Shown piece after piece: positions 1-64,000 of a DNA stretch of 64,000 nt (the stretch's first letter is position 1; every line of letters begins with the position of its first letter). This stretch comes from Xylaria sp. FL1777 (Eukaryota > Ascomycota > Sordariomycetes > Xylariales > Xylariaceae): the NCBI GenBank assembly GCA_022578965.1, contig MU400676.1:1-64000 (forward strand), read 5' to 3'. A program made the position numbers and the translations under genes. The notes beneath the pieces are model-generated. The model was not told the origin of the DNA. It did not search any database and worked only from the letters and a program-made list of their open reading frames with translations.

Positions 1-689
1 TTAATTAATAATTATTTAACTAGTACTTTAAAACTAAAAGAACTAAAAAAAACAAAAAAAAAAATACTTAAAAAAGTATTAAACAAAGATTTAAGTAAAT
101 TAGTAAAGTTTAAAAATAATAATTCTAAAATATGTTTAAAGTTAAATGTTATAACTATGAAAAAAAAGAACACTTTTAAAGATAATGCTAATCCGAGAAA
201 AAGAACAGAAAAAAAAGCTATAAAAAAGAAAAGATTTCTTAGCTTAAAAAAAAAGTACAAGTTATAAAAGTTCAAAACAATAAAAAACAACGAAGCAATT
301 TAAAGAATATGTTTTTAAAGCAAAAGTATAAAGTTGCTATTTTAAGTTAAAACAAAAGTGCTACATTAAACAAATTTAAATGCTTTATTTATATAAGTTA
401 AAATAAACAAACATATAAATATTATTTAAGAGCTTTATAGTTATTAAAACAAATTGCAAAGAAATATATTTACTATACAAACAATTAAAGTTGTTTAGTA
501 TATAACCTAAAAAAATGGTTTAACTAAAAGTAGCAAACAACAGAAAGTAGTGAGTTAATGCAGTTAGCAAACTTATAAAACTATAAAAACTTTAAACTAC
601 TAAGGCCTAAAATGTAGCCTAAAGGAGAGTTATGTTTAAAGGGACAAAACTATGACTATAAATAGTGTAGTTATTAAACTAATTATAAA

Positions 690-1300
690 CTACTGGAATT
701 TTTACGAGATAAGTTTATTAAGGAATTCCATGAATACTTATTATATAAACACTAAAGAGCAACAAAAACAGTTAAACAACTATAGGAAAAATACAATTTT
801 TTAAAACTATAAAACATGGTTAAATTTATTATAAAAAAGTGCAATATTTGCAATAAAGCTAAAGCAGCTTAACATAAGCTTTATAAACTGCTATAACTTA
901 TATAAATACTTAAACAAGCATAGCATACTATTACTTAAGATTTTATTATAGCACTACTTTTATTAATTAATTTAGTTACAAAAGTATAATATAATAGAAT
1001 ATAAGTTATTATTAATAAATTTACTAAGTATGCTTACTTTTTATTGTTTAAAGGAAATATAACAGCTAAACAACTTATATACGCTTTTATACGCTAATAT
1101 TTAAATAAGCATAAGCTACTAAAAAGGATTATTTTAAACTAAAATAAATTGTTTACTTTTAAATTTAAAACTAGTTTTTTTAAACTTATTAGTGTTAAAC
1201 TAAAGTTTTTAACTATTTATTATTTATAAACAAATAAACAAACAAAAAAACTAAACTAAATATTAAAACAATATTTATAAAGTTATATTAATTATTAATA
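690..1300 (+). other. Integrase zinc finger and DDE core within the chromovirus ghost
   Basis: The HHCC finger spans 729-851 and precedes the core that begins near 880. Conserved landmarks can be read: an HKPY-like turn as HKLY, the D of the first catalytic strand, the 'ITA-Q' stretch near 1,055 and the QT-x-x-QT motif at 1,227-1,250. Of the three metal-binding acidic residues only the first survives; the two others show GA-to-AA changes (Asp to Asn, Glu to Lys), as C-to-T change on the opposite strand would give. The enzyme would be dead even without the stops. Confidence 0.9.
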
Positions 1301-1853
1301 AAACAATTAAGTAAAACTATTACTAATAGCATAAATTTTATATAATATATTAACAAACGAAAATATAAATATATTTTTGCATAAAGCTGTTTATAAACAG
1401 CAAGCAACTACTAAAAAACAAAAAAAAACATTAATAAAAGCACTTGCTATTTTAACTATAGCACTTTAAGCAAAAACTATTGCAACAAAAATTAAAACGC
1501 TATAAACTAAACTATAACTATGTTTTTAGTTTTTATAACAATAAATGTTAGTATACTATAATAAAAAACAAACTAAAGAATTAACCTTTAAAAAAAAAAA
1601 CAAAGTTTATTTGCTACAATAAAAACAAAATGCAAACATTAATATTCCTTAAATTAAAACAAAACAACTAAGCAATAAATTAGAATTTAAAAAACTTAGT
1701 TTTTTTAAAATTAAAGAAGTTATTTTACTTACTAACTATAAACTATTATTACTAAAAAACATGCGAATTTACCTTGTTTTTTATATTTTTTTACTAGAAT
1801 TAATACTTATTAAAATACTTATTAAAACATAACTAAAAATAAAAATAAATTAA

Positions 1854-1998
1854 AACATTTATAAAGTTAAAAATATACTAGATTTCTGTTAAAACAATAA
1901 TAATTTAAAATATTTTATTAAATAAAAAGAATACTTATATGCTAACAATACTTAAAAACTTAAAAAACACTTAAAAACTGCTAAAGTAGTTATAAATT
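1854..1998 (+). other. C-terminal chromodomain of the chromovirus integrase
   Basis: The frame reads YKVKNILD near 1,860-1,883, then LKYFIK*KEY (1,905-1,934) and NNT* (1,944-1,955), matching the YxVExIL, YLVKWKGY and ENTWEP signatures of chromodomains. In living chromoviruses this module steers integration to chromatin with methylated histone H3, in keeping with the element lying in a heterochromatin-like block. The frame ends at a stop at 1,998. Confidence 0.9.
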
Positions 1999-2800
1999 AG
2001 TTTTATTACTAATACTTTAACTACTTAAAACTAAAGAAAAAAAGTTAACTTTAAAAAAAACGCTTAAGAAATTTTAATTAAACTTAAATAAAGCAGCTTG
2101 CGCTGCTTTAGCTTGCTTTTTTTGTTGTTTTTATTTTTTTGCTAGCGCTTTTTGTTTTTTTTTAATACGCTTTATTTTATTTAACTTATTTAAAAACTAA
2201 AGCTTTTGCTAAACTATTTTAACACTTTTTGCTTTTAAAAAACGTTTTTGTGTATAAAGCTAAACTAACTTGCTTAAAACAAAGTTAAAGCTATTTTAAG
2301 CTCGTTTTAGTTTTTTTTAAACTAAAAATAGCTATTGCTTTGCTTGCTTTTTTTTTTTTTTAGAACAACAGTGTTTAAAAACTATGTTGTTAATTAAATT
2401 AATTAAAACTTCTAATTTATTATAGAAATAACTAGCACGTACGCATTTAAAGCAATAAAACATATTGTTTGTTATTTTATACGTTAATAATTAATTAAAG
2501 CAGCAAAAATAAAGCATAACTTTGTAGCTAGTAAAATTAATAAAAAAAACAAAAACAAGTTTTTGCTTTGTTTTAAATAAGCGGTTAGTTTTTTCGATGC
2601 GCTTTAACATTTTAACATATAAAAAAAAAAAAAAGAAAAAATACTTACGGAAAATTGTTAAAACAATAATTCTAGAAAAAAAAGAATAATGTTATAAAAT
2701 TAGCACAAAAGTAGCTTTTAAAGCAGCTTAATGCTTTTATATATACTTTATACTTTTTCTTTTGCTAGCTAAAGCTAAAGTTATATAATAACTTATTTAG
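1999..2800. other. Degenerate sequence downstream of the chromovirus, expected LTR region
   Basis: The 3' untranslated region and 3' LTR should lie here, but with no second LTR in the window I cannot set its ends. The stretch at 2,105-2,370 is T-rich with Gct/Gctt words. A short hairpin (aagcagc, 4-base loop, gctgctt) lies near 2,092-2,109. Nothing else is recognised. Confidence 0.4.
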
Positions 2801-2904
2801 CTTACTAAGCTTACAGTAATTTAAGGCTTACTAAGCTTATAGTAATTTAAGGCTTATTAAGCTTACAGTAATTTAATGCTTACTAGATTTACAATAATTC
2901 AAAA
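2801..2904. repeat. 26-bp tandem repeat, 4 copies
   Basis: Units begin at 2,801, 2,827, 2,853 and 2,879 with cttactaagc or a close variant. Spacing is exactly 26 bp. The last unit is the most diverged. Differences are mostly C/T or G/A. Confidence 0.9.
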
Positions 2905-3047
2905 AAAGTTACTACTTTTTTTACCTTTTTTTTATTTATATAATTATATATTTTTTATATTTAGTTATTTACTTAATTTTAGTTTTTTAGCTATTAATTT
3001 TTTATAACTGCTAAGCATTAATATATTTATTACTTTTAATCCCTTAA

Positions 3048-3185
3048 GATCTTTATTAATATATAGTAATAAAAGTATCTTAAAAACCTCCCTAACGGAC
3101 TACTATTAAAGATCCTATTATTACCTGCAAATTAAGACCTTAAAAGCAAACCTGTTATATTAATGTATAATAAGTCCGTTATAAC
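3048..3185. other. Less-mutated island with a 9-bp inverted repeat
   Basis: This stretch keeps CC, TC and GG words that are almost absent around it. A perfect 9-bp inverted repeat, taacggact at 3,093-3,101 and agtccgtta at 3,173-3,181, bounds a 71-bp spacer. It directly abuts the 111-bp array. It may be an unmutated remnant of that repeat's parent or a tiny inverted-repeat element; I cannot choose between them. Confidence 0.55.
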
Positions 3186-3690
3186 AAGGTCTTTATAGCT
3201 AATTATACGTTTAAGTAGCATTGCTTTATATTTAACTTTATAAGTTATAAGCAATATTATTAAAGAACTTATTGCTTTAATGCTTTTTGTATTTGCAAGG
3301 TTTTTATAGCTAATTATACGTTTAAGTAGCATTGCTTTATATTTAACTTTATAAGTTATAAGCAATACTATTAAAGAACTTATTGCTTTAATGCTTTTTA
3401 TATTTGCAAAGTTTAACTTACGTTTAAGTGGTATTACTATAAGCATTGCTTTATATTTAACTTTATAAGTTATAAATAATACTATTAAAGAACTTATTGC
3501 TTTAATACCTTTAGTACTTACAAGGTTTAATTTACGTTTAAGTAGTATTGCTATAAACATTGCTTTATATTTAACTATATAAGTTATAAGCAATACTATT
3601 AAAAAACTTATTGCTTTAATGCTTTTTAGTTATAAGTAATGCTATTAAGAAAACAAATAGCTTAATGTTTTTAATACTTGCAAGATTTAA
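3186..3690. repeat. 111/114-bp tandem array with a repeat-borne open frame on the minus strand
   Basis: Units anchored on an aagg/aaag word start at 3,186, 3,297, 3,408 and 3,522 (periods 111, 111 and 114), with a shortened, rearranged unit to about 3,690. Because the periods are multiples of three, a 153-codon minus-strand frame (3,132-3,593) stays open across the array and encodes repeats of 37-38 residues. Only about 38 codons are independent, so the open frame is explained by the repeat and is weak evidence of a gene. No known protein repeat is recognised. Confidence 0.88.
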
Positions 3691-4150
3691 TTAGGACTTA
3701 TAGCTAAACTTAAGGTTTTTAGGGTTATAGCTATATAAGCACTTTGTTTTTAAACGACTTTTTTTTTAGCTTTAAGGTTTAAATAACTTTTATTTTTTGC
3801 GAACCTTTTTTAAAACAATAAAGGTTTTTATTAATAAAAAGTTATAACTTAAATTGTTTTTAAAAACATTGTTAATTTTCTTTTTATAACATTTTTTATA
3901 GTAAGTGTTTTATAGTTTAATGGCGTTTTTTAAGCAAAGAGCTCTACTATTATTAGTATAGTTATATAAGTTATAAAATATTAAAAGAGGAAAGTTATTA
4001 AAAATAATTAAGTAAGGTTTTAATGCAATTTATGCTTTTTAAGTCCTTTATTAAAAGCTTTACTAGCTTATTAAAAATATTATAACTTTTTATTACTACG
4101 TTACTATTAAAGGCATTTTTACGTATATTTTTTTACTTTTTTATAAAAAG
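3691..4150. other. Degenerate AT-rich sequence
   Basis: No repeat, motif or readable frame was recognised here. Confidence 0.4.
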
Positions 4151-4640
4151 CAATAAAAGCTCGGCGTGCTTTTTAGCTAAGCTTTGCAACACTAAATAAA
4201 CGCTTTGCTTCTTTATGGGCTGCTTTAGGCATTTAGTATAAAAGGCAATACAGAAAATATAATTATTTTTTTGCTAAAATATAAAAAGAATAGCTTTTTT
4301 ATAGTTGTTTTTGCGCTATTTTTCTTTACTTTAATATTATTTCGATTGCTTTTAATTTTAAAGTTATTATATTAAAACGCGCGTTAATTTGCTTTATTTA
4401 CGTTTAGCCTAGTTTATAAAATTTATAAAGCATTGCTAATACTTTTTTTTGCGCTTTAAAAATTATAGCTATTATTAGTGTTAGCATTAGTACAGCAGTT
4501 AATATTTTAGTAAAAAGAACTTACCTTTTATAATAAAAGAATAGCTAATATAATTTGGACTTTTGCTTGTTGTGTGGCTTTTATGCAAACTAGGCGCTTG
4601 TTAAAAAAGCTGCTTTTTTTAACTTGCGAAAAGTTAAGCT
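4150..4640 (-). pseudogene. Coding-like ghost, unidentified
   Basis: Read on the minus strand from about 4,630 down to 4,140, one frame runs about 165 codons with roughly a dozen stops, all TAA or TAG. It keeps many GCN (Ala) codons and words such as FKAQKKVLAML and AHKEAKRLFSVAKLS. That looks like a protein whose Gln and Trp codons were turned into stops. I do not recognise the family. In sequence this biased, false frames of this kind can appear, so confidence is low. Confidence 0.35.
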
Positions 4641-4782
4641 TTTTAAAACAGCTTAATATATTTATTATGTTATTAGTTATAATTTAACAAAAACGCATAA
4701 ATAGCTTGCATTGCTAAGGTTTAAGCATTAGTTTTACTATAATAACTTGTTGTTTTATAACTACTTAAAGATTTTATATTAT

Positions 4783-5068
4783 GAAAGCAATACTAATATT
4801 ATTAGTAGTTTTTTTTATAAAAAAGCAAAAAAAACATTTAAAATAAATAAAACTAAAAAATAAAAGCAATATTACTTTTTTTTTTACTTATTTGTTTTAT
4901 GTGTTTACTAAGTTTAACTAATTATAAAAGCAATGTTAATATTATTAGTAGTTTTTTTTAAAAAAAAGCAAAAAAGATATTTAAAATAAATAAAAAAGCT
5001 AAAAAGTAAAAGCAATATTACTTCTTTTTTTATTTATTTGCTTTACGTGTTTATTAAGTTTAACTATA
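4783..5068. repeat. 143-bp direct duplication
   Basis: Copy 1 starts near 4,783 and copy 2 near 4,926; the shared word agcaat begins at 4,786 and 4,929, a period of 143. Both carry the same order of blocks: agcaat, ttattagtag, a T-run, an A-rich block, agcaatattactt, and a final tttaacta. Some differences are C/T. Confidence 0.85.
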
Positions 5069-5827
5069 TTAGTTTATTAAGCATTCTGCAGAAATTCTTA
5101 ATCTTTATAGCTTATATAAACACCGTTTAAAGCGCTTATTAGTTAAAAAATTTAGTATTTTTTTATTTTTAAAGCGCTTTAAAAGTATTATTGCTTTTTT
5201 AAAACCTTACGGTTTTTTTGTTGTTATATTTAAAAGTTAATATATTTAAAGCAAAAGCTAGCATAAAAGTTAGCTAAAATTAAAACGCTAATAGTATTTT
5301 TGTTTACTAAAGTTTAGTTAACTAAATATGTTATTTTTAATATAAAGCATATAAATAGCAAAACTATTAATATTTTATTAAGGAATAAATTATTAAGGAC
5401 TACAATATTAATAATAGCTATATAAAAAACAGTAATAATAAAAGTAAACTAATGCTTTTTCTTTATTACTTAAAGTATAATAGCCGGCTTAATGCTTGCA
5501 AAAAGGCTAACATATAACTTTTGCTTTTAAGTTAGCTTAGCTAGGTATAGTTATGCTTAGCGGAGTTTGTTTATAGGTAAAAACACGTTAAACTAGCAAG
5601 CTTGCTTTTAGTTAAAAACTTTGCTTAAGCAATTTGCTTAGTATATTTATTAGCAAGTTAAAAATCTTTGTTATATTATTAATTTTATTATTAATTTTAT
5701 TTTTTTTTAGTTTTACGTTTAACTTTAATAATGCAGCTATAACTTATAAAAACCTATAGTATTATATATTTTAACTTATACTGCCTAAATAAATAACATT
5801 TGAACTATTAATTAATTTGCTACTTTT
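5069..5827. other. Degenerate AT-rich sequence
   Basis: I see nothing recognisable in this stretch. Confidence 0.4.
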
Positions 5828-6165
5828 TTAGTTTTTAATTTTTAATAAGCATATAAAGCTAAAGCTAATAAAATAAAAAAATTGTAATAAAGCCTTAATT
5901 AAGTCTAAATCGTTATTATTTTTTGAAATATATTTATAAATAATAGCATAATAAGTGTTTTTAAATAATATGCTGCATAAAAGCTTATTATATTTACAAA
6001 GCTGCAGTTTAATATAATGCAGCATACGTTTAATAAAAGTAGCGTTAAAATTAATTTGGCTATAGTACTTCTTTATTAGCAAAAATTATAATATAATAAC
6101 TTAAGGAGCTTTAGCTGCTAAGAACTGCTGCATTTTGTTATAGGGCATAAAAAAAGCAAACATAT
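5828..6165 (-). pseudogene. Coding-like ghost, unidentified
   Basis: A minus-strand frame is open for 84 codons (5,828-6,082) and continues upstream through two stops to a possible ATG near 6,160, about 110 codons in all. It keeps a DLDLIKALLQ stretch and an FAFFMPYNKMQQ start, including GAT codons that are rare in this window. No indel is needed. I do not recognise the protein. It could be a transposon fragment; it could also be chance. Confidence 0.33.
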
Positions 6166-8960
6166 TAGCTATTGTTTGCACTTAGGTTTTTAAGCGCCTA
6201 AAAAAAAGAGGTATTAGCCCTTTTTTTAAAACTGCTTTAATTATTTAAAAAATAGCAGCATTTTAACCTTTTTAATAAGAAGCAAAGTAGCTATTATAAA
6301 TTTAAAGTAGTTATAGATCTTAAAACTAAGTAATTAAAAAAATAACTATTATAGTACATATAAACAGAAAAAAATGTTTTATAAAGCACTTAAAAAAAAA
6401 GCTTAAAAGACTTTTACGCAATAATAATAACGTTATTTTATTATAAAGCTTTTAATAAAGCAAAAAAACAAAGAAAAAAATATTAATTAATTTATAACTT
6501 TTAAAACAAATGTGCCTTAATTTATAAACATAACCTTTTAAACATATTTGTTATACTTATTACTTAGTTTAGTAACTAATTTTCACTTAATGCTATTTAA
6601 ATCAAAAGGGCATTTCTATAGTTATAGCTGCTTAAAATCCTTAGCTATGTAAGTTAGTAGGCTTTGCATTAACTTATTACTAAAAAAATCCAGTTTTAAA
6701 CGTTTAATATAGTAATAAAAAAATAGCTTTAGCTAGTTAAAAAGTAGTTTAGTATTTTTTATAGTAAACGTAAAAACAGGTAAATTAATTAAAAATAAAA
6801 AAGGTATTTAAAAAAAAGTTTGCGTTACGTTTACTAGTTATTAGTTAGCGTTTAGTAATTATTTACGTATAAATATAGCTTAAAAAGTAATAGCATAAAA
6901 AAGTACAAAAAACTATAATAATAAAAATAATTAAAAATAAAAAATGTTGAATTTATAACTTAATTCTTTATATAAAAAAATACTTAATACCTAAAAAGTG
7001 CAAGTTATTAAAATAAGATATTTTATTTTAAGCTACGTAGTATTAACTATTTATTTTATTAGTAATATAAGTACTTTGTTAAAAAACTAGCTTAGCAAGT
7101 TTTATATTAAAAGAGCTTACGTAGCAAGTGCTATAGCAAAACTAAAAATATAAAGCTTAACTAATATTAGTATAAAGTAAGTTTTGTTTAAAGTTACTTA
7201 TTAATTTAACAAAAAAACAATAAGTACATTATAAGTCCACTAATTTATAGCGCACTTTATTTACTAAGTTAACTATAATTATAGTATATACTACTAATTA
7301 ACTAATTAGCACCTATTTATACCTTTATTATATTCACTAAATATAAGTATTTTAAATTATTTCATTTTTTATGGGAAATAAAAAGGTGTAAAAACATCTA
7401 GTAGATTTACTAAAACAGGTTTAAGTTTATGCCTTAATATTAATTTGTTATGCTTTAAGATTTAAAGCAAGTATTAAATGCTACTAAAGCGCTATTATTT
7501 ATAAACTTCTATAAATATATATATTAAAGCAACTATGCTAATTAACTAAAAGCAAGAATATTTATTAAAGTTATAATAATAAATTCTAATTTATTATAGT
7601 TTATTTTTTAATATATAATAACTTTTTGTTAACTTTTAAATATTATTAATATAACTGCTAAGTTAAGTAATTTTTAAACGTTTTATATAGTGATTTAGCT
7701 ATTTATAGCTTAAAAGTCCTCTTTTAGCTAAAAATTTTAACGTAATAAATATTAGCTAAAATAAATCATGCAGCTAATAAAAAATAATCAGCATGCAAAA
7801 AACTAGCATAAAACTTAAAAAAATTTATTTTTAGAAAGAAATAAAACAATATAAATTAATTATGTTATTTATAAAGAATTTACTTTATGTTTAGCTATAT
7901 TTATTAAAATTAGCAAGCTTATATAAATTTTTACTTAAAAAATATAGCAAAGCTGTTTTTAAAATATATATTTTTTGCTATAAAACTAAGTCCTGTTTTA
8001 TAAAAACACTTAGAACATTTATTGCAGCAATTTATAATTTTTAATATAAATTAATGTTTAAACCAATAGTAATGCTAGCTATACATTAAGCAAAGGAGTT
8101 AATATAGCAGTTTTAATAACTAGTTTGTTATATTACTTAATTAAACATATAAAGCAAAACAATTAATTAATTATTTGCTAAGGAATATTAAGCTTTTAAG
8201 CAAGTAGCAGCTTATAATATAGCTTTGTTTTTTAAATAGCAAAAAGTTATAGCTTAAGTTTTTATTTATATAGTAATTAATAAAATATAAGTTTATTATT
8301 ATAAATAAAGGTTTTATTATATTACGATTTATTTGTAAGTTAATTAAATAAGGTTTAACTACTAATTGTTTTTAATGTTAAGTTGTTATTTTTGTTATAA
8401 AGCATTAAAAGCAGTTCTTTAACGTTTTTATAGTATTTAGTAGTATATTAAAGCAAAAGTTGTTATTTTAAAATAATAACCCTATGAACTAAGATTATTA
8501 TAACTTAAAATACGTTAATATTTTATAGTTTAAGCATAAAAATACTTTTTTTATTAAGCTTGCTTTTTAATGTTTAGCTATAATAGTAGTATAAAAAAAG
8601 AGTTATATTGCTAGTTTTACTTTATGCTAAGTAGCTAGCAAGTAAGTTTTAATAGCAGGTATATTTATAATATAACTAAAATTACTAAAAATGCTTTAGC
8701 ATTAAGACACCTTTATAAAAAGCGCAATTTATAACAATTTGCAAAAAAGAAAAAGCTTAAAAGTAATATTGCTTTTATTTTCAAAGGGTAGCTTTTATAA
8801 AGATTAGTAGTAATTCTAATTATTAGCTTTATAAGCAGTACTTTTAGCAATAGTTTTAGTAGTAAAATAAATAGGCCAGCTAATAATAAAAGTAATAGTA
8901 GTAATAATAAACCTAAAATTAAAGCTTTTAATAGCAGCAAATATAACTTTGCTATATTAA
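6166..8960. other. Degenerate AT-rich sequence
   Basis: This 2.8 kb holds no recognised repeat or domain. A 75-codon Leu-rich minus-strand frame at 8,713-8,940 is treated as chance. Confidence 0.4.
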
Positions 8961-8990
8961 GTATTATAAAACCTATAATTAAAGCTAGCT

Positions 8991-9165
8991 GTTTTTAAGT
9001 TTATATATAATTAGTTTAGGCTTTTTAATTTATAAGGCCTGCTAATATGTTTTAAATTAGCAAAAGGTTAATAGTTTTACTTTTAAATACAAAATAATTT
9101 TAATAAGTTTTAATTTATTGTAGTACTATATAACATATTTAAGTGTTTAGCGCGTATAATAGCAT
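8991..9165. repeat. Dispersed repeat R1, copy a
   Basis: It shares with the copies near 21.1, 22.8 and 32.9 kb the ordered blocks taagtttatatataatt, ctttttaa, gctaatatgtttt and taataagttttaattta. No coding potential was recognised. It may be part of an LTR or of a non-autonomous element. Confidence 0.7.
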
Positions 9166-9639
9166 ATTATGTTATATTTGCTAATATAAAAGTAATATAA
9201 AATATATGCTAGCTTAAAATATTTATTATTTATTACTTTTTTAACTTTAGTTATTAATATTATTAGTTTTTTTTTTAGTATAGCTTTTTGCCTTTTTTTA
9301 AATATTATGTTTTTAGTATTAATGTTGTACTTATGCAGTTTTCTTAAGCGTAAGTAAAAAAAAAACTTTATTAGTTGCGCAGCGTAATAATAAAAGGGCG
9401 TTTAAAGGTAAACGTTTTTTAAATAACACTTAAACAGAATTTTAACCGAATAATTATATAAAAGTAAAAAATGTTTTTATATAACAAAAAGTAAAGCTAT
9501 GCTAAGTATTTAAGCTACTATTATTATTACTGCAGTTATTATTACTATAATCTTTATTTTTAGCTTTATTTATATTATTAGTTATAGTTTTTAAGCTAAG
9601 TAGTTTAAGCAAAAATAGTTAAAAACGTACTATTTTTAG

Positions 9640-9730
9640 GTTATTTAATATAATAATTGCTACTAAATAATACTATATTTGATTTTTTTTTAAGCTAAGC
9701 AATTATGTTACTAATAATAAAAATTTAAAT
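9640..9730. repeat. Dispersed repeat R3, copy a
   Basis: It matches 23,398-23,485 over about 90 bp, including taataattg, taagctaa and taataataaaaatttaaat. In both places R3 follows R1 on the same strand, so R1 and R3 probably belong to one larger element. Confidence 0.7.
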
Positions 9731-10425
9731 CTTTTTGCTAAAATTAACTTATAGTTATAAATAGCTTGCTTAGTTTTTTATATTATTAGCTTAGCTAAAT
9801 ATATAAACTAGAAAAATGGACTAACTATAAATAAAGTTATAAAATTAAAACTAATAAGCATAAATAAAATAGCTGCTTAGCTTACTATTAAATTAGCTAA
9901 AGCACTAATAGCAAAACGCATTAAAAGAGCAATATAAGCAAATATAAAAGTTATAAACTTAAAACTTAATTGTGTACTTTTTAAAAAAACAGCTTAGTTT
10001 TTCTAGTTTAAAGCTTTTATAAAGAGTGCAATATAAAGTTTTATTATTAAAAATATATTTAACTGCAAATAGTTTTATTAGTTAACTGCTAAATAGCAAG
10101 GTTAAAAAATAAAAAAATAAATTAAAACTTGCGAAATTATTAAAAGTTTAATGCTATAATTTATTTTAATAAAATATTAGCTTTTTTGTATAAGTTTTAA
10201 GCTATTAAAGTAAATTAGCCTTGCTATTATAAAAACTAATTTATTATTTAAGCACTTTTTTAGCAAAGCTTAAGCAAGGTTTAAAGCTTTTAGTTAAAAA
10301 TGCTAATAATAAGCATAGCAGCATATAAGCTTATTAATATAAAAAACACTTAATTTAAGTTGCTATTAGCTAGCATTAAAATTATTATGTGCTAAGTTAA
10401 ATAAGCTAAGTTATTATTACATAGC
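9731..10425. other. Degenerate AT-rich sequence
   Basis: Nothing was recognised before the first satellite array. Confidence 0.4.
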
Positions 10426-10429
10426 TATT

Positions 10430-11305
10430 TATTACTAGCTATAATTAAAGCTTTTTAAAAAAGCTTAAAGTTTTAAAGCTTTTTTATTAATGCTTAAAAT
10501 TGTTTAGTAAGCTTAAAGCTAATTAATATATTATACTAGTAAACGGTTTAAAGTTTTAAAGCTTCTTTATTAATGCTTAAAATTATTAGTAAGGCTTAAA
10601 GTTTTAAAGCTTTTTTCTTTATGCTTAAAATTGTTTAGTAAGCTTAAAGCTAATTAATATATTATATTTATAGCTGGCTAAATCTTTAGGGCTTTTTTCT
10701 TTATGCTTAAGATTGTTTAATAAGCTTAAAGCTAATTAACATATTATATTTATAGCTAGCTAAATTTCTAGAGTTTTTTTCTTTATGCCTAAAATTATTT
10801 AGTAAGCTTAAAGCTAATTAATATATTATATTAGTAAATTTTACTACTTATTATTGCATAGCTACTTACTACTAGCTATAATTAAAGCTTTTTAAAAAGG
10901 CTTAAAGTTTTAAAGCTTTTTTATGCTTAAGATTGTTTAATAAGCTTAAAGCTAATTAATATATTATATTAGTAAACCTTATATTTATTACTAGCTATAA
11001 TTAAAGCTTTTTAAAAAAGCTTAAAGTTTTAAAGCTTTTTAATGTCCAAGATTGTTTAGTAAGCTTAAAGCTAATTAATATATTATATTAATAGCTAGCT
11101 AAAGTTCTAAGGCTTTTTTTTTTATAACTAAGATTGTTTAGTAAGCTTAAAGCTAATTAACATATTATATTAGTAGATTTTATACTTGCTACTAGCTATA
11201 ATTAAAGCTTTTTAAAAAGGCCTAAAGTTTTAAAGCTTTTTAATGTCTAAAATTGTTTAGTAAGCTTAAAGCTAATTAATATGTTATACTAGTAAACTTT
11301 ACTAC
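10430..11305. repeat. Mixed-length satellite, 82-bp and 119-138-bp units
   Basis: The anchor gcttaaagctaatta occurs at 10,511, 10,642, 10,724, 10,806, 10,944, 11,063, 11,145 and 11,264. Spacings are 131, 82, 82, 138, 119, 82 and 119. Long units carry an extra block, ctagctataattaaagc plus an aagctttttaaaaa hairpin-like word; short units carry tttatagctagctaa. The order long, short, short, long, long, short, long suggests a higher-order arrangement made by unequal exchange. Confidence 0.9.
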
Positions 11306-11373
11306 TTGCAAAGCTTATAACAAAAAAAATATTCTGTTAAACTTAAATTGGTTTTCTTTAAGTATTAAAATTA

Positions 11374-12040
11374 AAGCAACGTATAAACTAAAGCAACATA
11401 TAAACCGGCTTTTTTTTTAGGTTTTTTAAGTATGCATTAGCAAGTAAATTAATTTGTTTGCTAATAATATTAATAAAACGCAGTAGTTTTTTTTATATAA
11501 AGTTATATTTAATAATGTTAACAAAATGTAGTAGCTTTTTTTATGCAAGGTTATATTTAAGAAGCAACGTATAAACCGGCTTTTTTTTAGGTTTTTTAAG
11601 TATGTATTAACAAGTAAGTTAATCCGCTTATTAATAATATTAATAAGGCAATATATAAACTAGCCTTTTTCTAAGTTTTTTAAGTATATATTAGCAAGTA
11701 AGTTAACTTGCTTGCTAATAATAATATTAATAGAACGCAGTAATTACTAGCTTTGCTATTTGTTATTAAAAGCAGCTAAAAATCTATATATAAATAATTT
11801 AAAACTTAAACTTGCTTATAAGTATTAATAAAACGCAAGGTTATATTTAAAAAGCTTAATTGTATAATTATTAGCTTTGCTATTAAAAGCAGCTAAAAAT
11901 TTATAAATAGTTTATAATTTTAACTTGCTTGCTAATAATATTAACAAAACGCAATGCAATAGCTTTTTATATATAGGGTTATATTTAAAGGGTTAACTAT
12001 ATAACTATTAGCTTTGCTACTAAAAGCAGCTAAAAATCTA
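11374..12040. repeat. Second complex tandem array
   Basis: The word aagcaac(g/a)tataaac with a following ggctttttt block occurs near 11,391, 11,562 and, altered, 11,645. A second block with gctttgcta and aaaagcagctaaaaat recurs near 11,750, 11,874 and 12,011. Spacings are 171 and 83, then about 124 and 137. It looks like a composite array with partial units. Confidence 0.8.
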
Positions 12041-12064
12041 TATTAGTAGTTTAAAAAGTAAGCC

Positions 12065-12586
12065 AATATAAAAGCTAGTATAAAAGCTAGTATAAACTAG
12101 CGTAAAAACTAATATAAAAGCTAATATAAACTAGCATAAAAGCTAGCATAAAAGTTAGTATAAAAACTAATATAAACTAACGTAGAAGCTAAATAAAAGC
12201 TAGTATAAAAGCTAGTATAAAAGCTAATATAAACTAGCGTAAAAGCTAGCATAAAAGCTAATATAAAAGCTGATATAAATTAGCGTAAAAGCTAGCATAA
12301 AAGCTAATATAAAAGCTAATATAAAAGCTAATATAAAAGCTAATATAAGAGCTAATATAAAAGCTAATATAAAAGCTAGCATAAAAGCTAGTATAATAAA
12401 AGCTAATATAAACTAGCATAAAAGCTAGCATATAAGCTAGTATAATATAAGCTAATATAAAAGCTAATATAAAAGCTAACGCAAAAGTTAATATAAAAAA
12501 TCCGTACGTAAGTAATTTAAAAAGCAAGCAATATAAGCTAGCATATAAGCTAGCATAAAAGCTAATATAAAAGCTAGTATAAGCTT
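12065..12586. repeat. 12-bp minisatellite (tataaaagctaa), about 40 copies
   Basis: The core unit is tataaaagctaa, with frequent agctag and agcgta variants and some shortened units. A 12-bp period is four codons, so a 90-codon minus-strand frame (12,258-12,527) stays open and gives tetrapeptide repeats such as YISF. That frame is a by-product of the repeat and is not called as a gene. Confidence 0.92.
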
Positions 12587-12639
12587 AAAACTAACCTAAG
12601 TAATTTATAAAGCTTGCTTAATGCTTTATTAAAATTTAT

Positions 12640-13385
12640 TTTTAGAACTTTTATAAGATTTAAGTTGCGTAAAGCACTAGATCTAAGTTATAAAATCTAA
12701 TGCTATACTTTTAAACTTAGTGTTATAAGATTTAATGCTTTATATAAAAAGTAATAAATGCATACTTAAGTGCTAAGTAGATCTAATAATTAAAAGTTCC
12801 TAATAGCGCTATATAATTATTTGCTAGTTAGTTTATTTGCAGATTTAGTGCTATATAAAAGCACTAAATCTAGGTTATATAAAACATTAAATCTTAAGTA
12901 CTAAAAATTAAACATTGCATTAATAAAATAGTTATTAGTAATGCTATATAAAAGCACTAAATCTAAGTTACACAAAGCATTAAATCTTAAGTACTAAAAA
13001 TTAAACATTGCATTAATAAAATAGTTGTTAATAATGCTATATAAAAGCACTAGATCTAGGTTGCATAAAGCATTAAATCTTAAGTACTAAAAATTAAATA
13101 TTGCGTTAATAAAATAGTTATTAATAATAAAATCTAGGTTACATAAAGCACTAGATCCTAAGTACTAAAAATTAAACATTACGTTAATAAAATAGTTATT
13201 AGTAATGCTTTAAGTAAAGCACTAGATTTAGTATTGCAGGATTTAGTGCTATGCTTTTAGATCTAGTGTTGCAAGATTTAAGGCTATATAAAAGCACTAA
13301 ATCTAGGTTGTATAAAGCATTAAATCTTAAGTACTAAAAATTAAACATTGCATTAATAAAATAGTTGCTAATAATGCTTTAATAA
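12640..13385. repeat. 93-bp satellite with an internal palindrome
   Basis: The word gcacta(a/g)atct starts at 12,861, 12,954 and 13,047, a period of 93; deleted or rearranged units follow to 13,385. Each full unit carries taagtactaaaaattaa and taataaaatagtt. In the first unit agatttagtgct (12,841-12,852) pairs perfectly with agcactaaatct (12,860-12,871), a 12-bp stem with a 7-base loop. Confidence 0.9.
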
Positions 13386-15960
13386 GTTAAAAAGCAAATT
13401 TAATTTAAATTAACTTAAAAAGAGTAAAAAGGTAAACTAATGTTATTTATAGCTAATAATTATACTTAAGCAGAAATAATTGTTAATTAATTAAATAAAG
13501 TTATTAAAAGTATAATATTAAGTAATTATAAAAGGAAAAATACTTATAAATTGCTTAAATAAGCAGCAAAACCTTACTTAAATATTAAGAAACATAAAAA
13601 GTAAATGTGCTAATAGGTAAAAAAGTATACGTTTTAATAACTTTTAAGCTTTCGTTAAAAAAACTAACTTTTTTTGCTATACTATTTTTGTTTTACCTCA
13701 CTTAGCGGTTTACTACGCTTATGTAGCTTTAGGTTATGCTAAAACGTATAAAAACAATTGCTAAATACTATATAATATATAAAAAAAGTACTAGATCTAA
13801 AATGCTAAGCATACTAGCGTTAATATAAAGCTTAATATACTATATATTTAGGTTAATCGTTAAAATTTAAAAGTGTAATATAGCTAACTAAAAAAAAAAA
13901 AAAAAGTTTAATAAGTATAAAAACTTACTTATATAACGCTTTAGCTACTAAACCTCTTAGCTACGTTTATTTGTTATAATATAAAAATACTTATGTTTTA
14001 TTTACTAATTTGCTTTAATAGTTCTTTATAAAAACTGCTATATGTAATATACATAGCATATATATTTTTAGGTTTTCTTTTTGCTATAACTATTTACGTA
14101 CTTTTTTAATAGCGTACTAATTTATTAAATAAAAAGTTGTTATAGGTTTTTTAATATTTGCTTTTTTTTAGTTTTAAGTAGTTAAAGTCCTAAAGTAGTT
14201 AGCTAGTATAGCATATTTTAAGCATTAAAAATTTAACCTTTTTATATATAGCTATATAATATATATAAATAATACAAATAAGTAAAGTATAGCTAGCAAA
14301 ATTAAAAAATAGCTATTTTAAATCTAATTAATTAAAAACTAAAGCAAAAAAAAGCCAAATCTTAAACAGCTAAAAACTAACTATTAATAATAGCTTGTTA
14401 TGTTTTTTGCTTTATAAAAGCTTTAAGCTTTAAACTGTTTTTATTAAAAAAACTATTAGCTATAGCTATTTAAAAAACACTTAATGCTGCGTATATAACT
14501 AATAAACAAAAGCTAGCTATTAAAAATGCTATAAATAAAAACATTAGTATTTTTACGTTAATATAAAAAGTTTAAAAGCTTTTAAAACAGTTAAAAAAGC
14601 GCTATATTACTAATTATAAGCTTAAATTATTATAAGTATTATTAATTAAAGCAGCAAAAAGAAATAAGTGTATTAATAACTAAGCTAATTTTTGCTTTAT
14701 AAACTTAAAGCAACAATATGCTTAAAAATCTATTTTTTTTATAGGTGCTTTATAAGTGTTAAAAAAGCGCTTTTATTGCTTTTAAACAAGCTGCTTTATA
14801 GTATTATGTTAATATAAGCGAAATAAAAAGACACTTTAAAAATAATTACTTAAAAGCTATAAAAAAAAACAATTAAACAAAATAGCTAATTTATATAAAA
14901 AGTTAATTAAAAATTAAAGATTATTTTTATAGTTATGCTTATAATATTATAGCATTAGTACTTAAAACAAAGCTAAAAAATATATAACTAGTAAAAAATA
15001 ATTAATTTTTTAAAAAGTTATTTTAAAAGATTTGCTATTAGTTATGCATTAAACAATATTTAATACTACTTAATTATATTATTGTTTAGCTATAGTTAAT
15101 GTTTTATTGCTATTTTTTAAATAACTAGTTAACTTTGTTTTTTTTACTACAAGCTATATTAAAGTCTTTTAGCGCTTAGCTTAAGCTAATTTTGCTTTAA
15201 CGTTTTTATTTTTATTGTGCTATTTAACCTTTAAAGCTATAAGTAAAGAACATATATAACAGTTGTTAATTTGTTATTAAGACTTGGCTTTAAAGAAAAG
15301 TTAAGCTAAAAATGCAAACTTAAATTAAATAATAGCATAGTTTTAAACGTGCGCAGGTATTTTATTGCAGTTTTTTAATAGCAGAAATAGCTTTAATAGC
15401 AATATTAAAGCTTTTATAATAAGCGTTCTTTTTTTAGTTCGAAAAGTTACTTTGTTTATTTTTTTGTTTATATTAAAATAGCTATTGTTTATTAATATAA
15501 ACTAAAAAAATACTAACGTAGCGTAGTGCTAGTTCTAATGATCTTTTAGTTTTTTATACTTAATATTAAACTTAAGAACTATATATATAGCGTTTTTTAA
15601 AATTATAAAATATTAATTAATTTTATTGTTTAAGCTTTTTTAATTTTAACTATACGCAATTTTAAAAACAAATAATAAATATGCTAATGTTTTATAAAAT
15701 ATTTAGTAATTAAGCGATTTTTTTTAACGCTTAGTATATTTAATAAACATTTAATATTTAGCAGAAATATTGTTTTAAATAAGGTTTAATTTAGAAATAT
15801 TATGTGTTAACTTATTAAAACGTAAAATAATTACTGCTGCAAAATTTCTTAAAAATATTTTATATGTAACAATTAATATAAGTATAATTAACTTGCTAAT
15901 TAATACGTTTTAGTTTTTATGTAACTTGTTTATAAAGTAAAATAATAAACTAGCGTAGTT
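13386..15960. other. Degenerate AT-rich sequence
   Basis: No repeat family or domain was recognised in this 2.6 kb. Confidence 0.4.
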
Positions 15961-16260
15961 ATTAAGTTTTTGTAGCAGCGCTTTATATAATTGTTAGCCC
16001 TTTAAATAAAATATAAGCTACTTTTTTTTGTTTAAAAAAAAACTACAAAAGCTTTAATAAATAGCTTTATATGCTTTTTTTACACCCTTTTTATTAAAAC
16101 GATCAGGTATTTCGTTGTTATAGCTGTTAAATAAATAGCTTTAGTTAAAAGTTGCAAACCGCAAAAAAAGAAGTAAAAAGTACTAGTTACTTTTAAGTTT
16201 AGTAGTAGCAAAGTTAAAAATAGATTTTTTAGGCTTATATTAGCTTTTATTACTACTAAT
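15850..16260 (-). pseudogene. Coding-like ghost, unidentified
   Basis: On the minus strand one frame reads for more than 110 codons with stops only of the TAA/TAG kind and keeps words such as ANNYIKRCYKNLITTLVYYF. No family is recognised. It may be a transposase or polyprotein remnant, or chance. Confidence 0.25.
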
Positions 16261-19200
16261 ACTTATTGCTAATGTTTATAGCATGCTATTTAATGTTATT
16301 AAAGTATATATAAATATATACTATAGTAATACTTCTGCTAATATATTTAAATATAGCAAGGCATAGTATTAAATAATGTTAGTTAGTAATGCGTTTAAAT
16401 ATATATTAATGTATTTATACTTTTAAAGTAATTTATGCATAGATTATAAAAAGCTGTAAGCTTATTTTTGCAATAAGTAAGTTGTAAAACTACTACTATA
16501 TAATAACTTTTAATTAAAAACTTTATATATTAAAATTTTTATTTATATTTAATACTTTTTTTTAATATAACCTTTTATTAACTATTATAAAATATATTAT
16601 AATGCTTAAATGATTTAAAAAATGTTAAGCATTATATATATTAAGCTAATATTTTGCTATGTTTAAAAAAGCTGCTATTTTATTAGCTTATAAGCATTAT
16701 TAAAAAAGAAAAGCTTAACTAAATATATTGTTTTTTTATTATGTTATATTATAGCAGCAAAAAACTATTATGCTTTTTAAATAAACAATGCAAGCATATA
16801 TAGCAAAGTATTAGTACTTTATTGCTAATAAATTACATTTTATACTATTGCTTTTTTAATAACTTTTATTGTGCTGCTTGCTATACTTTAACTTATGTTT
16901 AAGCTTTAAATAGTTTTTTGCTAGGTTTTTTAGATTTAACGCTAAAAATAATAAGCTTATTTTATAATAAATAAAAATTAGTACAGTTAATTATTAACTT
17001 ATTTATATACTAGCGCAATTTTTTAATGCGTTTTAAAACTAATGTTAAACTTTATAAATAAAGCGCTATATAAAAGTTAATTATTTTAGTTCTTTAATTA
17101 TGCTTAGTTAAATATGCAGTAGTACAAAAAACATATAATACTTATATAAAGGTTAAAAATAACTATGTAGCGCTAGCAGCTATTATTGTTGCTAATACTA
17201 TTATAGGGATATTAATGCTTGCAGTGCTTAAAGCAATCTTAAACATAAGCTAATAAACAAGCATTTTATAAAAGTTTTAAATAAACATTGTTTAAATATA
17301 TTTGCATTATAGTTAAAATATTTAGTATATTATTTAATAATATTAAATATTAAAAAAAAACTTTATTGCTAGTATAAACGTTAGGCTAAAAGTTATAGAA
17401 GTTTTTATTATTATTATTCTTTTAGTATTTAAATCGATTTGCTGTTAAGCTTGTTTTATTTTAATTGCTTTTTTTAATTAGAACGGTATAATACTATGCT
17501 TTTATTAAATGTTTTAAAATGTATTAACATAGTTTTTAATTTGCGTAGCATTTAAGCATTACGCTTATTAATCGAAATAATACTAAATAATTTAGAAGCA
17601 ATTTTAAGTCGTAAAAGTTGCTTTACAAGTAAAAATTGCTATAACGCTATAAATATTATATTATAAGTTGTGCTATAGCTGTTTATATAAATAACTGCGC
17701 TAATAAACGTGCTATTAGTGTTTAGTTTAAGTTATATCTTTTAATATGTTTGTTATTATTATTGTTAGGCTTTTATTGCTTGTATTGCTTGTATTGCTTG
17801 TATTACTTTTATTGTAAAGTTATTTAGTTTGTTACGTTTGTTAAATTTAAAAACTTTAGCATTAGTGCTTTTGTTTGCTTATAATAATATATTAGCTATT
17901 AATAGTTTAAAAGCCAGTTAATAATATTTATTATAGTTAGGTTTAAAGGTAGCGTTAAGTATATATATAATAAAAGCTAAACAAATTGCATTAAGTAATT
18001 AATATAAAAGCTTAGCTTTAATAGTAATACTATACTTTTGTATTGCAATATAATAAGCTGTTTGCATATAAAAGAAATGCTATATTATATAAGTAGCTAA
18101 ATAGTATTTTTGCTATAGATTTAATATTAAATATTAAGCATAAGCAAAAAAATTTATATTATATAAATATAAGTTATAAATAAATTACAAAAAAAAACGC
18201 AATAATAATAAGTTAAACATAAGGTTTTATATCTTTAATTAAGTAATTTAACAAATATAACTAGAAATAATATTGCTTTATTGCTTATTTAATATTAATA
18301 CGTTATAAGTTTTAACTGCTAACTTTTGCAAAAATATAAACAATATTAAAGCTTAGTTTAATAAGCTATTAATTAATAAATAGTTATTTTATAACTTATT
18401 TTTATATGCGTTTAAATTTATAAACGTTATTTATTTTCTTAACGTTTAAACAAAATTTAACGCTTAAACAAGTTTTAATGCTTAAACTTTTAAACGTTTA
18501 GCTTTTTTAACGTTATATAAGTTTATTAAACATTTATTTTGTAATAAACGTTTATTATTAATTAACGATTTATTTTACAATAAGCGTTTAAAAAATATTA
18601 ATTAATTATTAAAAGCAAGGTTTACAAAGTTTTATTATATTATAATTTTTAGTATAACTGTTTTTGTTTTGCTTTGTTTTATTTTTGTTTATGTTTAAGT
18701 ACTATAAATAAATTTAATAAAATAAACAATTTTTATTGTTTATATGTTATATTGCTTTTATTTGTTTCTGCGTTGTTTTTTTTTTTCTTTAGTATTATTA
18801 TGCTAAACTGCTTGCTTAATTTAAACAAGTTAGATTTAGCTTTAATAGCTATAATATAAAACGTTATAATATAGCTTATATATTTAACTCTTTAAGTAAT
18901 ATTAAGCATTATTATATAATAAGTTATATTAATAGTATATTAATAGCAAAAGCGTTAGCAGTAGTAGCAATAGCTGCTTTATTTTGTTTTTAATTTTAAT
19001 TTTGTTTTTAAGCCTAAATTTTTTATTGCTTTTTTTACTATATGTTTTAAGTAAAATATGCTAAAAAAATTAAGTTAAAAGGTAGCTTAATATATAATAT
19101 AGCTTTTATTTTTAATGCTTTGCTTGTTTATAGTAATAGCAAACGTTGTAAATATTTTTTTATAACATAGCTTTTTTATGTATTAATAGTATATTTTTTA

Positions 19201-20280
19201 TATAAAACAAACGTACTAAAAAAAAGCGCTGTTTTATAAAAGCTAGTGTTAATAAGCAAAATGTATATATGTTTTATGTAGCTTAATAAAAGTATTTTCT
19301 TAAAAACAAAATTAAATTAACTTGCGTTTAGTTAGTGCTAAATAATGTTTTTAAAACTAGTTTTAATTCTAACTTTAAAATTTAATAGCATAATTAAAGC
19401 TAACTACTAGCGTATAGCTATTAGCTATAGCACAAAGTGCTATAAAATAATCTAATATATATATTTTATACTTTAATATATTATAATACTTTACTTAGTA
19501 TTATTATGCTATTATATTATATATTACTAACTTTATAATATTATTAATAAGTATATAAAAATAGCTTAAAAGTTATATTACTAATAATAAGTTTTTAGCT
19601 AACTTAATTAATTTTAAAACTAACTAATTAAACGTTTTGCTTTTAGTAAAAATTCAGGGTTAGTAGTCTTAAAACACGTTTTACTTATTTTATAATTTTT
19701 TAAAAAATTATATAAACTATAAAGCTTTTAGGCTATATACACTTTATTATTGCTAGCGTACGTATTATGTTTATTTTACACTTTTTTACTACTTATATGC
19801 AGTGGTTAATAATAAAATAAAGTTATAAAAACAACTAATACTAGAGTTTTTGCGTTATATGCACATTAGTTAAAAAAATAAAACAGCGCTATTAGCTATG
19901 CAAGCTATACGTATTGCATAATATATTATTATGCCTTTGCATAATAATCTTAAGTTTATTTAGTAAGTAATAAATCACTTAAGTATACTAAGCTTTATAG
20001 CTAGTTTACTTAAAACTTTATTTGTTATATTTTATTTGTTTTATTATTAATTATTACTTAAGTAGCATTAAGTTATAAAGTATAAAATACGTAATAAAAC
20101 TAATAACTTTAAGCGCTATTATTTCATTAAAAAATAAGCTAACTGTAAGGTTATTAACGCAAAAAAAGCTAAGCTTAGCATTACATTAATATTAAAGCAT
20201 ACATAATTAACGCTTTTTTTTAGTTTCTTTAAAAAAGATAATAATAAGTAAAAATTACTAGCGTTTACGCTATAATAACA
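16261..20280. other. Degenerate AT-rich sequence
   Basis: Apart from the 9-bp microrepeat near 17.8 kb I see no feature. Short imperfect reuse of aacgtttaaac-like words occurs at 18,430-18,560. Confidence 0.4.
17772..17812. repeat. 9-bp microrepeat (ttgcttgta), about 4 copies
   Basis: Three near-perfect ttgcttgta units are followed by a diverged unit (ttacttttattg). Confidence 0.85.
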
Positions 20281-20320
20281 TTAATAATAACAATAATAAT
20301 AATAATAATAATAATAATAA
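20281..20320. repeat. (AAT)n microsatellite
   Basis: About 13 AAT units, with one aac interruption near the start. Confidence 0.95.
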
Positions 20321-20761
20321 GTTAAGCTTATTACTAATGGTTTTTTAAAAGGTTTTTGTTATGCTTTGTATTAATAATGTTTTTTAGTGTTGCTTTAGTT
20401 ATTTTTTGCTTTTTTTTCTATATTGCTACTAAATATAATTGCTTTGTTTTTTAGCACTAATTATATTTTATTACTTAGCTTAAGTAATATATAGTAAATA
20501 ATATAATATATATATAATAAGTTATATTATAACAATTAAAATAATTTTTTTACTTTAAAAAAAGTAGCTAAAAACAAGTTATTTTTATATAAGTTTACTA
20601 TTATACTTTAATTTAAATATTGCTATTTGCTAAATAATAAATGTTTATTAAAGGATATATTACTTAAAAAATATTTAAGTATTATTACTTTAAAGAAATA
20701 ATGTTAGTTTTTTTTTATAATGTTATAGCTATAAAAGTTTATAATAATTATAATAGTTGCT

Positions 20762-20905
20762 TTAGATTAACAAAAGCTAAATAGCTTTACTTTTAGTACG
20801 CAAAACATTTTTAATAAGTTTTAATTTAGCGCAATATAGTTTTTATGTTTTATTAAACTATGCGTTTAAAGATAGTATAGTGTATTTAGGTTTAACTTAT
20901 ATAAT
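20762..20905. repeat. Dispersed repeat R1, copy b (partial)
   Basis: Shares attaacaaaagctaaatagc, acttttagta and the taataagttttaatttagc block with copy c at 21.1-21.4 kb. Confidence 0.75.
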
Positions 20906-21080
20906 AGTTTTTTATTGCTTTTTCTTAATTAGCGGTTTTATAATTAAAAAAGCTTTTTAAACTAAAGATAATTTTATTAAAAGCAGAAAATGTTTTATAA
21001 AAGTTGTTTAGCAAGTAAATTGTTTGCTTTTATAAACAAAGAAATTAAATATTTAAGCTATTTATAATTAAAAAAAACAA

Positions 21081-21425
21081 AGGTTATTATAACAAAAGCT
21101 ATATATTAAAGCTTAAAACTAAGTGATTAACTTTTTATTTTGCATATAATAATCTATTATAGCTGCAAAAGTTTATATTTTTTATTAGAGCTATTATTAA
21201 GCATAATAGCTATTTTTAAGTTTATATATAATTAGTTTAAAGCTTTTTAACTTCTATAGTTTGCTTATATGTTTTAGATTAACAAAAGCTAAATAGCTTT
21301 ACTTTTAGTATATAAAACAGTTTTAATAAGTTTTAATTTAGCTTAGTATAGTTCTAATGTTTTATTAAACTATACATTTAGAAATAGCATAAAGTATTTA
21401 GCTAGTTTAATGCATGTAATAGTTA
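21081..21425. repeat. Dispersed repeat R1, copy c (long)
   Basis: The longest R1 form starts with aacaaaagct and aaaactaagt, passes aagtttatatataatt and ends with the aaactatac-attta block. It is collinear with copy d (22,841-23,165) over more than 300 bp. Confidence 0.8.
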
Positions 21426-21539
21426 TAAAGAAATAAAACAAATAAGTACAAAAGTAAAAAGCAAAAAAAGCAGCAATTTAAAAAAGTATAGCTTAGCACT
21501 TTTATAATTATAAAAAGCTTTAGTACTTTTTATTAAGTT

Positions 21540-22830
21540 TTAACAAAAAACTTGTATAGTATAGCATAAAGCAGCTTTTTAATATTTATACTACTTTTGC
21601 AATAATGTTATTAAAAGCTAATTCTAAAGAATTTTTAAAACAAAAAGTAATATATAAAATTAATAGCTAAAATAAAAAGCTTTTATAGTTAATAATAAGC
21701 TATAGGATTTTTATTCTTTACTAAAGTATTAAATGTTTTTTTATAAAGCAGCTTTTTAACATTTATACTACTTTTGCAATAGTATTGCTATGTTTTATTT
21801 TTTACTTAAGTATTAAATGTTTTTTTATAAAGTAGCTCTTTAATATTATTATTACTTTTGTAATAGTATTGCTTTTTATTCTTTACTTAAGTATTAAATA
21901 TCTTTTTATAAAGTAGCTTTTAATATTATAGTTTTAATATGTAGTGTTTTAGTGTTTTTGCTTATGCGTAGTACTATAATTATTATTAATATTTAACAAA
22001 GGTATATTATTTATAACAATATATTTATTATTGCTGTTTAATAAAAAAGCATTTTAGCATTTATTTATATAATAGTGTAAACTTAAACTATAAGCCTAAA
22101 TTGTTTTAAATATTTAGGTTAGCCTATATAAGCATAATAACTTTAGTTGCGTTATTAAAGAATTAATTTATGTTTTAAAGAGCTTCCTTAAAAAAAAAGG
22201 GATTAATGTTAAAAGGCTTCCTTAAAAAAAAAGGGGTTAATGTTAAAAGGCCTTCCCAGAGAAAAAAGAGTTAATATTAAAGGGCCCTCTTAAAAAAAAA
22301 GGATTAAAGTTTAAGTTAAAGTTAAAATTAAGGTTAATCTTTAATTGTAATAAAATAATTAATATACGTATTATTGTTTTTATGTAAGTTAATAGCTAAC
22401 ATAAAAAGCTTTTATAGTTAATAAGCTATGAGATATTTTTTTATAAAGTAGCTTTTTAACATTTATACTACTTTTGTAATAATATTGCTAAAGTTTAATT
22501 CTAAAAAGTTTTTAAAACAAAGTTAATAAAGCTAATAGCTAGCATAAAAAGCTTTAGTAGTTAAAAAGCTATAAAATGTTTTCTTTTTTACTAAATGAAT
22601 GTTTTTTTCTTTATTTAAGTATTAAATGTTTTTTTATAAAGTAGTTTTTCGATATTTATACTACTTTTATAATAATATTGCTAAAAGCTAGTTTTAAAAA
22701 GTTTTTAAAACAAAGTTAATAAAGCTAATAGCTAGCATAAAGAGTTTTTATAGTTAATAGCAAGCTATAAAATGTTTTTTTTTTTACTAAAGAAATGTTT
22801 CTTTTTTTGCTAAAAAGATGTTTTCTTTTT
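21540..22830. repeat. R2 repeat cluster, at least six partial copies
   Basis: The block aag(c/t)agctttttaa-atttatactacttttg-aata recurs near 21,571, 21,746, 21,831, 21,905, 22,448 and 22,639, and again near 23,268. Several copies are followed by gctaattctaaa and an aaaaagcttttatagtta block. Spacing is uneven, as expected of local duplications with deletions. Confidence 0.8.
22177..22310. repeat. 34/35-bp minisatellite, 4 copies, less mutated
   Basis: The cttcct or variant word begins at 22,183, 22,217, 22,252 and 22,287 (periods 34, 35 and 35). Units contain an A-run, gg(g/a)ttaatgtt and aaagg. CC, GG, TC and GA words are kept here, including a gggccc, unlike the surrounding sequence. Confidence 0.88.
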
Positions 22831-22840
22831 TACTAATATA

Positions 22841-23165
22841 ACAAAGGCTAATATTAAGGCTTAAAACTAAGTTATTAATTCTTTATTTTAAATATAATAA
22901 TTTATTATAGCTGCAAAGTCTATGCTTTTGTTAAAACTATTGCTAAGCATAATAAATGCATTTAAGTTTATATATAATTGTTTTAAGCTTTTTAACTTTT
23001 AAGGTTTGCTAATATTTTTTATATTAGCAAAAGCTAAAAAGCTTTATATATACACAAAATAGTTTTAATAAGTTTTAATTTAGCGTAGTGCAGCTAAAAT
23101 GTTTTACTAAAATATGCGTTTAGAAATATTATAGTATGTTTAGTAGGTTTAGCTTATATAACGCT
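22841..23165. repeat. Dispersed repeat R1, copy d (long)
   Basis: Collinear with copy c. It is followed directly by another R2 copy (23,165-23,350) and then R3 (23,398-23,485), giving the fullest R1-R2-R3 order in the window. Confidence 0.8.
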
Positions 23166-23397
23166 AAAAGCTAGTTTTAAAAAGTCCTTAAAACAGAGTT
23201 TATAAAGTTAATAGCTAATATAAAAAGCTTTTATAATAAACAATAAACTATAAGATATCTTTTTATAAAGTAGCTTTTTAACATTTATATTACTTTTATA
23301 ATAGTATTAAGAAAGTTTAATTTTAAAGAGTTCTTAAAACAAAGATTAGTAAAATTTAGCAGGCTTTTTAAAATGTAACGCTAGTAGCTTAAAGATT

Positions 23398-23485
23398 ATA
23401 ATAATAATTGTTACTAAACAATATTATATTTAATTTTGTTTTAAGCTAAACAACTATACTACTAATAATAAAAATTTAAATTTTT
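23398..23485. repeat. Dispersed repeat R3, copy b
   Basis: Matches 9,640-9,730. See copy a for the shared words. Confidence 0.7.
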
Positions 23486-23516
23486 TTCTTAAGACTTTAG
23501 TAAAACATAATGTTAT

Positions 23517-24275
23517 TTATTTATACTACTTTAATTTTTATTTATGTTTATATATAACAATTAAAAGTACTGCTTGCTTAGTTTATTATTAAGTAATTTA
23601 TAATAACTAATTTAAAGTTGGATAATTTATAAATAATAATTTATATTACTTTAATTTTTACTTGCGTTTATATGTAGTAATTTAAAGCACTGCACGCTTA
23701 GTTTATTATTAAGTGATTTATAATAACTAACTTAAAGCTAGATAATTTATAAATAATAATTTGTACTATTTTAACTTTTATTTGCGTTTATATATAGCAA
23801 TTTAAAGTACTGCTTGCTTAGTTTATTATTAAGTGATTTATAATAACGCAAGCAAAAATAAACAAAGTTAAAAAAACACAATAAATAAAACTCTTTATGT
23901 TTTACTTAAAATGGCATTATAAAGCAGTAAACTTTAATAAAAACAGTTTATTATTAGGTGATTTATAATGATGCTATGCTAACTTTAAGCTAAATAACAT
24001 ATAAATTATAATTATTTATATTATTTTAATTATTTATGTTTATATATAGCAACTTAAAGCACTACTTGCTTAGTTTATTATTAGATAATTTATAATAACG
24101 TTACGTTAACCTTAAGCTAAATAATATATAAATTATAATTATTTATATTATTTTAATTACTTATGTTTATATGTAGCAATTTAAAGCACTGTTTGCTTAG
24201 TTTATTATTAGGTAATTTATAATAACGTTATGCTAACTTTAAGCTAGATAATATATAAATTATAATTATTAATAT
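23517..24275. repeat. 120/127-bp tandem array, about 6 units
   Basis: The anchor gtttattatt occurs at 23,581, 23,701, 23,821, 23,946, 24,073 and 24,200, giving spacings of 120, 120, 125, 127 and 127. The first units read gataatttataaataataa where the later ones read gctaaataatatataaatt, so the array changes monomer type near 23,870, where an A-rich block of about 70 bp breaks the pattern. Confidence 0.92.
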
Positions 24276-24620
24276 TTTTTTAAGTTAATAAATAGTAATA
24301 TGTAATAGAATTTCTGCTTTTATTATTAATATAGCAGCTATATTTCTGCTTGTTTGCTTGCTATTTAATTATTTTTAATAGCTTTATTACGTATATTTAT
24401 AAACTTTTTTAATTAAGAAAGTTATTTATAAAAAACGCGTTATTAGCTATTTAAAATTATTACTACTTTTAAACTAAAGTATATAATATATTATGCTTTT
24501 AAAGTAATTAAGTAGCTAATTTATAATGTTATTATGTTAAAGTTTTAAATTAAAAAAGAACTTAAAAAGCTTTAATGTATAAAACGCTATATTAGGTTAT
24601 ATAATTACTGCTGCATACTT
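24276..24620. other. Degenerate AT-rich sequence
   Basis: Nothing was recognised. Confidence 0.4.
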
Positions 24621-25200
24621 ATTAATATAAACCTTTTTTTAGGACATGCTAAAACTTACGTTTTTTAGTTATTTTATTAAATTTCTAAATTCCTTTAAAA
24701 AATACTAAAAAGCAAACCGGCTTTTTATTTAGCTTAGTTTGCTTTTTTAAAGTGCTATGTGCTATTAAAATAGCTTTTGTTTGCTAAGCGTAGCATACAG
24801 GTTTTTTTTTTAAGCTTGTGCTTTTTTTTAGCACGCTGCTACTATTAATAAGTTAATAGTAGCTTGCTTAGCTTTTTAAGCAGCTGTTTTTATTGTTTTT
24901 TATAACTAATTTTGCTGCAACTTATTAGCTATAGCATAGTGCAGCTTTTATGTATTAAATATAAGCTTTTGTTTGTTTAGCAATAATGCTTTAAAGTTAG
25001 CGCTAAGCTTAAGTAAACTAAGAACTTTTATATTAAGTTATGCTATAATAAGTTTGTTTTTTTAATTTTTATGCTTTGCTAGTTTAAACTATAAAGCTTT
25101 TTTGCTAAAATATATACTTTGCTTATAAAGCAACTGCTTATTAATAGTAGCTAGCTTTTTATTTTACTTTTTTTTTTTTTGTTTATGCTTGTGCTTATGC
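24620..25200 (-). pseudogene. Coding-like ghost, Ala/Ser-rich, unidentified
   Basis: A minus-strand frame reads through TAA/TAG-type stops for well over 100 codons and keeps words such as AKQTKAYI, YIKAALCYS and VAAKLVIKNNKNS. Its composition is unlike random AT-rich sequence because of many GCN and AGC codons. No domain is recognised. Confidence 0.3.
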
Positions 25201-25524
25201 TTACTACTAATATTAATATAAGTAAGCTAGTTAACTGTAGTATAAGCAGTTATAAAGTTTAATACAGCGCAAAAATAAATAGCTATATAGCTAAAGTAAT
25301 AAAGGGTTATATTATTTAAAAGCTTGTAAAAGTTTTTATATTTTTTATATATAGCTTTATTATAAAGCTTATTTAAAGTAATTAGCATAGGCTTAACTTA
25401 AAAAAAGTTAGTTTATATAATATTATAACGTTTAAGTTTAAAATAAAGCAACTTAAGCTTGTTTATTAGTTAAGGTTTTATTAGCGCTAAAAACAAAGAT
25501 TTATTATTTAGTAAGCATTAAAGT

Positions 25525-25890
25525 AGTTTTTGTATTTTTTTTAAGGAGGTAATGCTTTGTTTAAGGCTAAAAAGCGGAATTTTTAGTGTTTTTTGCATAA
25601 TTAAGCAATAAGAAGTTAACGTAAAAGCAAGGACTTAATGCGTAACTTTTAGCGTTATAATATTTATTTAAAGCTTATAATGCGCGCTTTGCATAATAAA
25701 AGCAAAAAAAGTTGCTTAAAACGCGAAAATCATTTATATAAGCTGCTTTGTTAATTTAGTAAAAAGCTTTATATAGATTTACTAAGTTATATATTAGCTT
25801 TTTTGCAAGCTTTATATAAACTGAGCTGCTTTAAAGCTTTTAAGATTTTAAGCTTTGTAGCGCTTTATTTTTTATGTTAATTAATATATA
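25525..25890 (+). pseudogene. Coding-like ghost, unidentified
   Basis: On the plus strand the frame starting with FKEVMLCLRLKSG at about 25,530 runs about 115 codons. Most stops are TAA/TAG type, with one TGA. It is locally richer in G and C than its flanks. No family is recognised. Confidence 0.28.
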
Positions 25891-26456
25891 TATATTAGCA
25901 AAAAAAGCGTATAGCACTAAAAATAGGCTTTTTAACTAGTAAAGACTTTTTAAAAATAAAAAATAAATAATAGCTTGGTTTTAAAAAGTATTGATCTTAT
26001 TAATCTGGCTTTTTTAGCGCACTAAACTAAAAAAATGCTTATTTTTGTTTTTGTTTTTATTTTTATTACCGCTTTTTCTTTTATTGCTAAAACTTAAAAA
26101 ACTCTATGTTAATAGCTTTAATTACTTTGTGCTAAAAAATAGTATGTTTAAAATAGCATAAAAGATAGTTTATTATGTTTTATTAATTAATATAAAAAAA
26201 AGTGCTAGTAATTGCGCAGTATAAAATCGCGAACAAATAATAAACATCTTGTTTTAAACTTTATTTTTTGCTTTATATATTGCATAAGTAAACTAAATAA
26301 ACTACTTTTAGTTTTTTTGCGATTTAATAAATTGGAAATAAAGGGCTTTACTAATTATAGCTAGTAATTGTTTAAAGTTATAAGCAGTAATTTAAAGGTT
26401 AAGTAGCTTAAACGTGCTTTGCTATAGTAAGTTATAGCGTTAATAAAAAGGCATAC
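25891..26456. other. Degenerate AT-rich sequence
   Basis: Nothing was recognised apart from a short tttttg-type run near 26,040-26,070. Confidence 0.4.

Positions 26457-26504
<48 letters not shown>
26457..26504. repeat. (AAT)n microsatellite
   Basis: About 16 uninterrupted AAT units. Confidence 0.95.
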
Positions 26505-29500
26505 TAACAAGAACTTAAAAGAATAGCTTTATTTGCATATAGTTATTTTTTGTTAACGCAAGTATTATATAAAGTTATGTTAATATATTATAGCTATTGA
26601 TTTTTTTAGCGCACTACGCGTAATATATATATATAATGTAAAATAATATAAAGCAATACTTACGTAAAATAAAAAACAGTATATAAAAATGATTAACTAA
26701 TAAAAAGCCTTGTTATAAAACCTTTTATAATATATGCTTTTATAAGTAGTACTATAAGTATTTAAGCAAATAAGTAGTTTTAATTTGCTAGCTTTGCAGG
26801 TTTTATACTTTGCTATTTACTTCTTAAGAAATTTTGGCTTTTTTTTATTGTTTAATAAATAGCGTTTAATATAAAAGATTTGTTTTTGTTTTTTTAAATC
26901 GATTAATTAATAATTTGTAGCTTTAATTATAGCATTTTTTTAGATTTAAACTTTTAGTTCTAAAGTTGTTTTATTAATAGAATATATTTATGCTTGCTTA
27001 TATTATTATAGCTTATATATTTAAGTATTAAATTTAAGTGTAACTTAAAAAATAATATAATTAAAAGAAGTACAATTAATTAAAACAAAATAAAACGATT
27101 ATATTTATCTTTTATAATAATTTTTTGTATTTATAAAGCTAATGCTTTAAAACTTAAAGCAACTTTTTGTTTTTATTGCATAACTAAGCTTAGGCTTACT
27201 TATAAAAGCTAATTAGCTTACTTATTAAAGCAGGCCTTTTTTTAGAACTGCTAAAACTTATGTTTTTTTTTAAATACTTTGCTAATTTTTTTAGTATAGT
27301 AATATAATACATACTTTACTACTAGTATGTTTTATATATATATTTTAACATAAGCTATTTTTTATTTGTTTATTTGCTTTTTAACTTAACTTTAAAAATA
27401 AAGTAGCAGTATAGCAGTTATTTTTTACTATAAAAAAAGAGAGCACTATATTTACTACTTTTTGTTTAGTTTATATTAGCTAACATTTTTAGCAAACATT
27501 ATATATTGTTTAAAAGATATTTATTGCTTATAGTTTTTTATAATTATTAAGCAATAATAAATGAACTTATGCTATATTTTTAAAATTTACATAAAAACTA
27601 TATACTTGATTAATTCTAAGGGCTTTAGCTAAAAATGTAGCACTAGCAGTACTAATTAATTTAAACATTAGATTAATTAATTATTTTTAACGTTAAGTAC
27701 AGGGCTTTAGCTACTTTGTATACTTTTTAAAAAGCATTAAACGTAGCAAGCTATATTTATATTATAATGAAATATTATTACGTAAAATAACTTTATTATT
27801 GCAAAATTAATAATAATAGTATATATTGCACTTAATATAACAAATATATATATATAGTAAGATATTTTAGTATAAAGAGGATTTAATTAATTTGTTAATT
27901 AATTAATTAATTAATTTAGCTATGCGTTATATTTTTACTAGATATAATGCTATTTTATGCTTTTTAAAGCTTTATTATTTTAATGCTTGTAGTTATTACG
28001 CTTTAATTCTTTAAGCTAAAAACTATAGCTTAAAAATAACAGTAAAGTAGATTTTAAAGCAACTAGTATTATTTATTAAAGTTATTAATGCATAACTTGT
28101 TAAAAAGTTTTAATTATTTTTTTATGTTTTAAAAGGTTAATAATAATTATGTGCTATGTAAATCAGGCTTTATGTAGCTTATTATTAACTTAGATTTTAT
28201 GCTTTAAACTTTTTGCTTTTAAAAGCTTTAAAGTTTTGTTAGCTTTATATATATAGTTAGCTATAATGCTTTATTTTACGTACTTTTTTTTTGTGCTTTA
28301 TTAACACAGGCTAATAATTACAAGTAATTAAATACTGCTTTGCTACTTATTACTTTATTGTTTACCTTTTTTTGCTTTATACTTGTATAATTATTAGTAG
28401 TTAGTATTATCTTTTAATATGCTAGAAATTAGCATATAGCTAATATAAGCTAATAAATACTTTTTTATATTATTAGTAGACTTATATTTTCTAAGCTTTA
28501 TAGAAAGCTAATTATGCTAAAGCTTGTATATAAAGTATATAAAGTTCTAACGTTAGCTTTAAAAACACATTTAACTTAGTTGTTAAAAGAACTAAAGAGC
28601 TAAGGGCTTTAACTTCTTAGCATAGCTAAACAGTTTACTAAAATAAAGCAGTAAAAAAAGCGCTTTAGGCTATACTGCAACAAAAAAAATAACTAAAAAG
28701 AGTACTATTAAAAAAAAAAAGCTAAAAGTAAAGACATATAACTTTAACCTTAATTAAACAAGCCTTTATATTTATATTTACTATAAGGTATATATTAGTA
28801 ATAAAAGCTTTAATAAAGAGCTTAAAACTTGGTTATATTATATTTAGCTAATAATTCTTTAAAGGTTTTAAAGCTATAGTTACCTTTTTTTTTAGCTTTT
28901 ATACATAAGGATATTTTGTTTTATTTATGCTTATTAAGCTGCTATAAAATCTACGACTTTTTTAGCTATTAGGTTGCTACATATGCAATTTTTATTACAG
29001 GTAATTATTATAAACTAATTGTTTAGCTTTATATATACTAGCTTAAGTAAAGCTAGCTTAAAATAATATATAGGTTATAGTTTGTTTAATAGTATTTTAA
29101 CGTGATTTATTAGCTAATTATTAATTTTTTTGTTTAAAATAAAATTTATAGCGCTTTATATTTTAGCTGTTTTTATGCAACCTTACTTCTTAGTATATAT
29201 ATAAGCAATTTAACAACTTTTTTAATGTATATTTTTCTTAGTTAATAAAACAAATTAAAGCAGAATGCCTAAATTATAGGCTTTTATTTAAAAAATATAG
29301 TAAGACTTTATTAATTTGTTATTAAGCTATGCGTATAGCTTTTATAAAGCTACTGTAGCATATATATTAAAGTATAACTAGTTAATAAGCGTTTAATTGC
29401 TTTAATTGTTAACGTTTATGTTTTTTTTATAGCTGCTATAAATTTTATTGCTAGACTTGTTTTTAAGCTTATTGCTTTTATTGCTGTTTATAATATACGG

Positions 29501-32350
29501 CTTGCTTTATAAACTAGGATTTTAAGCTTACAAAAGCAATTAAAGCTTTATGTTTTCTTAATAATAGCAAAGGTTGTTTTTAAAAAGTCGATTATAGTTT
29601 GCATATATTTTAGTTTTTGCTGTTTATTTATAATTGTTTAATAAAAAGTATTTATTAAGATTAATAAATAACGTTAAAAAACTTTAAACTTTAGTTTAAT
29701 ATTATTTTATGTACTATAAAATTATTTAAGCTTAAAAAGCAGTAGATTTTTATTGTTTTTTTTCTATTTTTTGCTTTTGCTAGCTTGTAGCTTAAATTAA
29801 TTTTGCAAATATAATATAAAAACATTAAAGTTATATTAAAAAGAAATCTAACTAACTTAGTTAATATTATACTAATAATATAACTTTTGCTTTAATTTAT
29901 GCTTTAGTTTATTAAGCAGTATTTTAGCTTAAAAGCAGCTAAAACATTTTATATTTTAAATATAATCTAAAAGCTAACGTTTTTTTTTAATCTTTATATG
30001 TTCTTTTTTAGTATCTTGTTTAAAACTATGCGTTTAAAGCTAAAGGATTAAATAATAGCAAGCTAGAACTGCTAGTGCTACTTAAAAAAAAGCTATAAAA
30101 TGTACTAATTTTTTACCGGGCTATTTAAAATAGCTATTTTTTTATAATAATAAAGATCTTTGTATGTACTTATAATATAATATTGTTTTAGGTTAAAAAA
30201 GTTAAAAAACTATTTAGCTAGCTTTAAGCGTAGTACTATTATATTTAGCTTTTAGTATATAGCAAATAATAGATTAAACTAAAGTAATACGTATATTTGT
30301 TTTGCTTTTTTTGCTAACTATATTAAAAATAGATATAAGTAAAGCTTTTTGTAATTTTATAGCTATAGCTTTTGCTATATTAAGTTCTGATTTGCTTTAT
30401 ACGTTATATAAGCTCCTTAAGCCTGGACTATTTTCTTAAAAATAAAAAATAAAAGCAATTTACTTAAAAGAAAAGGCTCTTTAAAAAGGCATTACTTTTA
30501 TTTTTAAACTAGACTTATATAAATAGATTTTTCTAGCTTTTAAATAAAACACTTTAAATACGCATTAATTTAGATATATTTTAAAAGCATTTGTAAAGAT
30601 TGTTTAATAATTACCTTAATATAGCAAAGTTTATATAAAGCACAAAAAGGCATATTTGCTATAGCGTACATAAAAAAACTTATAAAGTTTAAACGCAAAA
30701 CTAGGCTATAAAAGACATTAAGCGTTATACTTAAAGGCTAAGCTTTGCTAACTTTTTATTAACGCTTAGCTACGTTTTATAAATAATTAAAGCGTTTATA
30801 GTTTTTTTTATTTGTAATTTTATAATGTAGCACTAGCAAATAACCGAAGTAATTAATGCTATTGTTGCTTATAGTGCTATTAAAAAGCTTGTTATTATTA
30901 ATAGAGGTAAAAAAACTATTTAGTTTAGTAAAGCTGCAACAAAAAGTATAGAAATAAATATAACAATTTATTATTATAAGCTTTAAAAAAAAAACCCTTT
31001 TTAATGTTTTATTTATATAAAAAGGCTTTAGCTTTGCTTTTTTATAATATTAATCTTTTAAGCTTATCTTAAACCTAATTTATAACTTTTATATAATACT
31101 ATAAATAACTTTAAAAAAACAAAAAATGCTTAAATAAATAATATGACTTTTTTTATAATTAATTTTTATTGTTTTTTAATTATGCATGTTTTAATTATAT
31201 ATGCAAATTATGTATAACTTAGATTTTACTGCTGCTTTTTTGCTATATATGCTATAAAATAAGCTATAGAATATTATTATATTTAGTTGCTTAACAAATT
31301 AAAAAAATGCAATAAATTAATATTTTATTAAATAAATAAAAACTTTAAGCAAGCAAAGTATGTTTATTTTATTTGTTAGCATATAAGCATGTAAAAATAT
31401 AAGCAAAGCTAAAAAAAAAAACCTGTTAAAACTTCAAAAAAATGCTAGAATTATATATTATTTGTTTTAAGCTTTTTATTATTTTTAGTAGTTATTTTTC
31501 TTGCTATAACTGCTTTAACTGCTACTAGCTTAAGCAATATTTTAGCTTTTAAGCTATATTTTAAAGCTTATGTTTAATATTTTAATTATACTTTTATACT
31601 TTAAATAAGCTATATAGCTTTTTTTTAAAAGCAGCTAAGCAATACTAAATCTAGTTGCTAAACAATAAGCTAGCTTTTATAGCAAGTATATATTATTAAG
31701 CTTAAGCTAAAGCTATTAATAGGTTATAAAATAGCTCTAAAGGCATATATTTTATTGTTGTTCGTAAAGCTTATTAAAAGTTTAACTATTACTATTATTA
31801 TTTTTGTTTTTGTTTTTGTTTCTGTTTGCTGTATTATTATATAAAAGTTAAGCTATTTTTTGTATTAAGTGTTGCATTAAGTAAAGCTATAAATAGTTCT
31901 TGCATAAGTTTATATTATAAATCCTGCATTTATAATGTAAACTTGGGGTGCTTTAATAAAACTAGTAACAATAAATCGTAAGCGCGCAACTAGTAGCTTA
32001 AATAAGCTTAGCCCTTGCATAGTTGCAAAGTTAGCTAGCTTAAAAACTTTTGCTTATTTAGCTAACAGTTTTTTTTAACCTGCTTGTTATAATATAGCCG
32101 AAATCGTAATATAAGCAAAGCAGCTAAGCATTAAATACGTAGCTCAAGCAAATAATAATTAAGCAACTAGCGTTATAACGCTAGCAAAAGCTTAAGCTTT
32201 TTATAGGTTTTAAGCATATAAAACAGTATTTGTTTTAAGCATATGTTATAAGTAAGTACGCTTTAATTAAGAAATTATTGCAGGATTTTTGCTAAGCTAT
32301 TTGCGTTAATATTATAATAAAAGTAGTTATATAAAAACACTTAAAAAAAG
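26505..32350. other. Degenerate AT-rich sequence, 5.8 kb
   Basis: No repeat or protein domain was identified. A 300-base sample inside it (28,021-28,320) was used for the context count: 25 C residues, of which 14 follow G, 10 follow A, 1 follows T and none follows C. A short frame on the plus strand near 28,565-28,790 is coding-like but unassigned. A run of tttttg units lies near 31,803-31,833. Confidence 0.45.
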
Positions 32351-32354
32351 GCAA

Positions 32355-32452
32355 ATATTTATTATTATTGTTATTATTGTTGCTATTATTACTGCTATTG
32401 TTATTATTATTGTTAGCATTAGCATTATTTTTATTATAGTTGTTATTATTAT
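32355..32452. repeat. Degenerate trinucleotide repeat (TTA/TTG/CTA/CTG)
   Basis: About 32 successive triplets are almost all variants of att/gtt/gct, differing by transitions. This suits a microsatellite aged by C-to-T change, or a former homopolymeric amino-acid tract on either strand. Confidence 0.7.
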
Positions 32453-32874
32453 TAACTATTTTTTTTTCTGCTGTTTTTTCTCTTTTATGAAGTTTTGCGT
32501 ATTTTTTTTGTTATAATAGCACGTTTAGCTTACTGTTTTAAGTTAAGCAAAAGCTATATTATAGCTTTTCCTTTTTTGCACGCATAAGGTATATAATAAT
32601 ATAAAACTAAATATTAAGTAATATAGTTATATATAAACTTATAAGGTTTATATAATAAAATTTGTGTATATATAAGCTATTTTTACTAATTATTATTAAA
32701 AAGCTTTATAGGCTAATTAATTAATATATTAGCTATTAACTTTTTTATTACTTGTTATATAATTGCTAAAACTACTTGTTTATTTTAAGATAATAACTTG
32801 TAATTATTTATATATTGTTAGTATTATGCCTTTGTTTGCATTTATTGCGTTGCTTTAAGTATTTATTTAAAGTT

Positions 32875-33095
32875 TAAAGTTTATGCTTTTATTAAGGCTA
32901 TTGCTAAGCATAGTAGCTATTATTAAGTTTATATACAATTAGCTTTAAGCTTTTTAACCTTTATGGTTTACTTATATGTCTTAAATTAGCAAAAGCTAAA
33001 TTTAGCGCAGTATGCTCTTAGTGTTTTACTAAACTATGCATTTAAAAATAACACATAATATTTAGCTAGTTTAACACATATAAAAGTTAATTAGC
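32875..33095. repeat. Dispersed repeat R1, copy e
   Basis: Shares gctattgctaagcata, aagtttatata-aatta, ctttttaac and the actatgcattta block with copies c and d, but lacks the taataagttttaattta block. Confidence 0.7.
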
Positions 33096-35073
33096 GTTTA
33101 AATTTATTTCTTTATACTTAAAATATTTTAGTTAATTAAGCTTACGTTAATTAATAAGTACTTTTTTAAAATTAAAGCATCTTTAGTAATAATAGCAAAA
33201 GGTATAAAGTCTTAAAAGTTAAATATAATAGTTAATATATTTCTAGTTTTATAATAAGTATTTAGCAAAATTAAAGCTTAAAAAAAAGAAAAAACTTTTA
33301 CGCATATATTATATATATTTAAGTAGTTTAGTTATAATATTATTACAAGTATTAATGCTATAAGTATTAAGTATTTTTTTTTTGTAGCGTTAAATATATT
33401 TTTTGCTACATTAGCTTTAATTTTCTTTATATATTGTTTAGCTAATAATTATTACTTAGCAGCCTATTATTATTGCTTAGTAGCTTATTACTAATGTTCT
33501 TTTTGTTTTTTGTAATATTGTTAACTTTGTTATTATACTTTTTTTATAGCTTTTATTATGTTTTGTAAATATGTTTAAAATTAAATTAATTTTTTAACGC
33601 TTGAACTAAAACGTTAATGTTTTAACAAAAATAGCTATAATTACAACATTAACGTTAATATTGATTTTTTTTATTTATATAACGCGCTATATACTTTATT
33701 CCTAATAATAAATAATATTAATAATGCTAATTGCGTTAAAAGCAAGCATATTATAGATGTTTTTATTTAAAACGTTAATACTGCAGCAATTTTTCCTAGT
33801 AATAAAACCTTTAAATTATTGCTTGTTTTTTCTTTAGCTGTTTAAAAGCTAAAAGCGCGCTTAAAAAAACCTGCGTTAAAACGCTAATTAAAATTAATAA
33901 GTCTTATTAAAAGCAAGCTTAATTTTTAAAAGCTAAAAAAGCTCGTACAAATCAATAGATTTAAAAGCAATAAATTAAATATACTGCTTGCTAATATTTA
34001 ATTATTATATATATAGCTTATATTTATTAATAAAGCAAATAAATTTACTGTTTTAAATTAAACACGTTATTAAATATTTAATAGCAATAAACTTTTATTT
34101 AATTTCTTACTTTTAATATGCTGCATATATTACAAAGCTATTGCTTTTATTAAATATTAGCAGCACAAATATAAGTAAAATAACAAAGTATACTTGCTTT
34201 TTTTAAAGTTAGCATTTAAGTTTAAGTTTAATAATATAAAATAGCATAGCTAAACACTATTAGTTTGCATTAAGCTAACAATATTTGCTTTAATTGCTTA
34301 TAATTTAATTTTATAAGTAAAAGAACTATTTATAAGCATTAATGCAAGCTTAGTATTAGCTTAATTTATATTAAAAAAAAGCATAAACATTAAGCATTTA
34401 GGCAGCTATTTTAATTGGTTTTTAGTATAAGTATAGCTTAATAGCAACAGTAAAAAGGTTAATTATATAGTTATAGCTAACCTTAAAAAAAACGTGCTTT
34501 TAAAGAAAGCTATTATAAAGCTAGCATTATTAGTTTAAAATAGAACTTTAGTTTATATTAATTAAACTATATATTTAGCTGTATTTAAAAGTTTTATTGC
34601 TATATTAATTAAAACAAAAACGACTTTATTATTACAAAATCCTATATTATAGCTTGTAATTTAAATTGCTATATAACATTAACATATATATTATTTCTAG
34701 GCTATACGTTTTTAATAAGTAGTGCTTAAAGATCAAGAAGTGCTTACGTTAGCGTTAGTTTTGCTAATTATAATAACCAGTTATAATTAAAACATATACC
34801 TAGCATATACTAAAGGCAATTTAATTATACTTTGTAGTTTGTTATATATTAGCTTAATAGCTACAGAGGTTTAGTTACGTAAGTTAATCTGCTTACTAAA
34901 AGCAATTAAAAAGTGAATACAAAGAGAATTTTATAAACAAATATACAAATGGTTTTTATGTAATAATTAAGAAATATTTTTTTTGTTTTTTTTTATAATA
35001 AAAACAACAAGCAATTAATACAACTAATAAACCTAATGTTATATGCCATTATTTATATTTAACAACTTTTATT
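33096..35073. other. Degenerate AT-rich sequence
   Basis: No recognised feature. From about 34,900 toward the foldback element the sequence keeps slightly more GA and TC words. Confidence 0.4.
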
Positions 35074-35811
35074 GATATATTTCCCCATACAAAAATATAT
35101 ACGGAATACATGCCCCATATTAAATAACTCCACTAATGTAAAGGTTAAAAATATAAGAAAATATGTTTTAGAGTCCTTATTTAAAACGAAATCCATATAT
35201 AACCTCCGTTCGTTCATAGCACCTTTATTGGTAAAGATATAACGTAATAAAGAATAGGTGTAAAAATACCCCTGTAAAATGTATAAAACTTAGTGCATAC
35301 TAATTAAAAAATAAAAAAAAAATAAAAAAAATAAGTTTTAAAATGTTTAATAAATTATTAATTCAATTCTAAAAGATCTTTATTTTTAAGCCTTTTTTTA
35401 ATTAAATAGCTAAGGTATAAAAAACAGTACATAAATATTTATATACTACTTTTTATACCCTTGTTATTTAATTAAAAGAAAATTAGAAAAATAAAAACTT
35501 TTAGTTTCTTGAAAGCCTATTTATTGCTAATTCTCAAAATGATTTTTCCCATTTTTTTAACATTTAAATAAGCAAGTTGCACTAAGCTAAATATAATAAC
35601 AGGGGTATTTGTTCCTAATATTTTTACTTTCTTTTCTTTTGTTTATATCTTTACCAATAAAAGTGCTATAAACAAGCAGGAGGTATATATGGATTCCTTG
35701 TTAAATAAAGACTTTAAAACATATTTTTCTATACTTTTAACATTTATATTAGTGAAGTTATTTAATATAGGGCATGTATTCCCTATATATTTTTATATAG
35801 GGAAATACATC
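35074..35811. mobile_element. 738-bp foldback element (palindromic MITE-like transposon)
   Basis: The left half is matched along nearly its whole length by the reverse complement of the right half. The ends read gat(a/g)tatttccc. Arms pair through acatgccc, agcac(c/t)ttttattggtaaag and acccctgt over the first 205 or so bases, then more loosely, then tightly again around the centre (aattaaata and ggtataaaaa against tttttatacc and tatttaatt), with ataaatatttat at 35,431-35,442 as the pivot. It encodes no protein, as expected for a non-autonomous DNA element of the MITE or foldback class. Many arm differences are C/T or G/A. It keeps CC, TC and GG words lost elsewhere, so it probably arrived later or escaped mutation. 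No clear target-site duplication was found, so the superfamily is open. Confidence 0.88.
35398..35474. other. Central hairpin of the foldback element
   Basis: ttaattaaata and gctaaggtataaaaa on the left pair with tttttataccc-ttgtta and tttaattaa on the right, around the palindrome ataaatatttat. Transcribed from either strand, this would be a long stem-loop. Confidence 0.85.
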
Positions 35812-36249
35812 TATGAAAGTAGCTAACTTGCTTAAGTAGCTCGCTTGCTTATAAACCATGTTATAGTTTATTTAAAAATAATTATTTTTATTATATTTTA
35901 TAAAAGTTTTAAGTTTATAGTTTTATAATTTATTATTAATAAAAACTTTATAAAAAATGCTAATATTATTATTGCTTTTAAATAGTTTTTAATTTTAAAC
36001 ATTATAAATTACTTTAGTTATAATATTTTTATATTTAAGTTTAAAATAATATAATTTTATAAGTTTAAATTAATTATTTTATTTTTAAGCTTTTTATTTT
36101 AAATTTAAGCATATGTTATAACTTATATAAGTTTTAAAGCAAATATGCAAAAAAAGCTAAAGGTTTTTTGCTAATTAAGTATATTTATAGTTTATAAAGG
36201 CTGCAATATGCAATAAAACAAAACATTAAATCTTTTTGTTGTTAAAATG
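35812..36249. other. Degenerate AT-rich sequence
   Basis: Nothing was recognised; the composition returns at once to the heavily mutated state. Confidence 0.4.
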
Positions 36250-36720
36250 ATTTCTTTTATTAAAGCTATAACTATTTATAAAGCCAAAAAAAGAATTTAC
36301 GCTAATTTTAAACTTTTTTTTTATAAACGTTAAATTAATAGCAAGTTTAATAACTTAAGCATAATACTATGTGCTATAAGCAATGCTTATTTAAGCTTTA
36401 TAATTAAACATTTTGCTAAAAAACAGTATAGCTAAAATACTTATACTATTACTAAAAATAAAAGCGTTTATAGCTTAAAAAGCTACTATAATAATAAAAA
36501 TACTAATAACTATTTTAGTAAAAATATAGCTAAAAGCAGTAATATTTTTGTTATTTTTTTAAAGCGTTAATATTATAGCTATAACTTTAGCTTTTTTTAT
36601 AATAAAACGTTTACTAAAAGTTTTAACGTTATTATTTAAGCTATTATTTTTATTATTATTAAAAAAGTTTAATAAAACAAAAGTAGCTAATATAATATAT
36701 TTGTAGCTTTATGCTTTAGT
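36250..36720. repeat. Dispersed repeat X, uninterrupted copy
   Basis: It matches 53,412-53,548 joined to 58,703-59,041, giving about 470 bp in one piece here. Shared words include ataactatttataaa, aacgttaaattaatagcaag, ctaaaaataaaagc, tataactttagc and aaaaagtttaataaaac. No coding frame was recognised. This copy gives the pre-insertion sequence of the site where the LINE later inserted at 53.5 kb. Confidence 0.88.
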
Positions 36721-36732
36721 ACTAAGTATTTA

Positions 36733-36905
36733 GTTATTAAAGCTTATGCTATATTTAAAACTAATGTTATATTTTTTATTTTAAAAATTTATAAGCTATA
36801 ATAAAAATTTTAGTTATGCTAATTATTAAAACTTATGCTTTATTTAAAACTAATGCTACTTTTTTTGCTTTAAAGATATAAAAACTGCAATAAAACAACA
36901 TAAAG
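36733..36905. repeat. 93-bp direct duplication
   Basis: attaaagcttatgctatatt with aaaactaatg near 36,735 recurs as attaaaacttatgctttatt with aaaactaatg near 36,828. Confidence 0.7.
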
Positions 36906-37670
36906 CAAATTAAAAATAAAAGCATTTTAAATTAACAATAGAAATTTTGCTACTATTAGTTTATATTTAATGCAATTTTGCTTTAAAAATTAATAAGTAG
37001 CTTTTTAATAATACTTATTTATATTTTAATAAGTTAAACATTAATGCAAAAATAACGCTATATATAAAACTTATTATAAAAGTTTACTTTTTTAATACTA
37101 CTTTAATAAAAACTTTAAAAGTATTGCATTTTTACTTTTTAAACTTTTATATTGTTTATATATTTTTTAAAACAATTATTTATATTTATAAAACTTATTA
37201 TTAAACATTTAAATAAAACTAAATATATTAATTATATTTTTAGTTTATTTATTATTTATTTATAGCTAATCTTTTTATATAAGCTTAAATAGCTATATTA
37301 ATTATTGCTTATTTTTATATACTTAAATATATTTTTATTTTTGCTTTTTTTTTTTTTTTAGCTATTATATATACATTTTATTTACTTTTAAATACTTTTA
37401 TTTTATATGCTTAAAGAAAAAACCGCAATAGTTTTGTTTTAATCTTTGCGTTTATATATAATTTTTAAAAAGCTATGCATTAGCAGTAAAAACGAGCTTT
37501 TTTTGCAGCAGTTATTGCTTTAGCTATTATATTTATATAATTTGCTATTATTTTAAGATTATATAAAAATAGTTAGCTATGCATAAAAAATTAGTACTAT
37601 TAATATATAAAGCTTGCAATACTTTAGCTATAGCTTTTTTTGCTACTTTTAAACGTTATTATAATATATA
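36906..37670. other. Degenerate AT-rich sequence
   Basis: Nothing was recognised. Confidence 0.4.
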
Positions 37671-37990
37671 CTTTTTTATAAAAATTATACATTAAAATAC
37701 TTTTTTTTTTAAAGCTTTAAAATTATAAGCTAAGTAATAATATAATGTATGCTTTTTTATAAAAAATATACATTAAAATACCTTTTTTTTTAAAGCTGTA
37801 AAACTATAAGCTAAGCAATACTATAATATATGTTTTTATATAAAAGTTATATATTAAAATACTTTTTTTTTTAAAGCTTTAAAATTATAAGCTAAGCAAT
37901 AATATAATGCATGCTTTTTTATAAAGATTATATATTAAAATACCTTTTTTTTTAAAGCTTTAAAACTATAAGCTAAGTAATAGCGTTACT
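37671..37990. repeat. 81-bp tandem array, 4 units
   Basis: The word aaagct(t/g)taaaa starts at 37,711, 37,792, 37,873 and 37,954, exactly 81 bp apart. Each unit has tttttata, attaaaatac, a T-run, then aaagc and ataagctaag. Confidence 0.95.
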
Positions 37991-38664
37991 TTTATGCTTA
38001 TTTATTTAACTTTTAAATATAATATAAACATGTTTATTATTAAAAAGCATATTATTTTAAGTAAACTTATTAATAATAAACTTAAGCTAAAGCTTTTTTA
38101 TATTATAAGCTAGCTTAATTTATTTAGTATACGTATTGCTGTTTTAGCTATTAAAATACTTAATTATATATTGTTATAAACCTTAGAAAATTAAAAGTAT
38201 AAATATTCATTAAAAAAAAATAAAAAGAAAAAAAAACGTATAATAGCTAGTAAAAAAAAGTAAAAAAAAAAGCTAAAACTTATATAGCTTTTATACTAAA
38301 AATAAAAACAAAAATATTAATACTTTTTATGCTAAAGCAAAAAAAGCGCAAAAAAAATAAAATAAGCTAAAGTTAAACAAAGGTAAAACAGCTATAAAAG
38401 CAAAAGCTATTATTACAAAAATATATATGCTATATATATTTAATAAAAATAATGTTTTTAACTTTTTAATTTAGTAGCTAATAAAAATAGCAAATTTTCT
38501 AAAAGCATTATTTAATTAAATAAATATTTTTAACTTTGCTAAGTTAAAAACTTTAATAACTTATTTAAATTGTTTATATATATATAAATGCTTTTTAATG
38601 CTTTTTAATATTAATAAATTACGCTTAAAATAATATTTATTAATAAAAAGTATTTATAGTGCTA

Positions 38665-41105
38665 CTATATAAAGCATAGTTATTAGCATATATTTGCTTT
38701 AAAAAAAATAACTAAGCTAATATTGCAGCGCTTTTTCTTTGTATAGTTATTAATACTTACTTTAAATAAAACAATAAAGTTAATGCTATAGCGCTTTGTT
38801 TTTGCAAAAAAGTTTTGCAAAAACTACGCTTATAATTATTTATTAATAAATAAACTGTTAAGCTTTTATTTAACTAAAATAAGGAATTTTTTAATATGCT
38901 TATAAGCTAGTATACTATATATTTGCAATAAAAAAAACAATAAGCTTAACGTTATAGCGCTTTTTTTTTATAAAAAAGTTCTATAAAAACTACGCTTATA
39001 ACTATTTATTAATAAATAAACTTTTAAGCTTTTATTTAACTAAAATAAAGAATTTTTTAATATATTTATAAGTTAATATATTATATGCTTGCAGTAAAAA
39101 AAACAACAAAGCTAATAATATAGCCCTTTTTTTTTATATAGTTATTAGTATATACTTGCTATAAAAAACACAATAAAACTAATGCTATAGCATAATTACT
39201 AATATATACTTGCTTTAAAAAAAATAACAAAGCTAATATTATAGCACTTTTTTTTTGCAGAAAAGTTTTATAAAAACTATGCTTATAACTATTTACTAAT
39301 AAACAAACTTTTAAGCTTTTATTTAACTAAAATAAAGAATTTTTTAATACGTTTATAAGCTAATATACTATATGCTTGCAGTAAAAAAAACAACAAAGCT
39401 AACGTTATAGCGCTTTTTTTTTGCATAATTACTAGCATATATTTGTTATAAAAAAAACAATAAAACTAATGCTATAGCGCTCTTTTTTTGCAAAAAAGTT
39501 TTGCAAAAATTACACTTGTAACTATTTACTAATAAATAAACTTTTAAGCTTTTATTTAATTAAAATAAAGAATTCTTTAATATGCTTATAAGCTAATATA
39601 TTATATACTTGCGGTAAAAAAAACAATAAAGCTAACGCTGCAGCGCTTTTTCTTTATATAGTTATTAATATATACTTGCTATAAAAAAAACAACAAGCTT
39701 AATACTGCAGCACTTTTTCTTTATAAAAAAGTTTTACAAAAACTATGCTTATAACTATTTACTAATAAATAAACTTTTAAGCTTTTATTTAACTAAAATA
39801 AAATTCTTTTTAATACGTTTATAAGTTAATATATTGCATGCTTATAACAAAAAAAATAATAAAGCTAATGTTATAGCGCTTTTTTTTTGCGTAGTTGCTA
39901 ATATATATTTGCTATAAAAAAAACAATAAAGCTAATACTATAGCATAATTATTAACATATATTTGCTTTAAACAAAACAACAAAACTAACGTTATAGCGC
40001 TTTTTTTTTGCATAATTACTAGCATTTACTTTAAATAAAACAATAAGCTTAACACTATAGCGCTTTTTTTTTACAAAAAAGTGTTGCAAAAACTATACTT
40101 ATAACTATAAGCTAATATATTACATGCTTACTATAAAAAAAATAACAAAGCTAACATTATAGCATAATTGCTAGCATATATTTGCTTTAAATAAAACAAT
40201 AAAACTAACGCTATAACATTTTTTCTTTGCATAATTATTAATATTTGCTTTAAACAAAACAAAAAAGCTAATACTGCAGCGCTTTTTCTTTATAAAAAAG
40301 TTCTGCAAAAACTATACCTATAATTATAAGCTAATATACTGCATGCTTGCTATAAAAAAAACAATAAAACTAACGTTATAACATAATTATTAACATATAC
40401 TTGTTTTAAATAAAACAATAAAGCTAATGCTATAACGCTTTTTTTTTGCAAAAAAGTTCTATAAAAACTACGCTTATAACTATTTATTAATAAACAAACT
40501 TTCGGGCTTTTATTTAACTAAAATAAAAAATTCTTTAATATGTTTATAAGCTAATATATTATATGCTTATAATAAAAAAAACAATAAAGCTAATGCTATA
40601 GCGCTTTTTCTTTATGTAGTTATTAGTATATATTTGCTATAAAAAAAACAATAAAGTTAACGTTATAGCATAATTACTAATATATACTTGCTTTAAACAA
40701 AACAATAAAGCTAATGCTATAGCGCTTTTTCTTTATATAATTACTAGCACTTATTTTAAATAAAACAACAAGCTTAATACTATAGCGCTTTTTTTTTGCA
40801 AAATTAAAGCATAATTACTAATATATACTTGCTATAAAAAAAACAATAAGCTTAATACTATAGCATAATTACTATTATATATTTGCTATAAAAAAAACAA
40901 TAAAGCTAATGCTATAATGCTTTTTTTGTGTATAGTTATGAGTATATAACTTAAAAAAAACAACAACACTAATGTTATAGTGCTTTTTACTTATAGAAAT
41001 GTTTTATAAAAACTATACCTATAATTATTTATTAATAAACAAACTTTTAAGCTTTTATTTAACTAAAATAAGCAATTCTTTAATATGTTTATAAGCTAAT
41101 ATATT
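38665..41105. repeat. Higher-order satellite, A (166 bp) and B (54-70 bp) units
   Basis: A units run from tatagcgc through a T-run, caaaaaagttttgcaaaaac, cttttatttaactaaaat and ttataagctaatata to an A-rich ac(a)ataaagctaa tail. The starts 38,791, 38,957 and 39,123 are exactly 166 apart. B units (for example 39,123-39,190 and 39,190-39,244) keep only the gcataattactaatatatac block and the shared tail. The cttttatttaactaaaat block occurs seven times, and A and B units mix irregularly up to 41,105. It is the largest array in the window, lies inside LINE copy 1, and codes for nothing I can see. Confidence 0.93.
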
Positions 41106-42119
41106 ATACTTAAGTATTTTTTTAATTAAAACGTTTTATAGTTTAAAAAATATAAAATTCTTTTAAACTAAAAGCGTTTAATTTAAATTGCGTTATATTT
41201 AAAAAAAGCGCTTTTATTATTTCTGTTATAAACTAACAGCAAAAAAATAATAATAATTTGCTTGCTTTAGTTATAGTTTGCTTAATATTAATTAGCATTA
41301 TATAAAGTAGCTATAATTGTAATTCTTTTTATAATATTAATAATATGCTTTTTTAAGCTAAAAATAGCAAAAAGTTCTTAAAGAATGCTTTATAATAATA
41401 AATATTAAATTAGTATAGTAATAATTTATAAAACAACGCTTAAAAAAACTATAAAAAAAAAACACTAAGCACTACTTTTATAGTTTTTAAAAGTAACTAA
41501 AACAAAAAAAAAAGCTAAATAAGCATACTGCAAGTTTTAAAGCCAAAAAACAAAAGTAACGTAGCAAACACTTAAAAAAAAAAAAAAGCTTTTAGTTATA
41601 AAATAAAACAAGCATAAAAGCATAGCTAAAAATAAACATTTATAAAAACATTTAAAAACTTTAAATTGCTATAAAGCTTAATTAAATAAGCTAAGTTAGC
41701 TTATAAGCTAGCTTTAAAAATTATAGTAATTTTACTGCTAAAACAAATAAAAAACAAGCTTTTTTTTGCTAATACTTTTAAGGAAAAAAAAATTAAAAAT
41801 ACAAATGTTTTTTAAAAAAAAATAAAAAGAAAAAAAAAACATATAATAGCTAATAAAAAAAAACAAAAAAAAAAAGCTAAAGCTTATATAGCTTTTATAC
41901 TAAAAATAAAAATAAAAACATTAATATTTCTTATATTAAAGAAAAAAAGGCATAAATAACTAAGTAAAACAAAAAAGCTTAGTTATTAGTTTATATAATA
42001 AGCAAGCTTTAATAAAAACAAGTTAACTAATGTTTTTTTACTGCTTACTAAAATAAATAAGCTATTATTATTAACTTTTAAAAAAAAGTTAATATAAGCT
42101 TTAATAAATTTAAATAATT

Positions 42120-42620
42120 TAAAAAAAACTAATATAAATTAAGTTATTAATATAATTAAACAGTTTTTAAATAGCAGTAAATATAATAGCAATTTTTAAA
42201 TTGCTAAAAACTTAAGTAAGCTAAATAAAAGTATTGCTAATTTGCTTATAGCAGCTTAAAATAAATGTTTTAAATATATAACTAAAGCTTTTAAAACAAT
42301 TAAAATAAAACATTTAAAAACTAAAATAAAAGTTTTTTTTATTAATTTATACTTTAATAGTAAAATAACTGCTTGTAAACATTATATAAAAAGCTTAGCT
42401 TTAAAAAAGTTAATTTAATAAATAATAATAAAAATTAAAACTTTTATTTAAAACATAAAAGCTTAACAAGCTAAAAACTAACTTAGGAGCAAACTTATAA
42501 GTAATAAAAAAAGTATAGCTAAAAAAGATTTAACGCTAAAACTAAGCTTTTAGCTAAAGAAATAGTTAAAAAAAAAAAAACCTAAAATTACGCTTAAAAA
42601 AAATAAATAAACATATAAAT
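42120..42620 (+). pseudogene. LINE copy 1 ORF2, reverse-transcriptase C-terminal part
   Basis: Codons starting at 42,122 and every 3 bases after read KNLSKLNKSIANLL, then a stop at a Gln position, NKCFKYITKAFKTI and INLYFNSKITA. This matches the post-catalytic segment of fungal Tad-like LINE reverse transcriptases, where an IQNKCLR-ITGAFK stretch and a DLYL stretch are typical. Glycine and glutamate codons now read Lys, Ser or Asn, as G-to-A change predicts. The catalytic motif itself is missing from this copy. It agrees with copy 2 (57,540-57,700) residue by residue apart from transitions. Confidence 0.85.
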
Positions 42621-43023
42621 TTAAACTAAAATAAGCAATAATTACTTAGCTATAGTTAAATAAAAGCTTAGCAAAAATAAAGCTTTTAAAAAGTATAATA
42701 AGCTACTAAAACATAAAGCAGCTATAATAATATAAATATATATTAAAAAAATAAGTTTAAAAGTATTTTTATATAAAAAAAAAATCTTAAGCAAAAAGTT
42801 TAAAAGCTTTATAAAAAAAACTTTTTTTGCTTTTTAATTAGTAAGCTAGCTTAATGAAGTTTAAAAGTTGTTATATTGTTAAACTAAGTTTTTAAGACAA
42901 AGTTTATTAAACTATAATTATATTAGGCTAGTTATTTTACTAGCAAAGGCGTTTTAAGCAAAGCGTTTTTAAAAAAACGTTTTAAAGAAGCCTTTCTATA
43001 AAAGACTTCCATAAAAAGCCTTT

Positions 43024-43500
43024 TATTTGCTCTTTTTTAATAAAAACCAACGTTTTTATTAGTACTGTTTTAGCGCTTATATTAACGTTTTAGTAAACAA
43101 TAGTTCTTTTTCTAAGAAAAAATCATATAATACAACGCTATAATTTCATAATATCATTTTATTAATAATTCTGCTAAAATAATTTCACTGGACTAATTTC
43201 ATTAAAACAATTTTACTAGAATAACTTTGCTAAAATGTTATTTTTACTAAAATAATTCTGCTAGGATATTATTACATAAACAATTTTACTAAATGTTATT
43301 TTTACATTAAATGTTATTTTTAAAAAACTTTTTATAAAAAGCTTTCCTTTAAAATCTACCTTTAAGAAAACATTAATAATAAAGTATTGTTTTAAAAAAT
43401 AACCTATTTTATATACAAAACTTTTGCTAGCTTATAAAGCCTATTAATTTATATAATAGCTGTTTTAGCGCTTATATTAACGTTTTAATAAACAATAATC
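43024..43500. repeat. Less-mutated block with short degenerate repeats
   Basis: At 43,150-43,320 units of about 15-17 bp of the form (c/t)taaaataatttcact recur roughly ten times with heavy variation. TC and GA words are kept. A 45-bp block, gttttagcgcttatattaac plus flank, occurs at about 43,066 and 43,464. Confidence 0.65.
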
Positions 43501-45345
43501 CTTTTAAGAAAACTTAACGCTTTTGCAAAGTTTTAATATTTTAACTAAATTGCTTAAAAACGTTAACAAAAATATATTAAAAACAAAGTAGCATTTTAAA
43601 AAACATGTTTTTTAAAGTAAATAAGTTATATTAAAGTATTATAATAGTTAATTGCTAAAAAGATATTTTAATTTGTATATGTTTAATGCTTGCTAGCAAA
43701 ATATTGTTAAAACTGCTTTAATAATATAAGCTAGCAGCAAAAATTGTATTATTAAAAATATAGCGCTTATATTTATATAAAATAACAAAAGTATTAAAAA
43801 TTATAGTTAAATCTTTGTAAAATAACAAAGTTTTAGCAGCTATTATAACAAAACTTTGTTTTTTTTTATAAAATGCGTTATAGATTTTTTTGTTAATAAT
43901 ACTACTGCTTAATGCTTTTTAAATTACATAATAAACTTTATTATTTAAATCTTTTCTAAAGTTAGCTAATTTAACCTTATTAGTTATTATTAAGCTTTAA
44001 ATAGTAATAAAACTATTTATAAAGTTTATAGCAGTAATATTAACTAAAAGCTTTTAGTTAATTTTAGTTGCTAATATAGCATTTATTTTTTTATTATTAG
44101 TAGTATTTTTATGTAAAGCTTATTGCTTTATATAGCTAACGTAAACTGTTTTAAAAAAAAACAATTTTATGTTTAGCTTATATTATTTAATATAAAATAA
44201 AAGTTATTAAAACTAAATTAATTTTGCTAGTTTTAAGCTAATAAGCTAGTTTTTAGTATATTTAGCTTTATATTATATATATAATTAATTTATAGCTTAC
44301 ATTAAAGTTTGCTTTTATAAAGCTAATAATATTTTTAGCTTGCAAAAAAATATTTTTAGCAGTTCATTTTTGTTTAAATAAAGCAATCGGCCTTAATAAC
44401 GCCTTAGCAAAAGCGTTTTAAAAAGTTTATAAAGTTTACAACTAATTAAAATCATAAATATATGCTACATTAGCACTACTTATAAAATTAACAGTATTAT
44501 TTTTATTAGATTTTTTTTAATCGTAGTTTTTATTGTTTTTATTAGAAAAAATTATTTAAGCTTTAACTTTAGGAACATTTTTAGCTTTAATACGCTTTAA
44601 GTTCTTGCAATATTATTAGTACTAATAATTAGATATTTTAATATTTTTTGTTATTACTGCTAAAAATATAAAGCTAGTTTGCATAAAAAAAGCTTTAATA
44701 AGGTTAAAAAAAGTACTAAAACTTTAAATAGCGCTTTTAAAAATACGTAAAGCTTTAATCTGCTTAAAAATTAACAAGTTTTTATATTATAAAGTATATT
44801 TATAGTTATTATAAGTATGCTGCTTAATAATCTCTTTAAAATGCTTTTTAATAATAGCGTATACCTTAAACTTAAATAGCTATTTATTTAGCGCAATTAT
44901 AACTAAATACTAAATAACTACTTTAAAAAACAATTTTACTTGCATTAAATATTGCTTTAATACTTATTGCTAATACTATTATAGCATAATAGCTAAACAA
45001 ATAAGCTTAACGTTATTAGTTTTAGTAATACAATTAGTTTAATAATTTTGTTCTTTTGTTTTTGTGTTAAAAGCAAAGCTTTTAAAATCTTTAGTTGCTT
45101 TTAGGATTTTTTCGTATTAGTTATAAGCTTTAGCTTTATAAGCTACTAAAACAAAAGCTTAATGCTTAAAAACAATATATTATAAATTACTTCTATAATT
45201 AAAAGTTAGCTTAAAAACGCCTTTTTTAATAAATGTATCGATTTAATTATTAAATAACGCTAGATTTATATAAACAATAGTTTTTTAGTCTTAAGCTAAT
45301 ACGATTGCATGCAAAAAATGCAGAAATTAATAAAAGAAAACTAAT
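43501..45345. other. Degenerate AT-rich sequence
   Basis: Nothing was recognised. Confidence 0.4.
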
Positions 45346-45347
45346 TA

Positions 45348-45435
45348 TATAAAGAATATAAACATATAAAAGATATAAACGTGCGAAAAATATAAGCATA
45401 CAAAAGATATAAGCATGCAAAAAATATAAAAATCA
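45348..45435. repeat. 17/18-bp minisatellite, about 5 copies
   Basis: Variants of aaaagatataa(a/g)catac repeat in a row, including aaaaatataagcatac and aaaagatataagcatgc. Confidence 0.85.
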
Positions 45436-45497
45436 GTAAAAAAAAAATAGACAAAAAAACTACATAAAAAAAACGTTAAGCATTATTACATATAAAA

Positions 45498-45662
45498 AAA
45501 ATTAATAATATAAAACGGTTTTTTTAAAATATAAACATATGTAAAGTTAAAATAGCAAAGCAAAAAAATTAGTATTAACTAATTAATAGTATAAAACGCC
45601 TTTTTTAAAATATTAATATATATATAGTTAAAATAGCAAAGCAAAAAAATTAATATTAACTT
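45498..45662. repeat. 80-bp tandem duplication
   Basis: aattaata(a/g)tataaaacg, a T-run, aaaata, then gttaaaatagcaaagc and aaaaaatta occur twice, near 45,500 and 45,580. Confidence 0.85.
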
Positions 45663-48600
45663 AAAAATATAACGTTTGCGCTAATATACTAAATATTTAA
45701 ATAAATAGTTATTTTAAATAATAGCATAATAAGTTTATTATAATATTAGTTTTAAAAATTATATTTTTAATCTTTTAGTTCTATAGTAATTCTTTTAGTA
45801 CTTTTAGCTTATATTAACTATTTGTACTTTTTAAATTTTTTTTATTTTTAAATTATTTAAAGTTAATAAATGCTTTTTATTATACTTCTTTACTAATTTT
45901 GCTGCATTTTTTATTCGTAATATACATAAATACTATTTGTTATATTAACTTTTATAGCTTTTTTAATGCATAAAATACTTAAGCTATAGTTTTTTTTTAT
46001 ATATAAAACGCATTAAACTAAAAAACTCTCGATTTTATAAAAAATATAATTATTAATGTTACCTTTTACTAAAATACGTTTTAAATGCTTAAACCTTTTA
46101 TTAAAAAAATCTCGTTTTTTAAAAGCTAAAAATAAATAAGCAACTAAAACTATTTAGTACACTTTTTAATATTTAAAAAAATTTAGTTCGTAAGCAAATT
46201 TGCTAATATAATAAAATATTATAAATAGTTTTATTTGTTAAATAAACTACTTTTTTAGTAGTTTTTTAAGCAAATAATATTTTTTATGTAATTTTAAATA
46301 AACTTTGTTTTTTGCTTTTAATTAAACTAGATTATGCTAACTATTATAGCATATTTTTGCGTTAGCTGCAGTAAAATTAATTGCTGTTTTTGCATTTTTT
46401 TAATGCATTTATTGCTATAATTTAAAATTAAAAGCTTTAAAAACTACTTTTATAACTAATAAAGTAGTTTTAAGCTTAAAGCTAAAAATAACTTTATTAA
46501 AACTTTGTTTTAAAACTAATAATATTGCATTATTAAAATTATACTATAATGCTAAAATAATATTAAGCTATAAAACGTTTTTGCACGTATAAATATAATA
46601 ATAAATAGCTATTTTTATCTTTTAGTTTTGTTTTTTGCTTTAGCTATCCGTTTAAAAATAGTAGCTTATTATAACACTAAATGGAGTTCTTATTTAAATT
46701 TATAGTGTTTGCTAAAACTTAAACATAAACTTGCAATCTTTATTAAAAATAATCTTTTAAAGCATGCTTTAATTGCATAAAAAAAAACCTTAAGCATAAT
46801 TATTGCTTATTTTATAGCTATATATTAAATATAGCTAAGTATTAATAAGCATTTTTTAAAAAATTTACAAGTTATAATAAAAAAGCAATTATAATAATTA
46901 TAACTTAGTATAGCTTAAAAAATGTTTGCTAAAAATACTTTTAGAAAACTTACAATAAAGTTTATTATTAATATATAAAAAAATATAGCAAGTTTATAAA
47001 TAAGCTTAACTTCTTTTAACGCTTTATAATAGTTAATTATATATTTAAAGCAAGCTAAGTAATGCTATTTATAATTATAAATTTATTTAAATATATTATA
47101 AATTATAAAATTTTATAGCTTATAAAATATTTTTTTAGGTTTAAAATAATGTTTATTATTATAAGCTATATAAAAAAAGTTTTAATAATAAGCAGCTAAA
47201 ATATAAAAGCATTATAAGCTATTTTAATAAATAATATAAAAAAGCTTATTATTAAAACAATAAAAAAATAAAATTAATAGCTTATGTTTAACTTTTAGGT
47301 TTTTTATGTTTTTTTGCTGTTTTTATAATGTTTTAAAAATATTAATAAAACAAAAGTTATTTAAATATTTTTATGTTAGCTTTATATGCTATTTAGCGTT
47401 AATAATAACTTTTGTTTTAATAAAGTAGCTAAAATTGTTAATAATATTTTTAAGCTGTTTGCTAGTTTTATTAAACGTAACAGCAAAGTTCTAAAGATTT
47501 AAAATAATTAAAAGCTAGCTAAAAGCATTTAGCACTAAATTAATACAACTAAATATATATTATACATTTAATTAAAACTGCAACGAATAAATAAAAGCTA
47601 TTATAAGTTTAATATTAAGCTTTATAATATTTATAAATTATAGATTAGTTTAATTAATAATTTTTTAAGTAGCTTTATAGTCCGTTAAAACTACTATTAA
47701 AAAAGTACAAAACTAAAGTTATATTTATAATTAATAATATAACTATATAAAGCTAAACATTTTTAACTTAGTTGCGCTATATTTGCTTTTGTTTTATATT
47801 AAAACTTTACTAAAAAACATTATTAAGTAAATAAAGTTAACGAAAATATATTAACTATTTTATTTACTATTAAAGTAAAAAACTATAATTTTATACTTAT
47901 GTTTGCAAAAAGCGTTTATTTTAAAAAAAAAATACAAAAATAATTTTAGTAAACTAAATAACTTGTTTTTATAAGCTACATTTATAATATATAAAAACTT
48001 TTCTCTTTTTTTAAAGTAAAATTAAACTAAACTTTTAATATTTATTATTACTGCATAGTTATTATTAATAGTATAGCTTTTAAATTATAATTGTTTGCTA
48101 GAAATTTAGTTTTATGTACTTATAAAAGCGCTAGCTTTTATTAACACTATAAAATAAATTTTCTAAAAAAACTAACCATACTAATATATATCTTTAATGT
48201 AGCTAAAATACGTAATAAAACTATTTTTTGTATAATAAAAACTTAATCTTTTATTATTACTATTTTAAAACTATTTATAAAAAAACTAAGTAAGCAAACA
48301 AAAAAATAAGCTATAAAAGATTTTGCAGGTTTAAAGCCTAAGTTAATACTTTTAAAAAGATCTAAAACAGCAAAAATATAATTAAAATGCTTAAAAGCTA
48401 TCTTTAAATATATAACAATATTATTAATATAAGCTATATAGTATTACATATATAAAGCTAGTTTATTATTTATAAACTATTAAGCAAAATTAAAGCTATT
48501 TTAAAACTTTATTAAAGCTATAATAAATACTTTTAGTTTTTGCAAAAAAACTATTATTATATAGTTATAATAACTAAGCTAAACTAGCAACTAATAAAAA

Positions 48601-50390
48601 AACTTCAAATAATTTATAATAGTAATATAAGTATAACTTTATAGCTTTGCAATAATAACTTTTTAAATAAATAAAAAGTAAACATTAAAAATAACAATAT
48701 AATTTAAAGCGTAAAAATTAATTATTATACAACTTTTTTTAACTTTGTTTATAATTCTTTAAGTAATAAAAACTAAGCAACTAAAAAAAATAAAATGCTT
48801 TATAAAGTATAATTTACTTTTAAAATATATTTTATTAAAAACTTTATTTATAAGCTTTTTATTTTTTAGTTTAAAAGCATATAAACGTATAGTAAATATA
48901 ATTTAATATTATGATTTTTTAATAAAGTTAACCTTTATTATGTTGTTTTTATTTATAATAATTATATTTTATGTTTATTAAATTATATAGCTTTTAAGCA
49001 GCGCTTTTAGCTTATTAGTATATTTTTAGTTTTTTATACAAATATAAATGCTGTTTTATGTTTTTATAAAAAAAACTTCTTTAAAACGTTAAGCTTTAAA
49101 TAATAGCAATGTTTTATTAGCTATTTTAAATTTCTTAAAAGTAGCCTAAATATTTTAAGCTATAGCATTTATTAATAAAAACAACGCAAAAATATCCTTT
49201 TTAATATTAAATTTGCAAGTTATTTAAAAATTATTAGTTAAGCTATTTTAATTAATAGCTATAATAATTGCTATAAAGCTAGCTTTATTTTAAATAATAT
49301 TAATATATATGTTTGCTTTATAGTTTTTAATTATGCTAAAACAAGTTTTTTGTTAAATATATATAAACTTATTAGTATAGTTAAAAAAAGAAATAGCTTT
49401 AACGTTATTAAAAACTATAGCTATAATAGTACTATTAATAGCTAGCTTAAAAATGTAATTTTTTAAGAAGCTTTTTTAATTATATAGCAAAAAATCTATA
49501 TATATTATTAATATTGCTATTATTAAATATAGCAATATAATAATATTAAACGTTACTATTGCTTATTAACTAATAAAAGTGCTTTTATAAATAATAGTAA
49601 TTAATATAATAATGTTTAAATAAGCTTTAAATGTTATTATGCTTAAAGCAAAGTTAATTATTGCGTAGTAAGTATTAAGAAATTCTGTTTTAAGAAATAA
49701 ATTAAGTTTTAGGTTATTTATAACTTATGCTATAATATTAAACTTTACGCGTTTTTTAATGCTGTTTTAGTTATAACTACAAACAAAAAAAAAAAATTCT
49801 GGTTTAATAAATAAAGTTATTATATTTTTAATGCCTTTTATAAATAAAGTTTTATTTTATAGTTAAAAAACGTAAAGTACAAAAGTTTTTAGTTATGCTT
49901 TTTTTACTATAATAGTTAAGCAGCTAATATTTATACATATAAAGGTAATTTTAAAACTATTTTAAATAATAGCTTTTAACTAAAAATAAATATAAAAAGC
50001 TAAACAGTAAACATAATGCATAGCAAAAAAGTTTAATTAAAACAAAAGAATATTAAAAACATTATTAGCTATAAATGCAGCATTATTATATAGTTTAAAT
50101 TAAGCAGTTTTTTTAAGGTTAACTTTAACTATAAAAAAAAGCATTTTATAATAGTATTTATTAATGCTATAAACAAAAAACGCAGTTTTATTAAAGAATT
50201 ATTTTTTATAGTAGCAATAAAATAACGTTGCTAATTTGTTTATAAGTGTTATATTAATAATACTTGCAAAATAAAAGTTAACTTTTTTGTTTTTATTGTT
50301 AGAATATTTAATAAAAAGCTTTTTTTTGCTATTTTTTTTAACTTTTTTAACTATAATATATTTTTAACTTATTAACTGTTTTTTGCGTTT
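45663..50390. other. Degenerate AT-rich sequence, 4.7 kb
   Basis: No repeat family was found. On the minus strand near 45,900-46,165 a frame of about 85 codons with few stops keeps words like KRDFFNKRFKHLKRIL, but no family is recognised. Confidence 0.4.
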
Positions 50391-51600
50391 TGCTAAAAAG
50401 TCTTTATTAATAGCAAGCATAACTTTGTTTTTAATTTTAAAATAAGTTTTATTAAGCATTTAATAAAGCTTGATTTATTATTTAAATTGTTAATTAAAAG
50501 GTTATTATATTTAGCAATAATATTTTTGTTTATATGCGTTATTATAACTATAGCAGTAAGTGTTTTTACGTTTGTAGTTATAATTATTACGTTGCTAATA
50601 GTTTGTATAAAAACTGCAGCCCTTTTAAAATCTTCTGCAAAATTCTTTGCAATTGTGCTTATAAAATAACTAGTACTTGCTGCACTACTAGTTGTTTTTA
50701 TAACAACTTTCTTAAAACGCATTTTTAAAAGCTATATTTAATTAAGCTTTAAAAGCTATATTAGCTTTATAAGCAAAGTTAGCTAATATTTATTGCTATA
50801 GTACTAATATTAAAACATTAATAATAAATAGTACGTATAAAATTAAATATAGCATTATAATTTTAAAAGCTAAAACTTTTTTATAGCTTAATAAAACAAT
50901 ATAATAAGCTTTTTGCTTATTTTTAATATAAATAAAAAAACTGTTTAATAAAGTAACTAAAGTAAGCTTTTTATAAATTTACTAAAAGTTAAAGTATAAC
51001 TAATTTTAAATATAAGCAATAAATTAAGCTTTAGTTATAAACTTAAAGTTATAACAATATTGCATTATATTTATTGCTTAAGTATATATAAAAACGTTTT
51101 AAAGAACTTTGTTTTTAATATAAAAAGGAATTAAAGCTGCTTTAAAAGCATTAGCAATATTTTGTTTATATTTGCTTTTTAGTTTAGTTATAGCATATTT
51201 AAGATTTGCTATTATTGCAGCTTTAATAACTTTATTTAAAACGTTTATGTATTAAATCTAAGCGTTTTTATAAAGCAATTATAAGAAAAACTTCTGTAGT
51301 ATTGCTTAACGCTTAAAGTTAATAAAATGTTGCTTAAAGAAAGCTATAAATAAATAAACGTTTTTTTAATAAACGTTGCTTTTTAACGTAATATACTTGC
51401 TAACGCTATAAGTATTAAAAAAGTTAAAATTAAAGTATTTTATTAATTGCACTTTTTAATGATTAGCTTTTTTAAAAGCATAAGTAGCTATTGCTTTTGC
51501 TGCGTTAAAAATATTCTTTATAAAGGATTAAATGCTATTATTTTAAATAATAGCCTTTATTGCTAAGGCAATTTTGGCTACTTTTTTCTTAATGTCATTA
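50360..51600 (-). pseudogene. Coding-like ghost, unidentified, with a 109-codon open stretch
   Basis: The minus-strand frame at 50,393-50,722 is open for 109 codons from an ATG and is rich in Thr, Ser and Ala. It includes a FAEDFKRAAVFIQ stretch whose GAA and GAT codons are unusual in a window where GA is depleted. Downstream the frame continues past a TAG (QNAKN follows). Upstream, near 51,400-51,600, another stretch reads KKVAKIALAIKAI and NIFNAAKAIATYAFKKANH, suggesting one larger gene with frameshifts. It could be the gag-like protein of a retroelement, but no zinc knuckle or other domain was found. Two short plus-strand frames in the same place are shadows. Confidence 0.42.
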
Positions 51601-52628
51601 TTTAAGGAAATTAGCTTGTTTAAAAAATTAAAAAACATCTTTAAACTAAAATAAGTAATAACTAGAAAATAAACAAATTATTAGCTAAGATAATAATAAT
51701 ACAAAGGTATTAAAGTAATAAATTAAAGTAAATAACTTTTGCTTTTATGGAAATTAAGGATATAAAAACTATACTGTTTTAAATAAGCTTATTTGCTAAC
51801 AATATAGCTTTTTTAGCTTTAAAAACGTTAATTATTTACTTAATAAAGTAATCTTTAAAAGTAGTAATATAACAGCAAATAAAAGCTAGCTTTAACAAGC
51901 AAAAAGAATTATTAAAGCAAGCTTTAAAACAATAAAGTTAGTTAAAAATATTTTAGTTAAGCTTTTGTACTTAAAACAACTATAAGTTATCTTTAAAGAA
52001 AGCAGCAGTTTAATAGCAAAAGTAATAATTTCTTAAGTTAAAAAAGATCTTAGTTATAAGCATAACTTATTAAAAATAACGTAAAAATATAGAAAAAACA
52101 AATAAAAACTACTTAAAGAAAACAAAAAAAAAAAAAAAAGACTAAAAAAAAAAAAAAAAAAAAAATTAATAAAGAAAAGAAAAAAAAAAGCAATTAATAG
52201 TAAAAAAAATCTATTATAATAAACTTTGTTAAAAAGTATTTTGCTTAAGTAGTAAAATTAAGTTTTAATATAATATGTTTAGTGCTTTAATAATAGCATT
52301 AATTAATAAGATATATTATTTTAAAGTAGCATAAAAGCTTAAGAAGTTATACAAGCTTTAAAAGCTTTAAAAAAAGTTAGAAAACTTCTTAAAAAAATCT
52401 TCTTAAAAATAATATTTATGCTAGTAAAGTCTTTAATAAAACATAAATAGTACATAGTTAAATAGTTTAACAAGTTAAAAGCTATCAATAAAAAAACAAC
52501 TATTTTAACTTAAGTTATAGCAATAGCATTAAAGCAAATAAGTATTTAAAAAATAACTAATTTACTAAAGGGCTAATTGGTTTAATAATAATAGTACAAC
52601 ATAAAAACAAGTTGCTAACTACTAACTA
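51601..52628. other. Degenerate sequence with long A tracts
   Basis: A-runs interrupted by single bases fill 52,100-52,200. GA and TC words are slightly more frequent than average. The part just left of 52,629 may be the worn 3' end of a third LINE copy. Confidence 0.4.
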
Positions 52629-53002
52629 ATAAGCTAGCTTAGTAAAATCTAAAAGTTGTTATATTATTAAACTAAGTTTTTAAAACAAAGTTTATTAAAC
52701 TATAATTATATTAAGCTAGCTACTTTATTAGCAAAGGCGTTTTAAAAAAAGCGTTTTTAAAAAAACGTCTTAAAGAAGCCTTTCTACGGAAAACTTCTAT
52801 AAAAAGCCTTCTATTAACCTTACTTTTTGTTTAATAAGCTAATTAATAAAAACTAATATTTATAAACTAATAAAGCTTTAAAGTAGCAATATAAACATTA
52901 TTGCATAAAGTTTTTATTTAGCTTTTTATATAGTTTTATTTATAAATATATAAATAAAAAAACTACGCTATAAAGTAATATAGCAAATTATTAATAATAA
53001 TA
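52629..53002 (+). repeat. LINE 3' end fragment (copy 3), blocks P and Q
   Basis: Block P (52,629-52,813) matches 42,842-43,023 closely, including aagttgttatatt, aacaaagtttattaaac and agcaaaggcgtttta. Block Q (52,818-53,002) matches 58,519-58,699, including ctaattaataaaaact, acattattgcataaag and ttttatatagtttta. Both lie at the 3' side of LINE copies, so P then Q is probably the full 3' untranslated region. Q ends in an attaataataa tail as in copy 2. Confidence 0.75.
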
Positions 53003-53411
53003 TTATTTTTTTTTGTTAATAGTATTAAAAGCTTTTATAATATTAAGCTATAGTAAAAATGCAGTACTTTTTTTATTAATTGCTTTTTTTGCGATTTTTA
53101 ATACTAGTTTAATAGCTATATTTATTAATTTGTTTTGTTTGTTTTTTATTTAGTTATTTAGTAAAAAACTTTTAAGCTTAGCTATTTAATTTTAAACAAT
53201 AAAAACAAGAGCTAAAAACCTACTATTATTATTAACTAAATTATTTTAAGCATATAAAACTTACTAAATAATTTAAACTTTAAGTTATTTATATAAATAA
53301 AAGCTTATAATCTATTTAAAAAAATAAAAGCTTATAATTTGTTTAAAAAAAATTGCGCTAAATATAAAAAGCAAATAAAATATAAAGTTTAATTAAGTTT
53401 TTAAGTTTTTT
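53003..53411. other. Degenerate AT-rich sequence between the LINE 3' end and repeat X
   Basis: Contains a short duplicate (aaaataaaagcttataat) at about 53,296 and 53,322. Nothing else is seen. Confidence 0.4.
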
Positions 53412-53548
53412 TTATTAAAGTTATAACTATTTATAAAACTAAAAAAGAAATTTATATTAGTTTTAAACTTCTTTTTTATTAACGTTAAATTAATAGCAAG
53501 TTTAATAGTTTAAACATAATATTATATATTATAAATAATACTTATTTA
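53412..53548. repeat. Repeat X, second copy, left part
   Basis: Matches about 36,256-36,393. It stops at aatacttattta (53,537-53,548), after which LINE copy 2 begins. Confidence 0.85.
53537..53548. other. LINE target-site duplication, left copy
   Basis: The 12 bases aatacttattta here are repeated exactly at 58,703-58,714. The unoccupied copy of X has caatgcttattta once, near 36,381-36,393. Confidence 0.85.
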
Positions 53549-54114
53549 AAAACAAGACCTTTTTTGAATTCTTTATATTTAACTATAACTTTATAAGTTT
53601 AAGCTTAATTATTAAATAATTAAGATTGCTAAAATTAGCGTAGTAACTTTTACTTATTAAGTAAGTTGTACTTTATTCGCGGAGTGCAAATATAACAAAA
53701 AATAAAAAAATAATATTAAATAACCTATTTGTTAAAAATGCAACTAACGTGCTACTAAGACTTACTAGCAATATAATTGCAATATAGCAGCGTTTTAATA
53801 AAGAACGCAAAGCTAACAGATTTTTTAGTATATAGAAAATAGTTAATAAAATTATAAAACTAATACTATAGCTATTAACGGAAAAAAAAATAGCAAAAGG
53901 AATTTCTTTTTAGAAAAACGTAAAAAAAGCATAAATAGCGCATATATTAAAAAAAGCCTAAAAAAGCTAACAAAGCATAAAGCTTAATAATAAAAACAAC
54001 TTTAATATATTTATAACTTGCTATAACTTAAATACTACTATAAAAGCTAACTAAAAAAGCGTTAAAAATATTGTTTAAAAGCTTTTTTAATAAACTTTGT
54101 TAAATGTAAACACG

Positions 54115-54800
54115 TTAAAATTTTAAGCATAAATAGCAGCTTTATAGCTAGCTTGCAATAATAAAGCAATGCTATTTAAACAAAACAAAAAAGTATTAAT
54201 TAAAGTTAAAAAACAAAGTAACAATTTTAAAAATAAAACATTAGTTAATATTATTAAAGCAATAAATATAGCGTTTATAAGCAGTAATATAATTGCTGCT
54301 AAAAAGCTATATAGTAAAAACATAATAATTACTTTTAAAAAAGCAGTGCTTTAAAAAGCTAAAAAAAAAAAATAAATTATAAAAGCTTTTAAAAAAAGGT
54401 TAAAAGTATAACAAAAAAAAGCAGCGCTAATAATAAAAAATATTTTAGCAAAACATATTAAAGCAATATATTTAAACAAAAACTTACTATAGTTATTACG
54501 TAGCAAATATTCTAAAGTTATAAAGTATAAAAAAATGCTATTTAAAAACATAAAAGCTAAATTTACGTTAATATTATTATATATAAGCAGCGTTATAATA
54601 GCTAAAACAATATATAAAAATAGCTTTTTATAAAAAGTTTAGCTATTTAATTATAAACTTTTTGCTATAAAGGTTAAAGTTATATAATGCTTTAATTGCT
54701 AAAAATATAAATATATGGCTAAATATTGCTATAAAAACTTAAAGTATAACTATTGTTTAGCTTTAAAGCATTAAAAAAGTAAAAAAAGCTGCTTAATAAA
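54115..54800 (+). pseudogene. LINE ORF1 (nucleic-acid-binding zinc-knuckle protein), RIP-inactivated
   Basis: ORF1 proteins of Tad-like LINEs bind the element RNA. One frame (codons at 54,169 and every 3 bases) can be followed from about 54,130 to 54,790. It is open from 54,169 to 54,351, with NKTLVNIIKAIN and AAKKLYSKNIIITF, which resemble the KTP-x-x-IV-x-AIN and AA+-LPSGD-x-x-TF stretches of fungal LINE ORF1. It ends in a zinc knuckle: Cys 54,688, Cys 54,697, Tyr 54,712 (His before CAT to TAT) and Cys 54,727, spacing C-X2-C-X4-H-X4-C. A second knuckle starts with Tyr 54,745 (former Cys) and Cys 54,754. The minus-strand frames over this part are shadows. The true start codon cannot be fixed. 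Confidence 0.88.
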
Positions 54801-55099
54801 AACGCAAAAAGCAAAGCAAAAATGCATAAACTATAAAAAAGCATATATAGCATAAAATAAAGCTTGCTAAAAAAAAGTTAAACAAAAAATAAAGCAAAAG
54901 TAATATATATATTATAACTTAAAAGCTTTTAAAGTGCTAAAAAAGCAGCAGCAATAAACAAAAAAATAAATAAAAGTAATTTAAAAATGCTAATAGTATT
55001 AATATTTATAAAGCTAAATAAAAAAAAATTACTAGTAAAAAAACAGCAAACTAGCAATATAAACAAAAACTTATTTTTATTAATTTAATAATATATAAT

Positions 55100-58000
55100 A
55101 TTGCTTTTTAAAACATTACAAAATTTAAAAGTAATATAGTACATATGCTATAAAACAACAGCTTTAATTATATAGCAGTTTAAAAGCTAATAATTAATAA
55201 ATATAGCAATATATATTGCTTTAATAATAATAGCTATTAAGTTGTTTAATTAAAAAGTAAAGCTATGCTATATATAAACAAAAAAATTGCAATAAAAACA
55301 TTAGTAAAAAACGCTAATAAAAACTAAGCAAAAATTATAATAAATAGCAATAATTTAATAATAATTTTATAGTTAATATACTTACTAAATTAAAAAAAAA
55401 CATTTAATGTAATTTAATTTAAAAAATATATAAAGCAAGCAAACTAAAAAAACGCTATATATTTATAAGCAACTTTAACTTTTATTACTTACTATAAAAC
55501 TTAAAAAGCAAAAAAAGCCAAAAAATAAATAAACTACTTAAGTTTATTATATAATAAAATTTTATATTAATTATTTTTTAAAAAAAAGTAACTAAAATAA
55601 AGCATAAACAAAAAAGCTTAATAATAAACTTAATATAAATATTTAGCAACTTAGCTATTATTTACTAAAAAGACTTAAAGTAGCTAAGTTTTAACTATAA
55701 AGCACTAAAAGTTATAATTAATTTAAAAGCAGCTTTGCAAAAATATTTAAAAAAAGCAAAAAAATAAAACTAACTTAAATTAAATAAAAATAAAGCAGCT
55801 ATAAAAGCAAAAGCTATTATTACAAAAACATATATGTTACGTATATTTAACAAACTAAATAATATTTTTAACTTTTTAATTTAACAACTAGTAAAAATAG
55901 CAAATAAAATAACGCTTAAAAAAACTATAAAAAAAGAATATTAAACATTACTTTAGTAGTTTTTAAAAGTAGTTAAAACAAAAAAAAAAGTAAAACAAGC
56001 GTACTATAAATTTTAAAGCAAAAAAACTAAAGCAATATAGCAAGCTTTTTTAAAAAAAAAAAAAACCTTTAGCAATAAAATAAAAAAAGCATAAAAATAT
56101 AAGTAAAAATAAATACTTATAAAAACATTTAAAGATTTTAAGTTATTATAAAACTTAGCTAAATAAACAAAGTTTGCTTATAAGCTAACTTTAAGAATTA
56201 TTGTAATTTTATTGCTAAAACAAACAAAAAATAAGCTGCTTTTTGCTAATCCTTTAAAAAAAAAAACAGGTTTACTAATAAAACGCTTTTTTTTTGCATT
56301 ACTAGCAAACTTGTTTAATATACTTAAAAAAAACCTAATTTATAATAGCTACTAAAAGTTTATAATTAACGTTAATACAAAAAAAAAAAACATAATATTG
56401 TTAATATAAAAGTTAGTATTATAAAAAGCGCTAAAAAATAATGTATTATTTAATAGCTTTTTTAAAGCTTATAAACTTACTTTAGCAAAAAAAATAGCAA
56501 TATTATGTATTGCTAGCTTTTTACTAAAGTATTACTTAATGTAATTTAAGCAAGCAAAAGTAGTAATTATATTTAAACCTAAAAAATCAAAAAAAAACTA
56601 AAAAAATAGCTAAAAAGTAATGCTTTATTATGCTTATTTACATAGTAAAAAAAATACTAAGAAAAAAGCTATATTACTATATAGCAAAAGTAGCTAAGCA
56701 AAAAAGTTTCCTGCTAAATAACTAAATAAATAATAAATAAAACAAATTAACAAACATAACTATTAAACTAGTATTAAAAACAGTAAAAAAAGCAATTAGT
56801 AAAAAAAGGATAATGTTTTTATTATAGCTAAACATTGCAAAAACTTTTAATATTATTAATAAAAAAATAATAATATATATTTTGCAATAAAAAAGGTTTT
56901 TTTTTTAAATAGTTATATAAGTAAACTTTTTTATATTAGATTACATAATATGTTTTTGTTTTAATAAAGGAGTGTTTTAATTAATAGCGCTAAAAGCTAA
57001 AGTTTTTTAAAAGTTTTTGCTTTTACTTTTTCTTTTTTTTTTTATATATTTTAATATTTTATAATAACTTTGTTATGCATTAAAAGCTAATAATAGTTAG
57101 CTTTACTAATAATACTAACTTTATTACAGCAAACTTAAATATAAAGCAAAACTATAAAGCTTTAAAAGTAGCATAAAAAACATATAAAAGCTAAACAAAA
57201 CAACATAAAATAAAGTTTATATTACTAAAAAGCAAATTAATGCACTTTTTTAGCAGTAAAACAACGCTTATATAAATAATATACTTTTTTAACGTCATAA
57301 TATAATTAAAAAATAACGCAAAGTTTTTAAAAATATAATTTAATAAAAACATAAAATAAAAAAAACACTTAGTAAAGCTTAAAAAAAAACTAAGCATTTA
57401 GTTATACGTAGTAATTAAGCTATAAAACTTTATATAAAGCAATAGCGTAATAAACATAAAGCAAATATATGTTATAATAATACAAAGTATTTTAGCTTAT
57501 AGTATAGCAACTTAGCATAAAAACTTTAAAAAAAACAAAGCAAAAAATATTATTAACTTATTAGCAATAATTTAAAACAAATATTTTAAACGTATAACTA
57601 AAGTTTTTAAAGCAATTAAAACAAAGCATTTAAAAACTAAAATAAAAATTCTTTTTATTAACTTATATTTTAGTAGCAAAACAATAGCTTGTAAGTATTA
57701 CATAAAAAGCTTAATAGCTAAAGAATTAATCTAAAAAGCAATAAAAAAAATTAAAACTTTTATTTAAAATATAAAAGCTTAAAAAGCTAAAAACTAAACA
57801 AAAAGCAAACCTATAAGCAACAAAAAAAGCATAACTAAAAAAAATCTAACGCTAGCTTTAAACTTTTAGCAAAAAAAGTAATCAAAAAGTAAAAAACTTA
57901 AAATTGCACTAAAAAAAAAATAAATAAGCAAATAAAGCTAAACTAAAACAAGTAGCAATTATTTAATAATAACTAAGCAAAAGCTTAGCAAAAATAAAGC

Positions 58001-58170
58001 CCTTAAAAAGTACAACAAATTACTAAAGCATAAAGCAGCTATAATAATATAAATGTGCATTAGAAAAATAAAACTAAAGGTATTTCTGCATAAAAAAAAA
58101 GTCTTAAGCTTTTTTATGCTTTTTTGCAAATGCACAAAAGAAAAAAAAACCTTTTAGCATATAATCTTAC
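55100..58170 (+). pseudogene. LINE ORF2 (endonuclease and reverse transcriptase), RIP-inactivated
   Basis: ORF2 makes the nick and copies LINE RNA into the target site. The endonuclease part (about 55,100-55,900) is too worn to show catalytic residues. RT begins by about 56,400: a frame through 56,578 reads KVVIIFKPKKSKKN, like the V-IPKP-K start of LINE RT domains. From about 57,030, in codons at multiples of 3, come an ILIFYNN stretch, the catalytic box as FTNN (57,102-57,113; FxDD before GAT to AAT), KQHKIKFILLKSKLMHF, AKFLKI, a stop, then FNKN (GIWLD-like), LAYSIAT and ITKVFKA. A Cys/His-type C-terminal segment may lie near 58,048-58,165. Frames change between 56.6 and 57.0 kb and again after 57.7 kb. 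RNase H was not identified. Confidence 0.9.
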
Positions 58171-58518
58171 GTTATAACTTATTAAAAAACAAAAAAAAAG
58201 CAGCTATAAAAAAGCTTTGCAGTTAAGCTGCTATAAACTAATAAAAACTTATAACTAGCTATAAAAAAGCTTAAAGCTGCAAGTAATATTGCAAAATAGC
58301 TACTTATTACTAATAAAATAGCAATATATAATAAAGTAGTTAAAATAAAAAAAAATAAAAAAAAAATAAAAAAAGCAAAAAATAAGAAAAAAACTAGCAA
58401 AAAAAGCAAAAGCGCTTTTTTAAAAGTTTTAAAAAACAAAAAAAAAGCTTTTATATGTTTCCTAAAAAAGCAAAAAGTCTAAAAGCTTTAAAAAAAGTTT
58501 TTCTGCTTTTTAATTATT

Positions 58519-58702
58519 ACTTTCTGTTTAGCAAGCTAATTAATAAAAACTAGTTATTATAAAGTAAAAAAACTTTAAAATAGTAGCATAAACATTATTG
58601 CATAAAGTTTTTATTTAGCTTTTTATATAGTTTTACCTATAAGTACACAAGTAAAAAAGCCGCGCTACAAAGCAGCATAGCAGGTTATTAATAATAAATA
58701 AT
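58519..58702 (+). other. 3' region (block Q) and AT-rich tail of LINE copy 2
   Basis: Matches 52,818-53,002 and ends in attaataataaataat just before the right target-site copy. A simple-repeat tail instead of poly(A) is common in LINEs related to the I and Tad groups. Confidence 0.78.
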
Positions 58703-59041
58703 AATACTTATTTAAGCTTTATAGTTAAACATTTTACTAAAAAACAATATAACTAAAATGCTTATATTATTACTAAAAATAAAAGCATTTATAGCTTAAA
58801 AAGCTGCTATAATAATAAAAATACTAGTAATTATTTTAATAAAAATATAGCTAAAAATAATAACATTTTTGTTATTTTTTTAAAGCATTAGTATTATAGC
58901 TATAACTTTAGCTTTTTTTATAATAAAACGTTTATTAAAAGTTTTAACATTATTATTTAAACTATTGCTTTTATTATTATTAAAAAAGTTTAATAAAACA
59001 AAAGTAACTAATATAGTACGTTTGCAGCTTTATATTTTAAA
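58703..59041. repeat. Repeat X, second copy, right part
   Basis: It begins with the right target-site copy aatacttattta (58,703-58,714), then continues agctttatagttaaac and on to gcagctttatatttta, collinear with 36,381-36,720. Confidence 0.88.
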
Positions 59042-59159
59042 AAGATAAATGCTTTTTATATAAAAAACGTTTAGCATAATATTATTTAAAGCATAAGCAA
59101 ATACATTATTAATAAAACTTAAAAACAATATATATTAACTAAGCTTTATGTTTATTATA

Positions 59160-59420
59160 TATATATAAATTCACCTGCGGCATATTAAAAAAGCAGACAA
59201 ATTTTCAACTAGGCTACTAGTTATTGCGCAACTTAAAAAAAGCACGTAAAATAGCTAAATAAGTTTTAAATACAAGAAAGCTTAGCTATTACAACATAGC
59301 TAAAAAACTAATTAAGTCGTAAGCAGCTGCAAAAACACAAAAATAAAGGCCTTTAAACATAAAGCAAAAGCAGCTAAGCATTAATACTAGCTTTTTTTTA
59401 AGCTAAAAAAGGTTTATTAT
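59160..59420 (+). pseudogene. Coding-like ghost, unidentified, less mutated start
   Basis: A plus-strand frame beginning KFTCGILKKQTNFQLGY at about 59,168 runs about 80 codons with only a few stops and keeps KLSYYNIAKKLIKS. Its first 60 bases retain cacctgcggc-type words. It could be the tail of a DNA transposon transposase; the match is too weak to name. Confidence 0.35.
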
Positions 59421-60880
59421 AACTATAAAGCAAAAACTAAAGCATTTATTATAAAGCTATTTGCTATTTATAGTTTTAAAAAAGCTATTTATTATAAGTT
59501 TACGTTTATAAATTCTAAAGTAAAGCATAATACAATAAAGTACTAAAAACAGTAATATAAAATTATAAATATAAAACTATAAAAGTTAAAAAGCATACAT
59601 TATAAAAAAGCAAAACAATTAAGCAACTTTATTAAGCATTAAACATTAAAATTTTACTAAAACTTTTAGCTACTAAATATATAATAATGCTAACTTTTAA
59701 AAGTTATATAAACACTTTTTAATTAGCTTATTTATGTAAAACTTCTAGCTTTTTTATTTGCTGCAGCTTTTTTTGCGTTTTTAATTGCAACTTAAAGTTG
59801 TATACTAGCTATAAACGTAGCTTAAATATTTTTATTAGTACAAAAATAGCGCATAGCTATATAAGCTTTAATAAACAATTAAAGTTTTTTATTAATTTTT
59901 TTAAGCTAAAAAATTATTAGTAATACTTAAAATTAAAAGAACTTTAATAGTTAAAATAAACATAAAGTAAAGCTTAAAAACATATAAATATTAATATAGT
60001 TAAAAGTACTTATAAAACTATAATTGCTACTTTTAACGCTTATTTTGCTTTTTTTGTATTATAAGCACTTAATAAATTTGCTAGTAATATTGCAAGCATA
60101 AAAGTTATTAATGTTTTTATATAGTTAGCATAAAAAAAACAGCAATAAAAAATATATAATATATTACTATAACATAAGCAATATAGTAATAGTATAGCTT
60201 AAGCATTTTAGTATGCTTAATAAATATAAATTTTAAAGCTATTAGTAATACTTTAGCGCAAAGCACTAAAGCATTTACTTTTATTTTAAAAATTAGCGTT
60301 ATAGTAAAAAAGCATAACAATAAGCAGTTATAAAAACTTAAACTATATAGTAGCAAGCTATTAGTTATTTTATTTAGTACTATAAATTAAATAACTAGTA
60401 AAAACTGCAGCAAAATAACTTATAACTTTAAATATATAAGCTTAATATTAATTAATATATATATTTAAGCTAAGCTAGTTATAAGTATGTATTACAAAAA
60501 GCATAGCAGTTATAACAAAATAGATTTTTGTATAATTATAATACATTAGTAACTAATTATATTATAAACTAAGCACTTTAATATATTAAAGCAAGCGTAA
60601 GCTAAGCATATAATAATAATAATAATAAAAGTAATAAAGTTAATAATTAAAAAAGAAAAGAATTAGCATAAATAGCTAAGTAAAATAACTTATTATTTAT
60701 TACTACTTTATACTGTTTAATATATAAGCTATTTATAAGTTATGCTTATTTAGTAAGCTTACTGCAGAAAACATAAAAACAGCTTAAAAAATAAATATAT
60801 AAAAAGCAAACTAAAAAATAATAAGCAATTAACTTTGCTTATAACTTAGTTATAACTTAGTTATAAAAAAACTAATGCAA
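59421..60880. other. Degenerate AT-rich sequence
   Basis: Nothing was recognised; a 79-codon minus-strand frame at 60,117-60,356 is taken as chance. Confidence 0.4.
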
Positions 60881-60884
60881 TAAA

Positions 60885-61125
60885 AAGCTAGCAGCAATAT
60901 TAAAGCAAGCAAACTATAATACATTAATAATATAATAAAAAAAAGTTTAAAAAAAGACTAAAAAAAAAAAGCAGTATATTTAGCTAAGTAAATGCTAAAA
61001 CTAAAAAAACTGCTATAAATAGCACAAAGCAAGCAGCAATATTAAAGCAAACAAACTACAAAGCAAAAAAAATACAAAAGAAAAAAAACTACAAAGTAAC
61101 TACATAAAAATATATATATTTAGTT
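60885..61125. repeat. Direct duplication of about 135 bp
   Basis: gcagcaatattaaagcaa and caaacta occur near 60,890 and 61,030, each followed by an A-rich block with tatatttag. Confidence 0.65.
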
Positions 61126-61284
61126 AATAGCATAATGCAAGTAAACAAACAACTTAAAAGCAAAAAAATAAAAAGCAAAGCACTTAATAAAATTGTAGCA
61201 GAACTAATATAACTTAGAAGTAAATATAAGATGTTTTTACTTAGCTACTAAAAAAAAAGTAAGCTGCTTATAGCTTGCTTTTAA

Positions 61285-61356
61285 CCTATAAGCACGGTTT
61301 TTACTTATATATATAAAAAATAAAAACCGGCATAGCTAGTAGGCCGTTAGCCCAAG
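61285..61356. other. Less-mutated island with a hairpin
   Basis: cggttttta (61,295-61,303) pairs perfectly with taaaaaccg (61,321-61,329) across a 17-base loop. The following 25 bases keep ccgg, aggccg and gccc words, rare in this window. It is not a tRNA. A remnant of an element end is possible. Confidence 0.55.
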
Positions 61357-61379
61357 TAATACAATATATATATATATAA

Positions 61380-64000
61380 ATTGCTTTTTTTATAAGTTTT
61401 TAAACTATAGTATTTAAATAGCATTTTTTTTTAATTTTTTAATTAAGATTATTAGCTTTGTAAAAAAAATTTAAACTTTAAAGCTTTAAGTTATTATTAT
61501 ACATAAAATTAAAGCTTTAGTATAATAATTTTACATATATATTTAAAAAGCAATATTTAATAATACTTTTAACTTTTATTTCTTTATATGTAATAAAAAA
61601 TGTATTATTAATCTTATTATAATTATAAAGCAGCAATACTTTATTATTTATGTAAAATGCCTTTATAATATAACATTAATTAATTTTTTTAGTAGTTATT
61701 TTAATTAAATGTTATAAATAAATAAGTTTGTTTAAAAAAGCTAACTAAGTAGCTTTATTAACGTTTTTTTTTTATTATAGTTATTATATTTAAGCGTGCT
61801 GTAATTTTTTGTTATTAAAAAAGCTTTTTATAATAAATATTTATAAATACATTTTTTTAATGTTTATTAATATAGTATTATTAACCTTATATTAATTTAA
61901 GTAGTTTAGCTTTTATAATTGAATTTTATTGCTATAAATAAAATGCTTTTAATAAAATAAAACTTATTAACATTTGTTTATAATATAAGTTTAATACATA
62001 AAAAACTCTGCAAAAATTAAAAAAGTACTAAACTATTTTACTTTATAAGTAAAAGTAATTTTATATTTTTAAACCTTTTTTATATAATAATTATAATATA
62101 TATAGTTATTTAAAAAAAAACAGTTTATTTATTTATAAATATTTTATAATTAAGCAAAAAGTATTAATTAGTTAATATAACTATAATATATTAAACGATT
62201 ATTTGCTATAAAGTTTTATATAAACTTTTTAAATAAAGCTAAACTAATAATTTTTTTTATAATAATAATTAAATAGCTTATGTTTTTATTATATATTTAT
62301 AGTAGCTTTATTATTAAGCAGTATAAAAATAACATTATTAAATTAAATTATTTTAATAAAAGCTATTTAATCTTTAAAACTTTATACTAAGCTTTAAAAG
62401 TTATATAGTTAAATAAACATAAATTAAAACTATTTAATAAACTTAGCTTTTTTAGCTTTAATAAATATATAAGCTTTTTTTAGTTTTAAAAGCTTGCTAA
62501 AAGCTATATAAAAAAATAATTTATAAACGTAAAATATAACAATAATTTTTAATATAGTGCTTTCTTTAAAAGCTAAAAAAATATTTATAGCTAAGTTTTA
62601 TTAATAATAATTAAAAGTTTTTACTTTTTGCTAAAAGTAGTACTAAAATATAATTTACTACTTAAAACTATTTACTTGTTTAAAAATATAATTAATATTT
62701 ATAATAAAAGCACTTTAAAAGTTTATAATATAATTAATAATATATTATTTTATAAATGCTATTAAAAATTTATATATAAATATTATTTATATGTTAAATT
62801 AAAATTTAAAACTATTAAAAATAGCATATTAACTATAATTATAGTAACACTTATAATAATTAATAATATATTTAATAAAGTTTATAACTTATAAAAATAA
62901 TTAATAAAATCTTTAATATTTAAATATAAGCAATTTTAACTTATAATAAACTTTTTTGTTTATATTTACATTAAGCTTAAATATAATTTAAATTTAGTTG
63001 TTTATAAAATTGTTAAATTTGTTATAATTATTTATTAATAGTTTAAAAAACAAGATTTTATAAAAGTAAAACTTTTTATTTTTATATTAAAAAGTATTAT
63101 TAAAATATATATATTTAATAATTTTAAATAAAAAATGCTAAAAAAATTAAAGCTTATTAAAAAAATTACTATTATTAATTAATATATATTAAAAAATAGT
63201 TTAAATCGAACTTAATATAATTTTTGTTTTTTTTTAAACTTTTAGCAAATTAAAAAACTAACAATAGTATACTTTTTATTTTTTTTAAAGCTAAAAAAAC
63301 AAATCTTTTATAATAAAAAGCAAGTTAAATTAAAGTTAAAAATAGCAATATAATAATTATATTGCTTTGTTTAAATAAGTTATTTTTTTTTTGCTTTTAA
63401 TATAACTTAAAGCTAAAAATTAACTTTATTAAAAGCTATTATTAAAAATATTTTTTAAGTAAAATATAAACTTGCTTAATATTAAAAAGTAAACAAAATT
63501 TAAGCAAAATTTTATTATAAAGCATTATAGCTTAACTAAAGCAACTTGTTTAAAAATAAAATTTATTTTTATAAATTAAAGTAAAAATATTATTTAAACG
63601 TTTAAAATAATTAAAATACTTTAATACAATTAAAAAATAATATAGTTTTTAATAGTTATTAAAGCAGCTTTTTATTTATATAAAAAAAAGTTATAAGTTA
63701 TAAGCATTAAAATATTTATTTAATAATATAAGCTGCGCTATTTTAAAGTTTTAAAAATAATAAAAGTTTAAGCTTGCATAATTATATATAAAGCAATTTT
63801 GCTAGCTTAAACAAAGTAAATATATAAAATATAATGCTTATAATAAATAATAACTAAAATTAAACTGCTTTAAAAAAAAAACCATGCTATATTTATTTAA
63901 ATGCTAATTTTAATATACGTATATATATAAATACTTATAAATTAATATAAATTAATATTATTAAATTTTATTAAAATAAGTAAGCAAAATATTAGTAAGC
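61380..64000. other. Extremely AT-rich degenerate sequence to the window end
   Basis: G+C drops further here; the line 62,761-62,820 has one G and one C in 60 bases. The gct/agc words common elsewhere thin out. No repeat or frame was recognised. Confidence 0.6.

What the first reader, a model, noticed from the sequence alone, without database searches (positions are those of the whole stretch)
35074..35811. A 738-bp long-palindrome element that has escaped most of the mutation around it
Seen: the two halves are reverse complements along almost the whole length, pivoting at 35,431-35,442, with ends gat(a/g)tatttccc. It retains CC, TC and GG words that the flanks lack. Arm-to-arm differences are largely C/T and G/A. 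Known: MITE and foldback elements have this form, and transcripts of long palindromes can make double-stranded RNA. Inference: it inserted after the main mutation wave or was shielded by its size or copy number, and could be a young, still mobile family with small-RNA potential.
Basis: partly seen in the sequence, partly recalled or inferred. Interest (0 to 1): 0.85.

Follow-up and report, generated by a model that had tools for sequence, protein, structure and literature searches.

The report
Hairpin-shaped jumping gene in Xylaria
This is one copy of a small, nearly palindromic, non-coding jumping element in the genome of a Xylaria fungus; it probably borrowed the cutting enzyme of a larger transposon and has taken only a light dose of the mutation that ruined the DNA around it.

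Summary
The host is Xylaria sp. FL1777, whose genome holds 18 near-full copies. Copies end in a 47-bp inverted repeat flanked by TA; 7 of 16 copies tested have clean paralogous empty sites with one TA. The same ends bound 475-486-bp and 1,864-1,868-bp classes; the one 1.87-kb element read is homologous to a copy carrying a DDE_1 transposase domain. So this is a MITE of a Fot1/pogo-type Tc1/mariner transposon. All six DDE_1 matches found contain stops, so 'still mobile' is unsupported. Escape from the local hypermutation is partial: within subfamilies, 11 unlinked copies lost 6-37% of target sites (this copy 21%), two close-linked pairs 34-86%. Beyond the finding, the main target of that mutation is C after a pyrimidine (TpC, CpC), with only a secondary effect of the next base; classical repeat-induced point mutation prefers CpA. 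The genome has two RID-clade methyltransferases.

The parts
35034..35863 (.). whole MITE copy including both flanking TA (830 bp)
   Evidence: alignment of copies and boundary table
35034..35035 (.). left TA of the target-site duplication
   Evidence: single TA in paralogous empty sites of other copies
35862..35863 (.). right TA of the target-site duplication
35034..35068 (+). damaged left terminal inverted repeat: 35 nt left of 47, sub-repeats not recognisable
35817..35863 (-). right terminal inverted repeat, full length (47 bp)
   Evidence: hit of the genome-wide TIR pattern at C171:35844-35863
35837..35850 (-). outer TIR sub-repeat (AAGCAAGCGAGCTA)
35820..35833 (-). inner TIR sub-repeat (AAGCAAGTTAGCTA)
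35069..35436 (+). left arm of the palindrome
35437..35816 (-). right arm of the palindrome
1041..1642 (+). unoccupied paralogue of the insertion site of copy C6a (602 bp, 87.9%, no gap, one TA at the junction)

Best explanation
The element is a non-autonomous, palindromic MITE of a Fot1/pogo-type (DDE_1) Tc1/mariner transposon of Xylaria sp. FL1777. Shown: common 47-bp terminal repeats with two 14-bp sub-repeats per end, TA target duplication, empty sites, a 1.87-kb class with the same ends, no conserved reading frame. Inferred: the transposase of the partner bound the sub-repeats of the MITE, mobilised it and inserted it at TA in AT-rich repeats. The family then took a light dose of a repeat-directed C-to-T hypermutation, because single 0.84-kb copies are poor substrates and some copies are recent; close-linked copies were hit harder. 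In this assembly the partner genes found are broken, so the family is probably immobile now.
For: 18 near-full copies. Of 16 copies with both ends, 11 are 841-845 bp and five are 821-830 bp. Degenerate TIR pattern: 143 genome hits, 0 for the reversed control pattern; among the 100 hits that were listed, 35 facing pairs fall at 475-486 bp (9), 841-845 bp (7), 1,864-1,868 bp (12) and 3.1-16.8 kb (7). The TIR of the 1,865-bp element at C41:42977 is 98% identical to that of MITE copy C125 over 47 bp. That element aligns over nearly its whole length, with transitions ignored, to the DDE_1-carrying copy at C346 (score 549, 10 shuffles at most 365). Clean empty sites with one TA among held loci for C6a, C50, C433, C123, C104a, C104b, C58. 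For the window copy a match at C56:191065-191156 spans the junction, 92 nt on both sides, 78% (alignment itself not seen). Reading frames: variable sites spread nearly evenly over codon positions (right arm 40, 40, 50 of 97; left arm 38, 33, 40 of 83; 11 copies), and 1-bp shifts in several copies.
Against: No intact partner transposase was found: 6 of 6 PF03184 matches contain stops. None of the 12 listed 1.87-kb pairs is among those matches, so their coding content rests on homology of one of them to C346. The five DDE_1 copies with this TIR align over about 3.1 kb including 30 bp outside the TIR, two of them over 6.4 kb, and no opposite TIR met the criteria; they may descend from one insertion. 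The inner sequence of the MITE shows no clear relation to the partner, so its origin is unexplained. For 9 of 16 copies no clean empty site was found among held loci.
Confidence: 0.9

Rival explanations
1. A hairpin RNA locus: the palindrome is transcribed, diced and used to silence the transposon family, and selection keeps the arms complementary.
For: Strong fold. 64 of 235 pairs have changes on both sides, against 40.5 in shuffles (0 of 500 reach it) and at most 29 when slid, in a structure derived from the same alignment. At least four Piwi/Argonaute genes. Inner arms of one copy are more alike (mean 0.825) than left and right arms of different copies (0.785).
Against: The clearest excess is in the terminal repeats: 83 transition-only and 50 other double-change cells of 706 paired cells. 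The inner arms have 76 and 8 of 2,853; slid controls give 11-47 and 0-1 of 1,432-1,608. Transition-only double changes can arise by hypermutation of the same motif in both arms. In the arm tree 12 of 16 right arms form one group apart from the left arms; those of C157, C126, C6b and C58 fall among the left arms, so some exchange between arms is possible.
Confidence: 0.08
2. The element escaped mutation only because it is young, not because of its size.
For: C50, C433 and C155 differ by 0-2 transversions and have lost 6-8% of YpC sites. Flanks are AT-rich. Unlinked copies vary: C126 37%, C123 30%, W 21%.
Against: Copies of well-separated subfamilies (C6a/C6b 79%, C125/C58 77% identical) are still only lightly mutated (C6a 14%, C125 16%, C6b 15%, C58 16%), while the two close-linked pairs of the C6a subfamily are worse: C104a/b 34 and 44%, C213a/b 84 and 86%. 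TIR sites kept fall with element size: 8.2, 7.7 and 5.8 of 10 for the 480, 843 and 1,866 classes. Limits: only two linked pairs; within-subfamily figures miss shared losses; ends of one element are not independent; the class comparison also reflects age and TIR subtype.
Confidence: 0.3
3. A protein-coding element: outward reading frames in both arms encode a small membrane-like peptide.
For: Open frames in the right arm (63-97 codons) and left arm (67-110) of the 11 copies read. N/S ratios of 0.28-0.82 in 18 pair comparisons.
Against: Nearly flat codon-position profile and 1-bp insertions or deletions in the frame in C6a, C125, C123, C104a, C104b. The N/S ratios were not corrected for transition bias, and no control frame was run.
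Confidence: 0.02
4. Dispersal by segmental duplication or assembly artefact rather than transposition.
For: The copies lie in repeats, in a draft assembly of 588 contigs.
Against: Flanks differ from copy to copy and base-exact empty sites exist for 7 of 16 copies.
Confidence: 0.02

Closest known systems
Tc1/mariner MITEs of Sclerotinia sclerotiorum (PMC4188875, passages read)
   Same: Six MITEs of 481-813 nt belonging to Mariner families; table rows seen list elements of 1.4-2.0 kb with TIRs of 44-70 bp; the authors propose mobilisation in trans and hairpin dsRNA
   Different: In the passages seen those MITEs are not described as full-length palindromes, and no coordinated change of sub-repeats is mentioned
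Fot1/pogo-type autonomous elements of filamentous fungi (recalled)
   Same: TA duplication, about 1.8-1.9 kb, DDE_1 domain
   Different: This element has no transposase and its inner sequence is unrelated to the partner read here
mimp MITEs of Fusarium, moved by impala (a title in a reference list; rest recalled)
   Same: Non-autonomous, TA duplication, moved in trans by a Tc1/mariner transposase
   Different: Shorter, different TIR, Tc1-like rather than pogo/Fot1-like partner (recalled)
Foldback or palindromic MITEs (recalled)
   Same: Two long arms forming a single hairpin
   Different: Here the 47-bp TIR shows coordinated changes that the inner arms hardly show
Repeat-induced point mutation (PMC2621366, PMC4352252, PMC8959702, PMC9970103; passages read)
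   Same: C-to-T in repeats on both strands; small elements partly escape, as stated for N. crassa, and MITEs of Zymoseptoria keep a higher GC (PMC9970103); RID-clade genes present
   Different: Signatures named in those passages are CpA, CpT, CpG and TpCpG. A 5' effect is reported for Monilinia, Botrytis and Sclerotinia (PMC8959702) but as depletion of GpC; here GpC is the best preserved

Membership tests
MITE of a Tc1/mariner (Fot1/pogo) transposon | TA target-site duplication | tested here: met
   Of 16 copies: 7 clean single-TA empty sites, 2 weak (C125, C6b), 2 dropped as self-matches (C213a, C213b), 5 none among held loci
MITE of a Tc1/mariner (Fot1/pogo) transposon | terminal inverted repeats shared with a longer class | tested here: met
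   47 bp, 98% between C125 and the 1,865-bp element at C41; size classes
MITE of a Tc1/mariner (Fot1/pogo) transposon | partner encodes a DDE_1 transposase | tested here: inconclusive
   DDE_1 in 5 copies beginning with this TIR and transition-blind homology of one of them to the 1,865-bp element; no intact gene found
MITE of a Tc1/mariner (Fot1/pogo) transposon | no coding capacity of its own, under about 1 kb | tested here: met
   821-845 bp; frames not conserved
MITE of a Tc1/mariner (Fot1/pogo) transposon | mobilised in trans | not testable with these tools
   needs an excision assay
Foldback / palindromic element | arms complementary over the whole length | tested here: met
   self reverse-complement identity 0.71-0.87 in the 18 copies against 0.63-0.70 in 10 shuffles of the window copy; the one-ended copies C2 and C160 are close to the shuffles; fold z -17.4
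Repeat-induced point mutation (flank mutation) | C-to-T bias in repeats | tested here: met
   C50/C433: 21 transitions, 0 transversions; C213a/C213b: 45 and 2
Repeat-induced point mutation (flank mutation) | CpA (3' neighbour) as the main determinant | tested here: not met
   C213a+b: YCA 41/50, YCC 52/57, YCG 20/22, YCT 31/44; RCA 19/44, RCC 5/36, RCG 6/24, RCT 18/56. C104a+b: YCA 26/50, YCC 11/58, YCG 15/22, YCT 23/44; RCA 5/44, RCC 2/36, RCG 1/24, RCT 5/56. The base before C dominates at each 3' base; A and G after C are a secondary preference in lightly mutated copies
Repeat-induced point mutation (flank mutation) | RID methyltransferase present | tested here: met
   two RID-clade genes, C14 and C17
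Repeat-induced point mutation (flank mutation) | dependence on repeat length and linkage | tested here: inconclusive
   trend as expected but only two linked pairs, and ranges of linked and unlinked copies overlap
Repeat-induced point mutation (flank mutation) | acts before meiosis in the sexual cycle | not testable with these tools
   needs a cross

The most novel reading that the evidence does not exclude
Xylaria hypermutates its repeats with a 5'-pyrimidine rule (TpC and CpC are hit, GpC and ApC largely spared) on top of a weaker preference for A or G after the C. This differs from the CpA rule of classical RIP. It may be carried out or tuned by the divergent RID-clade methyltransferase (C14) that it has beside a second RID-clade gene (C17). 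The palindromic MITEs, whose copies span 6% to 86% loss of target sites, are a natural dose series for its length and linkage dependence.
Probability: 0.5. Interest if true: 0.7.

Novelty: new member of a known kind. Interest (0 to 1): 0.5.

Why it matters
As a transposon it is an ordinary kind of element, a new Fot1/pogo-type palindromic MITE. It is a useful probe, because copies of one nearly fixed length, unlinked or in close pairs, show how a fungal genome-defence mutator treats sequences near its size limit. They also expose a 5' sequence rule that RIP indices built on the base after C do not measure. The four terminal sub-repeats of a copy change together between subfamilies, including transversions, which suggests adaptation of the MITE to different transposase binding specificities, or exchange of ends between elements.

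Tried and rejected
Coding hypothesis for the arm frames: rejected. MITE body derived from the partner: 13 of 16 transition-blind comparisons do not exceed the best of 8 shuffles; the other 3 exceed it slightly (C6a to C346 155.5 vs 150; C6a to the 1,865-bp element, reverse strand, 152 vs 149; C58 142.5 vs 140.5). DDE_1 copy at C68 (longest open frame, 264 aa): no matching TIR in its 3.5-kb locus. Reading TIR plus DDE_1 in five loci as five insertions: rejected, since they share a larger repeat (output of both was cut). The first local empty-site search at low stringency was swamped by AT-rich chance matches; the stringent repeat gave the result, from which C213a and C213b were dropped and C125 and C6b counted as weak. 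Copies C2 and C160 (one end lost) were left out of the boundary, pair and arm counts; C157 was left out of the within-subfamily counts (34% in the all-copy count, where all 16 copies give 23-87% for YpC and 16-49% for RpC). TIR mutation counts use the first 100 of 143 hits, the only ones listed. My first statement that the base after C matters little held only for C213a; the two-way table corrected it, and I lowered the interest of the novel case from 0.75 to 0.7 for that reason. Literature: searches for a TpC or 5'-context RIP (122, 40, 4 and 32 papers, of which 20, 20, 4 and 10 were listed) and for RIP in Xylaria or Xylariales (12 papers, none) listed no paper that I recognised, from title or start of abstract, as reporting this rule. 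Passages were read in PMC8959702, PMC2621366, PMC7882544, PMC4188875, PMC4352252, PMC5148876 and PMC9970103, no paper in full. Clutterbuck 2011, a main survey, was seen only as a citation. Palindromic pogo MITE in a fungus: one search listed 3 papers, none read.

Full report
Host. The window is contig C171 of a 58.7-Mb assembly in 588 contigs. An open frame beside one copy of the element (L018:4844-5965, contig C213) is 100% identical over 99% of its length to a protein of Xylaria sp. FL1777, and the contig length of that record, 69,351, equals that of C213. So I take the host to be Xylaria sp. FL1777.

Observation. The inverted halves are real (80.4% over 357 aligned bases; 50 shuffles average 65%), and the transcript would fold as a single hairpin (z -17.4). 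The genome search lists 18 near-full copies and five partial matches, some weak; its counts are lower bounds. Aligning the copies with their flanks moved the ends outwards: 16 copies have both ends, related to TAACGTGGTT... and its reverse complement. The copy in the window is 35,034-35,863, with a damaged left end. Lengths of the 16: 843 (7 copies), 844 (2), 845, 841, 830, 826, 824 (2), 821.

It is a transposon. For 7 of 16 copies a paralogous unoccupied site exists among the held loci, with exactly one TA at the junction; one lies in this window at 1,041-1,642. For the window copy a match of equal length (92 nt, 78%) spans the junction at C56, and others with small length differences do so elsewhere. 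A transition-tolerant pattern for the terminal 20 bp hits 143 places, the reversed control none. Facing pairs among the 100 listed hits cluster at 475-486 (9), 841-845 (7) and 1,864-1,868 bp (12), with 7 longer. The one ~480-bp element read in full (C95, 482 bp) is itself 85% palindromic. The 1,865-bp element at C41 shares the 47-bp TIR with the MITE and aligns over nearly its whole length, transitions ignored, to a DDE_1-bearing copy at C346. This points to a Fot1/pogo-type Tc1/mariner partner (family assignment from DDE_1, TA and size; recalled features). All six DDE_1 matches contain stops, so a working partner was not found here.

Terminal repeats. Each TIR holds two 14-bp sub-repeats. In 14 of 18 copies all four are readable (typed by eye). 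Three copies (C50, C433, C155) have AAGCGAGTGGACCA-type units, 12 of 12. Seven (C6a, C125, C123, C104a, C104b, C213a, C213b) have AAGCGAGCGACGCA-type units, 28 of 28 if C/T and G/A changes are read through; this type differs from the first by two adjacent transversions. Three (C6b, C58, C126) have T for G at the third base, 12 of 12. C37 is mixed. Double changes that include a transversion make up 50 of 706 paired cells in the TIR helix but 8 of 2,853 in the inner arms. I infer that the sub-repeats are transposase binding sites that change together under that constraint or by exchange with other elements; this was not tested.

Mutation. The window has TC 0.19 and GC 5.1 obs/exp, and most flanks of other copies look similar, with a few GC-richer exceptions. 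In the most mutated reference comparison, C213a, C after C or T is changed in 71 of 87 sites and C after A or G in 20 of 80 (Fisher p about 1e-13). A two-way table shows that the base before C dominates at every following base. In C213a+b YCN is changed in 70-91% and RCN in 14-43%; in C104a+b 19-68% and 4-11%. In W and C126 together the gap is smaller (12-55% against 9-30%), and YCC (7/56) is about as low as RCC (4/36). In lightly mutated copies A or G after C raises the rate and C lowers it, so a CpA preference is present but secondary. Against 6.9 kb of GC-rich flank DNA from two loci, the window keeps 2-5% of TCA, TCC, TCG, CCA, CCC and CCG, 17-29% of CCT and TCT, 67-95% of ACA and GCA, and more ACT and GCT than the reference; ACC and GCC are low (7-13%), as expected when their second C is hit.

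Dose. Loss of YpC sites within subfamilies: C155 6, C50 and C433 8, C6a 14, C6b 15, C37 15, C125 16, C58 16, W 21, C123 30, C126 37%; close pairs C104a/b 34 and 44, C213a/b 84 and 86%. Subfamilies have 2 to 7 copies and the ancestral state is guessed per column, so figures compare best within a subfamily. TIR sites kept fall from 8.2 (480 class, 18 ends) and 7.7 (843, 14 ends) to 5.8 of 10 (1,866, 24 ends): p 3e-5 and 1.5e-3 against the 1,866 class, 480 against 843 not significant (p 0.40). I read this as RIP acting near its lower size limit, stronger on linked copies; with two linked pairs this is a lead, not a proof. PMC9970103 (passages) states that RIP in N. crassa is weaker below about 500 bp and that MITEs of Zymoseptoria have a higher GC, so escape of small elements as such is known.

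The rule. Signatures in the passages read are CpA, CpT and CpG, and TpCpG in Microbotryum (PMC2621366, PMC4352252). A 5' effect is reported for Monilinia, Botrytis and Sclerotinia, but as loss of GpC (PMC8959702), the opposite of what is seen here. The genome has two RID-clade methyltransferases in separate clades, in a tree of 37 proteins chosen by me from 120 listed (of 541 found): C14 with Xylaria and Nemania proteins, C17 with Ustulina and other Xylaria proteins; proteins named rid1 and 'rip defective' are in the same tree. Some deep nodes are weakly supported. A third gene (C98) I take for DIM-2-like from recalled motifs. Linking C14 to the rule is speculation, and there is a counter-example to a simple link: Phialocephala subalpina has two RID-like gene models and a CpA signature (PMC5148876, passages).

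Verdict. A new palindromic Fot1/pogo-type MITE family: well supported, ordinary in kind. The mutation rule that it reveals is the more interesting lead.

Noticed in passing
window 1-64000: Extreme dinucleotide bias: GpC 5.09, TpC/GpA 0.19 obs/exp, pointing to hypermutation of C mainly after pyrimidines.
   Followed up: partly
L056 (C14:216400-217700) and L057 (C17:449100-450700): Two RID-clade DNA methyltransferase genes in one genome, in separate clades that both include several Xylariales.
   Followed up: partly
C36:280080-289608, C110:3859-13122, C147:96037-105603: Three facing TIR pairs 9.3-9.6 kb apart: either a larger relative of the family or nested insertions.
   Followed up: no
L036:1067-1548 (C95) and eight other places: A second MITE class of 475-486 bp with the same TIR; the C95 copy is 85% palindromic over 482 bp.
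   Followed up: partly
L046-L050: A repeat (five copies aligned over about 3.1 kb, two over 6.4 kb) holding a degenerate DDE_1 transposon with one TIR; opposite TIR not found.
   Followed up: partly
window 35862-36083: The right flank of the window copy is a repeat: 26 of the 57 matches start within five bases of the insertion TA, as if the MITE sits at or near the end of another element.
   Followed up: no
window 3185-3627, 10455-11288, 23517-24283, and several arrays within 37660-40988: AT-rich tandem arrays with units of about 50-290 bp.
   Followed up: no
window 62001-64000: GC falls to 11.7%, the lowest 2-kb step of the window.
   Followed up: no
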